From: Bradyrhizobium genosp. SA-3
GTDB taxonomy: Bacteria > Pseudomonadota > Alphaproteobacteria > Rhizobiales > Xanthobacteraceae
DNA: 64,000 nt
Direction of reading: 5' to 3'
NCBI RefSeq assembly: GCF_004212635.1
Contig: NZ_PSRT01000012.1
Coordinates: forward strand, 1-64,000
A program made the translations under genes and the position numbers. The notes beneath the pieces were generated by a model, which saw nothing but the letters and a program-made list of their open reading frames with translations, was not told the origin of the DNA and made no database searches. Below, piece after piece: positions 1 through 64,000 of the stretch (within the stretch, counting starts at the first letter, position 1; each line of letters begins with the position of its first letter).

Positions 1-101
1 GAGGGTTGGGGAGAGGGTGCTTCCACAATGGGACAATCCCCAAGAGGAGAAAGCCCTCACCCGCCGCTACGCGGCGACCTCTCCCGCAAGCGGGAGAGGT
101 G
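1..101. repeat. Dispersed hairpin repeat (copy 1, cut by window edge)
   Basis: Short palindromes of the form CTCTCCCGCAAGCGGGAGAG lie beside a GGTTGGGGAGAGGGTG segment. The same arrangement recurs at 42467-42584, with related versions at 13365-13519 and 58247-58402. It lies just past the stop of the HAD gene and may act as a terminator or RNA-stability element. Non-coding. Confidence 0.75.
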
Positions 102-118
102 AACGAGCGGCAGCCCCC

Positions 119-931
119 TTAACCAACCCCATTCAGCTTCAAGATCATCTCCATCGCCTCGGCAAAACCATCCTGCTCGTTGGTCGCGGTGACGTGGGTG
201 GCGTGGTCCTTGACGTTGTCGGCGGCATTGCCCATGGCGATCGAGACGCCGCTGACGCGGAACATCGCGAGGTCGTTCTGCATGTCGCCGATGGTCGCGA
301 CTGCCTCGGTCGCAATGCCCACGCGCTTGGCAATGGCCTGCACGAAGGTGCCCTTGTTGAATCCGGGCGGGGTGATGTCGAGATAGTAGGTTTGCGAGCG
401 CACCGCGGTGGCCTCGCTGCCGAGCGCCTCCTGCATCGCCTTCTCGCAACGCTCGAGGCCGGCGGCATCGGCACTGGCGCCGACGATCTTGCAGGCGCTC
501 GCAAGGTACGGCGAAAAATCCGTCACGATGGTCGGATCGGCGCGGATCGTGCGCTGCTCATGCGCGACATAGCTGCCCTCGGGATTGTCGATCAGCCATT
601 TGTCGGTGGTGAAGAGCCACGCGTCGGCGCCGAATTCGCGGAGGATCCGCAACGACCGCTCGGCCGCGCCCGCTGGGATGAGGTGCTGCTCGACCGGCCT
701 CATCTCGGGATCGACGATCGAGGAGCCGTTGAACGGCCCGACCGGCAGCCACAGCGCCAGCGGCTCGATCAGGAAGCGCATGCCGATCGCGGGCCGGCTG
801 GAGGTGATGGTGAAGCCGATGCCCGCCTGGTGCAGCCGCTGCACGGCAGACCTCGCACGCTCCGTCAGCGTCTTGTCCTTGGTCAGCAGCGTACCGTCGA
901 CGTCGGAGACGACCATTGAGATCTTCGTCAT
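119..931 (-). CDS. HAD-superfamily (Cof-type) sugar phosphatase
   Basis: A 270-residue protein with all HAD motifs: DVDGTLL near residues 10-16 (Asp nucleophile and acid/base Asp), TSSRP near 43, a Lys in the NKGT segment near 191, and GDMQND near 214. Length and motif spacing fit the Cof/type IIB cap class, which dephosphorylates small phosphosugars. It is the last gene of the minus-strand pentose phosphate cluster, about 50 bases after gntK, so a sugar phosphate substrate is plausible but not shown. An AAGG ribosome site precedes the ATG. It ends beside a dispersed repeat. Family call firm, substrate unknown. Confidence 0.85.
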   Translation of the reverse strand: MTKISMVVSDVDGTLLTKDKTLTERARSAVQRLHQAGIGFTITSSRPAIGMRFLIEPLALWLPVGPFNGSSIVDPEMRPVEQHLIPAGAAERSLRILREFGADAWLFTTDKWLIDNPEGSYVAHEQRTIRADPTIVTDFSPYLASACKIVGASADAAGLERCEKAMQEALGSEATAVRSQTYYLDITPPGFNKGTFVQAIAKRVGIATEAVATIGDMQNDLAMFRVSGVSIAMGNAADNVKDHATHVTATNEQDGFAEAMEMILKLNGVG

Positions 932-978
932 GGCAGGACCTTAAGGTTCAGGTTTCTTGAAGGTTCAGCTTGTTGGCC

Positions 979-1509
979 TCAGCGCTTCGCCCCGCCCAAC
1001 CTCAATTGCCGCACCACGCCGTCCACGATCGCCTCAACGGATTCGTCGATCGAGACGGTGATGACGTGCTCGCCGGCCTCCGGCGGCTCCAGCGTGTTGA
1101 ACTGGCTGGTCAACAGCTCGGGCGGCATGAAATGACCCTTGCGGTGCGCGAGCCGCTCGGCGATCAGCTCCTTGGTGCCCTTCAGGAAGACGAAGCGGAC
1201 GTCGTCGCGTCCACGCAGCAGCACGTCACGATAGGCGTGTTTCAGCGCCGAGCAGGCAATGATGACGTGTTCGCCGCGCCCGCAGACCCGTGCGATCTCG
1301 TCGGCGATGGCGTTGAGCCAGGGCCAGCGGTCCTCGTCGGTGAGCGGATGGCCCGCCTTCATCTTCTCGACATTGCTGGCGGGATGAAAGCTGTCGCCGT
1401 CCTCGAAGCGCCAGCCAAGGCGCTGGCCGAGCGCTTCCGCGATCGTGCTCTTGCCCGAGCCAGACACGCCCATCACGATCAATGCACAAGGTGCTTCAAC
1501 GCCCGCCAC
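979..1509 (-). CDS. gntK: Gluconokinase
   Basis: Phosphorylates D-gluconate to 6-phosphogluconate, feeding the pentose phosphate and Entner-Doudoroff routes. A GTG start at 1509 gives 176 residues, the usual size; it has a strong GGAGG about six bases upstream and puts the Walker A loop GVSGSGKST at residues 14-22. The open frame extends to 1596, but that extra N-terminus is unlike the family. Later motifs DGDSFHP and CSALKHAYRD are typical of GntK. The start lies inside the 3' end of pgl (overlap about 14 bases), suggesting translational coupling. Confidence 0.92.
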   Translation of the reverse strand: MAGVEAPCALIVMGVSGSGKSTIAEALGQRLGWRFEDGDSFHPASNVEKMKAGHPLTDEDRWPWLNAIADEIARVCGRGEHVIIACSALKHAYRDVLLRGRDDVRFVFLKGTKELIAERLAHRKGHFMPPELLTSQFNTLEPPEAGEHVITVSIDESVEAIVDGVVRQLRLGGAKR

Positions 1510-2242
1510 GAATTCCCTCCGGAAGCGCGGCCTGGTCGACCAGCCAGACGGTCTCACCATTCGAGCGCGCGCGTAACGCCGGCAGAGTCTCGCCATTGAG
1601 GAGGCGCGTCAAGATCGCCCGCTTGTCGTGCCCGGCAATCTCGAACAGCATTTCGCGGCAGGAGGCCAGAACGGGCAAGGTGAGCGAGACCCGCGGCACG
1701 AAAGGCGCGACATTGGCCTTGAGCACCCCGATGACCCAGCGCTCGGTCTTCTCGATTTCGGGATAGCCGGGAAACAGCGAGGCGGTGTGGCCGTCCGGGC
1801 CCGCGCCCATCAGGACCATGTCGAACAGCGGCCGCGCCGGATCGAGCCGGTCCGCGCCGTAGAAGGCTTGCAGCTCGTGCGCATAGGTCTCGGCGCTGCG
1901 ATCAGGATTTTCGGTCGTGGTCGGGATCGGGTGGATATGGCCTGAGGGGGCACTGCGATCAAGAAATGTCGCGCGGGCCACTGCCATGTTGTTGAGGGGA
2001 TCGCTTTCCGGCACGAAACGCTCGTCGCCGATGAACCAGTGCACGCGCTCCCACGGGATTCTTTCGCGCCAGGCATCGCTGCCAAGCAGCTGATAGAGCT
2101 TCTTCGGGCTGGAGCCGCCGGTGAGGCAGATTGCGATGCGCGAGGGGTTGGCGGCGATCCGCGCCATCACCCGTTCGGCCGCGGTCTGCGCCAGCGCCTC
2201 GGCGTCGGCCGCGACGATCAGCTTCGGCTGCTCGGCCGCCAT
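1496..2242 (-). CDS. pgl: 6-phosphogluconolactonase (DevB/SOL family)
   Basis: Hydrolyses 6-phosphogluconolactone to 6-phosphogluconate, the second step of the oxidative pentose phosphate pathway. Family marks are CLTGGSSP, the WFIGDERFVP segment and GAGPDGHTASLFPG. The ATG at 2242 (248 residues) shares one base with the zwf stop and has GGAAG upstream; an in-frame GTG one codon earlier is an alternative. It lies between zwf and gntK, in pathway order, and is tightly coupled to both. Confidence 0.93.
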   Translation of the reverse strand: MAAEQPKLIVAADAEALAQTAAERVMARIAANPSRIAICLTGGSSPKKLYQLLGSDAWRERIPWERVHWFIGDERFVPESDPLNNMAVARATFLDRSAPSGHIHPIPTTTENPDRSAETYAHELQAFYGADRLDPARPLFDMVLMGAGPDGHTASLFPGYPEIEKTERWVIGVLKANVAPFVPRVSLTLPVLASCREMLFEIAGHDKRAILTRLLNGETLPALRARSNGETVWLVDQAALPEGIRGGR

Positions 2243-3753
2243 CACGAGTACTTCCGCCAGCTTCGTCCGTCGCGCCGGAGCAGCTCGTCCGCGCAGGCCG
2301 GGCCATCGCTGCCGGCTTCATAGGTCTCGATGCCGTTGGTGCCCGCACTTTTCCAGGCGTCCAGGAACGGCTGCACCGCCTGCCATCCGGCCTCGATACC
2401 GTCGGCGCGCTGGAACAGGATGTTGTCGCCGATCATGCAGTCGTAGAGCAGCGTCTCGTAGCCGGTCGAGGGATCGGCGCGGAAATAGTCACCATAGCGG
2501 AACTTCATTTCGACGCCGTCGATGGTGACGCTCGGTCCCGGGATCTTGGCGTTGAACTGGAGCTCGATGGTCTCGGTCGGCGCGATGCCGATGGTGAGGA
2601 AGTTCTGCGACAGGCGGTCGACCGTCGTGCCTGAGAACATCGACAGCGGCGCCTGCTTGAACTTGATCGCGACCTCCGTGCGCTTGTGGCCCAGCGCCTT
2701 GCCGGTGCGCAAATAGAAGGGCACGCCGGCCCAGCGCCAATTGTCGATCATCAGCTTCAGCGCGACAAAGGTCTCGGTGGTGCTGCCGGGCTTGACGTCC
2801 GCCGTCTTGCGATAATCGGGAATCTCCTCGTCGCCGATGTGGCCTGCGAGATATTGCGCGCGCACCGAGCTCTTCAGCGCTTCCTCTTCGCTCGGCCGCT
2901 GGATCGCGGTGAGCACTTCGGCCTTCTCGGAGCGGACCGAATGCGCGTCGAAACGGCTCGGCGGCTCCATCGCCACCAACGACATCAGCTGGAACAGATG
3001 GTTCGGCACCATGTCGCGGAGCGCACCGGTGGCATCGTAGAAGCCGCCGCGGTGGCCGACGCCGAGCTTCTCCTCCACCGTGATCTGGATGTGGTCGATG
3101 TGGTTGCGATTCCAGATCGGCTCGAACATGCCGTTGGCAAAGCGCAGCACCAGGATGTTCTGCACCGTCTCCTTGCCGAGATAGTGATCGATCCGGTAGA
3201 TCTGGTGCTCGTCCATGATCTTCAGCAGCTCGGCATTCAGCGCCCGTGCCGAGGCGAGGTCGGTGCCGAACGGCTTCTCGATCACCAGCCTTCGCCAGGC
3301 GCCGTTCTGCTTCATTAGGCCGGTGCGTCCGAGCTCGCGCGCGGTCGGCGCGAAAGCCGCGGGCGGGGTCGCGAGGTAGAACAGCCGGTTGCCGCCGGTA
3401 CCTCGCGCGCATTCCAGCGAATTCAGATGTTCGCCCAAGCGATCGAAGGAGGGTGGATCCTTCGGATCGGCCTCGACGAAAGTCACGCATTGCAGCAGTT
3501 GTTTTGCGACCACGTCGTCAACCGGGCGGGTTGCAAACTCGCGCACGCCCTTCATCAGGCTGTCGCGCAGCTCGCCATCCGACTGAGCCTTGCGGCCCAC
3601 GCCGACGACGCAGAACTTCTCCGGCAAAAGGTCTTCGGCGGCGAGATTGTAGAGCGATGGCATCACCAGCCGATGGGTCAGGTCTCCGGTCACGCCAAAG
3701 ATGACGAAGGCGCAATTTTCCGGCTTGCGCTTTGGCTGCGGGTCTTTTGTCAC
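2242..3753 (-). CDS. zwf: Glucose-6-phosphate 1-dehydrogenase
   Basis: Oxidises glucose 6-phosphate to the lactone with NADP+. The N-terminal nucleotide loop reads FGVTGDL (residues 19-25), and the substrate signature RIDHYLGKE is near residue 188. The open frame runs back to 4080 inside gnd; that extension is only an overlapping frame. The GTG at 3753 gives 503 residues, normal for the family, and lies 29 bases after the gnd stop with a weak AAGG upstream. Start moderately sure, identity certain. Part of the tal-pgi/gnd/zwf/pgl/gntK operon. Confidence 0.93.
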   Translation of the reverse strand: MTKDPQPKRKPENCAFVIFGVTGDLTHRLVMPSLYNLAAEDLLPEKFCVVGVGRKAQSDGELRDSLMKGVREFATRPVDDVVAKQLLQCVTFVEADPKDPPSFDRLGEHLNSLECARGTGGNRLFYLATPPAAFAPTARELGRTGLMKQNGAWRRLVIEKPFGTDLASARALNAELLKIMDEHQIYRIDHYLGKETVQNILVLRFANGMFEPIWNRNHIDHIQITVEEKLGVGHRGGFYDATGALRDMVPNHLFQLMSLVAMEPPSRFDAHSVRSEKAEVLTAIQRPSEEEALKSSVRAQYLAGHIGDEEIPDYRKTADVKPGSTTETFVALKLMIDNWRWAGVPFYLRTGKALGHKRTEVAIKFKQAPLSMFSGTTVDRLSQNFLTIGIAPTETIELQFNAKIPGPSVTIDGVEMKFRYGDYFRADPSTGYETLLYDCMIGDNILFQRADGIEAGWQAVQPFLDAWKSAGTNGIETYEAGSDGPACADELLRRDGRSWRKYS

Positions 3754-3782
3754 GAATTTGTCGGCCTTCGCTTGAGTAGGTT

Positions 3783-4781
3783 TTACTTCGGCTTCGGCGC
3801 GCCGGGCTGCTTCGGCTCCTTGTGGCCGCCGAACCCTGCGCGCATCGCGGAGAGAATTTTCTCGGCGAAGGTGTGTTCCTTGCGGGAACGGAAACGTGTG
3901 TAGAGCGCCGCGGTCAGGACCTCGGCGGGCACGGCCTCGTCGATCGCCGCATTCACGGTCCAGCGTCCTTCGCCGGAATCCTCGACGAAGCCGGAATATT
4001 CCGACAATGCGGGGCTGTCGGCGAGCGCCGTCGAGGTGAGGTCGAGCAGCCAGGATGGAATCACGCTGCCGCGCCGCCACACCTCGGCAATGTCGGCGAG
4101 ATCGAAATCGTAGCGATGGTCCGCCGGCAGCGCCTCGATATTGGCGTTCTTGAGGATGTCAAAACCTTCGGCATAGGCCTGCATCAGGCCGTATTCGATG
4201 CCGTTATGGATCATCTTGACGAAATGGCCGGCCCCGACGGGGCCTGCATGGATGTAGCCCTGCTCGATGCGGGGATCGCGGCCCTCGCGCCCCGGCGTGC
4301 GCGGAATGTCGCCGGCACCGGGCGCGAGCGCAGCGAAGATCGGATCGAGCCGGTCGACCACCTGTTTCTCGCCGCCGATCATCATGCAATAGCCGCGGTC
4401 CAGCCCCCAGACGCCGCCTGACGTGCCGACGTCGACATAGTGGATGCCGCGCTCCTTCAGTGCATGGCCACGGCGGACGTCGTCCTGCCAGAAGGTGTTG
4501 CCGCCGTCGATGATGACGTCGCCAGCCTGCATCACGCCCGCGATCGTGTCGATCGTGGTCTCGGTGATGCGCCCAGCGGGCAGCATCACCCAGGCCGTGC
4601 GCGGCCGCTCCAGTTTTGAGACGAACTCTTCCAGCGTCGCGGCGCCTACCGCGCCGTCTGCGGCCAGACCCGCGACGGCCTTGGCGTCCTTGTCATAGAC
4701 CACGGTCGAATGGCCGTGACGCATCAGGCGGCGAACGATGTTGCCGCCCATCCGGCCGAGGCCGATCATGCCGAGTTGCAT
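3783..4781 (-). CDS. gnd: 6-phosphogluconate dehydrogenase (decarboxylating), short form
   Basis: Converts 6-phosphogluconate to ribulose 5-phosphate with release of CO2. It begins with a Rossmann loop GLGRMG (residues 7-12) and keeps the GGNTFW and [10 protein letters not shown] segments and the HNGIEYG catalytic stretch. At 332 residues it is the short (GntZ/YqeC-like) form, about 140 residues shorter than the enteric Gnd. Such forms are often NAD-preferring, but cofactor choice cannot be read here. AAGGAAG precedes the ATG. It lies 13 bases after tal-pgi. Confidence 0.92.
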
Positions 4782-4794
4782 GTGAGAGCTTCCT

Positions 4795-7644
4795 TTAGTT
4801 CAGTGCATCGTTAAGCGCCGCATTGAGCGCCACGAGACCTTTCTTGAGCCCGCCCTTGAGGTGGACGCGCAGCGCGCGCCGGCCACGTTCGGTGAGCACG
4901 TCGAAATCGCCACGCGCCTGCGCCGCCTTGATCACACCGAAGCTCGCCTTCTGGCCCGGCACCGGAAGGTCCTTGCTGTCGTCCGCCGTGATCTGGAGGA
5001 ACACGCCGCTGTCGGGTCCGCCCTTGTAGGCTTGCCCCGTGGAGTGCAGGAAGCGCGGTCCGAACTCGGCGCAGGTCGCGACGTGCCGCTTCTCGCGCAC
5101 TTCGAGCCGCATGGCCTGGAGCGCGTCGATGGTCGCCTTGTCCCGCGCGATGTAGCCGAGCAGGGCGACATAGTCGCCATGACCCGAGCGCGACAGATGC
5201 GCCTTCAGCCAGGAGGAGAGATCGCCGTTGGCGCCGGCGGCGCGCAGCGCCGTGGCGTTGGCCTCATCGGTGTAGAGATCGGCTTCATCGGTGCTGACCA
5301 CCGGCTCCTCGGCCGGCAGCGCGCCGGTCTTCTCGAACGACGCGGTGAGTTCGCGGGTCTTGATCTTGGCCGCTTCCACGTCCGGTTGGTCGAACGGGTT
5401 GATGCCGAGAATGCTGCCGGCCACGGCCGTCGCCATCTCGAAGCGGAAGAACTCCTGGCCGAGATGGTCGATCGACTTCAGGACGATGCGCGCCACGGGA
5501 TGGCCGGCCGCCTCGATCGCGGCAAGCTTGGAATCATGGGCCGCGTCCGCCTCACCGTCGATGCGGATGTCGATGAAGAACCGGTCGTTGCCGTAAATCG
5601 CGGGTTCGCCCAGCGGCTCGCCCTCGATCGGGATCAGGCCCTTGCCCTCCTTGCCGGTCGATTCCGCGATCAGCTGCTCGGCCCAGGCGCCGAAATCGGC
5701 GATCTTCTTCGATGACAGGATCGTCACCTTGTCGCGGCCTTCGAGGCCGGCAAGGCCCATGGCAAGGCCGAGCTGCACGCCCGGGTTCTCGGATGGCGGA
5801 ACGTCCGGCCCGCAGGAGCGGGCCATCGCGAGCGCATGCTTGACGAAGGTCTTGACGTCGATGCCCGCGGTCGCCGCCGGCACCAGGCCGAACGGCGAGA
5901 GCACCGAATAGCGGCCGCCGATCGTGGGCTCGCCATGAAAGATGCGGGCGTAGTTCAGCTTCTTCGCCGCCTTCTCCAGCGACGAGCCGGGATCGGTGAC
6001 CGCGATGAAGCGATGGCCGGTCTTCACCTTCGGCCCGACTGCCTTAGCAACCTGCTCATGGAAATAGTCCTTCATCGCGTTCGGCTCGGTGGTGCCGCCG
6101 GACTTGCTGGAGACGATGAAGACGGTGTTGGCGATGTCGATCTTCGCCTCCATCGCCCGCACCTCCGCCGGATCGGTGGAATCCAGCACGTGCAGTTTCG
6201 GGAAGCCGGGCTTTTTCCCAAAGGTCTCGGCCAGCACCTCCGGCCCGAGGCTCGATCCGCCCATGCCGAGCACGACGGCGTCCGAGAATTTTTGGCCCTT
6301 CACGCGGCCCGCATAGTCCTCGTAGTCGGCGATGTCGGCCTTGGCCGCGCTGTCGAGCCAGCCGAGCCATTTGTCCTCATCGGCGCCGGTCCAGACCGAC
6401 TTGTCGCGCTGCCACAGCCTGCGGATCTTGGCGGATGCGCGCCATTCCTCGGTGCTCTTGGCCACGGCCTTGCCGAGCCCGTCACTGAGCGAGAGAAACT
6501 GGCGGTCGAGCGCGGGCCCGAGCACGACGGCGCGCTTATGGGCGACGGCGCCATAGAGCTTGTCGGCGGCGTCGGCGAACAGCTTGACGCCGTCCTTGAC
6601 AAGTTCCTCGGTGATCGCATCGAGCGAGATGCCGGAGCGTTCCAGCTCCTCCAGCACGCGCCTTGCGTCGTCGACATTCTCCTCCAGGGTATCGCGGAGC
6701 TTGCCATGATCGCGGAACGCCTCCAGCGTCGCCGGCGGCATCGTGTTGATGGTGTTGGGGCCGATCAGCTCCTCGACATAGAGGACGTCGCTATAGTCCT
6801 TGTTCTTGGTGCCGGTGGACGCCCACAGCATGCGCTGCGGCTTGGCGCCCTTGGCGGCGAGCTTCTCCCAGCGCGGGCCGGAGAACAGGCGCTTGTAGTC
6901 CTGGTAGGCGAGCTTGGCATTGGCGATCGCGACCTTGCCCTTCAGCGCTGCGAGGCGCTCCTTTTCGCTGGGGTCGTTGGCGCGGGCGATCTTTTCGTCG
7001 AGCTGCTTGTCGACCAAGGTGTCGATCCGGCTGACGAAGAAGCTCGCGACGCTCGCCACATGCGACGGATCGCCGCCGCCCGCGACGTATCTTTCCAGAC
7101 CGGCAAGGTAGGCCTCGGCGACATCAAGATAGACCTCCTTGGAGAACAACAGCGTGATGTTGATGCTGATGCCCTCGCCAATGAGCTGCTCGACCGCCGG
7201 CAGGCCCTCCGGCGTCGCCGGCACCTTGACCATCAGGTTCTTGCGATCGACGTCCTTCCAGAGCCGCTGCGCCTCGGCGACCGTGCCGGCCGTGTCCATC
7301 GCCAGATAGGGCGAGACCTCCAGGCTGACATAGCCGTCGCCTCCCTCGAGGCGGTCGTAGACTGGGCGCAGCACGTCGGCGGCGTTCTGGATGTCCTCGA
7401 CCGCGACGGCCTCGAACAGGTCGGCCACGGTCCGGTCGCCGCGCTTCAGCGCCTTGCCGATCGAGGCGTCATATTCGTCCGAGCTGCCGATCGCCTTCTC
7501 GAAGATCGAGGGATTGGAGGTGACGCCCTTGACGCCGTCGGTGTCGATCAGTCGCTTCAAATCGCCCTTGGCGATGAAGCCGCGGGCCAGGAAGTCCAGC
7601 CAGACAGCTTGTCCGTGCTTTTCCAGTTCTTTGACGGGATTCAT
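4795..7644 (-). CDS. tal-pgi: Bifunctional transaldolase / glucose-6-phosphate isomerase
   Basis: A single 949-residue frame. Residues 1 to about 370 are transaldolase ([11 protein letters not shown] near the start; Schiff-base Lys in MVKVPAT near 138). Residues about 380-949 are phosphoglucose isomerase ([10 protein letters not shown] near 461, [10 protein letters not shown] near 515). The two activities link the non-oxidative pentose phosphate branch with fructose and glucose 6-phosphate pools. Fusions of this kind are known in some alphaproteobacteria and other bacteria, so I read it as natural. First gene of the operon; GGAGA lies about 13 bases before the ATG. Confidence 0.93.
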
Positions 7645-8471
7645 GATGTTTATTTATCTCCAAGCCTGCGGGCGAGGGGTTTCCGCGCCGGTCCTGACGC
7701 GCTATCCTCTAGCCTACATGCTCCCGGGAGGGAACCAATCAAGAGGATAAGCGTCATACCCTCGGGTGTAACTCCGTCGCGATCATGGCGATCCAGGCGG
7801 GTGTAGGTGTGTTGCGTAGAGGGCGTTGGCTAGGAAGAGAAGACTCGGCTGGCGGTCTCGTTGCGTAACGTTGGCCGGCTCGCCTCGCCAGTCAGCGGTT
7901 GTGTGGAGTGCGATCGACAGATTCCGGGTCGTCGGTGCATTTGGTCGCGAACGGCCATGCGGGGGAAGCATGCCAGCACATCATGATGGTGCTCGCCGCC
8001 ACTGACAGTCCTCCGCATCGGCAATGAATTTCTGCCGTGGGATTTGATTGCAGAGATCTCTGCTGAAGAATGTCGCGACCACAAGATTATCGTGCTGACG
8101 CCGCCGGCCTTGCGGCCGATTTTAATACACTAATGCGCTCTTGCCGCGACTGTCGCACGGCCGGCCATCCACGCACTGCATTGCAGCAGGAAGATGAACG
8201 CGGCGCTCAAGGCTTCGCCGTACAAGCGTCATAAGATCGCCGCTGGCAGATCGCTATGCTGCAGCGCCGGATGGATTAATCCCCGGTAATGCCCGGATGT
8301 TGCGACCAAGTGACATTTCCTGGAAATGAGCCAATATGGATGTAGATTCGCTCAAATTACAGGCAGGTGCCTGTTCGTAACTCAACGAGTGCCTACGTTG
8401 TGCATTGCGTCGAGTCGGCACCCGGGTGTCCAATGATCGTCATGTGCTCACGCTGATTCGAAACGGCCTGA
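7645..8471. other. Gene-free intergenic region
   Basis: About 830 bases between the divergent tal-pgi and prkA operons. The open frames here are short, lack ribosome sites and have no recognisable protein signature. It should hold the promoter of the tal-pgi operon, but I could not pick one out. A small CGGCC-TTGC-GGCCG stem followed by ATTTT near 8108-8125 is the only terminator-like element. Composition is less GC-rich than the flanking genes, so decayed insert DNA is possible. Confidence 0.5.
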
Positions 8472-8497
8472 GGAACGGTCCGGTAACTCCTTTCGTT
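8472..8497 (+). promoter_or_regulatory. EcfG (general stress sigma) promoter of prkA
   Basis: GGAAC at 8472-8476 and CGTT at 8494-8497 with a 17-base spacer match the alphaproteobacterial EcfG/RpoE2 consensus (GGAAC-N16/17-CGTT). Transcription would start near 8505, giving a leader of about 27 bases before the prkA ATG at 8532. Target genes of this family are sigma-S/general-stress controlled in other bacteria, which agrees with the assignment. Confidence 0.8.
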
Positions 8498-8531
8498 TCA
8501 GCTTGTAGCGGAACTCACGCGGAGAGGGATC

Positions 8532-10475
8532 ATGTACAACGATTCTCTATTCAACGCTTTCGCTCGGTCGTTCGAGGCGAGAAGCCAGCACGACATGTCG
8601 ATGGCGGAATATCTGGAATCGTGTCGAAGCGATCCCATGAAATACGCGAATTCGGCCGAACGACTACTAGCGGCGATCGGTGACCCTCAGACGATTGACA
8701 CGGCCAAGGACCCACGCCTTGGCCGCATTTTTTTGAACCGCACGATCCGCACCTATCCGGCCTTCGCCGGCTTCTACGGCATGGAAGAAACCATCGAGCG
8801 CATCGTCGGCTTCTTCCGTCACGCCGCGCAAGGCCTCGAAGAGCGCAAGCAGATCCTCTATTTGCTCGGCCCGGTTGGCGGCGGCAAATCATCGCTCGCC
8901 GAGCGGTTGAAGTCGCTGATGGAAGTGCAACCCATCTACGTGCTGAAGGCCGGCGACGAGCTCTCGCCCGTGTTCGAGAGCCCGCTCAGCCTGTTCGATC
9001 CCGATCAGCTCGGGCCGATGCTGGAGGAGAAGTACGGCATTCCACGCCGCCGCCTCACCGGCCTGATGAGCCCGTGGTGCTACAAGCGGCTGGAATCCTT
9101 CGGCGGCGACATCTCGCAATTCCGCGTTGCCAAGATCCAGCCGTCGCGGCTGCGCCAGATCGCGGTCGCCAAGACCGAGCCCGGTGATGAGAACAATCAG
9201 GACATCTCCTCGCTGGTCGGCAAGGTCGACATCCGCAAGCTCGAGACCTACGCGCAGAACGATCCCGACGCCTACAGCTATTCCGGCGGCCTCAACCGCG
9301 CCAACCAGGGCATCCTCGAATTCGTCGAGATGTTCAAGGCGCCGATCAAGATGCTGCATCCGTTGCTGACCGCGACGCAGGAAGGCAACTACATCGGCAC
9401 CGAGAACATCGGCGCGATCCCCTTCACCGGCATCATCCTCGCGCACTCCAACGAAGCCGAGTGGACGAGCTTCAAGGCCAACAAGAACAACGAGGCGTTC
9501 ATCGACCGCATCTGCGTCATCAAGGTGCCGTACTGCCTCAGGGTCACCGAAGAGCAGAAGATCTACGAGAAGCTGATCCAGGGTTCCGAGCTCGCCTCGG
9601 CTCCTTGCGCGCCTTCGACACTGGAGACGCTGGCGCGGTTCTCGGTGATGTCGCGCCTGCGCAAGCACGAGAACTCCACCCTGTTCGGCAAGATGCGGGT
9701 CTATGACGGTGAGAGCCTGAAGGAGTCCGATCCGAAGGCGCGCAGCGTCCAGGAATATCGCGATGCTGCCGGCGTCGACGAGGGCATGGACGGCGCCTCC
9801 ACCCGCTTCGCCTTCAAGGTCCTGGCCGCGACCTTCAATCACGACCCGCAGGAGGTCGCCGCCGACGCCGTGCACCTGATGTACGCGCTGGAGCAGGCGA
9901 TCCGCCGCGAGCAGCTTCCCGAGGAAACCGAGAAACGTTATCTCGAATTCATCAAGGCGGAGCTCGCGCCGCGCTATGCCGAGTTCATCGGCAACGAGAT
10001 CCAGAAGGCCTATCTCGAATCCTACTCCGATTACGGCCAGAATCTGTTCGACCGCTACGTCGACTATGCCGACGCCTGGATCGAGGATCAGGACTTCAAG
10101 GATCCCGACACCGGCCAGCTGCTGGATCGCGAGTTGTTGAACCAGGAACTGACGAAAATCGAGAAACCGGCGGGCATTGCCAACCCGAAGGACTTCCGCA
10201 ACGAGGTCGTCAAATTCTCGTTACGCTCGCGGGCCCAGAACGCTGGCAAGAATCCGACTTGGACCTCCTACGAGAAGATTCGCGACGTGATCGAAAAGCG
10301 GATATTCTCCCAGGTCGAGGACCTGCTTCCGGTCATCTCCTTCGGGTCGAAGAAGGACGGCGAGACGGAGAAGAAGCACGGCGAGTTCGTCGCACGCATG
10401 GTGGAGCGCGGCTACACCGAGCGTCAGGTTCGCCGGCTCGTCGAGTGGTACATGCGCGTGAAGCAGGCCGGTTGA
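8532..10475 (+). CDS. prkA: PrkA/YeaG-family serine protein kinase (AAA+)
   Basis: A 647-residue cytoplasmic protein, close to the 644 residues of E. coli YeaG. The N-terminal AAA domain has a Walker A loop GPVGGGKSS near residues 113-121; the C-terminal PrkA domain follows from about residue 380. Family members are stress- and stationary-phase-linked kinases or AAA+ proteases. The ATG at 8532 has GGAGAGG upstream and a matching EcfG promoter. It heads a three-gene operon with a DUF444 (VWA-like) protein and SpoVR, a set conserved across many proteobacteria. Confidence 0.95.
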   Translation: MYNDSLFNAFARSFEARSQHDMSMAEYLESCRSDPMKYANSAERLLAAIGDPQTIDTAKDPRLGRIFLNRTIRTYPAFAGFYGMEETIERIVGFFRHAAQGLEERKQILYLLGPVGGGKSSLAERLKSLMEVQPIYVLKAGDELSPVFESPLSLFDPDQLGPMLEEKYGIPRRRLTGLMSPWCYKRLESFGGDISQFRVAKIQPSRLRQIAVAKTEPGDENNQDISSLVGKVDIRKLETYAQNDPDAYSYSGGLNRANQGILEFVEMFKAPIKMLHPLLTATQEGNYIGTENIGAIPFTGIILAHSNEAEWTSFKANKNNEAFIDRICVIKVPYCLRVTEEQKIYEKLIQGSELASAPCAPSTLETLARFSVMSRLRKHENSTLFGKMRVYDGESLKESDPKARSVQEYRDAAGVDEGMDGASTRFAFKVLAATFNHDPQEVAADAVHLMYALEQAIRREQLPEETEKRYLEFIKAELAPRYAEFIGNEIQKAYLESYSDYGQNLFDRYVDYADAWIEDQDFKDPDTGQLLDRELLNQELTKIEKPAGIANPKDFRNEVVKFSLRSRAQNAGKNPTWTSYEKIRDVIEKRIFSQVEDLLPVISFGSKKDGETEKKHGEFVARMVERGYTERQVRRLVEWYMRVKQAG

Positions 10476-10488
10476 GGCGGATGGGACA

Positions 10489-11772
10489 GTGGCCATTCAC
10501 ATTATTGATAGGCGCCTGAATCCAGGCGGCAAGAGTCTTGAGAACCGGCAGCGGTTCTTGCGTCGGGCCAAATCCCTGGTGCAGGGCGCCGTCAAGAAGA
10601 CCTCGCAGGAACGCGACATCAAGGATGTCCTGGAGGGTGGTGAGGTCACGATCCCGCTCGACGGCATGCACGAGCCGCGCTTCCGCCGCGAGGGCGGCAC
10701 GCGCGACATGGTGCTGCCCGGAAACAAGAAGTTCATCGAGGGCGACTATCTCCAGCGCTCCGGCCAGGGCAGCGCCAAGGACTCCGGTCCCGGCGAAGGC
10801 GACAGCGAGGACGCCTTCCGCTTCGTGCTGAGCCGCGACGAGTTCGTCGACCTCTTCCTCGACGACCTCGAACTGCCCGATCTTGCCAAGCGCAAGATCG
10901 CGCAGACCGAGAGCGAGGGCATCCAGCGCGCCGGCTACACCACCTCGGGCTCGCCCGCCAACATCTCGGTGAGCCGGACGGTGCAGCTCGCGCTCGCCCG
11001 CCGCATCGCGCTCCGCCGTCCCCGCAAGAGCGAGATCGATGAGCTGGAAGCCGAGATCGCCGCCTGCACTGACGAGGACGTCCGAGCCGAACTGCTGGCC
11101 AAGCTCGAAAAGCTGAAGGCGAAATCCAAGCGCATCCCCTTCATCGACCCGCTCGACATCCGCTACCGCCGCTTCGAGACGGTGCCGCGGCCGGTGGCGC
11201 AGGCCGTGATGTTCTGCCTGATGGACGTCTCGGGCTCGATGTCCGAGCACATGAAGGATCTGGCCAAGCGCTTCTACATGCTGCTCTACGTGTTCCTGAA
11301 GCGCCGCTACAAGCATGTCGAGATCGTCTTCATCCGCCACACCGACCGCGCCGAGGAAGTCGACGAGCAGACCTTCTTCTACGGCCCGGCCTCGGGCGGC
11401 ACGCTGGTCTCCAGCGCGCTCCAGGCGATGCACGAGATCGTGCGCGAGCGCTTCAATCCGGCGGACTGGAACATCTACGCCGCGCAAGCCTCCGACGGCG
11501 ACAATTCCTATTCCGACGGCGAGCTCACGGGCCTGCTGCTGACCGACAAGATCCTGCCGGTCTGCCAGTTCTTTGCCTATCTCGAGGTCGGCGAGTCCGG
11601 CGGCAGCGCCTTCGATCTCTCCGACTCCTCGCTCTGGACCCTCTATGAACGCCTGCGCAGCGGCGGCGCATCGCTCTCGATGCGCAAGGTCTCGGAGCGC
11701 AGCGAGATCTTTCCGGTGTTCCACGACCTGTTCCAGCGCCGCGAAACCAGCCAGGAGAAGGCCGCTCCATGA
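10489..11772 (+). CDS. yeaH: DUF444 family protein (YeaH-like, VWA fold)
   Basis: 427 residues, as in E. coli YeaH. It starts with a basic stretch beginning IIDRRLNPGGKS that is typical of the family. A metal-ion-dependent adhesion-like motif MDVSGSMSE sits near residue 245 in a von Willebrand A-type fold. The start is GTG at 10489, 13 bases after prkA. Function is not firmly known; it is always found with PrkA and SpoVR and probably forms a complex with them. It overlaps spoVR by four bases (ATGA). Confidence 0.93.
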   Translation: MAIHIIDRRLNPGGKSLENRQRFLRRAKSLVQGAVKKTSQERDIKDVLEGGEVTIPLDGMHEPRFRREGGTRDMVLPGNKKFIEGDYLQRSGQGSAKDSGPGEGDSEDAFRFVLSRDEFVDLFLDDLELPDLAKRKIAQTESEGIQRAGYTTSGSPANISVSRTVQLALARRIALRRPRKSEIDELEAEIAACTDEDVRAELLAKLEKLKAKSKRIPFIDPLDIRYRRFETVPRPVAQAVMFCLMDVSGSMSEHMKDLAKRFYMLLYVFLKRRYKHVEIVFIRHTDRAEEVDEQTFFYGPASGGTLVSSALQAMHEIVRERFNPADWNIYAAQASDGDNSYSDGELTGLLLTDKILPVCQFFAYLEVGESGGSAFDLSDSSLWTLYERLRSGGASLSMRKVSERSEIFPVFHDLFQRRETSQEKAAP

Positions 11773-13307
11773 CGGAACGCTTGTTCGAAGGCGCGGATTG
11801 GGATTTTCGCACCTTGCAGCGCATCACCGATGCCTGCGAGGAGGTGGCGTTGAAAGATCTCGGCCTCGACGTCTATCCGAACCAGATCGAGGTCATCACC
11901 GCCGAGCAGATGCTGGATGCGTACTCGTCGGTCGGCATGCCCTTGTTCTACAAGCACTGGTCGTTCGGCAAGCATTTTGCGTTCCACGAGGCGTCCTATC
12001 GCAAGGGCCTGATGGGCCTTGCCTATGAGATCGTGATCAACTCCTCGCCGTGCATCTCCTACCTGATGGAGGAGAACACGGCGACGATGCAGACGCTGGT
12101 GATCGCGCATGCCGCCTTCGGCCACAATCACTTTTTCAAGAACAACTATCTGTTCAAGCAATGGACCGACGCCGACGGCATCCTGGATTATCTCGACTTC
12201 GCCAAGAATTATGTCGCGAGCTGTGAGGAGCGCTACGGCCGTATCGAGGTCGAGCGCACGCTCGACGCGGCGCACGCGCTGATGTCGCACGGCATCGACC
12301 GCTATCCCGGCAAGAAGAAGCTCGATTTGCGCGCCGAAGAGAAGCGGGCAGGGCGCCGCCGCCAGCATGAGGAGGAGGTCTTCAACGACCTCTGGCGCAC
12401 CACAGTCCCCAAGGGCGCTGCCAAGAGCCGGTCGGCGCTCTCGATCGAACGCCGCCGCAAGCTGCTCGGCCTGCCGCAGGAGAATTTGCTCTATTTCCTG
12501 GAGAAGAGCGCGCCGCGGCTGGCGCCGTGGCAGCGCGAGCTGCTGCGCATCGTCCGCCACATCGCGCAATATTTCTATCCGCAGAGCCAGACCAAGGTCA
12601 TGAACGAGGGGACGGCGACCTACGTCCACTACCGCATCATGACCATGCTGCACGAGCGAGGCCGCATCACCGACGGCAACTTCCTCGAATTCCTGGGATC
12701 GCACACCAATGTGGTGTTCCAGCCCGAGTTCGACGATCCACGCTTCTCCGGCTTCAACCCCTATGCGCTCGGCTTTGCCGTGATGCAGGACATCGAGCGC
12801 ATCGTCACCAAACCGGAAGACGAGGACCGCGAATGGTTCCCGGACATTGCCGGCAAGGGCGACGTGATGGGCGTGCTGCGCGACGTCTGGGCCAACTACC
12901 GCGACGAAAGTTTCATCGGCCAGTTCTTAAGCCCCAGGCTGATGCGGCACTTCCGCATGTTCCACCTGCATGACGATCCCGAGGAGCGCGCGGGGATCCG
13001 GGTCGACGCCATCCACGACGAGCGCGGCTTCCGCCGCGTCCGCCGTGAGCTGGCGCGCCAGCACGATGTCGGCTTCATCGACGCCAATATCGAGGTGGTC
13101 GACGTCGATCTCTCCGGCGACCGCCGGCTGATCCTGCATCACCACGTCATCAAGGGTTCGCAGCTCAATGAGACCGACGCCAAACGCGTGCTTCAGCACC
13201 TGGCCGATCTCTGGACCTACGACGTCTCGCTGATCGAGGTCGACGCCAACGACAAGGTCCTGCGCGAATACGTCGTGAGCCCGCGCCCAATCCCGGCGGC
13301 AGCTTGA
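11769..13307 (+). CDS. spoVR: SpoVR family protein (YcgB-like)
   Basis: 512 residues, close to E. coli YcgB (510). Family hallmarks are visible: WSFGKHF near 60, a HNHFFKNN segment, NEGTATYVHY near 280, and the NPYALGF segment near 330. The name comes from a Bacillus spore-cortex gene; in non-sporeformers the protein belongs to the general stress response. The ATG overlaps the DUF444 stop codon, so the three genes are translationally coupled behind the EcfG promoter. Confidence 0.94.
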   Translation: MTERLFEGADWDFRTLQRITDACEEVALKDLGLDVYPNQIEVITAEQMLDAYSSVGMPLFYKHWSFGKHFAFHEASYRKGLMGLAYEIVINSSPCISYLMEENTATMQTLVIAHAAFGHNHFFKNNYLFKQWTDADGILDYLDFAKNYVASCEERYGRIEVERTLDAAHALMSHGIDRYPGKKKLDLRAEEKRAGRRRQHEEEVFNDLWRTTVPKGAAKSRSALSIERRRKLLGLPQENLLYFLEKSAPRLAPWQRELLRIVRHIAQYFYPQSQTKVMNEGTATYVHYRIMTMLHERGRITDGNFLEFLGSHTNVVFQPEFDDPRFSGFNPYALGFAVMQDIERIVTKPEDEDREWFPDIAGKGDVMGVLRDVWANYRDESFIGQFLSPRLMRHFRMFHLHDDPEERAGIRVDAIHDERGFRRVRRELARQHDVGFIDANIEVVDVDLSGDRRLILHHHVIKGSQLNETDAKRVLQHLADLWTYDVSLIEVDANDKVLREYVVSPRPIPAAA

Positions 13308-13364
13308 GGCCGCGGACTACGCCGGCGCTGCTTTGTTGAATCGACGCGAGCCGAGGACGCAGTT

Positions 13365-13519
13365 TCACCTCTCCCGTAGGGAGAGGTCGGATCGCATCGT
13401 AAGATGCGATCCGGGTGAGGGGTTACGGTCTCACTGAATGCCGCGGCCCCTCACCCGGATTGCTCAGGCGCGCAATTGCGCGCCATAGCAATCCGACCTC
13501 TCCCCGCTGGGGAGAGGTG
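13365..13519. repeat. Dispersed hairpin repeat (long version)
   Basis: Flanking arms TCACCTCTCCC...GGGAGAGGT and ACCTCTCCCC...GGGGAGAGGTG enclose a central inverted pair (GATCCGGGTGAGGGG and its near-complement CCCCTCACCCGGAT). Two smaller palindromes (GGATCGCATC-GTAA-GATGCGATCC and GGCGCGCAATTGCGCGCC-like) sit inside. It lies between spoVR and the convergent DUF1801 gene and closely resembles 58247-58402. Confidence 0.8.
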
Positions 13520-13542
13520 TACTCCGCGGTGATCATCGTATC

Positions 13543-13989
13543 CTAGGTCGATCGTTTGGCCGGCTTATTCGTGGCCTTGGACGCATTCAACTCCACGGCC
13601 GCGCGAATGAGCGCCTTCAACGCCTTCTCGTTGATTTGCTCGCCCTCGCGAATATCGATCGCGCGGCGCACGTTGCCGTCGAGGCTGGAGTTGAACAGGC
13701 CAGCCGGATCCTCCAGCGCCGCGCCCTTGGCAAAGGTCATCTTCACCACTTCCTTGTAGGTCTCGCCGGTGCAGATGATGCCGTCGTGCTCCCACACCGG
13801 AACGCCGCGCCATTTCCATTCCTCGACGACATCAGGATCGGCCTCCTTGATCAGTTCGCGAATTCGCCCCAGCATCTCGCCGCGCCAGTCGCCGAGTTCC
13901 TTGATCCTGCCGTCGATCAGCTTGGAGGAGGAAGCCCCATTCGCTTCCTTCGCGCCGGCCTTCTTCGCCGTCACAGCCTTCTTCATCAT
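13543..13989 (-). CDS. DUF1801 domain protein
   Basis: 148 residues from the ATG at 13989 (a second ATG follows directly); the longer open frame upstream is unlikely. The N-terminus is a Lys/Ala-rich tail. The DUF1801 core follows, with EEWKWRGVPVW, the GETYKEVVKMTFAKGA segment and a C-terminal helix. Members are small, possibly iron-carrier-related or YdhG-like; biochemical role unknown. Last gene of a minus-strand group headed by the ArsR regulator at 14984. Confidence 0.8.
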   Translation of the reverse strand: MMKKAVTAKKAGAKEANGASSSKLIDGRIKELGDWRGEMLGRIRELIKEADPDVVEEWKWRGVPVWEHDGIICTGETYKEVVKMTFAKGAALEDPAGLFNSSLDGNVRRAIDIREGEQINEKALKALIRAAVELNASKATNKPAKRST

Positions 13990-13999
13990 CTCGCCTCGT

Positions 14000-14203
14000 T
14001 CACGCGTTGCTGCGGCTGACATAGGGCCGCGCGAACAGATATAGCCCGGTCGCAAGCAATGGAATGAGTGGGACGAGCGCCAGGAAGCCGATCCACACGG
14101 CCTGGACCTGCGTGATCATCGCCACGATGTTGGCGATGACGGCGAGCGTGAAAGCCATCGACAGCCAGCGATGAATCTGCCGAATCCACATGTGTGTGCT
14201 CAT
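14000..14203 (-). CDS. Small two-helix membrane protein
   Basis: 67 residues with two hydrophobic helices (about 13-33 and 37-57) after a short N-terminus MSTHMWIRQIH; the C-terminal tail is short and basic. An AGGAGGT-like ribosome site lies just upstream of the ATG. It sits 41 bases downstream of the SRPBCC gene in the same orientation, so it is probably co-transcribed with the ArsR/SRPBCC pair. No named function; resembles short conserved membrane proteins found in such operons. Confidence 0.7.
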   Translation of the reverse strand: MSTHMWIRQIHRWLSMAFTLAVIANIVAMITQVQAVWIGFLALVPLIPLLATGLYLFARPYVSRSNA

Positions 14204-14244
14204 TGGACCTCCTTTGAAAATGATCGGAATGGATCGCGAGGGAG

Positions 14245-14664
14245 CTAGTCTGCCCGTGCCAGCAGCTCGTCGAGCTTGGCAAAAAACTGCTTCCAGCCGG
14301 CATGTGCGCCGCCATAAGCCTGCTTCTGCGTCGGGCTGAAGCCCGCTTGCTCGACGCGCAGATGCGTGCCGGCGCCGGTCGGCGTCAGCGTGAAGGTCAC
14401 GACGCTTTTCAGGTCGAACGCCGCATCCTCATGCGAGAAATTCCAGGTGTAGGCGAGCGTCTTCTGCGGCTCGATGGTGAGCACCTCGCAGTCCAGCACG
14501 CCGCCCCATTCGCCGCGAAGATTGAAGCGATGGCCGACGACCGGCTTGAAGTCGTTCTTCATCAGCCATTCCTCGATCAGATGCGGCTGCGTCAGCGCGC
14601 GCCAGATCCGCTCCGCCGGAAAGGCAAATTCGCGTTCAACGATTACGGAGCGTGTTTCGGTCAT
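14245..14664 (-). CDS. SRPBCC / AHSA1 family protein
   Basis: 139 residues with the START-like AHSA1 pattern: REFAFPAERIWRALT near the N-terminus, a central LAYTWNF segment, and a C-terminal AGWKQFFAKLDELL helix. This fold binds hydrophobic ligands; in ArsR-linked pairs the role is unknown. Its ATG overlaps the ArsR stop by four bases (ATGA), so expression is coupled to that regulator. Confidence 0.88.
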   Translation of the reverse strand: MTETRSVIVEREFAFPAERIWRALTQPHLIEEWLMKNDFKPVVGHRFNLRGEWGGVLDCEVLTIEPQKTLAYTWNFSHEDAAFDLKSVVTFTLTPTGAGTHLRVEQAGFSPTQKQAYGGAHAGWKQFFAKLDELLARAD

Positions 14665-14984
14665 TGGTCCATCCTCTTCAGGAGATCGTCGAGCGCGTCG
14701 AGCCGGTTCTGCCAGAACCCGGCCATCTGGCTGGTCCAGTCGATCAGCGGATTGAGCGCACCGGGCTGCGCACTGTAATGGGTCTGGCGTCCTTCATGGC
14801 GGTCGCGCACGAGGCCGGCCTGCTTTAGGGCGCCGAGATGCTTCGAGACCGCCGGCTGGGACACGCCGGATTTCACCGTCAGTGCCCCCACCGTCTGTTC
14901 GCCCTCCCGGCACAGCCGTTCGAAGAGCGCCCGCCGGGTCGGATCGGCGAGCGTCCTGAACAGGAGGTCATGCGCGGCGGACAT
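14661..14984 (-). CDS. ArsR-family transcriptional regulator (SRPBCC-linked type)
   Basis: 107-residue winged-helix repressor. The recognition helix region reads SQPAVSKHLGALKQAG, followed by the wing RHEGRQTHYSA. It lacks the paired cysteines of the classical metal-binding ArsR alpha-3 site, so it is probably not a metal sensor. Two perfect CCATAAC-N6-GTTATGG operators start eight bases upstream of its ATG, pointing to autoregulation of the whole minus-strand operon. Confidence 0.92.
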   Translation of the reverse strand: MSAAHDLLFRTLADPTRRALFERLCREGEQTVGALTVKSGVSQPAVSKHLGALKQAGLVRDRHEGRQTHYSAQPGALNPLIDWTSQMAGFWQNRLDALDDLLKRMDQ

Positions 14985-14991
14985 GGGAGAT

Positions 14992-15037
14992 CCATAACTG
15001 GTAAGTTATGGATTAACCCATAACCACAGGGTTATGG
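14992..15037. promoter_or_regulatory. Tandem ArsR operator (two perfect inverted repeats)
   Basis: CCATAAC-N6-GTTATGG occurs twice: 14992-15011 and 15018-15037. Arms are identical in both copies; spacers are TGGTAA and CACAGG. Dyad centres are 26 bases apart, about two and a half helical turns. Position directly before the ArsR gene indicates it is the repressor's own binding site. Confidence 0.85.
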
Positions 15038-15084
15038 ATGAGTCAAGCGCGAGGATGTGGCTCTCGCTCGCGCAACGCGCTCCG

Positions 15085-15174
15085 CCGTCATTGCGAGCGT
15101 AGCGAAGCAATCCAGAATTCCTCCTCAGAGACAGCCTGGATTGCTTCGTCGCAAGGGCTCCTCGCGATGACGGA
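15085..15174. repeat. Dispersed inverted repeat (ATTGCGAG...GCAATGAC family, copy 1)
   Basis: Outer arms GTCATTGCGAGCG and CTCGCGATGAC, with an inner pair GCAATCCAG and CTGGATTGC. Copies also lie at 29212-29301, 31569-31658 and 39786-39910. The short frame across it is non-coding. Confidence 0.85.
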
Positions 15175-15197
15175 GAACGTGGCGGCGCCGCGCAGCC

Positions 15198-15647
15198 TTA
15201 CGGCCGCAAGTACAAATACCCCTGCGCCTGCAGCTCAGCCAAACGGACCACGCCGCCTTTCTCTGCGCTGACGAAGCCCGGCAACAGCTCCTTCAGTGAG
15301 ACGTTCTGCGCCTTCATCGTGTTGCCGCAGGCGGCGAGCTCGACGCCGTCCTTGGAGAAGTCACCGACACCCTTGCTGACCTCGGGGTTGGCCTGCGCCG
15401 CGTGAAACGCCTTCAGCGCCGGTCCGTGGATCACCAGCGCGATCGTGACATGGTCGGGACCACCGACGCCGTCGATGTGGTTCTGGATGTTGCCGAGCAC
15501 GAAATTGACCTTCTCGGCGTCGCTGAGGTGATAGGCCACCTTGAGCTTGTTGCTCACGCTGGCCTCAGTGGCGGCTTGTGCATGCGAAGCGCCAAACGCC
15601 GCACCCAGGGCCGAGACGGCGCTCCACAAGATGTTCCGGCGATTCAT
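15198..15647 (-). CDS. Exported DsrE-family protein
   Basis: 149 residues from the ATG at 15647 (GGGAG upstream). The first 25 or so residues form a signal peptide (MNRRNILW, hydrophobic core, AHAQA-like cleavage site); the paired Arg might allow Tat export. The mature part resembles DsrE/YchN-like folds: VIHGPALKAF, then a single Cys in ELAACGNTM near residue 105. The conserved Cys suggests sulfur or thiol chemistry in the periplasm, but that is inference. Confidence 0.78.
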   Translation of the reverse strand: MNRRNILWSAVSALGAAFGASHAQAATEASVSNKLKVAYHLSDAEKVNFVLGNIQNHIDGVGGPDHVTIALVIHGPALKAFHAAQANPEVSKGVGDFSKDGVELAACGNTMKAQNVSLKELLPGFVSAEKGGVVRLAELQAQGYLYLRP

Positions 15648-15684
15648 GGCGATCTCCCTCGACCAAGACTTTGCCGGACACATA

Positions 15685-16305
15685 TCATTTGTGACGCAGC
15701 GCGGCGAGTTCCTTGCGGTCGGTCACGAGCGAAGCGCACTCGCTATTGTCGGTACGGTTGAGGCGGAAGATCTTGTCGTCGGCGCCGGCGACCAGCGATT
15801 GCTCGGCCTCATCATCCGGCTTGTTGTTCTGCCAGACCCTGACCTGTTCGAGCCGGATGATCGCGGACTTGTTGTCCTTGGAGAGCGCCACCTCGATCCC
15901 GCCGCCCTCGCAGTCGACGCCGCAGCCCATGCGGACCTCGTCCCCCTGACTGAGAAGCACTGCATGACTGCCGCACGAGCCGCTGGAGTCGAAATCGCCC
16001 GAGCGATGGCGATAGCGAAAACCGAGGCGGAAGGAATTGTGCAGCTGCTTGTCTTCCTTGTCGGTTTCCGCCGAGATCAACAGCTTCATGGAAGCGACTT
16101 TCTGCTTGGGATGCCGCGCCAGATGCTCGGCATCGTAGCGGCGGACGAAGCAGGCATAGGCCTTGTCAGCAGGCGCCCCCGCATAGAGCCGCGCATTGAA
16201 GGCGTCGGCTTCTGCCTTTGTGGTCTCCCGGACCTTGTCCTCATCGGCGTGGGCGACGCTGGTTAGCGCAGCCAAAGTGAGGGCAGCAAAGATGGAGAGC
16301 TTCAT
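15685..16305 (-). CDS. Exported protein of unknown function
   Basis: 206 residues from the ATG at 16305, chosen because a clean signal peptide (MKLSIFAALTLAALTSVAHA) begins there; the open frame extends to 16473 without support. The mature protein has four cysteines, in the segments AYACFVRR, SSGSCGSH and GCGVDCEGG, and a fifth in NSECAS, which suggests disulfides in the periplasm. I do not recognise the family. It is just upstream of the exported DsrE protein in the same direction and divergent from the cyclase gene. Confidence 0.72.
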   Translation of the reverse strand: MKLSIFAALTLAALTSVAHADEDKVRETTKAEADAFNARLYAGAPADKAYACFVRRYDAEHLARHPKQKVASMKLLISAETDKEDKQLHNSFRLGFRYRHRSGDFDSSGSCGSHAVLLSQGDEVRMGCGVDCEGGGIEVALSKDNKSAIIRLEQVRVWQNNKPDDEAEQSLVAGADDKIFRLNRTDNSECASLVTDRKELAALRHK

Positions 16306-16630
16306 GACAACCTCGAGCGCGTGACAACCTTGCCGCAGCAGGACAGAACTCCTGTCCGTTAGACGCAGGCGAGATGCATCGCGTTCAAGCTTCAGAAGTC
16401 GCTTCGTGCGACCATCGCGGCGCCGACTCGGGCCAGTGGCTTCGCGCCGGGCCTTAGTCATTGATGGGATCAAGAAGGTTCAAGCGGTGTAGCGCCTTGA
16501 TGCTTCGGAACCCGATGCCGGCAATTGCTGCGACATTGTCTTGGTTCGTCAATGTGATAGCTTTCACAGACGACCGCCTTTGGCAGTCGTAAGCTGGGAC
16601 TGCCTTGTTAAGTTTGTGGAGTCCCCCGCA

Positions 16631-18157
16631 ATGGGCGAAATTCGCAACTTCAGATCCGGAAATCAGGATGGGCCGCCTCCACGCGACTCCATGCCTCGCC
16701 GTCTCGCAGCAATCATCGTAGGCGACATCGCGTCCTACAGCCGCATGATGCAGGCCGACGAGGAGGGCACGCATGTCCGCGTCAAGCGGATCGAGCGCGA
16801 CCTCATCCAGCCCACCATCGTCGAGCATCATGGAACTCTGGTGAAGACGACGGGCGATGGCTTCATCGCCATCTTCGATAGCCCTGTTGAGGCCGTTCGC
16901 TGCAGCATCGTCATCCAGCAGAACCTCATCGGCCGCAACGCCTCGCTTCCGAAGCATTCGCGCCTCGAATACCGGATCGGCGTCAATCTCGGCGACGTGA
17001 TCGTGGAGCCGGACGATGTCTACGGCGACGGCGTCAACATCGCCACGCGCATCGAGGGCATTGCCGAGCCCGGTCAGGTCTATATCTCGGGCGCGATCTA
17101 CGAGCAGATCAAGCACAAGGTGGTGTGCGGCTATGAGTCGCTCGGGGACCGCAAGGTCAAGAACATCACCGATCCGGTGCGCATCTATCGCGTGCTGCCG
17201 GATGCCGATGCGGTCGGCAGGACGCGAAGCCGGCGCGAGAATGTCCTGATCTTCCTCTTGGGCATCACAGTCTTGATGATTGCCACGGGCTCACTTTGGT
17301 ATTTGCTGACGCAGCCCGGCAGGATGGGCGAGCAGGCGGCCACGCCAACCGCTTCCCCGGCGGCGTCACCGATCCCGCAGCCGTCGCCGCGGGAAGCGGC
17401 GACGCAGACTCCACAACCATCCCCATCACTGGCTTCTGCCCCTCCGTCGTCGTCACCGGCCCCCAGCCCATCGGCGACGCCACCTCGCGAACCCGAGATG
17501 ATCGGCATTCGCGGCGGCAGCTTCGCGATGGGAAGCAATGACGATCCGACCGAACGGCCTGTCCACCAGGTCACGATCAAGCCGTTCTCGATCGGAAAAT
17601 ATCCGGTGACGGTGCAGGAATGGAACGAATGCGCCGCCGCCAAGGCGTGCGGATTCACCGCCACCGGCAAGGACGATACGCCCGTCAGCAATGTGAGCTG
17701 GACCGACGCGCAGCAATATGCCGCCTGGCTCGCGCAAGCGACGAAGAAGGCCTACCGGCTTCCGAGCGAAGCCGAATGGGAATATGCGGCGCGCGGCGGA
17801 ACGCAGACCAAATATTGGTGGGGCGACAAGCTCCAGCCGGGCATGGCCGGATGCAAGGATTGCGGTGATCTTGCGGCCGAGCAGCCGGCCAAGGTCGGCA
17901 GCTTCAAGCCCAATCCATTCGGGCTCTACGACATGGGCGGCGGCATCGATCAGTGGGTCGAAGACTGCTGGCACAGGATCTATCAGGGCGCGCCGAGCGA
18001 CGGCTCGGCATGGAGCAGCGCGGACTGCAGCTCTCATGTCCTGCGGTCGGGCTCCTGGAAGAACGATTCAAGATATGTCCGGCCGTCAAACCGCGATGGT
18101 TACGACACCAATGTCCGTTACCCCACGCATGGATTCCGTGTCGCACTCAGTCCGTGA
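16631..18157 (+). CDS. Class III adenylate/guanylate cyclase fused to a SUMF1-like domain
   Basis: 508 residues from the ATG at 16631. Residues about 25-190 form a class III cyclase with an intact site: metal Asp32 and Asp76, Lys72, and Asn136/Arg140 for transition-state binding. One membrane helix (about 198-219) follows, then a Pro/Ser/Thr-rich linker, then a formylglycine-generating-enzyme-like (SUMF1) domain (GGSFAMGS, LPSEAEWEYAARG, GFRVALSP). The predicted layout is cytosolic cyclase and periplasmic SUMF1 domain, which could be a sensor module because its order reverses the usual sensor-then-cyclase plan. The paired catalytic cysteines of true sulfatase-activating enzymes are not obvious. 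A secreted DUF4399 gene follows at once. Confidence 0.88.
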   Translation: MGEIRNFRSGNQDGPPPRDSMPRRLAAIIVGDIASYSRMMQADEEGTHVRVKRIERDLIQPTIVEHHGTLVKTTGDGFIAIFDSPVEAVRCSIVIQQNLIGRNASLPKHSRLEYRIGVNLGDVIVEPDDVYGDGVNIATRIEGIAEPGQVYISGAIYEQIKHKVVCGYESLGDRKVKNITDPVRIYRVLPDADAVGRTRSRRENVLIFLLGITVLMIATGSLWYLLTQPGRMGEQAATPTASPAASPIPQPSPREAATQTPQPSPSLASAPPSSSPAPSPSATPPREPEMIGIRGGSFAMGSNDDPTERPVHQVTIKPFSIGKYPVTVQEWNECAAAKACGFTATGKDDTPVSNVSWTDAQQYAAWLAQATKKAYRLPSEAEWEYAARGGTQTKYWWGDKLQPGMAGCKDCGDLAAEQPAKVGSFKPNPFGLYDMGGGIDQWVEDCWHRIYQGAPSDGSAWSSADCSSHVLRSGSWKNDSRYVRPSNRDGYDTNVRYPTHGFRVALSP

Positions 18158-18174
18158 GTGCTGGAGTAGATTTG

Positions 18175-18624
18175 ATGAAGATCATTTCCTGTGTCGCCCT
18201 GGCGGCCGCGATCGCATTGCTCCCGGGCGCGGCCTACTCGCAGGGCAAGAGCGCGCACAAGGACGCCAGACTCTATTTCATCACGCCGCATGACGGGCAG
18301 AAAGTTCGCGGTGGATTCTGGGTCCGGTTCGGCTTACGCAACATGGGCGTGACGCATGCTGGCGATGACTACCAGAACGCCGGTCATCACCATCTGCTGG
18401 TCGACGTCAACGATCCCATCGATCCCAAGGAGCCGATCCCGCAGGACAAGTCGCACCTGCATTTCGGTGCAGGGCAGACCGAAACCATGCTGGACCTTCC
18501 GCCGGGCACGCACACGCTGCAGCTGGTGCTCGGCGACGCCAAGCACTATCCGTTCGTACCGCCGGTCGTGTCGGAGAAGATCACGATTCGCGTCAGGCCG
18601 ACGGCTTCAGCGCGGAGTAAATGA
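18175..18624 (+). CDS. Exported DUF4399 protein
   Basis: 149 residues with a signal peptide (about 1-22, ending AAYSQ). The mature part is the DUF4399 fold: FITPHDGQKV, MGVTHAG, and the His-rich HHHLLVDV segment. Its role is unknown; the histidines suggest metal binding. It starts 17 bases after the cyclase-SUMF1 stop, so both are probably one transcript. Its stop codon directly abuts the stop of convergent korB (18622-18624 and 18625-18627). Confidence 0.85.
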   Translation: MKIISCVALAAAIALLPGAAYSQGKSAHKDARLYFITPHDGQKVRGGFWVRFGLRNMGVTHAGDDYQNAGHHHLLVDVNDPIDPKEPIPQDKSHLHFGAGQTETMLDLPPGTHTLQLVLGDAKHYPFVPPVVSEKITIRVRPTASARSK

Positions 18625-19680
18625 TCACCGCAGGCTGGCGTTGATCTTGTCCAGCACCGCCGAGCCCGGGCACAGCGTGTCCGCCTCCAGCGTGTTGAGC
18701 GGCGTCTCGACCGTGTTGAGATGCTCGTGCAGGTCTTCCGCGTCGGGGTCGACATAGAGCAGGCCGGTGACGATCTGCCCTTTGGCGGCGTGTTTCTGGA
18801 GGAAGGTCATCGCGCCCAAACGGTCATGCGGATCGTAGTCGGCGTCGATCTTGCGCAGCGCGACGTTGCTGCCGTCGTGCTGTTCCACCACCTGCACCGT
18901 GCCCGGCGCATAGTCCACAGCGATCGGATCGCGGCCGACCAGTACGTCGAGCCGGTTCACCGCGTCATTGTGCTCGCGGACATAGTCAAAGCTCTTGGTC
19001 GAGCCGGCATGGTTGTTGAAGGCGATGCAGGGGCTGATGACGTCGATGAACGACGCGCCCTTGTGGCGGATCGCCGCCGCGATCAGCGGCACGAGCTGGG
19101 TCTTGTCGCCGGAGAAGGAGCGCGCGACGAAGGTGGCACCAAGTTGCAGCGCGATCGCGACGAGGTCGATCGCGTTGTCGGTGTTGGTGACGCCCTTCTT
19201 GGATTTCGAGCCGCGGTCAGCGGTGGCCGAGAACTGGCCCTTGGTCAGGCCATAGACGCCGTTGTTTTCGACGATATAGGTCATGTTGACGGCGCGCCGG
19301 ATCGAATGCGCGAACTGGCCGAAGCCGATCGAGGCGGAATCGCCGTCGCCGGAGACGCCGAGATAGATCAAATCGCGGTTGGCGAGGTTGGCGCCGGTCA
19401 GCACGCTGGGCATGCGGCCATGCACCGAGTTGAAGCCGTGTGAGTTGCCGAGGAAATAGTCCGGCGTCTTCGACGAGCAGCCGATGCCGGAGATCTTTGC
19501 CACTCGATGCGGCTCGATCGAGAGCTCGTAACAGGCCTCGATGATCGAGGCAGTGATCGAATCGTGGCCGCAGCCGGCGCACAGGGTCGAGATCTTGCCT
19601 TCGTAATCGCGGCGGGTGTAGCCGAGCTCGTTCTTCTTCAGGCCCGGATGGTGGAATTTCGGCTTGGCAATATAGGTCAT
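18625..19680 (-). CDS. korB: 2-oxoacid:acceptor oxidoreductase, beta subunit
   Basis: 351 residues carrying the thiamine diphosphate site: LCAGCGHDS near residue 35, GIGCSSKTPD, and the GDGDSASIGFG / ENNGVYGLTKG segment. It decarboxylates a 2-oxoacid (most likely 2-oxoglutarate) with KorA and passes electrons to ferredoxin or to KorC. The start overlaps korA by four bases. Subunit size matches the small subunit of KGOR-type enzymes. Confidence 0.92.
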   Translation of the reverse strand: MTYIAKPKFHHPGLKKNELGYTRRDYEGKISTLCAGCGHDSITASIIEACYELSIEPHRVAKISGIGCSSKTPDYFLGNSHGFNSVHGRMPSVLTGANLANRDLIYLGVSGDGDSASIGFGQFAHSIRRAVNMTYIVENNGVYGLTKGQFSATADRGSKSKKGVTNTDNAIDLVAIALQLGATFVARSFSGDKTQLVPLIAAAIRHKGASFIDVISPCIAFNNHAGSTKSFDYVREHNDAVNRLDVLVGRDPIAVDYAPGTVQVVEQHDGSNVALRKIDADYDPHDRLGAMTFLQKHAAKGQIVTGLLYVDPDAEDLHEHLNTVETPLNTLEADTLCPGSAVLDKINASLR

Positions 19681-21524
19681 GACACGGCCTTGCGGAGCGG
19701 GGTCACCTTGAGGTGATCCTGATGGTCGCCAATGGCTTTTGCGATGAAGCGGGCGGTGATCGGGGTGCCGTCGTAATGCACGATCGGCACGAGGCGGACG
19801 GGATCGATGCCATTCTCGTTGACGATGAGCTGGCGCAGTTGGCTGTCGCGGTTCTGCTCGACCACGTAGACGAAGTCGTGCTCGGCGAGGAAGCTCGCAA
19901 CGCTGGAGTGGAACGGGAAGGCACGAATGCGCAGACGATCGAGTTGGTGTCCACGCGCTTCCAACAGGCCGACCGCTTCGTCCATCGCCGGCGAGGTCGA
20001 GCCGAAATAGATCACGCCATATTTGGTCGGCCGTTCCGCATTGGCCTGCAGCGGCCGCGGTACGAGGTCCTGCGCGCTCTCGAACTTGCGCACCAGGCGC
20101 TGCATGTTGTCGGCATAGACCGTGCCTTCCTCGGAGTAGCGCGCATAGCGGTCGCGCGAGGTGCCGCGGGTGAAGTAGGAGCCCTTGGTCGGATGTGTCC
20201 CGGGATAGGTGCGGTAGGGGATGCCGTCGCCGTCGACGTCGAGATAGCGGCCGAAGTCGCGGCCTTCCTCCAGCATCTCCGCCGTCATGATCTTGCCGCG
20301 GTCATATTGCCGGGCATCGTCCCATTTCAGCGGGCGGCAGAGCCGATGGTTCATGCCGATGTCGAGGTCGAGCATCAGGAAGATCGTGGTCTGCAGCCGC
20401 TCGGCGAGGTCGAACGCGGCGGCGGCGAACTCGAACGCTTCGGCGGGATCTTCGGGGAACAGCAGCACATGCTTGGTGTCGCCGTGCGAAGCATAGGCGC
20501 AGGCGATGATGTCGCATTGCTGGGTGCGAGTCGGCATGCCCGTCGAGGGGCCGGCGCGCTGGATGTTCATGATGACGGCGGGAATCTCGGCAAAGTATGA
20601 GAGGCCGATGAACTCCGTCATCAGCGAGATGCCGGGGCCCGAGGTCGCGGTGAAGGCGCGGGCGCCGTTCCAGGAGGCGCCAATGACGATGCCGATCGAG
20701 GCCAGCTCGTCCTCGCCCTGCACGATGGCGTATTTCGCCTTGCCGGTCTCAGGATCGTGGCGGTACTTCTTGCAGTGGGCGGTGAAGGCCTCCGCCACCG
20801 ACGACGACGGCGTGATCGGATACCAGGCGCACACGGTGGCGCCGCCGTAGACGGCACCGAGCGCGGCGGCGCTGTTGCCCTCGATGAAGATGCGATCGCC
20901 GACCTTGTCGGACTTCTTCACCCGCAGCCCGATCGGGCATTTCAGGTTCTGCAGCGCCCAGTCGCGGCCGAGATGCAGCGCGTGGACGTTGGAGGAGAGC
21001 AGCTTCTCCTTGCCCTTGTACTGCTCGCCGATCAGTTGCTCGATCAGCTTCGGATCCATGTCGAGCAGCGCACTGAGGCTGCCTAGATAGATGATGTTCT
21101 TGAACAGCTGGCGCTGGCGCGGATCGGTATAGGTCGAGTTGGTGATCGCGGTGAGCGGCACGCCGATCACGGTGATGTCGTCGCGGAATTTGGTCGACGG
21201 CATCGGCTTGGTGGAATCGTAGAACAAATAGCCGCCGGGCTCGATGCCGGCGACGTCCTTGTCCCAGGTCTGCGGGTTCATCGCCACCATCATGTCGACG
21301 CCACCGCGGGCGCCGAGATGGCCCTCTTCCGTCACCCGCACCTCGTACCAGGTCGGCAGGCCCTGGATGTTGGAGGGGAAGATGTTGCGCGGTGAGACCG
21401 GAACGCCATGGCGCAGGATCGCGCGCGCGAACATCTCGTTGGCGCTGGCCGAGCCCGAGCCGTTGACGTTGGCGAAGCGGACGACGAAGTCGTTTACGCT
21501 GCTGAGCGGCTTTTTGTCGGGCAT
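19677..21524 (-). CDS. korA: 2-oxoacid:acceptor oxidoreductase, fused gamma-alpha subunit
   Basis: 615 residues from the ATG at 21524; the longer frame to 21608 lies inside korC. The N-terminal gamma domain (NGSGSASANEMFARAI) occupies about residues 1-190; the alpha domain starts near GNSAAALGAVYGGA and contains WYPITPSSS. Gamma-alpha fusion is normal for bacterial two-subunit KGOR. It overlaps the end of korC by 31 bases and korB by four, so the three genes are tightly linked. Confidence 0.92.
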   Translation of the reverse strand: MPDKKPLSSVNDFVVRFANVNGSGSASANEMFARAILRHGVPVSPRNIFPSNIQGLPTWYEVRVTEEGHLGARGGVDMMVAMNPQTWDKDVAGIEPGGYLFYDSTKPMPSTKFRDDITVIGVPLTAITNSTYTDPRQRQLFKNIIYLGSLSALLDMDPKLIEQLIGEQYKGKEKLLSSNVHALHLGRDWALQNLKCPIGLRVKKSDKVGDRIFIEGNSAAALGAVYGGATVCAWYPITPSSSVAEAFTAHCKKYRHDPETGKAKYAIVQGEDELASIGIVIGASWNGARAFTATSGPGISLMTEFIGLSYFAEIPAVIMNIQRAGPSTGMPTRTQQCDIIACAYASHGDTKHVLLFPEDPAEAFEFAAAAFDLAERLQTTIFLMLDLDIGMNHRLCRPLKWDDARQYDRGKIMTAEMLEEGRDFGRYLDVDGDGIPYRTYPGTHPTKGSYFTRGTSRDRYARYSEEGTVYADNMQRLVRKFESAQDLVPRPLQANAERPTKYGVIYFGSTSPAMDEAVGLLEARGHQLDRLRIRAFPFHSSVASFLAEHDFVYVVEQNRDSQLRQLIVNENGIDPVRLVPIVHYDGTPITARFIAKAIGDHQDHLKVTPLRKAVS

Positions 21525-23293
21525 GTCGAACCTGCGTGGGTCATCTCGATGAAATATTTCTGCATGTCCCAGGCGCCGGTGGGACAACGCTCGGCGCACA
21601 GCCCGCAATGCAGGCAGACGTCCTCGTCCTTCACCATCACTCGCCCGGTCTTGAGATCCGAGGAGACGTAGAGATCCTGGTCCGGATGCGGCGCGGGCGC
21701 CTTCAGCCGCTGGCGCAGGTCGTTTTCCTCGCCGTTATCAGTGAAGGTGATGCAATCCATCGGGCAGATGTCGGCGCAGGCATCGCACTCGATGCAGAGC
21801 GAGGTCGAGAACACGGTCTGCACGTCGCAGTTCAGGCAGCGATGCGCCTCGCCGAGCGCGAGCTTGACGTCGTAGCCGAGCTCGACCTCGGCGCGGATGT
21901 CCTTCAGCGCGACGACCTTGTCGCGATGCGGCACCTTGAAGCGCTTGTCGATCGAGATGTCGTTGTCATAGCTCCATTCGTGGATGCCCATCTTCTGCGA
22001 GGAGATTTGCACCTCCGGCAGCGGGCGTTCGCTGACATCCTCACCCGAGAGCAGTTTGTGGATCGACAGCGCGGCGTCATGGCCGTGCGCGACCGCCCAG
22101 ATGATGTTCTTGGGGCCGAACGCGGCATCACCGCCGAAGAACACCTTTGGATTGGTCGAGACGAAGGTGTTCGGATCGACCTTGGGCATGTGCCATTTGT
22201 CGAACTCGATACCGCAATCCTGCTCGATCCACGGAAAGGCGTTCTCCTGGCCGACCGCGACCAGCACGTCGTCGCATTCGAAGGTCTGGTCGGGCTCACC
22301 CGATGGAACGAGGTTGCGGCGGCCCTTGGCGTCGTATTCGGCCTTCACCTTCTGGAAGGTGATGCCGGTGAGCTTGCCATTGTCGTGGATGAATGCGACG
22401 GGGACGAGGAAGTTGAGGATCGGGATGTCCTCGTGGATCGCGTCCTCCTTCTCCCAGGGCGAGGCCTTCATCTCCTCGAAGCCGGAGCGCACGACGACCT
22501 TGACGTCTTCGCCGCCGAGGCGGCGCGCGGTGCGGCAGCAATCCATCGCGGTGTTGCCGCCGCCGAGCACGATCACGCGCTTGCCTATTCTGTCGGTATG
22601 GCCGAACGACACCGAGGCCAGCCACTCGATGCCGATATGGATGTTGGCGGCGGCTTCCTTGCGGCCGGGAATGTCGAGCTCGCGGCCGCGCGGCGCGCCG
22701 GAGCCGACGAAGATCGCATCATACTTCTCCGCGAGCAGCGCCTTCATGCTGTCGATGCGGTGACCGCCCTTGAAGTCGACGCCGAGACCCAGGATGTAGC
22801 CGGTCTCCTCGTCGATGACGGAATTGGGCAGGCGGAATTTCGGGATCTGCGTGCGCATCATGCCGCCGGCTTCGGGATCGGCATCGAACACGGTGCAGTG
22901 ATAGCCGAGCGGCGCGAGATCGCGCGCCACCGTCAGCGAGGCCGGACCGCCGCCGACCAGCGCAACGCGCTTGCCGTTCTTCGCGGCGGGGCGCGGCAGG
23001 CGCTGCTTGATGTCGTCCTTGAAGTCGGCGGCGACGCGCTTGAGGCGGCAGATCGCGACCGGATTGTCCTCGACGCGTCCGCGGCGGCACGCCGGCTCGC
23101 ATGGACGATCGCAGGTGCGTCCCAAAATTCCAGGGAACACGTTCGATTTCCAATTGATCATGTAGGCGTCGCTGTAGCGGCCTTGTGCGATCAGTCGGAT
23201 ATATTCGGGAACCGGGGTGTGCGCAGGACAGGCCCACTGGCAATCGACCACTTTGTGAAAGTAGTCGGGGGCCGCAATGTCGGTCGGTTTCAT
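21494..23293 (-). CDS. korC: FAD/NAD(P)-dependent ferredoxin-type oxidoreductase (KorC-like)
   Basis: 599 residues. The N-terminal DPYD/GltD-type domain has cysteines in CQWACPAHTP and TCDRPCEPACRRG. FAD and NAD(P) Rossmann loops (GGGPASL near 113 and LGGGNTAMD near 240) follow. Two C-terminal 4Fe-4S clusters are near 501 (CIECDACADICP) and 558 (CLHCGLCAERCP). It is the likely electron partner that lets KorAB reduce NADP+; 2-oxoglutarate:NADP+ oxidoreductase with three subunits of similar sizes is described in Azoarcus. It is the first gene of the operon. Symbol by analogy. Confidence 0.85.
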   Translation of the reverse strand: MKPTDIAAPDYFHKVVDCQWACPAHTPVPEYIRLIAQGRYSDAYMINWKSNVFPGILGRTCDRPCEPACRRGRVEDNPVAICRLKRVAADFKDDIKQRLPRPAAKNGKRVALVGGGPASLTVARDLAPLGYHCTVFDADPEAGGMMRTQIPKFRLPNSVIDEETGYILGLGVDFKGGHRIDSMKALLAEKYDAIFVGSGAPRGRELDIPGRKEAAANIHIGIEWLASVSFGHTDRIGKRVIVLGGGNTAMDCCRTARRLGGEDVKVVVRSGFEEMKASPWEKEDAIHEDIPILNFLVPVAFIHDNGKLTGITFQKVKAEYDAKGRRNLVPSGEPDQTFECDDVLVAVGQENAFPWIEQDCGIEFDKWHMPKVDPNTFVSTNPKVFFGGDAAFGPKNIIWAVAHGHDAALSIHKLLSGEDVSERPLPEVQISSQKMGIHEWSYDNDISIDKRFKVPHRDKVVALKDIRAEVELGYDVKLALGEAHRCLNCDVQTVFSTSLCIECDACADICPMDCITFTDNGEENDLRQRLKAPAPHPDQDLYVSSDLKTGRVMVKDEDVCLHCGLCAERCPTGAWDMQKYFIEMTHAGSTCPTKSRSAA

Positions 23294-23535
23294 TCCTACC
23301 CTGTCCGCGCAGGCCCAAAGACCCCGCGGCCTTTTCTTGAGCTTGGCGAGCGCTTTAATGCGCTTCGATCTGGTTTCTGAATGACGTCATTGGGTTAGCT
23401 TATTAGAACCACTCCGAAGTACAACGGCAAATTTGCGCGATCACCGCCTTTCATGGGAGCTACGCGCGCACAGCATTAACGCACGGCGCGCGATATGCGT
23501 GCGGTGCAGCATATTGCGATGCGTGTGTGAGCGCG

Positions 23536-24213
23536 CTAGCCGCGCGCGATGTCGCTCTCGGTCAAATCCCACATCAGGCAATAGGTGCCGACGGAGATCG
23601 GAAGCGGCAAAGGCGCCGCGGCGGGGCCGGTGAAGCGCTCGGCGATCACAGCCGAGACAGCACCGACATGCGTGCCGTCGATCAGCACGAACCAGTCGTG
23701 CGCGCCTTCATTGCGCACCGCCGGAATGTCCGCCGTTGCACCCGACAATTCGGGCTCGCTCTCCAGAAGGTGCATGGAGATGATGCCGTCGCGCTGGTCC
23801 GGCGCCAGCTTGTCTTGCAGTGCATCGCGCCATCGCGCTGCGTTGTCGGGTGACGGTCGCAGCCGCACCACGCCGAGCGCGGCGCCACGTCCGGTGCCGT
23901 TGCTGATGGTGATGCGCGCGACGACGCGGAGCATGTCCTTGAAACGTGCCATGCATTGCCGCGACCACTCGGTCGGGCTCGCGAGCCGCACGCGGTAGGC
24001 GGGGCTGTCGAGCACGTCGAGCGTGGCGGTCGAATACAGGCAGAGGTATTTGGGATTGGCGGCATGCGCGACATAGCGCCGCGCCTCCAGGAATCCGTCG
24101 ATCGCGACGCGTTCTTCCAGATGCTCGCGATCGTACCAGCGGTTGAAATCGGCCTCATCGGCCGCGTCGATGTTCATCGACGTCAGCAGCATGCCTTTCC
24201 CGGCGAGCGGCAT
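23536..24213 (-). CDS. Conserved protein of unknown function at the end of the pqq operon
   Basis: 225 residues, no signal peptide or membrane helix. It looks like two tandem ferredoxin-like (dimeric alpha/beta barrel) repeats: residues 1-100 with RWYDREHLEERVAI and a DNRWY-type motif, then a second repeat from about 120. Such folds occur in EthD-like small enzymes. It begins 13 bases after the Pip-like hydrolase, so it may be the last gene of the pqq transcript. No function assigned. Confidence 0.7.
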   Translation of the reverse strand: MPLAGKGMLLTSMNIDAADEADFNRWYDREHLEERVAIDGFLEARRYVAHAANPKYLCLYSTATLDVLDSPAYRVRLASPTEWSRQCMARFKDMLRVVARITISNGTGRGAALGVVRLRPSPDNAARWRDALQDKLAPDQRDGIISMHLLESEPELSGATADIPAVRNEGAHDWFVLIDGTHVGAVSAVIAERFTGPAAAPLPLPISVGTYCLMWDLTESDIARG

Positions 24214-24226
24214 TTTTCTTATCCTG

Positions 24227-25213
24227 TTATCGCGCGGTCTTCGACGCGAGGTCCGCGATCGACTTCATGACCGCGTCCCGCACGCCGGTATCATAGAGCG
24301 AATGTCCGGCTTCTTCCACGACGCGAAGCTCGCAATCCAGCCAAACCTTCGCGAGTGCCTGCGATGTCTCAGGCGGGCACAACAGATCGTAGCGGCCCTG
24401 GACGATGATCCCGGGGATGCCGGCGAGCCGCCCCGCATTTCGCAACAGCTGGCTCTCGGTCATGAAGCTGTCGTTGACGAAATAGTGCGCCTCCATGAAC
24501 GGTGTCGCAGGCAGCGTGCGCCACACGTTCAGCGCGGCCAGGTCCAGCCGCGTCTTGGCGGGCTTGTGCTCGGACAAGGTGCGTTCGGTGTCGTGCCAGG
24601 CCCGCGCGGCGGGGCCGTGCACGGCGGGATCGGCATCGAGGATGCGGCGCCAATAGGCCTCCACCGGCCGCGCCCGCTCCTCTAGCGGCAGCACGCTGAG
24701 AAAATCCTCGTACAGCGCGGGATAGAATTGCGACAGGCGCGAGGTGAACGCCGTCTCGACCTCCGCCCGCGTGCCGAGAAACGTCGCGCGCAGCGCGATG
24801 CCGGAGACGCGCTCGGGATGCGCCTCTGCATAGGCCAGCGCCAGCGTCGCGCCCCAGGAGCCGCCGACCGCCATCCAGCGTTGGAAGCCAAATTTCTCGC
24901 GGATCTTCTCCATGTCCGCGATCAGATGCGCCGTGGTGTTGTGCTCGCGCGATCCCTTCGGACGGCTGCGGCCGCAGCCGCGCTGGTCGAACAGCACGGC
25001 GCAGAAGCGATCAGGATCGAACAGGCGGCGATGATCGGGCTGGCAGCCGCTGCCGGGGCCGCCATGCAGATAGATCGCTGGGATGCCGTCCGCGCGGCCG
25101 ATGCTCTCGACATAGAGCTCAAAGCCGTCGCCGACATCGAGCATGTCGGAGGTCAGCGGCGCAAAGGGATCGGCCCGCCTGATCGAGCTGGCCGCGTCGG
25201 CGTCAGGTCCCAT
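24227..25213 (-). CDS. pip: Prolyl iminopeptidase-like alpha/beta hydrolase (internal start of the fused frame)
   Basis: If the ancestral two-gene layout is restored, this gene starts at the ATG at 25213 and encodes 328 residues, the usual length of proline iminopeptidase. Oxyanion segment HGGPGSGC, FDQRGCGRS, nucleophile Ser in GGSWGATLA and a C-terminal catalytic His in EEAGHSLYD are present. It removes N-terminal proline from peptides in known relatives. Placement after pqqE makes a role in degrading the PqqA peptide tempting but unproven. Confidence 0.8.
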   Translation of the reverse strand: MGPDADAASSIRRADPFAPLTSDMLDVGDGFELYVESIGRADGIPAIYLHGGPGSGCQPDHRRLFDPDRFCAVLFDQRGCGRSRPKGSREHNTTAHLIADMEKIREKFGFQRWMAVGGSWGATLALAYAEAHPERVSGIALRATFLGTRAEVETAFTSRLSQFYPALYEDFLSVLPLEERARPVEAYWRRILDADPAVHGPAARAWHDTERTLSEHKPAKTRLDLAALNVWRTLPATPFMEAHYFVNDSFMTESQLLRNAGRLAGIPGIIVQGRYDLLCPPETSQALAKVWLDCELRVVEEAGHSLYDTGVRDAVMKSIADLASKTAR

Positions 25214-26401
25214 TCTCGGATTCCAGAGTGCCGCCGGCGAAGTTGCGATAGAGGAAGCGGTTGGTCTCGCCCTCGGCTCGCGCTCGGCCTGCTTGAAGAT
25301 GGTCTCGTGCAGCGGCGACAGCGCGCAAGCGGGATCGGTGTTGGCGGCATCGCCCGTCAGCGCGAAAGCCTGGCAGCGGCAGCCGCCGAAATCGATCTCG
25401 CGGAATTCGCAAGACTTGCACGGCTCCTTCATCCAGCCGGTGCCGCGATAGCGGTTGAAGGCTTCGGAGTTCTGCCAGATCCAGGCAATCGAGTGATTCG
25501 AGCGCACGGATTCGAACTCGAGCCCGGTGATGCTCTCGGCGGCGTGGCACGGCAGCACCTTGCCGGCGGGCGAGATGTTGAAGAACTGCCGGCCCCAGCC
25601 GCCCATGCACTTCTTCGGCCGCAGCGCGTAATAGTCGGGAACGACGTAGTCGATCGCGATCGTGCCCTTGAGCCGCTCGCGTGCCTCCTCGACGAGGCGG
25701 GTGCATTCGTCGAGTTGCGCCACCGTCGGCATCAAGGCAGCGCGGTTCTTCAGCGCCCAGCCGTAATACTGCACGTTGGCGACCTCGAGCCGATCGGCGT
25801 CGAGATCGACCGCCATCTGGATGATGTCGGGGAGCTGGTGCAGGTTCTGCCGATGCATCACCGCGTTCACGGTGAGCGGCAAATCGAGCTCGCGCGTCCA
25901 TCTGGCGACTTCGAGCTTCTTGCGGTGCCCGTTTTTGTAACCAGCGACGCGATCGGCAAGGCCCTCTTCAACGCCTTGGAAGCTGATCTGGACGTGGCAG
26001 AGCCCGGCATCCGCAAGATCGCTCAGCCGCTCGCGCGTCAGCAGCACGGCCGAGGTGATGAGGTTGGTGTAGAGCCCGGAATCGCTGGCGTGCTTGACCA
26101 GCTCGACCAGGTCCTTCCGCGCCGTCGGCTCGCCGCCGGAGAAATGCACCTGGAGCACGCCGATCTCGGCGAGCTCGCTCAGCACCTTCTTCCACTCATC
26201 GGTGGTCAGCTCCTTGCCCGAGCGGTCGAGCTCGACCGGGTTGGAGCAATAGGGGCATTGCAGCGGGCAGCGATGGGTGATCTCGAGCAGCACGGCGAGC
26301 GGAATGCCGAACGTCTCCGCCGTCGAGCGCTGCTTCTCCAGCACCGCGAGGCTGTCGCTAACATCTGGCGGGATGGTGGGATTGCCGAGCACATCGCTCA
26401 T
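24227..26401 (-). CDS. pqqE: PqqE radical SAM enzyme joined in-frame to a prolyl-iminopeptidase-like hydrolase
   Basis: One 724-residue frame. Residues 1 to about 380 are PqqE, which cross-links Glu and Tyr of PqqA: radical SAM Cys45/49/52, and auxiliary cluster cysteines in CMGGWG, CKSCEF and GGCRCQ. Residues about 397-724 are an alpha/beta hydrolase (GGPGSG, GGSWGA). Near 25271-25282 the second frame reads a convincing PqqE tail (NRFLYRNFAGG) ending at a TGA (25203-25205) that overlaps an ATG (25211-25213) by 11 bases. So two overlapping genes appear fused by a one-base loss. Its start overlaps pqqD by four bases. Both catalytic parts look intact. Confidence 0.85.
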   Translation of the reverse strand: MSDVLGNPTIPPDVSDSLAVLEKQRSTAETFGIPLAVLLEITHRCPLQCPYCSNPVELDRSGKELTTDEWKKVLSELAEIGVLQVHFSGGEPTARKDLVELVKHASDSGLYTNLITSAVLLTRERLSDLADAGLCHVQISFQGVEEGLADRVAGYKNGHRKKLEVARWTRELDLPLTVNAVMHRQNLHQLPDIIQMAVDLDADRLEVANVQYYGWALKNRAALMPTVAQLDECTRLVEEARERLKGTIAIDYVVPDYYALRPKKCMGGWGRQFFNISPAGKVLPCHAAESITGLEFESVRSNHSIAWIWQNSEAFNRYRGTGWMKEPCKSCEFREIDFGGCRCQAFALTGDAANTDPACALSPLHETIFKQAEREPRARPTASSIATSPAALWNPRMGPDADAASSIRRADPFAPLTSDMLDVGDGFELYVESIGRADGIPAIYLHGGPGSGCQPDHRRLFDPDRFCAVLFDQRGCGRSRPKGSREHNTTAHLIADMEKIREKFGFQRWMAVGGSWGATLALAYAEAHPERVSGIALRATFLGTRAEVETAFTSRLSQFYPALYEDFLSVLPLEERARPVEAYWRRILDADPAVHGPAARAWHDTERTLSEHKPAKTRLDLAALNVWRTLPATPFMEAHYFVNDSFMTESQLLRNAGRLAGIPGIIVQGRYDLLCPPETSQALAKVWLDCELRVVEEAGHSLYDTGVRDAVMKSIADLASKTAR

Positions 26402-26709
26402 GACGTCTTCTCCCGGGCCTCGGTGAGAAAGCCCTTGTCGGCGAGACCCTGCAGCATGACGATGACGTCGGCGAGGATCGCCTCGCGCGGCGCGGCGTAT
26501 TTCGCCGCCAGCTGGTCTGCGACGTCGCCGACATTGCGCTCGCCGTCGCAGAGCTGCAAGACCTCGACCGCGATCTCGTCTGGGGCCAGCACCCGTTCCG
26601 GCGCCAGGATCACCCAGACTTGGCGCGTCTCGTCATACTTCAGTTTGGCATGCCGCGGCAGCACGGGGCGGCTTGCCTCGCTGACGCTGATGTTCCGCGG
26701 CCCGGCCAT
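26398..26709 (-). CDS. pqqD: PQQ biosynthesis peptide chaperone PqqD
   Basis: 103 residues of the RiPP recognition element fold. PqqD binds the PqqA precursor and presents it to PqqE. The usual PRHAKLKYDETRQVW, APERVLAPDEIA and LCDGERNV segments are present. GAGGAAC precedes the ATG. It lies 25 bases after pqqC, and its stop overlaps the pqqE start (ATGA). Confidence 0.95.
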   Translation of the reverse strand: MAGPRNISVSEASRPVLPRHAKLKYDETRQVWVILAPERVLAPDEIAVEVLQLCDGERNVGDVADQLAAKYAAPREAILADVIVMLQGLADKGFLTEAREKTS

Positions 26710-26734
26710 TGCTGTTCCTCGTTAGCTCGCCTTC

Positions 26735-27514
26735 TTAGTTTTCTTTGGGCACGAAAGCGCCCGGCGGAATGTGGCCCTCGACATAGGCGTGATAGAGCGC
26801 GTCGAGCTGCACCCAGAGTACGTTGGTCTTGAAGATCAGCGCGTTGCACACCTGCGCGCGCTGCTCCAGCGTCGTGGCATGCGCCTTGACGTAGTCGAGC
26901 GCAAAGCCGGCATCGCGCGGCGCCTGGGTCAGGCGTCGCTTGAAATAGCTCATGATGTCGGGGTTGACGAAGTCGTAATGCGCCAGCATGCCGGAGATGC
27001 GCTCTTCGTGCAGGTTCGGCGCGAACAATTCGGTCAGCGAGGAGGCGATCGCCTCCAGCGGGCTCTTCTCGCGGCAATAGTGGACATAGGCCTCGACCGC
27101 GAAGCGCGTCGCCGGCAGGATGCCTTCGGTCGATTCCACGTAAGCCGTGTCGAGACCCAGGCCTTCGGTCAGCTTGAGCCAGCGCTCGATGCCGCCCTCG
27201 GTTCCGACGTCGCCGTCATGGTCCTCGATACGATGGCGCCATTCCAGCCGCGTGGCGCGGTCGCGGAAGCGCGAGATCACCACCGCGTCCTTGATCGGGA
27301 TGGTGCTCTGGTAATAGTAGCGGTTGAGCGCCCAGGCCTGCACTTGGCCCTTGTCGAGCTTGCCGCCGTGCAGCAGCTTATGGAACGGATGCAGGCTGTG
27401 ATAGCGCGTCGCCCCGATATGGCGCAGCGTCGCCTCGAGTTCCTCGGCCGAGTTGAGCTTGATGTCCTTGCCGATCGAGAGCGCGGTCATTCCTGTCAGT
27501 GACGCGGTATTCAC
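26735..27514 (-). CDS. pqqC: Pyrroloquinoline-quinone synthase PqqC
   Basis: 259-residue cofactorless oxidase performing the final ring closure and oxidation to PQQ. Diagnostic segments are LHGGKLDKGQVQAW, NRYYYQSTIPIKDA and EDHDGDVGTEGG; active-site His and Tyr residues appear conserved. The start is GTG at 27514, overlapping the pqqB stop by four bases (GTGA). The first dozen residues are poorly conserved in the family, so an internal ATG cannot be excluded. Confidence 0.94.
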   Translation of the reverse strand: MNTASLTGMTALSIGKDIKLNSAEELEATLRHIGATRYHSLHPFHKLLHGGKLDKGQVQAWALNRYYYQSTIPIKDAVVISRFRDRATRLEWRHRIEDHDGDVGTEGGIERWLKLTEGLGLDTAYVESTEGILPATRFAVEAYVHYCREKSPLEAIASSLTELFAPNLHEERISGMLAHYDFVNPDIMSYFKRRLTQAPRDAGFALDYVKAHATTLEQRAQVCNALIFKTNVLWVQLDALYHAYVEGHIPPGAFVPKEN

Positions 27515-28440
27515 AGCACGATCTCCGTTCCATCCGCGGGTATCTGCCAGCCCGCCTCTTCAGTGGCTTTCCGCTCGGGTGAAGCGGGCAGCAGCGCCGG
27601 ATTCGAGTTATTGATATGCAGAAAAATCTTCCTGCCGATAGTGAGATCGGCCAGCCGCGCGATCGCGCCGTCGGCGCCGGACATCGCGACATGGCCCATG
27701 CTCTTGCCGGTCTTGTGGCCGAGGCCCGCCCTGATCATCTCGTCGTCCTGCCACACCGTGCCATCGAAGAACACCAGTGCCGCGCCGTCGATCTCGGTCT
27801 TGAGCGCGTCGGTGACCTCGGCGCAGGCGGCGATGAAATAGAAGCACTTGCCGGTCGACTTGTCCGTGATCTTCAGGCCCAGCGTATCGCCGTCGCCGGT
27901 CTCGCCGCCAGGATGGGCCTTGCCTTCCAGATACCAGGCCGACTTGCCCGGCACCGCGAACGGCAGCACCTCGATCCCTGAGCGCGCGCCGTCCGGCAGT
28001 CGCGGCTCGAACGGCTCGCCGATGTCGGTCGGCTGGCGCCGCACGTTCTTCTCGTTCAGCACGTTGAAGATGCTGTTGCTCTTCAGGATCGCCAGCACCT
28101 TCTCATGCGCATAAACCGTGAAGGGCGAGCCCTCGCGCATCGACAGCAGGCCTGCGACCGCGTCCACTTCGCCGTTGGTCAGGATCACGCCGGCAATCGG
28201 CGTATGGCGCAGCGCGCCCGCCTTCGGGTGCAACTGCGGCGTGGCGTTCAATTGCTGGCGAAGGTCGGGGGAGGCGTTGATCAGGAACCAGTGCTCGCCG
28301 TCGCCGCTGAAGGCGACCGACGCCTGGGTTCTCAAGAGGTCATGGCCGCTGGCACGGGCCGCTCGGCAGCCCTCGCAGCCGCAATTCCATTGCGGCACTC
28401 CGCCGCCGGCTGCGGCGCCCAGGACGACGACACGAAGCAT
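27511..28440 (-). CDS. pqqB: PqqB, metallo-hydrolase-fold PQQ biosynthesis protein
   Basis: 309 residues from the ATG at 28440 (AGGAGA upstream); the longer frame to 28488 is not supported. It starts LRVVVLGAAAGGGVPQWNC and has a Cys-rich segment CGCEGC, as in known PqqB. The beta-lactamase-like fold hydroxylates the tyrosine part of the PQQ precursor in the current model. Located between pqqA and pqqC. Confidence 0.94.
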   Translation of the reverse strand: MLRVVVLGAAAGGGVPQWNCGCEGCRAARASGHDLLRTQASVAFSGDGEHWFLINASPDLRQQLNATPQLHPKAGALRHTPIAGVILTNGEVDAVAGLLSMREGSPFTVYAHEKVLAILKSNSIFNVLNEKNVRRQPTDIGEPFEPRLPDGARSGIEVLPFAVPGKSAWYLEGKAHPGGETGDGDTLGLKITDKSTGKCFYFIAACAEVTDALKTEIDGAALVFFDGTVWQDDEMIRAGLGHKTGKSMGHVAMSGADGAIARLADLTIGRKIFLHINNSNPALLPASPERKATEEAGWQIPADGTEIVL

Positions 28441-28570
28441 GATCCGTCTCCTGGAGGGAACGCTGCGAGGTGGATCTCGGGTCGACACCGAGTGCCGACA
28501 AAGATGATGTCTTCCGGCAACCTATTGTGATCGAAAGATCCACCTGCGCTGAACGCAGACCGCCCGCCGC

Positions 28571-28651
28571 TTACTTGCGGGTGGCGCTCACATACATGTT
28601 GATTTCCATGCCACAGGGCACTTCGACGATCTTCGGGGCTTTCCAGGCCAT
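28571..28651 (-). CDS. pqqA: PQQ precursor peptide PqqA
   Basis: A 26-residue peptide starting MAWKAPKI and ending SATRK. Glu16 and Tyr20 in the EINMY segment match the Glu-x3-Tyr pair cross-linked by PqqE. The ATG at 28651 is preferred because GGAGAG lies seven bases upstream; an in-frame ATG at 28663 would add four residues. It is the first gene of the pqq operon, 130 bases before pqqB, with a hairpin-rich leader upstream. Confidence 0.93.
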   Translation of the reverse strand: MAWKAPKIVEVPCGMEINMYVSATRK

Positions 28652-28682
28652 TTGGCTCTCCATTTTCGCGAAATCGGACGTA

Positions 28683-28755
28683 TCCGCCCGCGCTTAAGTT
28701 AATGCGGGCGGAGAAGTTCGCCAGTGAAATTTTCCCGACCAAGGTAGTAGGTCGG
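28683..28755 (-). promoter_or_regulatory. Hairpin-rich leader of pqqA
   Basis: Two inverted repeats precede pqqA. TCCGCCCGC (28683-28691) pairs with GCGGGCGGA (28704-28712) across a 12-base loop. CCGACC (28735-28740) pairs with GGTCGG (28750-28755) across nine bases. They could be RNA stems in the leader or protein-binding sites. No known riboswitch recognised. Confidence 0.4.
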
Positions 28756-28916
28756 CGGAATTGTTGCGCTGCAAAGAGAGCGTATTGCGGCCACAAGATC
28801 AGCGACTGACAGACGCAAAAAACGCCGATAGGTCGTGATCCCTGTCGGGATAAAGCAGTTGTGAGTATAGAACGGCTTCCAATCGGCTACAGGCGACCCA
28901 AACTGGATCTTTCGTG

Positions 28917-29174
28917 ATGCCCAGATATTTCTTCAACACCCGCATCGGCGACGAACTGATCGTGGATCCCGACGGCGAGGATCTGCGCAACCCCGATCGC
29001 GCCTGGGAGGTCGCCCGCCAGATGATCCTGGAGGTGGTGAAGTCGGAGGGCGCCCAGCCGGCTCTGCTCGAGGCCGTGATCGAGGTGACCGACGACGACG
29101 GGGAAATCGTGCTGGAGTTTCCCTTCACCGAGGCGCTCCTGGACATGCCGGACCAGTCCGCGACGCGGCATTGA
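28917..29174 (+). CDS. DUF6894 family small protein
   Basis: 85 residues from the ATG at 28917 (a GTG one codon earlier is possible). The PRYFFNTRIGDELIVDPDGE opening is typical of a small acidic family abundant in Bradyrhizobium and related rhizobia, often in many copies and of unknown role. The protein is highly acidic and soluble. It stands alone, divergent from pqqA and followed by a dispersed repeat. Confidence 0.8.
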   Translation: MPRYFFNTRIGDELIVDPDGEDLRNPDRAWEVARQMILEVVKSEGAQPALLEAVIEVTDDDGEIVLEFPFTEALLDMPDQSATRH

Positions 29175-29211
29175 GGCCCGCGGACGGGTAAGGGGCGCGC
29201 AGCTCCCTCCA

Positions 29212-29301
29212 CCGTCATTGCGAGTGTAGCGAAGCAATCCAGAATCCCTCGGCGGAGGCAGTCTGGATTGCTTCGTCGCAAGGGCTCCTCGCAATGACGG
29301 A
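29212..29301. repeat. Dispersed inverted repeat (ATTGCGAG family, copy 2)
   Basis: Arms CGTCATTGCGAG and CTCGCAATGACG, with the inner GCAATCCAGA / TCTGGATTGC pair, as at 15085-15174. Confidence 0.85.
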
Positions 29302-29406
29302 GAATGAGGCACCATCCGGCACCAAACCCGCCCTTCGCCCCTGCGAAATCCGCATGGCTTTGCCGCGGTCCCGGCGCTAAAAGACGGCGGTCATACGGAG
29401 CAAGCC

Positions 29407-30807
29407 ATGCAAGATCTCTGGCGCCTGTCGGCCGCCGACCTCGCCGCCCTCGTCAAGTCCAAAAAGGTGTCCGCCAGGGAGGCCGCCAAGGCCGGTCTCG
29501 CCCGCCTGGACGCCGTCAATCCCGCGCTCAACGCGGTGATCGACCACCGGCCGGACGACGTGCTCAAGCAGGCTGACGTCGTCGATGCCGCCATCGCGCG
29601 GGGCGAGGACCCCGGCGTGCTCGCGGGCGTGCCCGTCACCATCAAGGCCAATGTCGACCAGGAGGGCTTTGCCACCACCAACGGCCTGAAACTCCAGCGC
29701 GACGTCATCGCGCGCGAGGACAATCCGGTGGTCGCCAATTTCCGCAAAGCCGGCGCCATCCTGCTCGGCCGCACCAATTGCCCGGCCTTCTCCTACCGCT
29801 GGTTCACCACCAATCTGATCCATGGCGACACCAAGAATCCCCGCGACGCTTCGCTGACGCCGGGCGGCTCCTCCGGCGGCGCCGGCTCGGCGGTCGCGGC
29901 CGGCATCGGCCACATCGCGCACGGCACCGACATCGCCGGCTCGATCCGCTATCCCGCCTATGCCTGCGGCGTGCACGGCCTGCGCCCGACGCTCGGCCGC
30001 ATTCCCGCTTTCAATCCCGCGCTGCCGGAGCGCCCGATCGGGCCGCAGATCATGGCGGTCTCTGGCCCGCTGGCGCGCACCGTCAACGACTTGCGCATCT
30101 CGCTCGCCGCGATGTCGGCCCGCGACATCCGCGATCCCTGGTTCGTGCCGGTGCCGCTGGAAGGTCCCGCACGGCCGAAGCGCGCCGCGCTCTGCCTCAA
30201 TCCGGGCGGCCTTGCCACCACGCCGGAGGTGAAGGCGGCGGTGAGCGATGCCGGCAAGCGGCTGGAGCGCGCGGGCTGGACCGTCGACGTCATCGCGGAC
30301 ACGCCGCCGATGCGCGAAGCGGTCGAGTGGCAGATCAAACTCTGGCTCGGCGACGGCTACGAGGCGCAGCTCGAGATGGCCGAGCGCGAGGGCGATCCCG
30401 GCGCGCTGGCGTGCCTGCGCGGCAACCGCAGCAGGGTCGCGCCGATGGACCAAGCGAATTACGCGAAGGCGCTGACCCGAAGAGCCACGTTGACCCGCGA
30501 CTGGATGCTGTTCTTCGAAAAATATGCCGTGCTGCTGACGCCGGTCTCCGGCGAGCTGCCGTTCCCCGATCATCTCGACCGCAAGGACGACGAGTCTTTC
30601 CAGCGCGTCTGGGAGGCGCAGCTGCCGCAGATCGCCATTCCCTTCATGGGCTTGCCCGGCCTCGTCGTCTCCACCGGTCTCGTCGGCAAGGCGCCGGTCG
30701 GCGTGCACATCGTCTCCGGCCGCTATCGCGAGGATCTGTGCCTGCTCGCGGGCGAAGCGATCGAGGCCGGCGGCGTGCCGCCGTCGCCGATCGATCCCGT
30801 GGGCTAG
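29407..30807 (+). CDS. Amidase-signature family hydrolase
   Basis: 466 residues. The Ser-cisSer-Lys triad is visible: Lys in VTIKANVDQ near 81, the Gly/Ser loop GGSSGGAGSAVAAG near 155-168, and the nucleophile Ser in TDIAGSIRYPA near 181. It resembles indoleacetamide hydrolase-like and other broad amidases, but the substrate cannot be told. The ATG has GGAGC upstream. The glutathione peroxidase gene follows after two bases, suggesting co-transcription. Confidence 0.9.
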   Translation: MQDLWRLSAADLAALVKSKKVSAREAAKAGLARLDAVNPALNAVIDHRPDDVLKQADVVDAAIARGEDPGVLAGVPVTIKANVDQEGFATTNGLKLQRDVIAREDNPVVANFRKAGAILLGRTNCPAFSYRWFTTNLIHGDTKNPRDASLTPGGSSGGAGSAVAAGIGHIAHGTDIAGSIRYPAYACGVHGLRPTLGRIPAFNPALPERPIGPQIMAVSGPLARTVNDLRISLAAMSARDIRDPWFVPVPLEGPARPKRAALCLNPGGLATTPEVKAAVSDAGKRLERAGWTVDVIADTPPMREAVEWQIKLWLGDGYEAQLEMAEREGDPGALACLRGNRSRVAPMDQANYAKALTRRATLTRDWMLFFEKYAVLLTPVSGELPFPDHLDRKDDESFQRVWEAQLPQIAIPFMGLPGLVVSTGLVGKAPVGVHIVSGRYREDLCLLAGEAIEAGGVPPSPIDPVG

Positions 30808-30809
30808 CG

Positions 30810-31286
30810 ATGACCGCCATCTACGACTTCAAGGCCAACTCGCTTGCCGGCGAGGAAGTGCCGATGCGCCGTTTCGAGGGACAGGTGCTGCTGATCGTCA
30901 ACACCGCGAGCAAATGCGGCTTCACGCCGCAATATCGCGGGCTGGAGGATCTCTATCGCGATCTGTCGCCGCGCGGCTTCTCGGTGCTCGGCTTTCCCTG
31001 CAACCAGTTCGGCGCGCAGGAGCCGGGACAGGCGGACGAGATCCAGGCGTTCTGTTCGACCAACTATGACGTCACCTTCCCGCTGTTCGAGAAGATCGAC
31101 GTCAACGGCGCCAACGCACACCCTCTGTATGAGTACCTGAAACGGCAGCAATCCGGCCTCTTGGGCGCCTCCATCAAATGGAATTTCACCAAATTCCTGG
31201 TGGACCGTGCCGGCAAGGTGGTCGCGCGCTACGCGCCGACCGCGCGGCCCGAAGGATTGCGCAATCAAATCGAAACGCTGCTGTGA
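30810..31286 (+). CDS. Glutathione peroxidase family protein (Cys type)
   Basis: 158 residues with the peroxidase triad: Cys36 in NTASKCGFTPQ, Gln in CNQFGAQEPG near 71, and Trp in KWNFTKFLVD near 126. It uses Cys, not selenocysteine, and in bacteria usually takes thioredoxin as reductant. It starts two bases after the amidase stop. DUF3297 follows 11 bases downstream. Confidence 0.93.
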   Translation: MTAIYDFKANSLAGEEVPMRRFEGQVLLIVNTASKCGFTPQYRGLEDLYRDLSPRGFSVLGFPCNQFGAQEPGQADEIQAFCSTNYDVTFPLFEKIDVNGANAHPLYEYLKRQQSGLLGASIKWNFTKFLVDRAGKVVARYAPTARPEGLRNQIETLL

Positions 31287-31297
31287 GCGAGACAATC

Positions 31298-31540
31298 ATG
31301 AGCGACGAATTTCCGGACCGCCTGTCGGTCGATCCGAACAGCCCCTATTACAACGCGGACATCCTGGCGCGCGACGTCGGCATCCGCTTCAAGGGCATCG
31401 AGAAGACCAATGTCGAGGAATACTGCATCAGCGAAGGCTGGGTCCGCGTCACCGCCGGCAACGCCAAGGACCGCTATGGCAACCCGCTGACCATCAAGGT
31501 GCACGGTCCGGTCGAGCCGTATTTCAGGGATAAGAAGTAG
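31298..31540 (+). CDS. DUF3297 family protein
   Basis: 80 residues, starting MSDEFPDRLSVDP and ending PYFRDKK; small, soluble and strongly conserved in proteobacteria. Function unknown. Close spacing suggests it ends the amidase/peroxidase transcript. A dispersed repeat follows within 30 bases. Confidence 0.88.
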   Translation: MSDEFPDRLSVDPNSPYYNADILARDVGIRFKGIEKTNVEEYCISEGWVRVTAGNAKDRYGNPLTIKVHGPVEPYFRDKK

Positions 31541-31568
31541 TTCGAACTGAGCGCGCACCGCTCTCTCC

Positions 31569-31658
31569 TCGTCATTGCGAGGAGCCCTTGCGACGAAGCA
31601 ATCCAGAGTCTTTCCGCGGGTAGCAGCCTGGATTGCTTCGCTTCGCTCGCAATGACGA
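31569..31658. repeat. Dispersed inverted repeat (ATTGCGAG family, copy 3)
   Basis: Arms CGTCATTGCGAGG and GCTCGCAATGACG with the inner GCAATCCAGA / CTGGATTGC pair; opposite orientation to copies 1 and 2. Lies directly before tarD. Confidence 0.85.
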
Positions 31659-31676
31659 AAGTGAAAGGCCACCCCC

Positions 31677-32845
31677 ATGTCCGTCCGCATCGTCGACGTC
31701 CGCGAAATTACAAAACCGATCTCCTCGCCGATCCGCAACGCCTATATCGACTTCACCAAGATGACGACGAGCCTGGTCGCCGTCGTCACGGATGTGGTGC
31801 GCGACGGCAAGCGCGTCGTCGGTTACGGCTTCAACTCCAACGGCCGCTATGGGCAGGGCGGCCTGATCCGCGAGCGCTTTGCCGCGCGCATTCTCGAAGC
31901 TGATCCGAACTCGCTGCTCAATGTCGCCGGCGACAATCTCGACCCCGACAAGGTCTGGGCCGCGATGATGACCAACGAGAAGCCGGGCGGCCATGGCGAG
32001 CGCTCGGTCGCGGTCGGCACCATCGACATGGCGGTGTGGGACGCGGTGGCGAAGATCGCGGGCAAGCCGCTGTTCCGCCTGCTCGCGGAGAGGCACGGCG
32101 TGACCGCCAATCCGCGCGTGTTCGTCTATGCCGCCGGCGCTATTATTATCCCGGCAAGGATCTCTCGATGCTGCGCGACGAGATGCGCGGCTATCTCGAC
32201 CGCGGCTACAACGTCGTGAAGATGAAGATCGGCGGCGCCCCGATCGAGGAGGACCGCACCCGCATCGAGGCGGTGCTAAAGGAGATCGGCAAGGACGCGC
32301 AGCTCGCCGTCGACGCCAATGGCCGCTTCAACCTCGAGACCGGCATCGCCTACGCAAAAATGCTGCGCGATTATCCCTTGTTCTGGTACGAGGAGGTCGG
32401 CGATCCCCTCGATTACGCGCTGCAAGCCGCGCTCGCCGAGTTTTATCCGGGCCCGATGGCAACCGGCGAAAACCTGTTCAGCCACCAGGACGCCCGCAAC
32501 CTGATCCGCTACGGCGGCATGCGCCCCGACCGCGATTGGCTGCAATTCGACTGCGCGCTGTCCTACGGCCTGTGCGAATACCAGCGCACGCTGGAGGTGC
32601 TGAAGACCTACGGCTGGTCGCCCAGCCGCTGCATCCCCCACGGCGGCCACCAGATGTCGCTCAACATCGCCGCCGGCCTGGGCCTAGGCGGCAACGAAAG
32701 CTACCCCGACCTGTTCCAGCCCTATGGCGGCTTCCCCGATGGTGTCCGCGTCGAGAACGGCCACATCACCATGCCCGACCTTCCCGGCATCGGGTTCGAG
32801 GGCAAGTCGGATCTCTACAATGAGATGAGGGCGCTGGCGGAGTAG
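31677..32845 (+). pseudogene. tarD: D-tartrate dehydratase (enolase superfamily), one-base frameshift
   Basis: Two overlapping frames (31677-32219 and 32036-32845) join into about 389 residues closely resembling the structurally known B. japonicum D-tartrate dehydratase. The break is at 32137-32141: the reading should be GGYYYPGK, but one G seems missing after GCCGCCGGC. Catalytic Lys in KMKIGG, DANGRF, the GEN ligand and the catalytic His in HGGHQM are all present once joined. Either a consensus error or a recent inactivation. Confidence 0.85.
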
Positions 32846-32874
32846 GGGGGAACGCTGTGTGCCCCAAACTCAGT

Positions 32875-32995
32875 GTCGTCCCGGCGAAGGCCGGGACCCA
32901 TAACCCCAGGGAGAAGTTATGGCGCGAGCTCGCAACTCCGAGTCTTCGCCAAACTCAATCCTGTGGTTATGGGTCCCGGCCTTCGCCGGGACGAC
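32875..32995. repeat. Long inverted repeat (GTCGTCCCGGCGAAGG family)
   Basis: Arms beginning GTCGTCCCGGCGAAGGCCGG and ending CCGGCCTTCGCCGGGACGAC pair over roughly 35 bases, including CCCATAACC and GGTTATGGG, around a loop near 32920-32955. This is another family of dispersed intergenic repeat. A CATGCCCTGGC-type element follows at about 33035-33070. Confidence 0.8.
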
Positions 32996-33125
32996 AACGG
33001 AGTATGAGGCTCGACCTCACCACCCCCATCGCTGTCATGCCCTGGCTTGACCGGGGCATCCAGTACGCCGCGGCGGACGTAGCCAAGACGAGCTCTTCAA
33101 CGCTGGTCTCTGGAACGCTGGATAG

Positions 33126-33461
33126 CCCGTCTCCGCGCCTGAACTTTACAGGCTCGGCCTGCTGACCCGAGTCTATGTTCCCGCGCTCGCCGCCTATTGC
33201 CACGCCTTCGGGCAATGGCGCATGGCTTCTGAAGCGCTGGCGAAGATGCAGGCCAAAGATCCGGTCATGAACGGTCTGATCATCAAGAGCAGATATGGCG
33301 ACGCGGCTATGAATCCGTTGGTCACGATCGTGCGCAAGCACGCAGCCGATGTTGTGAGGTATGCAGCCGAATTTGGACTGACGCCCGTTGCTCGGAGCCG
33401 AATCGCAGCCGGGATCAACGCCACGCAGTTACCGAGCAAGTTCGATGGTTTGCTGCGCTGA
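33126..33461 (+). pseudogene. Remnant of phage terminase small subunit (P27 family)
   Basis: The in-frame stretch from 33126 to the TGA at 33461 reads LYRLGLLT, ALAAYCHAFGQW, DPVMNG, RKHAADVVRYAAEFGLTP and ARSRIAAG, the C-terminal pattern of P27-type terminase small subunits. An in-frame TAG at 33123 and the lack of an N-terminal half show it is truncated; the ATG at 33222 is internal. No other phage gene is seen nearby. Identification from pattern memory, so moderate. Confidence 0.6.
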
Positions 33462-33595
33462 TCATGCTGCTTGGGACTGCATCGGAACGGTTGATAAATG
33501 TCGGCGTGACTATCGGCAGGTTGCCAACGAACTTCATCCGCCCGTAAGTTACAACCCTTCCGTTTTGACAAAGCCGCAGGTTGGGGAATTAGGGC

Positions 33596-35777
33596 ATGGA
33601 AACGCAAGTTCGGACACCGCAGATGGTGTTTATGCAGCCGCAACGGCTAGTCGTACCTCTGTTTCAAAGACCTTATGTTTGGAATCAAGAAACCCAATGG
33701 GAGCCACTTTGGGAGGACGTGCAACGTGTTGCGGAGCGCGTGCTTGCCCATCCGACCGATAAGCACCAGCCTCACTTCCTTGGTGCCGTTGTGCTACAAC
33801 AAATGCCGAACCAAGCGGGTTTGATGCAGCAGCGCACAATCATTGACGGTCAGCAAAGGTTAACAACGCTCCAGCTATTGCTCGATGCGCTTAGTGCTGA
33901 ATTGACCGCAGCCCAAGCGTTGCCTTCTGCAGCACGTATCGAGCCGCTTGTGACCAATGCTGAGCCATTCTGCGCGAAGCCAGAGGATCGTTTTAATGTT
34001 TGGCCGACCAATCGGGACAGGCCGGCTTTCAACGAAGTGATGGGCGCAACTCCTCCTGTTGATCATGAGCAACTCAAATTTCGCAACGAACGAATGACAC
34101 AGGCTCATTATTTTTTGTGAGCAATCGCGCGCATGGCTCAATGAAAAGGGTCCTGCGATGGTGCAACCGCGGGCGGCCGCAATAGAACGCTCAGTGCGCG
34201 AATTGATTCAATTGGTTGTAATCGATCTCGCGGCTGACGAGAATGCTCAAGAGATTTTCGAGACTCTGAACGCGCGTGGTGCTCAGTTTACCGCTGCCGA
34301 CTTGATTAAGAACCTCATCTTTCAGCGTCTTCTCGAATCTGGAGCTGATGTTGAGGATGCCTATCAGAAGTATTGGAAGGAATTCGAGACGGGTTTCTGG
34401 GAAGTCGAGATAAGTGTTGGGCGGTTTCGCTATCCGCGATCATCTGTTTTTTTGAACCATTGGATCGTAGCGCAGACGGGCGAAGAAGTAGTTGCGAGGG
34501 AGGTGTTCGACCGCTTCAAGCGCTTCGTGGACCACGATGCGCGCCTGCCTATGCAGGACCTGCTTAAACAAATCCACGCAGCCGCTGGTGTTTACCGCAA
34601 CTTCATTGAGGCTGCTGCGAGAGAAGGGGGCTCAATAGATCAACTTGGCTTGTTTGGATATCGAACAAGCGTTCTTGAGAGCGAGGTAATAAAACCTCTG
34701 GTACTGGCCCTCCTTGATCCACAAAGTCCTCCTGTTCCGGCGATCCAGCTAGATAAAGCATTGGATGTGATCGAAAGTTGGATGGTTCGCAGAGCGCTCG
34801 TGCGCGCCACAGCCAAAGGTTATAATCAGCTAATTGCGGAGCTCGTTGGGCAGCTTCGCGGTTGGGATAGAGCGACCGTAGGCGATAGAATTCAAGCCTT
34901 TCTCGCAGGACAAACCGCAGAGAGCCGGTATTGGCCGGACGATGCTGAGCTAGAGCAGGAAATTACTGATCTCCAAGCTTACCGCCGTCTACGGCGGGGA
35001 CGCCTTCGGATGGTTCTTGAAGCGATTGAGGATCATTTGCGCGGTTGGCGAGATGGTAAGCAAGGCCTCGGAGGGGAACGCGTAGCTCGCGGGAGGCTGG
35101 CGATTGAGCATGTGATGCCGCGAAAATGGCAGCAGCACTGGCCGACACAGGGCTCCGACGAGCAGGAGCGCGATAGACTTATACATACGCTAGGCAATCT
35201 TACTCTCCTGACCGGCAAGTTGAACTCAACGGTATCCAACGGTCCTTGGTGCGGAACGAACAGCAAGCGGGCAGGACTTGAGGCGCATGACGTGCTCCTC
35301 CTAAATCGGACCTTGTTGAAAGAAGCAGGAGCGGAGTGGAACGACGATTCAATCAGTCGGCGTTCGCAAGAACTCGTACTAATCCTCGCGGAGATTTGGG
35401 CGGTACCCCCCGATCACCGCTCCGGCTTTGCCGTAACTCGGCGACGACCGGGAAGAAAGGTAGAACCCACAGACCTCATCAACGCGGGTCTTCTGCAGCC
35501 AGGAATGTCATTAATTCCAAAGCGCAAGAAATTCAGCCATCGTGTTGCTACGTTGTTAGCGGACGGGCGTGTAGAAGTGGACGGCGAGGCTTTTGCGAAC
35601 GCCAGGGAGGCCGCAACAGCGATCTATGGAAAGAAGACCGGGGGGTGGTGGTTCTTCCTCACTGATCCGGCGTCAGGTCGCACACTACGAGCAGTTCGCC
35701 GCGACTACATCGAAGCTATGGCTGTTGATTCTGACGATGACGAACAGGGCGACGAGGATGACGATGACGAAACATAG
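33596..35777 (+). pseudogene. GmrSD-like DUF262/DUF1524 protein, split by a one-base frameshift
   Basis: The first frame (33596-34120) has the DUF262 signature QRPYVWNQET, HFLGAVVL and DGQQRLTTLQLL. The second (34158-35777) has the DUF1524 nuclease part (IEHVMPRKWQ, LGNLTLLTGKLN) and a C-terminal DUF4357-like domain (GRVEVDGEAF, YGKKTGGWWFF). Removing one T from the T6 run at 34111-34116 gives one 726-residue protein. Such proteins are modification-dependent or phage-defence nucleases. The gene is visibly less GC-rich than its neighbours and lies next to a phage remnant, so acquired DNA. Broken, phase-variable or mis-sequenced. Confidence 0.8.
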
Positions 35778-35867
35778 ACGGCGCGGCGGCCCCGCCTCTG
35801 GCCGCAGCCCGCCCACCGCCCCGCTTCCATGGGGGACAGCCCGCTGTCGTGTCAAATAGATGGCACG

Positions 35868-35951
35868 GCTCCGGATGGAGCGAAGCGAAATTCGGGGACG
35901 CGTATCGTTGAGCTAAAGTCCCGGATTACGCTTGCGCTCCATCCGGGCTAC
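35868..35951. repeat. Inverted repeat (CCGGATGGAGCGAAGCG family)
   Basis: CCGGATGGAGCGAAGCG (from 35871) pairs imperfectly with CGCTTGCGCTCCATCCGG (to 35945). It sits between the DUF1524 gene and convergent malonyl-CoA decarboxylase and could form a bidirectional terminator-like stem. Confidence 0.75.
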
Positions 35952-35960
35952 GACAGCGGG

Positions 35961-37313
35961 CTACGACAACCGCATATCCAGCAGCCGCCGTCCTTCGCCC
36001 TTCAGCAGCTTCTTCACTGCACCCGACGCCACGACCTCGCCGTCGTTGGCGTAGGCTTCGTGGTTCTTCTCGATGTCGTCGAGGCGGTAGAGGTAGTTGA
36101 CCATGACGCCGGCGGATTCGCGCATGCCCTTCGGCGAGAGGTCCCCTAACCAGTTGATGCGCTCCAGCCGCGCGCCGTTGCCGAGATGGAAGCGGGCGAC
36201 GGAATCGATCAGCTTGCCCTTCGGCGTGCGTGCTTTCAGGAAATAGTACGCTGCGAGCGGCTCCAGCAAGCTGCGGAGCAGCGTGGTCGTCTCAGGGTTC
36301 TCGAACCATTTGGGATCGTCGAGACGCTTCAGCGTCTCGCGGTCCTCGTCCGACAGCGGCAGGTCCTTGTCCTGCTTCACCCATTGCATGAAGCCCGGCA
36401 CCGGTGACAGCGTCACGAAAGTGTCGAGCTTCGGCAGCTCGCGGCGGAGCTCCTCGACCACCTGCTTAATCAGGAAGCTGCCGAACGAGATGCCGCCAAG
36501 GCCACGCTGGGTGTTGGAGATCGAATAGAACACCGCGGTGCGGGCACGCTCGATCGGCAGATGCTGGCGGTCGATCGCGAGCAGCGGCGCGATCGCACCG
36601 GGGATGGTCTCGGTCAGCGCCACCTCGACGAAGATCAGGGGCTCGTCGACCATCGCGGGGTGGAAGAAGGCGTAGCAGCGGCGGTCGACCGGATCGATGC
36701 GGCGGCGCAGATCGTCCCAGTCAGAGATCTCATGCACGGCTTCGTATCGGATGATCTTTTCGAGGATGTTGGCCGGGGTCGACCAGTCGATCCTGCGCAG
36801 CACGAGAAACCCCCTGTTGAACCACGAAGAGAGAAGATGCGAGACGTCGCGATCAAGCGCGGCGAGATCGGTGTGCCCGTTCATCATGCCGAGCAGATCG
36901 GCGCGCATGCTGACGAGGTCGCCGGTGCCGCCCGGCGCGCGGTTGAGGCGGCGGATCAGCTCCTGCCGCCGCGGCTCGGAAGCGAAATGCAGCGAGCTCG
37001 CGTCCTCGTCGGTGGGCTGGGCGCGCCATTTCTCGATCGCCTTGGACAGCCGCTCGCGATCGGGGCCGAAATCGCGCACCAGCGCCTCGAAGAAAGCGCG
37101 GCGTCCGGCCGCATCCAGCTCCTGGTAGAGGTCGAGTACCTCCCGCGCCATCGCGGTGCCCGAGGCTTCGCCCCGGCCCGAGAGCAGCGCGTCGCAAAGC
37201 GCCATCAGCCCGGCGGCGTCTGGTTTGGTGTCCGAGCCGTCGCCGCGGCGAAGCAGCGTGCGGCCGCGCTCGGAGATGGTGGCGAGCAGGTCGGAGAAGA
37301 AGGCGTTGGCCAT
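35961..37313 (-). CDS. Malonyl-CoA decarboxylase
   Basis: 450 residues covering both the helical N-terminal domain and the acetyltransferase-like catalytic domain (FFHPAMVDEPLIFVEVAL, the SNTQRGLGGISFG segment, and FHLGNGARLERINWL with the catalytic His). It converts malonyl-CoA to acetyl-CoA and CO2. Rhizobial versions often sit in a mat operon with a malonyl-CoA synthetase; here it stands alone. The ATG at 37313 is the first in frame. Confidence 0.93.
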   Translation of the reverse strand: MANAFFSDLLATISERGRTLLRRGDGSDTKPDAAGLMALCDALLSGRGEASGTAMAREVLDLYQELDAAGRRAFFEALVRDFGPDRERLSKAIEKWRAQPTDEDASSLHFASEPRRQELIRRLNRAPGGTGDLVSMRADLLGMMNGHTDLAALDRDVSHLLSSWFNRGFLVLRRIDWSTPANILEKIIRYEAVHEISDWDDLRRRIDPVDRRCYAFFHPAMVDEPLIFVEVALTETIPGAIAPLLAIDRQHLPIERARTAVFYSISNTQRGLGGISFGSFLIKQVVEELRRELPKLDTFVTLSPVPGFMQWVKQDKDLPLSDEDRETLKRLDDPKWFENPETTTLLRSLLEPLAAYYFLKARTPKGKLIDSVARFHLGNGARLERINWLGDLSPKGMRESAGVMVNYLYRLDDIEKNHEAYANDGEVVASGAVKKLLKGEGRRLLDMRLS

Positions 37314-37473
37314 CTGGACTTTTCGATTCCGGTTTGTGCGATGCGGAAGCTTACATGGGATTTAGGCGGAAGCCGATCACAATCAAGCAGGGGAATGCGG
37401 CATCTTTAGTTGGGCTGCGCGCCAACACCGAGACTGTCATGCCCCCGCCGGCCGCTATCCAGCACGCTGCTGC

Positions 37474-37565
37474 CGTAGGGTGGGCAAAGGCGCACTTGCG
37501 CCGTGCCCACCATATCTCCTTGATCTCGGGAAGTGGTGGGCACGCTTCGCTTTGCCCACCCTACG
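37474..37565. repeat. Inverted repeat (CGTAGGGTGGGCAAAG family)
   Basis: CGTAGGGTGGGCAAAG (37474-37489) pairs perfectly with CTTTGCCCACCCTACG (37550-37565); inner GTGCCCACCA / TGGTGGGCAC forms a second stem. It fills most of the 300-base gap between malonyl-CoA decarboxylase and the AraC gene. I see no other feature there. Confidence 0.85.
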
Positions 37566-37613
37566 ACGTCTTGCGGCCTGGCGACAGCCGCTTTCGCCAG
37601 CGATGACATGGAG

Positions 37614-38414
37614 CTACACCTTCCCCGCAAACTCCGTCGGCGTCCGCCCCGTCACCTGCCGAAACGCCGCCGAGAACGCCGGCACACTGGCATAGCCCAG
37701 CGATGTCGCGAGCTGCTTCACCGACACGTTCGCATCCGTCGATAGCCGCTGGATCGCCGCCGCAATCCTTGCGCGCTGGCACCAGCTCTTGAAGCTCAGC
37801 TGCGTTTCCGTGGAGAACAGCCGCGACAGCGTGCGGGCGGAGGTTCCGACCGCGCGCGCCAGCGTGTCGATGTCGTGCAGGCCGGTGGGATCGTCGAGCA
37901 CGATCATCGCGGCGCGGCGGCAGCGCACTTCGCGCGGCAGCGGCACGAGGGTCGTGGAATCCTCGGCCTGGTGCAATTCCAGCATCACGAGACGAACCAG
38001 TAGCTCGGTCCGCGCCTCGGTACTGCGGGCATCGAACAGCGCCAGGATCGCCTGGTGCAGCAGCGGCGACACCCGGACCACGAACTCCTTGGTCAGTCCC
38101 TCATATTGCTGCTCGCGCTTCAGCCAGGGCAAGTCGAAATACAGCGTGCGCATCTCGATGTCGGCGAGCAGGTCGATGGCATGCTCGAGCCCGACGGGCA
38201 CCCAGACCGCGCGGTCCGGCGGCACCAGCCAGCGCCCTCCGGGCGTCGTCACCTGCATGGTGCCCTTGGCGGCATAGATCAGCTGCGCCTCGCGGTGCAA
38301 GTGCGGGTCGATCCGCAACCCCTTGGGATAGTCGCGCGCGACCAGGTGCACGCCCGCGGTCGAGCGGTGGTTGCCCCGGACCTCCCGGAGAATTGGCGTT
38401 TCGACGACAGTCAT
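37614..38414 (-). CDS. AraC-family transcriptional regulator (cupin N-domain)
   Basis: 266 residues from the ATG at 38414 (an ATG three codons upstream is possible). The N-terminal cupin-like sensor holds DPHLHREAQL; the C-terminal double helix-turn-helix includes VKQLATSLGYASVPAFSAAFR and the TGRTPTEF end. It is divergent from the MFS transporter, with about 50 bases between them, the usual layout for a regulator controlling a transporter gene. Confidence 0.9.
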   Translation of the reverse strand: MTVVETPILREVRGNHRSTAGVHLVARDYPKGLRIDPHLHREAQLIYAAKGTMQVTTPGGRWLVPPDRAVWVPVGLEHAIDLLADIEMRTLYFDLPWLKREQQYEGLTKEFVVRVSPLLHQAILALFDARSTEARTELLVRLVMLELHQAEDSTTLVPLPREVRCRRAAMIVLDDPTGLHDIDTLARAVGTSARTLSRLFSTETQLSFKSWCQRARIAAAIQRLSTDANVSVKQLATSLGYASVPAFSAAFRQVTGRTPTEFAGKV

Positions 38415-38473
38415 TGGCAGCATCCCGTCTGGCCTGCGACATATAACTCATTTCGGAGCAGGAGAGGATTCGT

Positions 38474-39646
38474 ATGAACAGCCCCAGCCGGGTCATCAGT
38501 TTCGTCAATGCCGGCCATTTCATCGACCACTATTCGATGCTGATCTTTGCCGCCGCTGTCATCATCATGGGGCCGGCGCTCGGCATGGCCTATTCGGAAC
38601 TCTTGCCTTACGCGACGCCGGGCTTCGTCGCGTTCGGCGCGGGCTCGCTGCTGACCGGCTGGCTCGGGGATCGCTGGAGCCGCCGCCACATGATGCTGAT
38701 CTTCTTCGTCGGCATCGGCGCCTCCATGATCGCGGTCGGCTTCGTGCGGACCCCGGCGCAGCTCGGCGCGGCGCTGCTCGCGATCGGCATGTTTGCCTCG
38801 ATCTATCATCCGGTCGGCACCGCGATGATCGTGTCCTATGCCGACAAGCTCGGCCGCGAGATGGGGCTCAACGGCGTCTGGGGCAATCTCGGCGTTGCCT
38901 CCTCGGCGCTGGTCACCGGCGTGATCGGCCAATATCTCGGCTGGCGCTTCGCCTTCATCGTTCCCGGTGTCGTCACCATCCTGATCGGTGTCGCGTTCGC
39001 GCTCACCGTCGTCCATGAGGACCGCAAGGGCTCCAAGCAGGCAGCGGCGCAGGCGCGCGTCGCCAAGCAGGACATGTGGCGCGTGGCGCTGTCGCTCCTG
39101 ATCGTCGTGATCGCGATCTCCACCACCTTCAACGCCGTCACCGTGGCGCTGCCGAAACTGTTCGCGGAGCGGCTCGCGGACCTGACCAAGAGCCCGGCGC
39201 TGCTCGGCGTCATCGCGGCCGGTGTCTACGTGTTCGGCGCGATGACGCAGTACACGATCGGCCGGCTGCTCGACCGCTATTCGCTGAAGACGGTGGCACT
39301 GCCGCTGTCCTTCATGCTGGCGCCGTTCCTGTATCTGGCCGCAAGCCTGTCCAATCTGCCGCTGATCGTGGTTTCGATCGGCATCGTCATGGGCGCGTTC
39401 GGGCAGGTCACGGTGAACGACGCCATGGTCGGCAAGTACACCACCGAAGAGTGGCGCTCGCGCGCCTATGCCGTGCGCTATTTCGTCGGTTTCACCGCGG
39501 CCGGTGCCTCGGTCGGTCTGGTCGCCTGGCTCTACGAGCAGGGCGGCTTCGTCACCATGCTGCACGCCTTCGCCGCCCTCTGCCTGCTCGCGATCGCCGC
39601 CGCGCTGATCCTGCCGCGCGAGATCCGGACGCCTCAGGCGGCGTGA
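38474..39646 (+). CDS. MFS transporter
   Basis: 390 residues with about 12 membrane helices and the motif-A loop GWLGDRWSRRH between helices 2 and 3. It resembles the fosmidomycin-resistance branch of drug efflux permeases; the exported compound is unknown. GGAGAGG lies just upstream of the ATG. Likely controlled by the divergent AraC regulator. Confidence 0.88.
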   Translation: MNSPSRVISFVNAGHFIDHYSMLIFAAAVIIMGPALGMAYSELLPYATPGFVAFGAGSLLTGWLGDRWSRRHMMLIFFVGIGASMIAVGFVRTPAQLGAALLAIGMFASIYHPVGTAMIVSYADKLGREMGLNGVWGNLGVASSALVTGVIGQYLGWRFAFIVPGVVTILIGVAFALTVVHEDRKGSKQAAAQARVAKQDMWRVALSLLIVVIAISTTFNAVTVALPKLFAERLADLTKSPALLGVIAAGVYVFGAMTQYTIGRLLDRYSLKTVALPLSFMLAPFLYLAASLSNLPLIVVSIGIVMGAFGQVTVNDAMVGKYTTEEWRSRAYAVRYFVGFTAAGASVGLVAWLYEQGGFVTMLHAFAALCLLAIAAALILPREIRTPQAA

Positions 39647-39652
39647 AGGCTC

Positions 39653-39758
39653 CGTCATTCCGGGGCGCGCGAAAGCGCGAACCCTGAATCCATCAAGCGG
39701 CAGAGATTGCGGACAAATGGATTCCGGGCTCGTCGCTACGCGACGCCCCGGAATGACG
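39653..39758. repeat. Inverted repeat (CGTCATTCCGGGGCG family)
   Basis: CGTCATTCCGGGGCGCGCG at the left pairs with CGACGCCCCGGAATGACG at the right, with inner ATCCA / TGGAT. It follows the MFS stop within about 10 bases. Confidence 0.8.
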
Positions 39759-39785
39759 AGAGAGATGCGCACGGCTGTCTCGACT

Positions 39786-39910
39786 TCGTCATTGCGAGGA
39801 GCTCTTGCGACGAAGCAATCCAGAATCATCCCGCGGAGGGACTCTGGATTGCTTCGCGGAGCCTGTCATCGGGCCGCGCTTCGCGCGGACCCGTTGGCTC
39901 GCAATGACGG
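39786..39910. repeat. Dispersed inverted repeat (ATTGCGAG family, copy 4)
   Basis: CGTCATTGCGAGGAG and GGCTCGCAATGACG arms with the GCAATCCAGA / TCTGGATTGC inner pair. This copy carries an insert with GGGCCGCGCTTCGCGCGGACCC-like pairing between its inner and outer right arms. Confidence 0.8.
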
Positions 39911-39920
39911 AGAACAGTCG

Positions 39921-40110
39921 CAATGACGGGGGATGTGGCGGCATGTCGCGTAGCGCCTGCCGATGATGCCATTCTGCCGGTGTTTTGCCCGACGTGTCAA
40001 ATGCCGGTGCGGCCGGAAAACCTCAGCGCGCACAACGCCGTTCTACTGTGCATGGGGTTGTTTTCGCATTTTTTGTTGAAGCACCCCCAAGGCCCCGGCA
40101 GCGGAAAGCC
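39921..40110. other. Non-coding stretch before the antiporter gene
   Basis: The short open frames here have no ribosome site and no family signature. The TGTTTTGCCCGACGTGTCAA-type segment and the following GCATGGGGTTGTTTTCGC look like a dispersed intergenic element rather than a gene, judged from memory of similar rhizobial intergenic sequence. A possible EcfG-like promoter follows at 40111-40136. Confidence 0.35.
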
Positions 40111-40136
40111 GGAACTCCCTCCGCCTCCCGCGGGTT
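40111..40136 (+). promoter_or_regulatory. Possible EcfG-like promoter of the antiporter gene
   Basis: GGAAC (40111-40115), a 17-base spacer, then GGTT (40133-40136), which differs from the CGTT consensus in its first base. The implied start is about 50 bases before the ATG at 40192. Weak on its own, but the encoded protein carries Usp stress domains. Confidence 0.3.
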
Positions 40137-40191
40137 CTACCCCTGTCGCCCCGGCGCTTCGCCGGGCAGATGAAGGGGGAATGACACCCGC

Positions 40192-42453
40192 ATGCAGTGG
40201 AGCCTGCTCCGACCGGTCGGCCTTGTCCCCGCGGCGCTTGTCCTCACCACCATTGCGGCGAGTGCTGAGGGCGGCAAATCGGCCGGCCCGTCCGAATTCC
40301 TCCTGGTGGCGCAGATCGTCTTGCTGATCGGGGTCGGCCGCGGTCTCGGCGAGATCATGCAGCGCATCGGCCAGCCCTCGGTGATGGGCGAACTGCTCGC
40401 CGGCATCATCCTGGGGCCGTCGCTGTTCGGCTGGATCTGGCCCGAGGCGCAGCATGCGATCTTCCCGAAGACGCCCGAGCAGAAGGCGATGATCGACGGC
40501 ATCGCCCAGTTCGGCATTCTCCTGCTGCTGCTGCTGACCGGCATGGAGACCGACCTCAAGCTGGTGCGGAGGGTCGGCAGGGCGGCGATCGCGATCTCGA
40601 TTGCCGGCATCCTCGTGCCCTTCGCCTTCGGCTTTGCGCTCGGCGAGTTCCTGCCGGATGCGCTGCTGCCCGATCCGCACGCGCGCCTCGTGGCCTCGCT
40701 GTTCATGGGCACGGCACTGTCGATCTCCTCGGTGAAGATCGTCGCCGTGGTCGTGCGCGAGATGAACTTCATGCGCCGCAATGTCGGGCAGATCATCGTC
40801 GCGACCGCCGTCATCGACGACACCATCGGCTGGATCATCATCGCCGTCATCTTCAGCCTGGCCTCACACGGCACGCTCGATATCGCCTCCGTGGCCAAGG
40901 CCATGCTGGGAACGTTCGCCTTCCTGGCCGTCAGCTTCACCATTGGCCGTCGCCTGGTGTTCCAGCTGATCCGCTGGGCCAACGACAACCTCGTCAGCGC
41001 GGCGGCGGTCATCACGGTGATCCTGCTGTTGATGAGCGTCATGGCTATGATCACGCATCTGATCGGCGTCCACACCGTGCTAGGTGCCTTCGTCGCCGGC
41101 ATCCTGGTCGGGGAGTCCCCGATCCTGACGCGGCAGATCGACGAGCGCCTGCGCGGCCTGATCTCGAGCTTCTTCATGCCGGTGTTTTTCGGCCTCGCCG
41201 GCCTCAGCGCCGACCTTTCGGTGCTTCGCGATCCCAATCTCCTGATGCTCACCGGCCTGCTGGTCGTGATCGCCAGCGTCGGCAAGTTCGGCGGCGCGTT
41301 CGTCGGCGGCACCCTGGGCGGGCTGAATGCGAGGGAATCGCTGGCGCTCGCCAGCGGCATGAACGCGCGCGGCTCGACCGAGGTGATCATCGCCACCATC
41401 GGCCTCTCCATCGGCGTGCTCAGCCAGAACCTGTTCACCATGATCGTGACCATGGCGATCCTGACCACGATGGCGATGCCGCCGATGCTACGCGCGGCAC
41501 TGGCAAAGCTGCCTGTGAACGAGGAGGAGAAGGAGCGGCTGGAGCGGGAAGAATTCGAGAAGCGCGGCTTCATCGCCAATCTCGAACGTCCCTTGCTCGC
41601 GGTGGACGAGAGCGTCAACGCCACCTTCGCCGCGCATGTCGCGGGCGTGATTGCCGGCATGCGCGGCCTGCCGATCACCGTGCTGCACATCGGCGAGCGC
41701 GCCAGGGTGCAGGACAAGGGCGAGGACGACAGCCACGAAGCCGTGGTGAAGAAGGCGGCCGCAACCGTGTCCGCCAATGGTGGCGGCGAAGCCGGCAGCG
41801 TCGATGTCGTCACCCGGACCAGGCGCGCGGAGCTCGGCGAGACCATTGCCGACGAAGCGCGCAAAGGCTTTGACCTTCTCGTCGTCGGCATCGACAAGGT
41901 CGCTGCCGCCAAGGATCGCTTCGACCGGAAGATCGAGGACATCGCCGCCGAGTTCGAGGGGCCGCTCGCGATCGTGGTGGCCAAGGGCAGGCACCTGAAG
42001 CAGCCGGTGCCCGACGCGCTCAACATTCTCGTTCCGGTCTCCGGCAGCGGCGTCTCCAAGCGCGGCGCCGAGGTCGCGGTGGCGCTGGCGCAGGCCGGCT
42101 CAGGCTCGCTCCGGGTGATCTATGTGACGACGACGCGCGACAAGGGCGCGCAGCGCGGCACCTCTCGCGGACTGAGCCAGGAGACGGGCATCCTCAAGGA
42201 CACCAGCGATCTCGCCGCCCGCTACGACGTCGACATCACCACGACGCTGCGCGTGAACCGGGCGCCGGAGGCGGCGATCCTGCGCGAGATCGACACCACC
42301 GACGTCGACCTCGTGGTCATGGGCGTCGACCGGATCCAGGCCGACCATCTCTCCTTCGGCGGCGTCGCCGCCGCAGTGCTGAGGCAGTCGAAGGTATCCG
42401 TGCTGCTGGTCTCGAGCGGCGAGGCGCGACAGGCACCAGCGGAGAAGGCTTAG
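40192..42453 (+). CDS. CPA2-type cation/proton antiporter with two universal-stress domains
   Basis: 753 residues. A possible N-terminal signal-like helix is followed by about 12 membrane helices of the Na+/H+ exchanger fold (GQPSVMGELLAGIILGPS, TAVIDDTIGW with the ion-site Asp pair, and RGSTEVIIATIGL). From about residue 465 two Usp domains follow in the cytosol (LLAVDESVNA and LNILVPVSGSG). Related proteins move K+ or Na+ against protons; ion choice is unknown. Usp domains may bind nucleotides and gate transport. Confidence 0.88.
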   Translation: MQWSLLRPVGLVPAALVLTTIAASAEGGKSAGPSEFLLVAQIVLLIGVGRGLGEIMQRIGQPSVMGELLAGIILGPSLFGWIWPEAQHAIFPKTPEQKAMIDGIAQFGILLLLLLTGMETDLKLVRRVGRAAIAISIAGILVPFAFGFALGEFLPDALLPDPHARLVASLFMGTALSISSVKIVAVVVREMNFMRRNVGQIIVATAVIDDTIGWIIIAVIFSLASHGTLDIASVAKAMLGTFAFLAVSFTIGRRLVFQLIRWANDNLVSAAAVITVILLLMSVMAMITHLIGVHTVLGAFVAGILVGESPILTRQIDERLRGLISSFFMPVFFGLAGLSADLSVLRDPNLLMLTGLLVVIASVGKFGGAFVGGTLGGLNARESLALASGMNARGSTEVIIATIGLSIGVLSQNLFTMIVTMAILTTMAMPPMLRAALAKLPVNEEEKERLEREEFEKRGFIANLERPLLAVDESVNATFAAHVAGVIAGMRGLPITVLHIGERARVQDKGEDDSHEAVVKKAAATVSANGGGEAGSVDVVTRTRRAELGETIADEARKGFDLLVVGIDKVAAAKDRFDRKIEDIAAEFEGPLAIVVAKGRHLKQPVPDALNILVPVSGSGVSKRGAEVAVALAQAGSGSLRVIYVTTTRDKGAQRGTSRGLSQETGILKDTSDLAARYDVDITTTLRVNRAPEAAILREIDTTDVDLVVMGVDRIQADHLSFGGVAAAVLRQSKVSVLLVSSGEARQAPAEKA

Positions 42454-42466
42454 ACGACGGTGCGCT

Positions 42467-42584
42467 CCCTCTCCCGCTTGCGGGAGAGGGTTGGGGAGAG
42501 GGTGTCTCCACATTGGACACTCCCCCAGAGGAGAGAGCTCTCACCCGGCGCTACGCGCCGACCTCTCCCGCAAGCGGGAGAGGT
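42467..42584. repeat. Dispersed hairpin repeat (copy 2)
   Basis: CTCTCCCGCTTGCGGGAGAG, then GGTTGGGGAGAGGGTG, then CTCTCCCGCAAGCGGGAGAG; the same order as at 1-101. It separates the convergent antiporter and RND genes and could serve as a bidirectional terminator. Confidence 0.8.
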
Positions 42585-42623
42585 TCCACCGAGAACGCCG
42601 CGCCGCTGATCCTACCGACACTC

Positions 42624-45600
42624 TCAGGTCTTCACCTCCGCCACCTTCGCCTTCGGCGCCTTCTTCGACGCGCGCCAGTTCTCGAAGCGCTGCACCACCA
42701 CGAAGAAGGCCGGCACGAACAGCACCGCGAGGCAGGTCGAGGCCAGCATGCCCGAGAACACGGTGATGCCGATCGACTTGCGCGCGCTGGCGCCGGCGCC
42801 GGTGGCGAGCACCAGGGGCACCACGCCGAGGATGAAGGCGAACGACGTCATCAGGATCGGACGGAAGCGGGCGCGCGCCGCCTCGATCGCGGAATCGAGA
42901 AGCGGCTTGCCGTCGCGGCCGTGCAGCTCGAGTCCGACCTCGACGATCAGTATCGCGTTCTTGGCCGACAGCGCGATGAGCAGGATCAAGCCGATCTGGC
43001 AATAGAGGTTGTTGTCGATCTTGAGCCCGCTCAGGATCAGCATCGGCCCGAGCAGCGACAGCGGCACCGCGAGGATCACCGAGATCGGCGCGTACCAGCT
43101 CTCATACTGGCCGGCGAGCACGAGATAGACCAGCAGCATGGCGAGGCCGAACACCCAGTAGATCTGGTTGGAGACTGCCTTCTCCTGATAGGACATCGCG
43201 GTCCATTCATAGCCGGTGCCCGGCGGCAGCGTCTTGTCCGCGATCTCTTCCATCAGTTTCAGGGACTGGCCGGAGGAATAACCCTGCGCCGGCAGGCCGA
43301 TGACGGTCGAGGATGGATAGAGGTTGTAGAGGCTGATCAGCGACGGGCCGGTGGCCGGCGTGATCTTGGCGACGGTGCCGATCGGGATCATGTCGCCGTT
43401 CGAGTTGCGCACCTGCATGTTGGCGATGTCGCGCTCGGTGACGCGGAAGGCCGGATCGGCCTGGGTGTAGACCTGGAACACGCGGCCGAACTTGTTGAAC
43501 TGGTTGACGTAGGATGAGCCCAGATAGGTCGATAGCGCCGAGAACACCTGATCGGTGGTGACGTGGAGCGTCTGGGTCTTGACGCGGTCGATCTCGACGT
43601 TGAATTGCGGCACCGACGAGCGGAACGAGGACTGTACGCGCTGCAGCGCGCTCTGGCTCTGGCCATTGCTGACCATCGCGCCGGTGATCGCCTGAAGCTT
43701 GGCGAAATCGCTGTTGCCGTCGCGCAGCTCGACCTGCATCGAGAAGCCGGCGGCGTTGCCGATGCCCTGGATCGGCGGCGGCGGCAAGACGATGGTGCGC
43801 GCTTCCATGATGGTCGCGAGCTTGTCGTTGAGCCCGTATACCAGCGAGCGCAGATCCTCGCCGGGTCCTTTGCGCGCCTCCCAATCCTTCAGGATGATGT
43901 AGGCAACGCCGGCATTGGCAAGGCTCGCGCTGTTGTCGAGCGCGGAGATGCCGGCGATGGTGATGACCTGCTGGACGCCAGGGGTGTCCTTGATCAGCTC
44001 GCTCGCTCTGTCGAGCACCGTCTGGGTCCGCTCCAGCGCGGCGCCGTCGGGCAGCTGCACGGCGGCGATCAGATAGCCCTGGTCCTCGATCGGCAGGAAG
44101 CCGGTCGGCACCCGCGACAGGCCGTAGCCGCCGATCCCGATCAGGACCAGCGCCACCGCGACCGAGACCGTGGCGTGCCTGACCAGGAAGCCGATCAGCC
44201 GCGTGTAGCCGCGCTCGAGCCGGTTATAGACGGCGTTGAAGCCGCGGTAGAAGAAATTGCGCTGCTCTGGCGGCACCGCCGGCCGCAGCCAGAGCGCACA
44301 CTGCGTCGGCTTCAAGGTCGCCGCGTTGATGGCGGACAGAAGCGCGGTCGCGGCGATCACCAGCGCGAATTGCGAATAGATGCGCCCGGTCAGTCCTGCG
44401 AGGAACGAGGCCGGCAAAAACACCGAGATCAGCACCAGGGTGATGCCGACGATCGGCGCGAACAGCTGGTCCATCGCCCTGATCGCGGCGTCGTGGCCGT
44501 TCATGCCCTGCTCGATGTTGTGGGCGGCGCCTTCGACCACCACGATGGCGTCGTCGACCACGATGCCGATCGCCAGCACGATCGCGAACAGCGTCGACAT
44601 GTTGATGGTGAAGCCGAGCGCCGCCATGGCGGCGAACGCGCCGATGATGGTCACCGGCACGGTCGTCGCCGGCACCAGCATAGCGCGCCAGTCCTGCAGG
44701 AACACAAGGATCACGACCAGCACCAAAAGGCCAGCCTCGATCAGCGTCATGTAGACCTCGTGTACCGAGGCTTCCACGAACTTGGTGGTGTCGAACGGCG
44801 TGTCGTATTTGATGCCTTCGGGGAAGCGCTTGGCGAGCTCCGCCATCTTCTTCTCGACGGCCTGCTCGACCTGGAGCGCGTTCGCGCCTGGCGACTGGAA
44901 CACGCCGATGCCGACGGCCGGCTGCTTGTTGAGCGAGAAGATCTGGCTATAGGTCTGCGCGCCCAGTTCGACCCAGCCGACGTCGCGCACCCGCGTGACG
45001 TCGCCGCTCGTGCCCGTCTTGACGATGATGTTCTCGAACTGGCTGCTGTCGTCGAGCCGTCCGTTGACGTTGAGCGTGTACTGGAACGCCTGGCCCGGCG
45101 GAGTCGGCGGCGCGCCGACCTGGCCGGCGGAGACCTGCTGGCTCTGCTGCTGGATTGCGTTGATGACGTCCTGCGGCACCAGGTCACGGACCTGCAGCTT
45201 GTTCGGGTCGAGCCAGACCCGCATCGAATATTGGCCGGCGCCGAACACGGTGACGTTGCCGACGCCGGGCAGGCGGGAGAGCTCGTCGCGGATATTGATG
45301 GTGGCGTAATTGCTCAAATACAGGCTGTCGTACTTCGCGTCGGGCGAGGTCAGCGTCACGAACAGCAGGATCGAGGTCGACCGCTTCTGCACGGTGACGC
45401 CCTGGTTCTGCACCGCCTGCGGCAATTGCGACAGCGCGCTGGAGACGCGGTTCTGCACCAGCACCTGCGCGAAATTGAGGTCGGTGCCGATCTTGAAGGT
45501 CACGGTCAGCGTATAGGTGCCGTCGGAGCCGCTGTAGGACTGCATGTAGAGCATGTCCTCGACGCCGTTGACCTGCTGCTCGATCGGCAACGCCACGGTG

Positions 45601-45779
45601 TCGATCACGGTCTTGGCGCTCGCGCCGGGATAGCGCGTGGTGACCTGCACGGTCGGCGGCACCACATCAGGATATTGCGCGATCGCGAGATTGAACAGTG
45701 CGACGCCGCCGATCAGGATCATCAGCAGCGCGATGACGTTCGAGAGGACCGGCCGCTCGATGAAGAATTTTGAGATCAT
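42624..45779 (-). CDS. RND multidrug efflux permease (HAE1/AcrB type)
   Basis: 1051 residues, the normal size of AcrB/MexB. Twelve helices with two large periplasmic loops. The proton-relay Asp pair is in GIVVDDAIVVVEG near 406-407 (helix 4) and the Lys in LSAKNAILIVE near 940 (helix 10). It pumps hydrophobic compounds out, with the adaptor encoded 11 bases upstream and an outer-membrane channel that is not encoded here. Confidence 0.94.
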   Translation of the reverse strand: MISKFFIERPVLSNVIALLMILIGGVALFNLAIAQYPDVVPPTVQVTTRYPGASAKTVIDTVALPIEQQVNGVEDMLYMQSYSGSDGTYTLTVTFKIGTDLNFAQVLVQNRVSSALSQLPQAVQNQGVTVQKRSTSILLFVTLTSPDAKYDSLYLSNYATINIRDELSRLPGVGNVTVFGAGQYSMRVWLDPNKLQVRDLVPQDVINAIQQQSQQVSAGQVGAPPTPPGQAFQYTLNVNGRLDDSSQFENIIVKTGTSGDVTRVRDVGWVELGAQTYSQIFSLNKQPAVGIGVFQSPGANALQVEQAVEKKMAELAKRFPEGIKYDTPFDTTKFVEASVHEVYMTLIEAGLLVLVVILVFLQDWRAMLVPATTVPVTIIGAFAAMAALGFTINMSTLFAIVLAIGIVVDDAIVVVEGAAHNIEQGMNGHDAAIRAMDQLFAPIVGITLVLISVFLPASFLAGLTGRIYSQFALVIAATALLSAINAATLKPTQCALWLRPAVPPEQRNFFYRGFNAVYNRLERGYTRLIGFLVRHATVSVAVALVLIGIGGYGLSRVPTGFLPIEDQGYLIAAVQLPDGAALERTQTVLDRASELIKDTPGVQQVITIAGISALDNSASLANAGVAYIILKDWEARKGPGEDLRSLVYGLNDKLATIMEARTIVLPPPPIQGIGNAAGFSMQVELRDGNSDFAKLQAITGAMVSNGQSQSALQRVQSSFRSSVPQFNVEIDRVKTQTLHVTTDQVFSALSTYLGSSYVNQFNKFGRVFQVYTQADPAFRVTERDIANMQVRNSNGDMIPIGTVAKITPATGPSLISLYNLYPSSTVIGLPAQGYSSGQSLKLMEEIADKTLPPGTGYEWTAMSYQEKAVSNQIYWVFGLAMLLVYLVLAGQYESWYAPISVILAVPLSLLGPMLILSGLKIDNNLYCQIGLILLIALSAKNAILIVEVGLELHGRDGKPLLDSAIEAARARFRPILMTSFAFILGVVPLVLATGAGASARKSIGITVFSGMLASTCLAVLFVPAFFVVVQRFENWRASKKAPKAKVAEVKT

Positions 45780-45790
45780 GGCCGGCGCTC

Positions 45791-46984
45791 CTACTTGGCA
45801 GAGGCCTGCGGCTGCTCGATCTTCGTCACTTGCGGGTCGATCTTCTGGCCCGGAATCACCCGCAGCAATCCTGCGATCACCACCCGGTCGTCCGGCTTTA
45901 GGCCGCTCTCGATCACGCGCAAGCCACTGTCGACGGGGCCGATCTGCACCTTGCGCTGTTCGACGAAATTGTCACTGTTGACCACCAGCAGATAGCGGCC
46001 GCCCTGGTCGCTGCCGAGCGCGGTGTCGGGGACGAGCAGGGCGCTCTTCTCCTGGTCGAAGGGCACGCGGACGCGGACGAAGTAGCCGGGCAGCAGCACC
46101 CGCTTGTCGTTGGGGACGAGGCCGCGCACCGCGAGCGTTCCGGTCGATTGGTTGAGGGTCGGCGAGACGTAGTCGAGATGGCCCTCATGCGGATAGCCGG
46201 TCTCGGTCTGGAGGCCCACCTGGATCGGCAACTGTTTGAGGTCGGCGACGGTCAGCCCGCGGCGGGCCGCTTCGGCGCGGATGCGCAGCACATCCTGCTC
46301 GTTGACCGTGAAGTTCACCCAGATCGGGTCCAGCGCGACGATCTGCGCGAGCTGGGTCGGAGAGGAGACGCCGACGAGCTCGCCGACCGAGACCAGATGC
46401 GCGCTGACGATGCCGTCGAACGGCGCCGTCACCCTGGTATAGCTGTAATTGACCTCGGCGAGCCTGGTATTGACCTGGGCCTGCTGCAGACTGGCCTGAG
46501 CGTTGTCGCGGGTGGATGTCGAGGTGTCGAGCGTGGACTGCGAGACCGCCTGGCGCTGCACGAGCTCGACCTGGCGCTTGTAATCGGCTTCGGCCTGCTT
46601 GACCGTGGCCTGCGCGCCGACCTCCGCGGCCTTCGCCTGCTCGACCTTTAGCTTGTAGGTCTCCGGCTCGATGGTGAAGAGCTGGGTGCCCTGCTTGACG
46701 AAGGTGCCGTCCTGATAGTCGATCGATTGCAGAAAGCCCTGCACGCGCGCGACGAGATCGACGCTCTTGATCGGCGCGGTGTTGCCTGTCGCCTCGACAT
46801 AGCGCGTCACGGCGCGCTGCACCGGCATCGCCACGTCCACCTTGGGCGGCGGCGGCGCCACGAAGGTGTTCTTGTCCTCGCAGCCGGCGAGCGCGATCAC
46901 GGCGGTTGCCGTTGCCAAGGCCCGCCCGACATGTCTCCACGCTTCCTTACATCGTGCGGGAGATGCGGGATTCGCGCGTGTCAT
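45791..46984 (-). CDS. RND efflux periplasmic adaptor (AcrA/MexA type) lipoprotein
   Basis: 397 residues from the ATG at 46984; the frame extends to 47032 without support. A signal peptide ends in a lipobox LAGC with Cys35 as the lipidated residue. The membrane-fusion order follows: lipoyl half (TGNTAPIKSVDLVARVQGFL), coiled-coil hairpin (about 110-180), second lipoyl half (YTRVTAPFDGIV) and beta-barrel domain. First gene of the efflux operon. No local repressor gene is adjacent. Confidence 0.92.
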   Translation of the reverse strand: MTRANPASPARCKEAWRHVGRALATATAVIALAGCEDKNTFVAPPPPKVDVAMPVQRAVTRYVEATGNTAPIKSVDLVARVQGFLQSIDYQDGTFVKQGTQLFTIEPETYKLKVEQAKAAEVGAQATVKQAEADYKRQVELVQRQAVSQSTLDTSTSTRDNAQASLQQAQVNTRLAEVNYSYTRVTAPFDGIVSAHLVSVGELVGVSSPTQLAQIVALDPIWVNFTVNEQDVLRIRAEAARRGLTVADLKQLPIQVGLQTETGYPHEGHLDYVSPTLNQSTGTLAVRGLVPNDKRVLLPGYFVRVRVPFDQEKSALLVPDTALGSDQGGRYLLVVNSDNFVEQRKVQIGPVDSGLRVIESGLKPDDRVVIAGLLRVIPGQKIDPQVTKIEQPQASAK

Positions 46985-47094
46985 TCGGTGGCCCCCGGGT
47001 TGCTGTCTGTCGGTGCGGCAGGCTACCAACAAATGCCCGTCCGTGGAACACCATAGCCATGGCGGTCAGCGGCCTTGCACTGCAAACGGCGGCG

Positions 47095-47169
47095 TGGCCT
47101 TTGACAAGTTTATCATGACAAATGGCTTTTCACTGAGCGCACGATCGACCAGAATTGTGTCAAAGGCCA
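47095..47169. promoter_or_regulatory. Perfect 12-base inverted repeat upstream of the solute-binding-protein gene
   Basis: TGGCCTTTGACA (47095-47106) and its exact complement TGTCAAAGGCCA (47158-47169) flank 51 bases. The left arm contains TTGACA, a possible -35 element. It sits between the divergent RND adaptor gene and the binding-protein gene, so it may control either. Confidence 0.45.
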
Positions 47170-47218
47170 TGTGACCGACGTGATGCATCGGAAGAAGAAT
47201 AGGTGAGGAGACCATGAC

Positions 47219-48010
47219 ATGCCCACGTCGCTCCAGTCGGCCCTTGCCGGCCTCGTTCTCGCAGCGGCGGTCGCCATGCCCGCGCTAGCTGATGGCCTAA
47301 CGGACGAGATCGCGCCGACCGGCAAGCTGCGGGTCGCGATCGCGATCAGCCCGGCGGGCGGTGCGTTCTGGTCGACCAAGGCCGAGGCCGGCTATGCCGG
47401 CGTTCCCGTCGATCTCGGCAAGGAGTTGGCGGCGCAACTCGGCGTGCCCGTCGAATATGTCGTGCATCAGAATTCCGGCCAGATCACCGAAGCCGCCTCG
47501 AAAGGCACATGGGACGTCACCTGGCTTCCCAAGGATCCCGAGCGCGAGACCAAGATGATGTTCGGCCCGATCTACGAGGTCGCCGACGCCACCTACATCG
47601 TCAAGCCCGGTTCGAACATCACCAATTTCGCCACGCTCGACCAGGCGGGCGTCAAGGTCGCGGCCGTCAACGCCACCACCACCATGCGCGGCGCCATCGC
47701 GCATCTGAAGAACGCGAAGGTCACGGGCTATCAGACCTATGACGAGATCTTCGGCCTCCTCAAGAGCGGCGAGATCGATGCCTTCGCGCTGTCGCGCGAC
47801 CAGCTCAACAAGATGGCGCAGAAGATTCCGGGTACGCGTGTGCTGGACGAGACGTTCAAGAAGACGGTGACCGCCGTCGCCGTCCCGCTAGGCCACAGCC
47901 AGGCATTGGCGTTCGTCACCAAGTTCATGACGGACGCCACGACGAACGACACGCTGCGCAAGGCCTACGACAACAACGGCCTGAAGGATTCGCCGATCCG
48001 GACGGAATAG
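47219..48010 (+). CDS. Periplasmic amino-acid-type solute-binding protein
   Basis: 263 residues with a signal peptide ending PALA near residue 24. The SBP family 3 core follows (LRVAIAISPAGG, then KELAAQLGVPVEYVV), with the later ATLDQAGVKVAAV hinge. GAGGAG lies nine bases upstream of the ATG. No transporter permease or ATPase genes are next to it, so it may serve a transporter elsewhere or act as an orphan binding protein. Ligand unknown. Confidence 0.87.
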   Translation: MPTSLQSALAGLVLAAAVAMPALADGLTDEIAPTGKLRVAIAISPAGGAFWSTKAEAGYAGVPVDLGKELAAQLGVPVEYVVHQNSGQITEAASKGTWDVTWLPKDPERETKMMFGPIYEVADATYIVKPGSNITNFATLDQAGVKVAAVNATTTMRGAIAHLKNAKVTGYQTYDEIFGLLKSGEIDAFALSRDQLNKMAQKIPGTRVLDETFKKTVTAVAVPLGHSQALAFVTKFMTDATTNDTLRKAYDNNGLKDSPIRTE

Positions 48011-48039
48011 CATGACCCACGTTGCGGCGCGCCGATCTC

Positions 48040-49110
48040 TCAGCGCGCCTTGATCTCCGCGTACTTCGCCATCGCGCGCTCGAACTTCCGGTTGAACAGC
48101 CACATCGCGGCAAGGATCTCGCGGAAGCTTGCGGAGGTGCGCGCCCGGTCGGCCTGCCCGAACGCGAAGATGCTGTTGTTGCGCAGGTGCTTCATGATCG
48201 TGGGGCTGGACACCCTGTAGTTCAGGAGGTCGCCCGACTTGAGCGCGGACCTGGTCGGGGTGGGCACGATCTGGATCAGCTCGAATAGCTTCATCTGGTC
48301 GATCGGGTCGGGCAGCGTCTTCACGATCCCCGGGATCTCCCGGAACAGATCGGCATGCGCGTTCATCAGGCCGTCGCGCACATTGGTCCAATGATTGAAG
48401 CGGTGATCGGTGCCGCGGGCCCGCGCCTCCTCCTTGTCGTCGCGCGTGCTCAGCCCTGGATCGATCGCTGCGATCTCGCTCTTGATGGCCTCCCATTTCC
48501 GTCGGCCGTTGCGGTCTTCGGAGGGGCCGGTCTGGAAGCTGCCCATATAGGTGTTCGAGCGTCCGTTGCGAACATTCTGCTTGCCGTTGGTCTCGGCGAA
48601 GAACAGCCCGAGGCTGATGCGCCCCGCAGCTTGCGCGTGAGGTGGCGCAAGTCCCTTGGCGCGCGCGATCGCGACGGCGAGATCGACGACGTCCTTGAAC
48701 GGCGTCGCCGAGTTCTGCGCGCCGGCGGGCGGCGCTTCCATGATGTCGAACAGTTTCGAATATTCGTCGATCAAAGGCTCGATGTCGGCGTCGAAATAGG
48801 CCGGAGGAATCTCGAACTTGTTGGGCCTGCCGATCCGCGACGGCATGGCGTCGGTGAGATCCTTGTAGGTGCTGATGACGGCGACACGCGCCAGATACAG
48901 CGCCTGTCCCGGCAGGTTCGGCAGCGGCTGCTTCGCCTCGATCTGGCGCCGCCGCTCGGCCAGTACCGACTTGAAGCCGGCGAGCGCGCGGTCATAGGCG
49001 GCGAGCGCCTCGGATTGTTTTGCCGTGAGCGTGCCCTGCTGTCCGACGGCGGGTGCCGTCAAGAGGACGAGCGCCGTCAAGGCAGCGGCAACAAGGTATC
49101 TCGGTCCCAT
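48040..49110 (-). CDS. Exported protein of unknown function
   Basis: 356 residues from the ATG at 49110, where a clear signal peptide (MGPRYLVAAALTALVLL) begins. The mature part is basic and helix-rich, with segments NTYMGSFQTGPSEDRNG and DHRFNHWTNVRDGL. A Glu in FFAETNGKQN followed by the TYMGSFQTG segment faintly recalls lysozyme-like or transglycosylase active sites, but I cannot confirm this. It is convergent with the solute-binding protein and stands alone. Confidence 0.7.
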   Translation of the reverse strand: MGPRYLVAAALTALVLLTAPAVGQQGTLTAKQSEALAAYDRALAGFKSVLAERRRQIEAKQPLPNLPGQALYLARVAVISTYKDLTDAMPSRIGRPNKFEIPPAYFDADIEPLIDEYSKLFDIMEAPPAGAQNSATPFKDVVDLAVAIARAKGLAPPHAQAAGRISLGLFFAETNGKQNVRNGRSNTYMGSFQTGPSEDRNGRRKWEAIKSEIAAIDPGLSTRDDKEEARARGTDHRFNHWTNVRDGLMNAHADLFREIPGIVKTLPDPIDQMKLFELIQIVPTPTRSALKSGDLLNYRVSSPTIMKHLRNNSIFAFGQADRARTSASFREILAAMWLFNRKFERAMAKYAEIKAR

Positions 49111-49213
49111 GCGGTTCCCCGGCGGCTGTCGAATCGTCGCCACGGAACGTAAGCATCAGACGCGGAGGCTGGCGAGATGCAATCTCTCCCGAGCCGACGG
49201 CCGCCCTCTCCAC

Positions 49214-50539
49214 CTATAGCGCGCGTTTCGAATTTTCCGGGGCGAGCAGGATGCCGATGAAGGCGCAGGCCGCGATCGCCTCGAAATAGAGGATCACTGG
49301 CGTGAAGCTGCCGCTCGATCCCATCAGGGCGGTGCCGACCAGGGGCGCGATGCCGCCGCCGAGGATGATGCCGAGCTGCTTGCCGAGCGAGGAGCCGCTG
49401 ACGCGAACCTCCGTCGGAAACTGCTCCGCCGTGAAGGCTGCTTCCGGCGCGAACATCAGCGCGTGGATGACTCCGATCGAGACGACCAGGCCCATGACGA
49501 GCAGTGTCGGGTCCTTGGTCGCGACGAGCTGGAAGTAGATCGGGTACCACGCCGCCGCCAGCAGGATGCCGATCGCGATGAACGGGCGGCGGCCGAAGCG
49601 GTCCGAATAGGCCGCGATCAGCGGCACCATGCACATTTCCAGCACGTTGGCGACCATGGTCCCGAAGGTGACGCTGGATTGCGCCATGCCGAGCGTCTTG
49701 ACGGCATAGCCGAGCACGAAGATCGTGCTCATGTATTGGAACGTGCTGTGGGCCATATTGGCGAGGCAGCCGAACAGCACCGATTTCTTCCACGACCGCG
49801 CCACGTCGAGCAGTGGTGCCTTCGGCCGCGCGGCTGAGGCCTGAACCGCCTTGAAAAGGGTCGATTCGTCGACCTGGAGACGGATGTAGGTGCCGAGCAC
49901 CACCAGGACGAGGCTGAGCACGAAGGGCACGCGCCAGACCCATTGCGCAAAGTCCTGCGGGGTCGAGACGAAGCCGAGCAAGGCGATGAAGCCGGATGCC
50001 AGGATCACGCCGATCGGACCGGACGCATTGACAAAGGAGGCGAAGAAGCCGCGTCTTGCCGACGGCGCATTCTCCAGCGTCAGCGACACCGCGTTCATGT
50101 ATTCGCCGCCGAAGGCAAACCCCTGCACGAGGCGCAAGGTGACCAGCGCGATCGGCGCCAGGAGCCCGATCGAATCGTAGCTCGGCAGGCAGCCGATCAG
50201 GAAGCTCGCGACACCCATCAGCACGAAGGTGATCGTCAGCATCGCCTTGCGGCCGAGCTGGTCGCCGTAATGGCCGAACACCATGCCGCCGAGCGGACGG
50301 GCGACGAAGCCGACTGCAAACGTCGCGTAGACCGCCAGCATGCTCGCCGTCGAATCCATCTTTGGAAAGAAGAAGCGGTCGAACACGATGGGAGCGGTGA
50401 AGGCATAGATGAAGAAATCATAGTGTTCGATCACCGATCCGAGCGAGGACGCGATCACGAGCTTACGGAACGCCGGCGTGATTGGCGCCGCCTCGGCGCG
50501 ACTGGTCGCCCCGGTGATGACCTCGGCAGTGTTGCTCAT
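49214..50539 (-). CDS. MFS transporter, metabolite:H+ symporter (MHS) family
   Basis: 441 residues, 12 helices. It shows the MHS pattern: SSLGSVIEHYDFFIYAF near the N-terminus, ARPLGGMVFGHYGDQLGRK (motif A) and RLVQGFAFGGEY. Family members import organic acids, such as aromatic acids, with protons. It lies 100 bases after the FAH-family gene in the same direction and is probably the uptake system for the catabolic cluster. Confidence 0.9.
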   Translation of the reverse strand: MSNTAEVITGATSRAEAAPITPAFRKLVIASSLGSVIEHYDFFIYAFTAPIVFDRFFFPKMDSTASMLAVYATFAVGFVARPLGGMVFGHYGDQLGRKAMLTITFVLMGVASFLIGCLPSYDSIGLLAPIALVTLRLVQGFAFGGEYMNAVSLTLENAPSARRGFFASFVNASGPIGVILASGFIALLGFVSTPQDFAQWVWRVPFVLSLVLVVLGTYIRLQVDESTLFKAVQASAARPKAPLLDVARSWKKSVLFGCLANMAHSTFQYMSTIFVLGYAVKTLGMAQSSVTFGTMVANVLEMCMVPLIAAYSDRFGRRPFIAIGILLAAAWYPIYFQLVATKDPTLLVMGLVVSIGVIHALMFAPEAAFTAEQFPTEVRVSGSSLGKQLGIILGGGIAPLVGTALMGSSGSFTPVILYFEAIAACAFIGILLAPENSKRAL

Positions 50540-50639
50540 ACGTTTCCCCTCTCTGCTTTTGCTTATGTCGTCTCTAGGCGCGCCGGCCCTGGCGGCGGAA
50601 CGAAGCAGGCCTCGCCGCCGCCGCCAGGGAATGGATCGC

Positions 50640-51488
50640 TCACTGCGCCTCGTCGACGACCGGATTGCGCAGGATTGCGAGCTTCTCGACCTCGACCTCG
50701 ACGACGTCGCCGGGCTTCATCCAGAGCGGCGGGGTGCGCTTGGCGCCGACACCGCCGGGCGTGCCGCTGACGATGACGTCGCCGGGCTCGAGCCGGGTGA
50801 AGGTCGAGCAATATTCGATCTGGCGCGGGATATCGAAGATCATGTGCTTGATCTGCGTTTCTTGCACGACCTGCCCGTTGAGGCGTGTGGTGAGCTTGAG
50901 CTCGCCGAGCTCGCCAAGCTCGTCCGGCGTCATCATCCACGGGCCGAACGCGCCGGTATCGGGAAAATTCTTGCCCGGCGTGAACTGGTGGGTGTGGCGC
51001 TGGAAATCGCGGATGCTGCCGTCGTTGTAGCAGGAGTAGCCGGCAACGTGACCCATCGCTTCGCTGCGGGAGATGTATCGCCCGCCCTTGCCGATGATGA
51101 CCGCAAGCTCGCCCTCGAAGTCGAGATTGGTCGAGACACGCGGCCGGATGATGGGCCTTAGATGCCCGGTCTGACTGTTGGAATAACGCGAGAAGATGGT
51201 GGGGTGCTCGACCTCGGGGCGGCCGGTCTCCTTCCGGTGCGTTTCGTAGTTCAGGCCGACGCACAGGATCTTGTCCGGGTTCGGAACGACCGGCAGCCAG
51301 CTCAGCCCCGCAAGCGGCGTGGCGGCCGCCTTAGGCTTCGCGTCCGCGACGCCTGCGAGCGCACCGGCGATGGCGGCCCTCAGATCGGCATAGCGGGTGG
51401 CGAGCACGGCGCCGACATCGAGGAAATTGTCGCCCTCGACGAGGCCCCAGGTCGTCCGTCCGTCGATCGCAACGGTCGCGAGTTTCAT
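50640..51488 (-). CDS. Fumarylacetoacetate hydrolase (FAH) family protein
   Basis: 282 residues from the ATG at 51488 (GGAGAAG upstream); the open frame to 51827 overlaps the hydroxylase gene. Family motifs: CVGLNYETHRKE, metal ligands in DFEGELAVIIGKG and the SGTPGGVG loop. Members cleave or isomerise or decarboxylate acyl-pyruvate-like ring-fission products. Its start overlaps the monooxygenase stop by four bases. Likely acts on the product of the VOC dioxygenase. Confidence 0.9.
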   Translation of the reverse strand: MKLATVAIDGRTTWGLVEGDNFLDVGAVLATRYADLRAAIAGALAGVADAKPKAAATPLAGLSWLPVVPNPDKILCVGLNYETHRKETGRPEVEHPTIFSRYSNSQTGHLRPIIRPRVSTNLDFEGELAVIIGKGGRYISRSEAMGHVAGYSCYNDGSIRDFQRHTHQFTPGKNFPDTGAFGPWMMTPDELGELGELKLTTRLNGQVVQETQIKHMIFDIPRQIEYCSTFTRLEPGDVIVSGTPGGVGAKRTPPLWMKPGDVVEVEVEKLAILRNPVVDEAQ

Positions 51489-53092
51489 GCTGTCTTCTCC
51501 ATTTTGAAATCCGAATCGGGATGGCCGTGCAGGCGCGAAGTGACCTCGCGCAAGAGACTGCCGAGCTCGGCCGCGTTGCGCGCCGCCCCGAACACGTAAT
51601 GATCGGGCCGTACGATCGCGGCGACGACGCCGTGGCGGTCGAACCAGCCGGCCAGCACGCCGTCGGTCTCTTCGAGCACGCCGGATGGACCGGCGCCGGC
51701 AGGCGCGATTGTCGTTGCGATCAACTCCGGATGCGCGGCGCAGAGCGCCATGAGGGAGGGGGCCTCGCTGCGGCGGCCGTCGATGAGCACGCGCAAGCGG
51801 GGCCCGGTGATCTTGTCGAGTAGGCAAGGCGCGCCATCGATCAGAACCCGCGGCTGCGGAAACAGGCTGCCGCGGGCGGCTCCATCCTGATCGGCCAGGA
51901 AGCCCGTGCGGAGCGGCGGGATGATCTCCTGCCGCGTGATTTCGAGCGGCTTGCCGCCGCCTGCAATCAGGATCTGCGCATCGCGGCGTCGCGCGGCGGC
52001 CGGATCACGCTCGCAGATCGACTGGCCGATCGTCTTGATCTTGCCGGTCAGCTCGATCACGTGTTGCTTGCGCTCGGCCGTGTAGCTGTCGAGCAGGGCG
52101 TCGGGCGAGACGCCCCTCAGCACGGAATCGAGCTTCCAGACGAGGTTGGTCGCATCGCGCAGGCCCTGGCACATGCCCTGGCCGATGAACGGCGGCTGCT
52201 GATGCGCGGCATCGCCGGTGATGATGATGCGGTCGTTGCGCCAATCGGCGGCCACCAGGGCGTGGAAACGATAGGATGCCGCGCGCCACAATTCGCCATC
52301 CTCCGGCGCGAGCCACGGCGCGAGCAGCTTCCACACATTTTCCGGCCGCTCCATCTGCCTGGGGTCTTCGCCCGGCAGCAGCATGATCTCCCAGCGGCGA
52401 TGGTTGTTGGGGCCGATCAGGAAGCTGACGGGGCGCGCCGGATTGCAGAACTGCGCGGAGTTTTGCGGTAGCTTTGCGAGCGCGGCCTGATTGACCCGGA
52501 CGTCGACCACCAGCCAGGGCTCATCGAAGATCAGGTCTTCAAGCACGATGCCGGCGATCTGCCGCACCGTGCTCGAAGCGCCATCGCAGCCGAGCACGTA
52601 ACGCGCCGTCACCGTCCGCGTTCGTCCGGCGGCGTCCTTCAACGTCGCATCGACACGGTCCGTCCGCTGCACGAGATCGACCAGCTCGACGCCGAGCTCG
52701 GCGCGGACACAGGCAAAGCTCAAGGCGTGACGGCGCAGCTCGGCCTCGACCGGCGGCTGGCTGAACACCATGCTGGGCGTGTAGCCGAGCGGATAAGGCT
52801 TTTCGATCATGTGGACGCGCCGGATCAATTGGCCGTCGACGCCAAAATGCTCGGAGGCGGTGAAGGGCTCGACATGGGTCGCGATCGCATCGGCCAATCC
52901 CATATTGTCGAAGTGACGAAAGATCTCGTGGTCGAGCGCGATCGCACGTGGCTTGTCGTAGATGTCGGTGAGGCGATCGACGACGAGCGTGCGATGGCCA
53001 AGACGGCCGAGCAGGCCGGCGGCGACGGCGCCGGTCGGTCCGAAGCCGACGACAAGCACGTCGTAATCCGTGGTGGTGGCGGACATCGTCAT
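51485..53092 (-). CDS. FAD-dependent aromatic hydroxylase (MhpA/PheA-like)
   Basis: 535 residues from the ATG at 53092. It has the FAD loop GFGPTG (16-21), the DG motif GCDGASSTVR near 170 and the GD motif ITGDAAHQQPPFIGQGM near 290, marking a class A flavoprotein monooxygenase with a thioredoxin-like C-terminal tail. MhpA-type relatives hydroxylate phenolic acids to catechols. It overlaps both neighbours by four bases (ATGA), which implies a tight catabolic operon. Confidence 0.9.
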   Translation of the reverse strand: MTMSATTTDYDVLVVGFGPTGAVAAGLLGRLGHRTLVVDRLTDIYDKPRAIALDHEIFRHFDNMGLADAIATHVEPFTASEHFGVDGQLIRRVHMIEKPYPLGYTPSMVFSQPPVEAELRRHALSFACVRAELGVELVDLVQRTDRVDATLKDAAGRTRTVTARYVLGCDGASSTVRQIAGIVLEDLIFDEPWLVVDVRVNQAALAKLPQNSAQFCNPARPVSFLIGPNNHRRWEIMLLPGEDPRQMERPENVWKLLAPWLAPEDGELWRAASYRFHALVAADWRNDRIIITGDAAHQQPPFIGQGMCQGLRDATNLVWKLDSVLRGVSPDALLDSYTAERKQHVIELTGKIKTIGQSICERDPAAARRRDAQILIAGGGKPLEITRQEIIPPLRTGFLADQDGAARGSLFPQPRVLIDGAPCLLDKITGPRLRVLIDGRRSEAPSLMALCAAHPELIATTIAPAGAGPSGVLEETDGVLAGWFDRHGVVAAIVRPDHYVFGAARNAAELGSLLREVTSRLHGHPDSDFKMEKTA

Positions 53093-53991
53093 GCGCGGCG
53101 ATCCGTGTCGAAGAGCACGGAGAGTTGCGCGGTCTTGCAGGCCTCGCTCTTGGGCGGCGCAATGCCCCATTGGTCGCTGCGTCCCGGCGGCCAGACCCAT
53201 TCGGCCGGTCCCTTCGCGCGATAGCTGTCGTCGACCTGGAGGACTTCGGCGGTGTATTCGATGACGACGCCGTCCGGATCGATGAAATAGGCGAACACGT
53301 TGTCGCCGGGCCCGTGCCGGCCGACTCCCCAGCCGATCGGAAAGCCGTGGTCGATCATGCGGCCGGAGCCGCGCATCACCGACTCCAGATCCGGCATCAA
53401 AAAGGCGACGTGGTTGAGACCGTTGCTTGGTGCTTCCGCGAGCACGACGGCGTGGTGATCGCTGTTGCAGCACAGGAACGCCATCAGCTTCGAGCGGTCG
53501 GTCAGGCGAAAGCCGAGCACCTGCTGGTAGAACGTCGAGAGCTTCTCTATGTCGGCGCTGTTGATGTTGACGTGGGCGAGCCGCTCGGGACGGTCAGCCA
53601 CGATGCGCGCCGTCTTGGTGCGATCGCCGTGGACGAACTCCATGCAGCAGCCCTGCGGCTCGCGGATCACGAAGTGCGTGCCGCCCGACGGCGCGTGCGA
53701 TGGTCCGGGCGGCGTGATGATCTCGCAGTCCGCCTCGCCTGCGCGCGCGAACAGGCGGTCGAGATCGTCGCGCGAGCGGACGCGAAAAGTGACCTTGCAC
53801 AGCGCAGTCCGCTCGCCCTGCGAGAGCTCGACAACGTGGAAATCCGCGCCCGTCGCGGCGAGATAGACCGTGCCCTCGGCTTCGGCCGCGACATCGAGGC
53901 CCCAGACCTTTGTGTAGAAGTCGGCGGAGACGCCAAGGCGTGGCGTCGCGATCTCGACGCTGCGCAACGCCACCACCGGAAAATCGGACAT
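53089..53991 (-). CDS. Extradiol ring-cleavage dioxygenase (VOC family)
   Basis: 300 residues in two VOC halves. The second half holds the iron ligand pattern: His in LAHVNINS near 147, His in LNHVAFL near 208, and Glu in VVIEYTAE near 257. It would meta-cleave a catechol made by the FAD hydroxylase next to it. First gene of the operon, divergent from the GntR regulator. The exact substrate cannot be deduced. Confidence 0.87.
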   Translation of the reverse strand: MSDFPVVALRSVEIATPRLGVSADFYTKVWGLDVAAEAEGTVYLAATGADFHVVELSQGERTALCKVTFRVRSRDDLDRLFARAGEADCEIITPPGPSHAPSGGTHFVIREPQGCCMEFVHGDRTKTARIVADRPERLAHVNINSADIEKLSTFYQQVLGFRLTDRSKLMAFLCCNSDHHAVVLAEAPSNGLNHVAFLMPDLESVMRGSGRMIDHGFPIGWGVGRHGPGDNVFAYFIDPDGVVIEYTAEVLQVDDSYRAKGPAEWVWPPGRSDQWGIAPPKSEACKTAQLSVLFDTDRRA

Positions 53992-54079
53992 CGGGCTTCC
54001 TCGTCAAGGCAGAGGGCCGCACCCGAATAGCCGCGGATCGCCCACCAAGCCGGTTGTTGTTGGCGAACGAGTAATCTAT

Positions 54080-54113
54080 ATAAATTGCTTAGTAAAGACG
54101 AAATTTATAAATT
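54080..54113. promoter_or_regulatory. Palindromic AT-rich site between the dioxygenase and GntR genes
   Basis: AATTTATAAATT (54102-54113) is a perfect 12-base palindrome; ATAAATT (54080-54086) also pairs with AATTTAT (54102-54108). The site is strikingly AT-rich for this genome and lies in the divergent promoter region. It is a good candidate for the GntR operator or overlapping promoters. Confidence 0.5.
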
Positions 54114-54148
54114 ATCGGTGCTTGCAGCCTGATGTACAAAAAATCTCG

Positions 54149-54892
54149 ATGAATCAGTGGGACGCCATGAGCTCAGACCTGTCGAGCCCGAAGACCGACG
54201 CACCGGCGACATTGGCGACGAGCATCTATGCCCGCCTCAAGGCGGACATCCTGACCACGCGCCTTGCGCCCGGACGCAAGCTCCAGTCGCGCTTCCTGAT
54301 GGAGCACTACCATGTCGGGCAGACTCCGCTCCGCGAGGCGCTCAACCGTCTCACCACCGAGGAGTTCGTCGTCGGCATGGAGCAGCGCGGCTTCTACGTG
54401 AAGCCGGTCAGCAAGGACGAGCTTCGGGAATTGACCAAGACGCGCTGCTGGGTCGAAGGGCTGGCCTTGCGCGAATCCATGCAGAACGCGACCCAAGAAT
54501 GGGAGGAGGCGCTTCTGGTGACGCATCACCGCCTCGACCGCACGCCGCGTTCGCTCGATCCGGAAAAGTTCGCGGACAATCCCGAATGGGAGAAGGCGCA
54601 CCGCGCGTTTCACGCGACGCTGATTGGCCTGTGCGGCTCGCGCCCGCTGCTCGGCTTCTGCGAGCAACTTGCCGACCGGCTCTACCGCTACCGCATGATG
54701 TCGATTGCGAAGGCCTACCCGGTCCGGAAAATCGGGACCGAGCATGCACAGATCCTCCAGGCCGTGCTCGACCGGAAGACTGATGATGCCGTCGCGCTGC
54801 TGCAGCAGCACTATCAGCGCACGGCGGATGTGATCGATTCGGATCTCGAGACGGTGCTGCCGAAGTCCGACACGCCTTACGCCGCGCGATAG
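54149..54892 (+). CDS. GntR-family regulator (FCD domain)
   Basis: 247 residues from the ATG at 54149; an upstream in-frame TTG at 54122 and a downstream ATG at 54167 are alternatives. The winged helix includes YHVGQTPLREALNRL and GMEQRGFYVKPVS. The FCD effector domain follows, with metal-ligand candidates in EWEKAHRAFHATL and the GTEHAQILQAVL stretch. Divergent from the catabolic operon, it probably represses it until a pathway acid binds. Its last 16 bases overlap the convergent flavin monooxygenase gene. Confidence 0.9.
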   Translation: MNQWDAMSSDLSSPKTDAPATLATSIYARLKADILTTRLAPGRKLQSRFLMEHYHVGQTPLREALNRLTTEEFVVGMEQRGFYVKPVSKDELRELTKTRCWVEGLALRESMQNATQEWEEALLVTHHRLDRTPRSLDPEKFADNPEWEKAHRAFHATLIGLCGSRPLLGFCEQLADRLYRYRMMSIAKAYPVRKIGTEHAQILQAVLDRKTDDAVALLQQHYQRTADVIDSDLETVLPKSDTPYAAR

Positions 54893-56364
54893 TCCGGCGC
54901 CGTGGCCAAGAACTTGGCATAGGCATCCGCATCCGGCGGCTGGAAGCGCCCGGCGAGCCCGCCGCGCCTCTGGTTCTTCGCGCCGATGTCGGCCATCAGC
55001 TCGTCGAAATGGCGGTAGTGATAGGGCGCGACGCAGAGGCCGCCATAGACGCCTGCGGCCGGCCGTTCGACGCGCTTGAAGTGCAGCATCATCTCGATGT
55101 TGTCGCGCATGGCTTGCGCGGTCGGCTGGTTGGCGAGCTGGCCGTCGGCATAGCGCACCAGCCAGTTCGCGGCGAGATCGGCGCAGAGCACAGTGCAGAA
55201 CGACGAGTTGAAGCCGACGAAGCCGAGCTCGGGCAGGTCGGGGTTGGCGATCAGGCGATAGAGCCGGTACTGACCGTCGGCATCGACCAGCTTCTGCTGA
55301 TAGGCCGCGGGCAGGAACGGCACGCCGAGCTTGTAGCCGATCGCGAGCACAGCGATGTCGGCCGGAACACGCTCGCCGCCGCTCATCACGATGCTGTCGC
55401 CCTCATAATGATCGAACGTGCCGAACACGGCCTTGATGCGGCCGTCGGCGACCATGGGATAGAAGCCCGGCGTTGCGATCGGCACCGAGCAGTTGACGCC
55501 GTCCTCGATCCGCTCCTTCGGGACCATGTTGCACCGGTTGAGCTTGAGCTGCGCCTTCAGCAGGCTCTCCAGCCCGCGCCAGTTCGCCCACACCAGCGGC
55601 GCGGCGAGGCGGTAGGCGAGCCGCGCCATCGTGCTGATGCCCCAGCCCGGAAACATCTCCTCCTGCGCACGGATGTAGAGGATGCGTTTGAAGTTCACGA
55701 GACCGCCGATGAAATAGGGGATGCGCCAGACCGGCTCGCGCATCACGATGGTGACCTCGCGCGCGCCCGCCTTGACCGCGTTCACGGCGATGTCGGTCGC
55801 CGATTTCGAGCCGCCGAGCACGACGACGCGGCGTCCCTTTGCCAGGGCGGCATCATTGTATTTCGACGAATGCAGGATCTGGCCGCCGTTTGCCACAAAG
55901 CCGTCCCCGCCGGGGCAATGCAGCTCGCGCGGCTCGTTGAACTGGCCGGTGCAGACCGCGACGAAATCGAAGTCCTCCGAGGTCGCGCCGTCCTTGCCGC
56001 TCAGCGCGAGCGTCCAGCCCGGTTTGCCGTCGGCGCGCCGCGACATCCCCGCGATCTCGGTGTTGAGGCGCAGCATGCGGTCGAGGCCAAAACTCTTCGC
56101 GTAGTCGGCGAGATAGGCGTGGACCTGCGGCCCGGTCGGCCATTCCGGATAGGCGTCCGGCATGGCGCGGTCGGTGTAGCGGTAGAGCTCCTTCGGGCTC
56201 TGCGTCTGCACCTCCGGATAGGAGCGCGCCGGCTCCCAGACGCCGCCGAGATCGCCGCTGCGCTCGACGATGGTGACGCGGTGACCGCGGATGGAGAACG
56301 CTTTTGCGGCGGCAAGGCCGGAGACGCCGGCGCCGATCACGCAGACATGCTTGGGGCTGACCAT
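54877..56364 (-). CDS. Flavin-containing monooxygenase (FMO/BVMO-like)
   Basis: 495 residues. It has an FAD loop GAGVSG (11-16), GDLGGVW near 37-43, a second Rossmann loop GGSKSA near 183 and the ATG-like segment VLAIGYKLG near 345. It would oxygenate a heteroatom or carbonyl using NADPH; the substrate is unknown. It follows the cupin gene in the same orientation with two hairpins between them, so the two could be one transcript. Confidence 0.88.
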   Translation of the reverse strand: MVSPKHVCVIGAGVSGLAAAKAFSIRGHRVTIVERSGDLGGVWEPARSYPEVQTQSPKELYRYTDRAMPDAYPEWPTGPQVHAYLADYAKSFGLDRMLRLNTEIAGMSRRADGKPGWTLALSGKDGATSEDFDFVAVCTGQFNEPRELHCPGGDGFVANGGQILHSSKYNDAALAKGRRVVVLGGSKSATDIAVNAVKAGAREVTIVMREPVWRIPYFIGGLVNFKRILYIRAQEEMFPGWGISTMARLAYRLAAPLVWANWRGLESLLKAQLKLNRCNMVPKERIEDGVNCSVPIATPGFYPMVADGRIKAVFGTFDHYEGDSIVMSGGERVPADIAVLAIGYKLGVPFLPAAYQQKLVDADGQYRLYRLIANPDLPELGFVGFNSSFCTVLCADLAANWLVRYADGQLANQPTAQAMRDNIEMMLHFKRVERPAAGVYGGLCVAPYHYRHFDELMADIGAKNQRRGGLAGRFQPPDADAYAKFLATAPDYRAA

Positions 56365-56472
56365 GGGATTGCTCGCAATCAGGTGTTTGGACGCAAGCGG
56401 CTACGTTCGGCCGCAATGGGCGGCCGGCGCAGCTGCAAGCAGATGAAAGTGGACGAGGAGGCGGGCTGCCTC

Positions 56473-56556
56473 GAGCATGATCCGGAAAAGTGTGTAGCGG
56501 TTTTCCGGAAAGATCATGCTCAAACAACAACCTAAAGCGCGATAATCGCGCTTTAG
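56473..56556. repeat. Two adjacent palindromes between the cupin and monooxygenase genes
   Basis: GAGCATGATCCGGAAAA and TTTTCCGGAAAGATCATGCTC pair over 56473-56521; this element type is common in rhizobial genomes. A second perfect 12-base stem, CTAAAGCGCGAT / ATCGCGCTTTAG (56532-56556), contains the cupin stop codon at 56553-56555. Likely a transcription end or RNA processing point. Confidence 0.75.
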
Positions 56557-57002
56557 TCGTTGGCCTCGGGCGGCAGGAAGTCGACCTCGTGCAGTGCCGA
56601 GATGCGCACGACTTCGGCAGGATCGGTCAAGTTGTGTAGCTGGTTGAACAGCGCCTCCAGCTTCTGCATCGGCGAGACCCAGAACAACGCGCGGCAGGGC
56701 TTGTCGGACTTGTTGAAATAGCCGTGCGGGATACCGCGCGGCATGCGCACGAGGTCGCCGGCCTGCGCCTTGACCCATTGGCCGTCGAGCTTGAGGTCGA
56801 GCGTGCCTTCCTGCACCAGGATGAACTCGTCCTGGGTCGGATGGATGTGCACCGGCACGAACTGGCCGGGATCGCTGTTGGTCTCGAACGCGAAGGTGGA
56901 GTCGGTCACGGCCTTGGGGAAATAGACCTGGCCTAGGATGTTCCAGCTCTTGCCGCCATAGCCCGTGCCGTTTGCGGTAATGCCCTTTTCGAGTGCAGTC
57001 AT
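56553..57002 (-). CDS. Cupin-domain protein
   Basis: 149 residues with both cupin motifs: PVHIHPTQDEFILVQEG (two His and a Glu) and GIPHGYFN (third His). The single-domain fold binds a metal. Roles range from dioxygenase to sugar isomerase, and nothing here picks one. It is divergent from an AraC regulator and upstream of the flavin monooxygenase. Confidence 0.85.
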   Translation of the reverse strand: MTALEKGITANGTGYGGKSWNILGQVYFPKAVTDSTFAFETNSDPGQFVPVHIHPTQDEFILVQEGTLDLKLDGQWVKAQAGDLVRMPRGIPHGYFNKSDKPCRALFWVSPMQKLEALFNQLHNLTDPAEVVRISALHEVDFLPPEAND

Positions 57003-57189
57003 GCTCGCCTCCTCATGGATTCCGGCGGGGATGGAGCATCGGCCAGTCGTGGCCCGCCTGTCTATCCGCTAAACGAATCCGCAACGGCTGTTGCCATGCA
57101 GCACGACGATTTTGTAGGTGCGGCCCTTTTCGCCTCCGGGGAACTATTATAGGCTTAAAGCAATTCCGTGACGCGAAGCGTGGTCGACG

Positions 57190-58215
57190 ATGTCCGCAGC
57201 CGTGCTGGAAATGAGCGCGAGACCACCCGCAGCCGAACGGCTTGCGGATTTCGCCCGCGTCACCACTGATGATGTCGACGAAGCAGCCGAGCAGATCGGG
57301 CGCATCTTCTGCCCGCACGATCTCAAGCCGACGCGCGCGCGCGCCGCCGGCTTCTCCGCCCGGCACAATTGCGCGGCATTCGCAGGCTTTTCCATCAACT
57401 ATGTCGCCTATGGCGGATCGGTCAGCATCGATCCCGGCTGCCTCGAACGCTTCTTCCTGGTCCAAGTCCCGCTCACGGGCACCGCCCGCATTCGTGCCGG
57501 CGCCTGCGAGCTCGATGCCGTGCCGGACCGGACGGCGTCACTGCTGTCGCCGACGATCCCGACGCGCATGACCTGGGCCGACTGCGCGCAAGCGATCCTG
57601 CTGCTCGATCGTCGCATGGTCGAGCAGCGCGCCGCGGCGCTGTCGGGTAGGGCAGCCGGCACGGTCGAATTCGATCCTGTGATCGACCTGGACGTGGCGT
57701 CCGGGCGAGCCTTGCGCGCCAGCCTTGCCGAGCTGATGACGCTCGCCGAACGTCTCGGTCCCGCCGGCAGGCTGTCACCGGTCGCGATGGCCGATTGGCG
57801 CGAGGTTCTGCTCGATCACCTCCTCAATGGCCAGCGGCATGACCTGTCGGATGCGATCAGGACGTTTTCGGGCCGGGCCGAGCGTCTGCCGCGCGCGCTC
57901 CGCGCCGCGCGGGATCATCTTGCGGACAATGCCGGCGAACCGCTCGACCTCGCGCAGCTTGCCTGCGCCTCCGGCATCGGCATTCGCGCGCTCCAGCTCG
58001 GCTTCCGCCGTCACTTCGGCCTCTCGATCTCGCAGATGCTGCTCGACATGCGCCTCGCCGGCCTGAACGCCCGCCTCGCGCAGGCCGCGCCCGATGCCTC
58101 CATCACCGAGATCGCCTTCGATCTCGGCTTCACCCATCTCGGCCGCATGGCTGGCGCCTACCGCGAAAAATTCGGCGAGACGCCGTCGGCAACCCTGCGG
58201 CGAAGGTTGAGTTAG
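57190..58215 (+). CDS. AraC-family transcriptional regulator
   Basis: 341 residues. The N-terminal AraC-binding-like domain (about 20-200) is followed by a C-terminal double helix-turn-helix (DLAQLACASGIGIRALQLGF; ITEIAFDLGFTHLGRMAGAYR). This layout is common in activators of aromatic and alkane pathways. It is divergent from the cupin/flavin monooxygenase genes, which it probably controls. An internal ATG at codon 9 is an alternative start. Confidence 0.88.
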   Translation: MSAAVLEMSARPPAAERLADFARVTTDDVDEAAEQIGRIFCPHDLKPTRARAAGFSARHNCAAFAGFSINYVAYGGSVSIDPGCLERFFLVQVPLTGTARIRAGACELDAVPDRTASLLSPTIPTRMTWADCAQAILLLDRRMVEQRAAALSGRAAGTVEFDPVIDLDVASGRALRASLAELMTLAERLGPAGRLSPVAMADWREVLLDHLLNGQRHDLSDAIRTFSGRAERLPRALRAARDHLADNAGEPLDLAQLACASGIGIRALQLGFRRHFGLSISQMLLDMRLAGLNARLAQAAPDASITEIAFDLGFTHLGRMAGAYREKFGETPSATLRRRLS

Positions 58216-58246
58216 CCGCGGTGAAGTTGGGCCCGGGCGGCGATGT

Positions 58247-58402
58247 TCACCTCTCCCCAGCGGGGAGAGGTCGGATTGTCTGGCGATGCGAAGCATCGTC
58301 CAGTGCAATCCGGGTGAGGGGCCGCAGCACCCAGTGAGACTTGAACCCCTCACCCGGATCGCCTCTTACGATGCGATCCGACCTCTCCCTTCGGGAGAGG
58401 TG
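58247..58402. repeat. Dispersed hairpin repeat (long version)
   Basis: ACCTCTCCCCAGCGGGGAGAGGT at the left and ACCTCTCCCTTCGGGAGAGGT at the right enclose the inverted pair CAATCCGGGTGAGGGG / CCCCTCACCCGGATCG and a TCTTACGATGCGATCC segment shared with 13365-13519. It separates the AraC gene from the convergent histidine kinase. Confidence 0.8.
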
Positions 58403-58419
58403 AGCCTTCGGCGCGAGAC

Positions 58420-60288
58420 CTACTTCCGCGGCCGCGTCGTGCCGTTGTCTTCGGCCGCCTGCCTGCGCAGAAAAGCCTCGACGTCGGCCTGCACCGAGTA
58501 GGGCGTCGGGATCGCATCGCCGGCGGAATCGATTGCGGTGTCGAGACAGCGGCGCAGCATGCGTGCCAGCTCGGCCTTGCGATAGGGCTTTCTCAGCAGC
58601 GGCGCGCCCATCGTGGCGCGTCCCTGCGTATGCAGCGAATCATAGGCATATCCGGATGTGAACAGCACCCGCAGGGACGGCCGCGCGGCCACCATCTGCT
58701 CGGCGAGCTCCCGTCCGTTCATGCCGCCGGCCATCACGATGTCGGTGAAGAGCAGGTCGAACGCGGTGCCCTCGGCCGAAACGGCCAACGCTTCGGCCGC
58801 ATTGGCGGCGGGGATGACCTTGTAGCCGAGGCTCTCGAGCTGGACCGCGACGTAGTGGCGGACGTCGCGATCATCCTCGACGCAGAGGATGGTTTCCTTA
58901 CCCCCGACGATCTTGCGATCGTCATAGCCGGCCGGGCGCAGCGCGCTCGCCTCCGCCTTCGGCAGGTAGATGGTGAAAACCGTGCCGCGTCCTTCTTCGG
59001 ATGCGACCTTGATGCCGCCGCCGGACTGCTTGACGAAACCGAACACCATGCTGAGCCCGAGCCCCGTGCCCTTGCCGACCTCCTTGGTCGAGAAGAACGG
59101 ATCGAAGATGCGCTCGAGGATGGCCTGCGGAATGCCGGTGCCGGTATCGGCGATCTCGATCTCGACATAGTCGCCGGCATAGCCGGCGCCGACAGCCACC
59201 GCCTCGCGGACGCCGAACACGACGTTGCGTGTCGTCAGCGTCAGCTTGCCGTCGTCCAGCATGGCATCGCGGGCGTTGATCGCGAGGTTGAGCAGCGCCG
59301 AGCTCAGTTGGCCGCGGTCGGCGTAGGCGAGCCAGACGTTGCCGCCAAGCCTGGTCACGATCTCGACCTTCTTGTCGAAGGTCGCCAGCAGCAGCTTTGC
59401 CAGTTCCTCGATCAGCTCATTGACATCGATCTCGGCCGGCTGGAGCGCCTGCTTGCGGGCAAAGGAGAGTAGGCTCGACGTCAGCGCGGCGCCGCGGTCG
59501 GCGGCTTCGCTGATCAGCTTGGTGATGGTCGCAAGCGGCGGGTTGTCCTTGACGGCGTCCGCAAGGATCTCGATCGTGCCGGTGATCACGGTGAGCATGT
59601 TGTTGAATTCGTGCGCGATGCCGCCGGTGAGCTGGCCGACCGCCTCCATCTTCTGAGCCTGGATCAGTTGCTCCTCGGCAGCGCGCTTCTGGGTGATGTC
59701 CCTGACGAAGCTATTGATGATGGAGTGCTCTCCTACCCGTAACACCGTGCTGGACGCCTCGGTCAGGATGCGGTCGCCGTTCCTGTGGATCAGGGTGAGT
59801 TCGAAGCGCATGCCGCTTGGCGCGCCCGACAATTCCGGAACGAGCCGCGCCATGCGCTGCCTGAAGGCGGCGCGGAGCGGCTCGGCGACGATGAGATCGA
59901 CGACATCGGCGCCAAGAGCCTCCTCGCGCGTCCATCCGGTCAAGGCCTCGGCCTGAGGGCTCCACTCCAGCACGACACCGCTGTCGTCGATCTGAATGAA
60001 GGCATCGAGTGCGGTCCTGATGACGGCTTGCGTCATCTGCGCACTGTCGCTGCGCGCTTGCGACAGTGCGGCCGATTGCGCGGCGACACGTTTTGCCTCT
60101 GACGTCTCGATGGCCCGCGTGCAGAGCCGCGCGATCAGCGCTGCAACGGTGGCGCTCACCAGCAGGGCGACGAGCTGGGCCGTGCCGAACCCTGCGCTGC
60201 CGGTCACGGCATAGGAGGCGAGAAGGGCCGCAGCGGTCACGATGACCTGGGCGGCCATCGCAAGTGTCAGAAGCCCCCTGAGTTTCAT
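58420..60288 (-). CDS. Hybrid sensor histidine kinase with PAS and receiver domains
   Basis: 622 residues. Two membrane helices (about 7-25 and 33-55) are followed by a PAS domain (about 80-200), then the dimerisation/phospho-acceptor helix with His near 225 in GGIAHEFNNML. The ATPase domain has ADRGQLSSALLNLAINARDA and GTGLGLSM. The C-terminal receiver carries the phospho-Asp near 514 in LLFTDIVM. No output partner is adjacent, so the signalling target is unknown. Confidence 0.92.
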   Translation of the reverse strand: MKLRGLLTLAMAAQVIVTAAALLASYAVTGSAGFGTAQLVALLVSATVAALIARLCTRAIETSEAKRVAAQSAALSQARSDSAQMTQAVIRTALDAFIQIDDSGVVLEWSPQAEALTGWTREEALGADVVDLIVAEPLRAAFRQRMARLVPELSGAPSGMRFELTLIHRNGDRILTEASSTVLRVGEHSIINSFVRDITQKRAAEEQLIQAQKMEAVGQLTGGIAHEFNNMLTVITGTIEILADAVKDNPPLATITKLISEAADRGAALTSSLLSFARKQALQPAEIDVNELIEELAKLLLATFDKKVEIVTRLGGNVWLAYADRGQLSSALLNLAINARDAMLDDGKLTLTTRNVVFGVREAVAVGAGYAGDYVEIEIADTGTGIPQAILERIFDPFFSTKEVGKGTGLGLSMVFGFVKQSGGGIKVASEEGRGTVFTIYLPKAEASALRPAGYDDRKIVGGKETILCVEDDRDVRHYVAVQLESLGYKVIPAANAAEALAVSAEGTAFDLLFTDIVMAGGMNGRELAEQMVAARPSLRVLFTSGYAYDSLHTQGRATMGAPLLRKPYRKAELARMLRRCLDTAIDSAGDAIPTPYSVQADVEAFLRRQAAEDNGTTRPRK

Positions 60289-60431
60289 GGTCTCACACCA
60301 AAGACGCCAACTGCGGACCGCCCGGCCGCTCCGTCCGGCTTGATGTGAGCTACAGACTCCGCGTGGCTCCGTCGAGGGGCAATTTACGGTGGTGGCGGGC
60401 GGTGGGGTCCCTCAGGAGAGGGAGTACCGCG

Positions 60432-61064
60432 TCATCCCGCCGGCGGATCGGTCTGGCGCAGCGTCGTCACCCAGATCACGCGTGCCACCTGCTGGGTCGG
60501 GTTGTCGAACATGTGCGGCACGATGCTCGGAAAGCGAAAGCTGTCGCCGGCCTCCAGCACATGAGCCTGGTTGTCGAGCCACAGCCGCAGGCTGCCCGAG
60601 AGGATGTAGCCGGCCTTCTCGCCGGTGTGTTGCAGGAAGTCGGTGCCGGACGAGGCGCCGGGATTGAGCGTGAGCTCGTAGAGTTCGAGCTGGCCCTTGC
60701 CGTCAGGCGTGAGCGCTTCCTTGACCACGCCGCTGGCGGTGAGCCGCAGCAGCCGTCGGTTATTCTTGCGCACGATGTAGCGCTGCACGTCGGCGGGATC
60801 GCTGCTCTCGAAGAAATAGGAGATGGGAACGTCGAGCGCGATGCTGAGCAGGCGCAGCGTGCGGATCGACGGCATGGCGCGCGCGCGTTCGAGCTGGCTG
60901 ATCATGCCGGTGGACAGGCCGGTCTTGTTGGCGACGTCCTGGATCGAGAGGCCGGCGCGCTGGCGCAGCAATCGCACAGTCTCGCCGAGGCGCTGGTCGA
61001 CCGCATCGTCGGCCTCGACCGCCGGGGCGTCCTTCGGATCCTTCGTATCGCCGCGACCATCCAT
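60432..61064 (-). CDS. XRE-family regulator with C-terminal cupin domain
   Basis: 210 residues: an N-terminal helix-turn-helix (about 26-80, QDVANKTGLSTGMISQLERAR), then a cupin sensor (about 125-200, HTGEKAGYILSG and DSFRFPSIVPHMF). This family controls small-molecule transport or catabolism. It is divergent from the peptide-type ABC operon, which it likely regulates. Direct repeats in the shared promoter region may be its sites. Confidence 0.9.
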   Translation of the reverse strand: MDGRGDTKDPKDAPAVEADDAVDQRLGETVRLLRQRAGLSIQDVANKTGLSTGMISQLERARAMPSIRTLRLLSIALDVPISYFFESSDPADVQRYIVRKNNRRLLRLTASGVVKEALTPDGKGQLELYELTLNPGASSGTDFLQHTGEKAGYILSGSLRLWLDNQAHVLEAGDSFRFPSIVPHMFDNPTQQVARVIWVTTLRQTDPPAG

Positions 61065-61114
61065 GTCGCTCTCCCATGCATCATCTCAAGCCCCGCACCG
61101 CATCGGTCCGAGGC

Positions 61115-61182
61115 TTTAGTCGGAGTGAAAAAGTCGCGCATTCTAGCAATGCGATTGACAGCTGTATTTAGTCGTGATGAAA
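61115..61182. promoter_or_regulatory. Two direct repeats between the XRE and ABC operons
   Basis: TTTAGTCGGAGTGAAA (61115-61130) and TTTAGTCGTGATGAAA (61167-61182) match at 13 or more of 16 positions and are 52 bases apart, about five helical turns. TTGACA lies between them. Candidate binding sites for the XRE regulator. Confidence 0.5.
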
Positions 61183-61283
61183 TTTTGGCTGAAAAATTTA
61201 GAAGCACTAAAGCCCACTCCTGTCCCTTCGCCGGGGTCTCGGGGCGCGGGGGACGGTGCCGCGTGCGACAACGGAGAGTGGCG

Positions 61284-62975
61284 ATGGCAGACGGCACCGG
61301 CAAGTTCGGCGTTGGAGCAGTGCATCTCGGCATTCCGAATCGCCGCCAGTTCTTCCAGCTTGGGGCCGGCGCCGCGGCAGGATGGACCCTTGCAGGCAAC
61401 GCCTTCGCGCAAGTCGAACGCCCGACCAATCCGCCGGACAAGCCACGCGGGCAGGTGATCGCAGCGCTGTCGCAGGAGCCGACTGTCTTTCATCCCTTGA
61501 TGCCCGGCATCGAGGTCGATCAGGGCGTCTGGTGGCAAGTATTCTCTCTGCTCTGGTTCATCGACCCCGCCGGCAATTTCGTTCCCGACCTCGCACGCGA
61601 AATCCCGACCATCGAGAATGACGGCCTGTCGGCCGACGGTCTGACCTGGAAGATCAAGCTGCGCAGCGACGTGACGTGGCATGACGGCACGCCGTTCACG
61701 GCCGATGACGTCAAGTTCTCGCTCGAGCTGATCAACAATCCCGATTTTCGCGCCCGCAGCCGCGTCGGCCATAGCCTGGTCAAGGACATCAAGGTCGTTG
61801 CGCCCGACGAGATCCACTGGCGAATGGAAGCGCCCTATTCGCCCTACATGTCGATCCTGGGGTCGCTGACCTTCATCGTGCCCAAGCACATCCTGGAGAA
61901 GGTGTCCGATCCGAACGCCTCACCATTCCACAATGCGCCCGTCGGCACCGGGCCGTTCCGCTGGGGCGAGCGCGTGCCCGGCGACCACATCCTGCTCAAT
62001 GCCCACACCGGCTATCACGGCAAGGGGCCGTACGTCGAACGCGTGGTCTTCAAATACATTCCCGATCTCACCGTGCTCTACACCCAGTTCCGCACCGGCC
62101 AGGTCGACTACACCGGCCTGCAGGGCATCTTGCCGAATTTCGTGCAGGAGGCGAAGACGCTGAAGGGTCGCAAGATCGTCGTCTCCTCGACGTCGTCTGT
62201 GGAGCACATCGCGCCCAATCTGGAGTTCGGTCCCTTTGCCGACCGCGCCGTGCGCGAGGCGCTCTATCTCGCCATCAACAAGCAGGCGATCATCGATGCG
62301 CTCTATTACGGCCTGCCGACGCAGACCGAGAGTTTTGTGCCGCAGCAGGCGTGGTCGTTCCAGCAGGGTCTGCCGCAGCACAAATACGATCCCGCCAAGG
62401 CCAACGCGCTGCTCGATGCCGCCGGATGGGTTCGCGGCTCCGGTGGCGTGCGCGAGAAGGGTGGCGTCAAGCTGGAGTTCACCAACTCGACGACGTCAGG
62501 CAATGCGGTGCGCGAGCAGACCCAGCAGCTCCTGATCCAGGATTGGCGCGCGATCGGCGCCGCCATGCGCGTCAACAACATGCCGGCCGCCGTAATCTGG
62601 GGCGACTTCTGGCAGCAGTCGAAATTCAACTCGGTGCTGGTGTCCGTGAACTTCATGCTCGGCAGCGACCCAGACGTGACGCCGCGCTTCGGCTCCGGCG
62701 CCATTCCGGCCAAGGGCGGCCGCGGCTACAACACCTATCAATACAGGAATCCCGAGGCCGATCGTCTGCTCGGCGACGGCGCCAAGCAGTTTGAGATCGC
62801 ACAGCGCAAGACGACTTATGGCGACCTGCAAAAGCTGATCCGCAACGATCTCGCCATCCTGCCGCTGTTCCAGGGCTTCATCGCCGAAGGCGTGAAGGAG
62901 GGGCTGCAAGGCTTCCGCCCCAACATCAACACCTCGATCAACTGCTGGAACATCCGCGAATGGTACTGGGCCTGA
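61284..62975 (+). CDS. ABC transporter peptide/solute-binding protein (SBP family 5)
   Basis: 563 residues from the ATG at 61284 (GGAG upstream); the open frame back to 60345 overlaps the XRE gene in antisense and is not real. A Tat-like signal starts with NRRQFFQLGAGAA (Arg20-Arg21). The family 5 core has WKIKLRSDVTWHDGTPFTADDVKFS and the RAVREALYLAINKQAI signature. It binds oligopeptides or similar solutes in the periplasm and hands them to the permeases encoded next. Confidence 0.92.
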   Translation: MADGTGKFGVGAVHLGIPNRRQFFQLGAGAAAGWTLAGNAFAQVERPTNPPDKPRGQVIAALSQEPTVFHPLMPGIEVDQGVWWQVFSLLWFIDPAGNFVPDLAREIPTIENDGLSADGLTWKIKLRSDVTWHDGTPFTADDVKFSLELINNPDFRARSRVGHSLVKDIKVVAPDEIHWRMEAPYSPYMSILGSLTFIVPKHILEKVSDPNASPFHNAPVGTGPFRWGERVPGDHILLNAHTGYHGKGPYVERVVFKYIPDLTVLYTQFRTGQVDYTGLQGILPNFVQEAKTLKGRKIVVSSTSSVEHIAPNLEFGPFADRAVREALYLAINKQAIIDALYYGLPTQTESFVPQQAWSFQQGLPQHKYDPAKANALLDAAGWVRGSGGVREKGGVKLEFTNSTTSGNAVREQTQQLLIQDWRAIGAAMRVNNMPAAVIWGDFWQQSKFNSVLVSVNFMLGSDPDVTPRFGSGAIPAKGGRGYNTYQYRNPEADRLLGDGAKQFEIAQRKTTYGDLQKLIRNDLAILPLFQGFIAEGVKEGLQGFRPNINTSINCWNIREWYWA

Positions 62976-63002
62976 TGGATCAGGTGCGCAGGGCAGCCTG
63001 AG

Positions 63003-63953
<951 letters not shown>

Positions 63954-63957
63954 GCGA

Positions 63958-64000
63958 TGGCGACGGCGACCCTTTCCACAGTCCAGCCCGCCCCCGGCCA
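63958..64000 (+). CDS. Start of a second ABC permease (DppC type), cut by window end
   Basis: Only 14 codons are visible (ATG at 63958, four bases after the DppB-type stop; MATATLSTVQPAPG). The call rests on operon order: a DppC-type permease normally follows DppB. The N-terminal tail itself carries no family motif. Confidence 0.55.

Follow-up and report, generated by a model that had tools for sequence, protein, structure and literature searches.

The window, a stretch of 64,000 nucleotides from a Bradyrhizobium genome of 8.7 Mb, encodes a putative receptor cyclase that holds up as a real unit: conserved, narrowly distributed and accompanied by a constant partner. Judged from its sequence, this membrane protein probably makes cAMP inside the cell upon something outside, and is paired with a small, predicted exported protein of the DUF4399 family. 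To our knowledge, the signals of rhizobial class III cyclases are mostly unknown; a defined ectodomain with a constant partner, belonging to one of the 39 class III cyclase matches of this genome, lends itself directly to ligand screening and genetic testing.

The cyclase-SUMF1 fusion and its DUF4399 neighbour

The features of the locus are listed in Table 1. An initial annotation of the window had described a protein with all cyclase residues, a long Pro/Ser/Thr linker and an extracytoplasmic, FGE-like C-terminal domain, followed 17 bases later by a secreted, His-rich DUF4399 protein; each of these elements was recovered here, the placement outside the cytosol as a prediction. A start of the fusion gene at 16631 is favoured over 16541, because homologue alignments begin at residue 1.

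Table 1. Features of the fusion/DUF4399 locus and of the divergent upstream genes
Feature	Position	Strand	Basis
Cyclase-TM-linker-SUMF1 gene	16631..18157	+	ORF, 508 aa; Pfam; full-length homologues
Class III adenylate/guanylate cyclase catalytic domain, predicted cytosolic	16721..17161	+	residues 31-177, PF00211
Transmembrane helix (predicted), N side in	17243..17299	+	residues 205-223; hydropathy and charge bias
Pro/Ser/Thr/Ala-rich linker, predicted periplasmic	17300..17488	+	composition
SUMF1/FGE-sulfatase-like domain, predicted periplasmic	17489..18145	+	residues 287-505, PF03781
GGAG, probable DUF4399 ribosome-binding site	18163..18166	+	by eye; similar purine-rich stretches in homologous loci
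DUF4399 partner gene, exported (predicted)	18175..18624	+	149 aa; Pfam; 3' of fusion in 79/80 loci
DUF4399 signal peptide (predicted)	18175..18240	+	about residues 1-22; cleavage site by eye; hydrophobic stretch 3-17
DUF4399 domain, FN3/Ig-like beta sandwich in model, invariant His	18322..18597	+	PF14347; model
DsrE/F-like exported protein gene	15198-15683	divergent from fusion	Pfam
Exported-looking protein gene	15685-16473	divergent from fusion	Pfam: no match

The Pfam Guanylate_cyc model matches with 44.2 bits (cut-off 21.9), and the closest solved cyclase structure by sequence is PDB 3mr7 (E 4e-44). By alignment the class III cyclase domain is intact in its catalytic residues: D32, D76, K72, D129, N136 and R140, which, helped by the alignment with 3mr7, we take to be the metal, base and transition-state residues of the class, are invariant in 51 aligned sequences. 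By the usual residue rules of the class, K72 and D129 presumably point to ATP rather than GTP as substrate. Neither CHASE2 nor Peptidase_C14 (caspase p20) gave a Pfam match in the fusion protein up to E 0.001.

The layout with an extra domain C-terminal to the cyclase had been regarded as unusual and turned out to be ordinary here. Among 30 distinct cyclases examined out of the 39 matches in the same genome, 12 have an N-terminal cyclase with at least 170 residues after it, and in four of these a helix follows soon after the cyclase. They share cyclase subfamily and domain order with the fusion, but differ in their C-terminal parts: TPR repeats were found in four of the six proteins scanned and SUMF1 in none of the six. 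A second class III cyclase match on the same contig (G000:C12:70458-70982) lies beyond the window in a frame of 1118 aa.

A topology with the cyclase inside and the SUMF1 domain outside is well supported as a prediction from sequence, against the cytosolic SUMF1 domain that the initial annotation had named as a refutation. The fusion protein has one hydrophobic helix, and lysine plus arginine are more numerous before it than after it in all 51 sequences; the K+R-rich flank of a membrane helix faces the cytosol (positive-inside rule), which places the cyclase there. Six cysteines of the SUMF1 domain (334, 340, 408, 411, 446 and 466) are kept in 51/51, in line with an oxidising compartment. Among the loci listed, related SUMF1 proteins elsewhere mostly begin with a hydrophobic, signal-peptide-like stretch (hydropathy and eye). 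All membrane and export assignments were made by hydropathy and eye only, and not every frame reached the threshold; in the export survey some frame starts lie too far upstream, and the DUF4399 frame of locus L147 opens inside the domain. Measurable in 46 of the 51 sequences, the linker is 59-96 aa long (median 72) and contains 25% Pro; its dN/dS of 0.17 is the highest of the parts (7 pairs). A structure prediction for the full-length fusion was unusable (pLDDT 44).

The C-terminal domain matches the FGE-sulfatase model with 190.6 bits (cut-off 23.3), has a low dN and lacks hypervariability. A formylglycine-generating enzyme (FGE) was considered and rejected: the catalytic Cys pair, which we take to be represented by LCHESYC in the FGE-like protein L001 of the same genome, is replaced at both positions in 49 of 49 DUF4399-linked SUMF1 domains, so that the domain is not an FGE.

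The downstream gene begins 17 nt after the fusion stop codon and its product matches DUF4399 with 130.4 bits (cut-off 28). The predicted protein has a signal-peptide-like start and seven histidines (H61, H71-73, H94, H96 and H124) invariant in 51 sequences. By sequence it matches nothing in the PDB (best E 0.8). Its model (pLDDT 75.5) is closest to FN3/Ig-like domains (best VIA-align Z 9.7, with an rmsd of 2.8 across 88 residues), including those of chitinase, mannanase and sulfite oxidase; these neighbours are generic, and the fold therefore assigns no function. The FN3/Ig-like model together with the invariant histidines would suit partner binding and metal binding alike.

Conservation of the pair

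Co-occurrence of the two genes, proposed in the initial annotation as a check on the unit, proved strong. In 117 genomes of the genus the fusion is present at 82 places in 81 genomes, none of which lacks DUF4399, and at 81 of these places the next gene, in the same orientation, is DUF4399; at the exception (G098) the fusion match stops one base short of the contig end. Neither gene was found in 25 of the 117. DUF4399 without a counted fusion occurs in 11, including G073, where the fusion is split across two contigs and DUF4399 adjoins the SUMF1 half, and G006 and G026 with weak or partial matches. Among 129 genomes of the family the fusion is present in 15, all DUF4399-positive. In one of these 15 (G120) the DUF4399 gene is a tandem one and convergent with the fusion. 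In the genus sample, G078 has two copies of the pair, C1:6720771-6722321 and 7138561-7140088, the second copy in two separate frames.

A set of 80 loci with a relative of the fusion, which overlaps the 117-genome set and is not independent of it, comprises 76 from Bradyrhizobium, three from Alphaproteobacteria bins and one from Tardiphaga. DUF4399 lies directly 3' in 79 of them and the remaining one (L108) is cut by the contig end. The intergenic gap is 15-126 nt and stays below 60 nt at 70 of 79 loci. Thirty-four of the 80 loci have no other neighbour from the window in the stretch of about 6 kb or less on each side; even there DUF4399 is next in 33 by tblastn, and a contig end intervenes in the last. 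No constant third gene was found in these 34 loci, the next commonest gene families occurring in 19; the ORF picking used in this survey detected DUF4399 itself in 21 of the 34 loci, against 33 by tblastn.

The cyclase, the SUMF1 domain and DUF4399 are all under purifying selection, with dN/dS of about 0.06, 0.09 and 0.10, respectively (window against seven near relatives). Chance or artefact as the origin of the architecture is ruled out by the full-length conservation and the pairing. The distribution is narrow: 150 genomes from 89 genera of the order yielded no fusion outside the genus, the only two full-length matches being from the same genus, though other members of the family do carry it.

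The initial annotation had also named two exported proteins, encoded divergently upstream, as possible partners. Both genes are present, and the DsrE/F-like gene recurs in 46/80 loci and its neighbour in 44/80, but neither was found in the 34 loci with a different neighbourhood (about 6 kb or less on each side), and they were rejected as members of the unit. The DsrE/F-like product has, by eye, a Tat-like RR close to its N terminus. Farther upstream (13543-14984) lies a row of ArsR-type regulator, AHSA1 and DUF1801 genes, each in 44/80 loci. On the other side (18625-23293), and convergent with the DUF4399 gene, are genes named by eye as a 2-oxoacid:ferredoxin oxidoreductase-like pair and a GltD-like one.

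SUMF1 and DUF4399 in other loci

A second type of locus combines a tandem DUF4399 with a nearby caspase and a SUMF1 protein without cyclase, whose SUMF1 domain is 44-52% identical to that of the window. In the genus sample, each of the 17 loci with a tandem DUF4399 has a caspase nearby and 15 have SUMF1; the other two lie on contigs of 3.5 and 5.9 kb. SUMF1 is near nine of the 12 tandem loci in the rest of the family sample; L237 and L238 have a tandem DUF4399 with neither SUMF1 nor caspase on the contig. At L143-L150, L153-L162 and L228-L232, caspase genes adjoin tandem DUF4399 and SUMF1; some of these loci are near-identical (L228/L232, L157/L230) and hence not independent.

Caspase motifs were compared in 38 domains, of which the contig-cut L152, L182 and L178:2731 and also L205, which repeats the L209 fusion in truncated form, were set aside; L231:10791, whose N-terminal part falls in a different frame, was included in the count. 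All 25 uncut separate caspases in DUF4399 loci retain the His-Cys motifs, while the nine SUMF1-fused ones all lack the Cys motif, with the His motif kept in four. No separate caspase occurs in the stretch examined at five of the nine fusion loci (L146, L149, L150, L151 and L209). Three caspase-SUMF1 fusions have no DUF4399; two of them retain both motifs and the third the Cys motif. SUMF1 without DUF4399 was found at L277-L281, with fused caspases bearing both motifs in L277 and L280. The distinction between intact separate caspases and Cys-less SUMF1-fused ones in DUF4399 loci is a testable pattern by itself.

Further arrangements retain the two domains. At L151 (5720-10553) a pseudo-caspase-SUMF1 and a cyclase-SUMF1 protein flank one two-domain (tandem) DUF4399, and the genome has no further DUF4399 match. 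Locus L275, from another family of the order, has DUF4399 and SUMF1 frames on one strand with 4-base overlaps (starts unconfirmed). In G065 a SUMF1 protein with a non-cyclase N-terminal part directly precedes DUF4399, representing a third membrane form. This locus (L180:94-7533) starts with a 1765-aa protein without Pfam match, and the N-terminal part of its SUMF1 protein contains a CxxC, possibly zinc-ribbon-like (by eye). Genes of RND efflux pumps (ACR_tran) were observed near DUF4399 loci at L149:1051-4143 and L151:2507-5680.

In a tree of 57 SUMF1 domains the cyclase proteins group with G065 in a clade (100/97) whose sister is a pair of proteins from a family outside the class, one of which is a pseudo-caspase fusion. 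The remaining pseudo-caspase proteins and the short forms, with the f110 operon, form a second clade (100/98). The state 'DUF4399-linked' amounts to one change on this tree, the branch between linked and unlinked domains being weak (81/0). From the sequences we infer that the link between SUMF1 and DUF4399 predates the cyclase fusion. Relatives of the pair lie next to caspase-like proteases that look exported, which suggests that a single sensing module serves two types of output.

DUF4399 itself is spread more widely: 100 of the 398 genomes in the phylum sample have it. Among 28 regions examined from other families in that sample, three (L208, L209 and L211) have SUMF1 nearby, and the other 25 have neither SUMF1 nor caspase near DUF4399. 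The genus sample contains 14 DUF4399 places outside the fusion, tandem, G065 and G073 types, among which L236 is a partial one at which the profiles matched nothing and G006, G008, G026, G049 and G059 are weak or partial; eight of the 14 are lone loci with no SUMF1 near. DUF4399 without nearby SUMF1, caspase or fusion was recorded at L173-L177, L181, L210, L212-L227, L233-L235 and L239-L247. Such frequent occurrence without SUMF1 indicates that DUF4399 can act without it. At L218 a cyclase domain lies some 3.6 kb from DUF4399, and at L177 (3311-5878), where SUMF1 is absent, an AsmA-family gene immediately precedes DUF4399.

Proposed function, alternatives and known systems

With slightly better than even confidence, we interpret the fusion as a receptor adenylate cyclase that has a second protein as its partner in the periplasm, so that SUMF1 and DUF4399 would form a sensing pair with exchangeable output. 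Of the envelope-to-cAMP signalling unit suggested in the initial annotation, this retains the tethered cyclase and the constant DUF4399 partner. Class III cyclases work as dimers, and the N-terminal domain would do so in the cytosol; the single helix would span the inner membrane and the long, flexible linker would extend into the periplasm. The SUMF1 domain, with a C-type-lectin-like fold and no FGE Cys pair, would be the ligand- or partner-binding ectodomain. The DUF4399 protein, probably encoded in the same operon and exported, would bind this domain or deliver a ligand to it, and the contact may shift how two receptors sit together, so that cAMP goes up or down. The durable unit would be SUMF1 plus DUF4399, with an output that differs between the clades, the cyclase in this one and caspase machinery in its sister. 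Other membrane sensors are known to be acted on by soluble accessory proteins of the periplasm, as CpxA is by CpxP; the resemblance is an analogy and not evidence for the pair.

A broader proposal, which we regard as tentative and would give clearly less than an even chance, is that SUMF1 and DUF4399 serve Alphaproteobacteria and some other Proteobacteria generally as an exported surveillance pair, with membrane-coupled cAMP as output in one clade and exported caspase machinery in the sister clade, the cyclase having replaced a pseudo-caspase on the SUMF1 domain. The dead caspase joined to SUMF1, or a lone SUMF1 protein, would then govern an active caspase; this is weakened by the five of nine dead-caspase fusion loci that show no separate caspase in the stretch examined.

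It is unlikely that the SUMF1 domain is an enzyme (PvdO-, FGE- or EgtB-like) that modifies DUF4399 or its cargo, the cyclase reporting the state of the reaction or serving as an anchor. The nearest solved SUMF1-fold structure by sequence is indeed PvdO (5hha, E 6e-35), a periplasmic enzyme of pyoverdine maturation and also the best-scoring NCBIfam model, but PvdO is a stand-alone enzyme and the window domain scores far below the equivalog cut-off of that family (136.9 against 500 bits). Among the next PDB matches are PorK, TvpA and ToxD kinase, which are not named as such enzymes, and the FGE Cys pair is replaced throughout the linked domains. At least 48 of the 49 linked domains agree in 47 columns, more than we would expect of a loose binder; these could also be fold residues. 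We consider it quite unlikely that the loci represent an envelope conflict or programmed-death system, with SUMF1 detecting an invader or damage and exported caspase proteolysis or a cAMP alarm as response. The contrast between motif-bearing separate caspases and Cys-less fused ones would fit such a system, and FGS domains joined to caspase or cyclase have been proposed as invader sensors (PMC8195603). The components here nevertheless look exported, unlike the intracellular systems described in print; the Pfam scans, covering a selection of proteins, gave no STAND NTPase, the SUMF1 domain shows no hypervariability (low dN), and more than half of the fusion loci have no separate caspase in the stretch examined. 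A known anti-phage system was rejected: padloc returned only weak matches in six proteins (PycC 1e-4 for the cyclase, PD-T4-6 0.0017 for helix plus linker, caspase 3e-6 and 6e-9). Very unlikely, finally, is a plain operon in which DUF4399 acts alone in the envelope as a metal or ligand carrier and is merely co-transcribed with the cyclase. Its occurrence mostly without SUMF1 in other families (25 of 28 regions) would agree with this, as would the pairing of another DUF4399 protein with a DoxX-family protein predicted in print (PMC13311259), but the link with SUMF1 survives changes of gene order, strand, fusion and genomic setting, and co-transcription alone is thus no explanation.

Receptor cyclases with an envelope helper are described from Sinorhizobium meliloti, where CyaD1, CyaD2 and CyaK act with the outer-membrane protein NsrA (PMC13001267). 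Like the fusion, as predicted for the window, they are class III enzymes that produce cAMP upon an external signal, aided by a separate envelope protein; they differ by a CHASE2 ectodomain and a beta-barrel helper in place of SUMF1 and DUF4399. The orthocaspase/metacaspase-FGE-sulfatase architecture has been in print since 2012, with 33 of 671 sequences (PMC3501461). These proteins contain a related SUMF1 domain, often beside DUF4399 in the genomes examined here, but have a caspase in place of the cyclase, and PMC3501461 does not belong to the three papers of the searched literature in which DUF4399 is named. Pseudo-orthocaspases are common in Rhizobiales, which account for 561 of 582 alphaproteobacterial ones (PMC6426788). 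FGS (PF03781) has been proposed as a sensor of lectin fold coupled to caspase, kinase or cyclase, and nucleotide cyclase, FGS, TRADD-N and caspase are combined in one Gemmata massiliana protein (PMC8195603). These conflict systems share with the loci studied here PF03781 joined to cyclase or caspase, but are described as intracellular systems that include STAND NTPases, EADs and, in many cases, DGR, whereas the proteins of the loci studied here look membrane-anchored or exported and include DUF4399.

Caspase-FGE fusions, PF03781 as a sensor with caspase or cyclase, and pseudo-orthocaspases are therefore known already. Among the literature matches listed, which leave subscription journals mostly uncovered, no description of a rhizobial cyclase-SUMF1 fusion or of SUMF1 with DUF4399 was found. 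As far as the literature was searched, the DUF4399 partner, the membrane or exported setting and the exchange between cyclase and caspase are new, and the wider association of SUMF1 with DUF4399 is apparently undescribed. The hardly studied DUF4399 family gains a concrete candidate partner, and the exported-looking caspases of these bacteria are tied to the same SUMF1-DUF4399 pair; if the broader proposal above is correct, second-messenger signalling and envelope proteolysis would both answer to a shared sensor.
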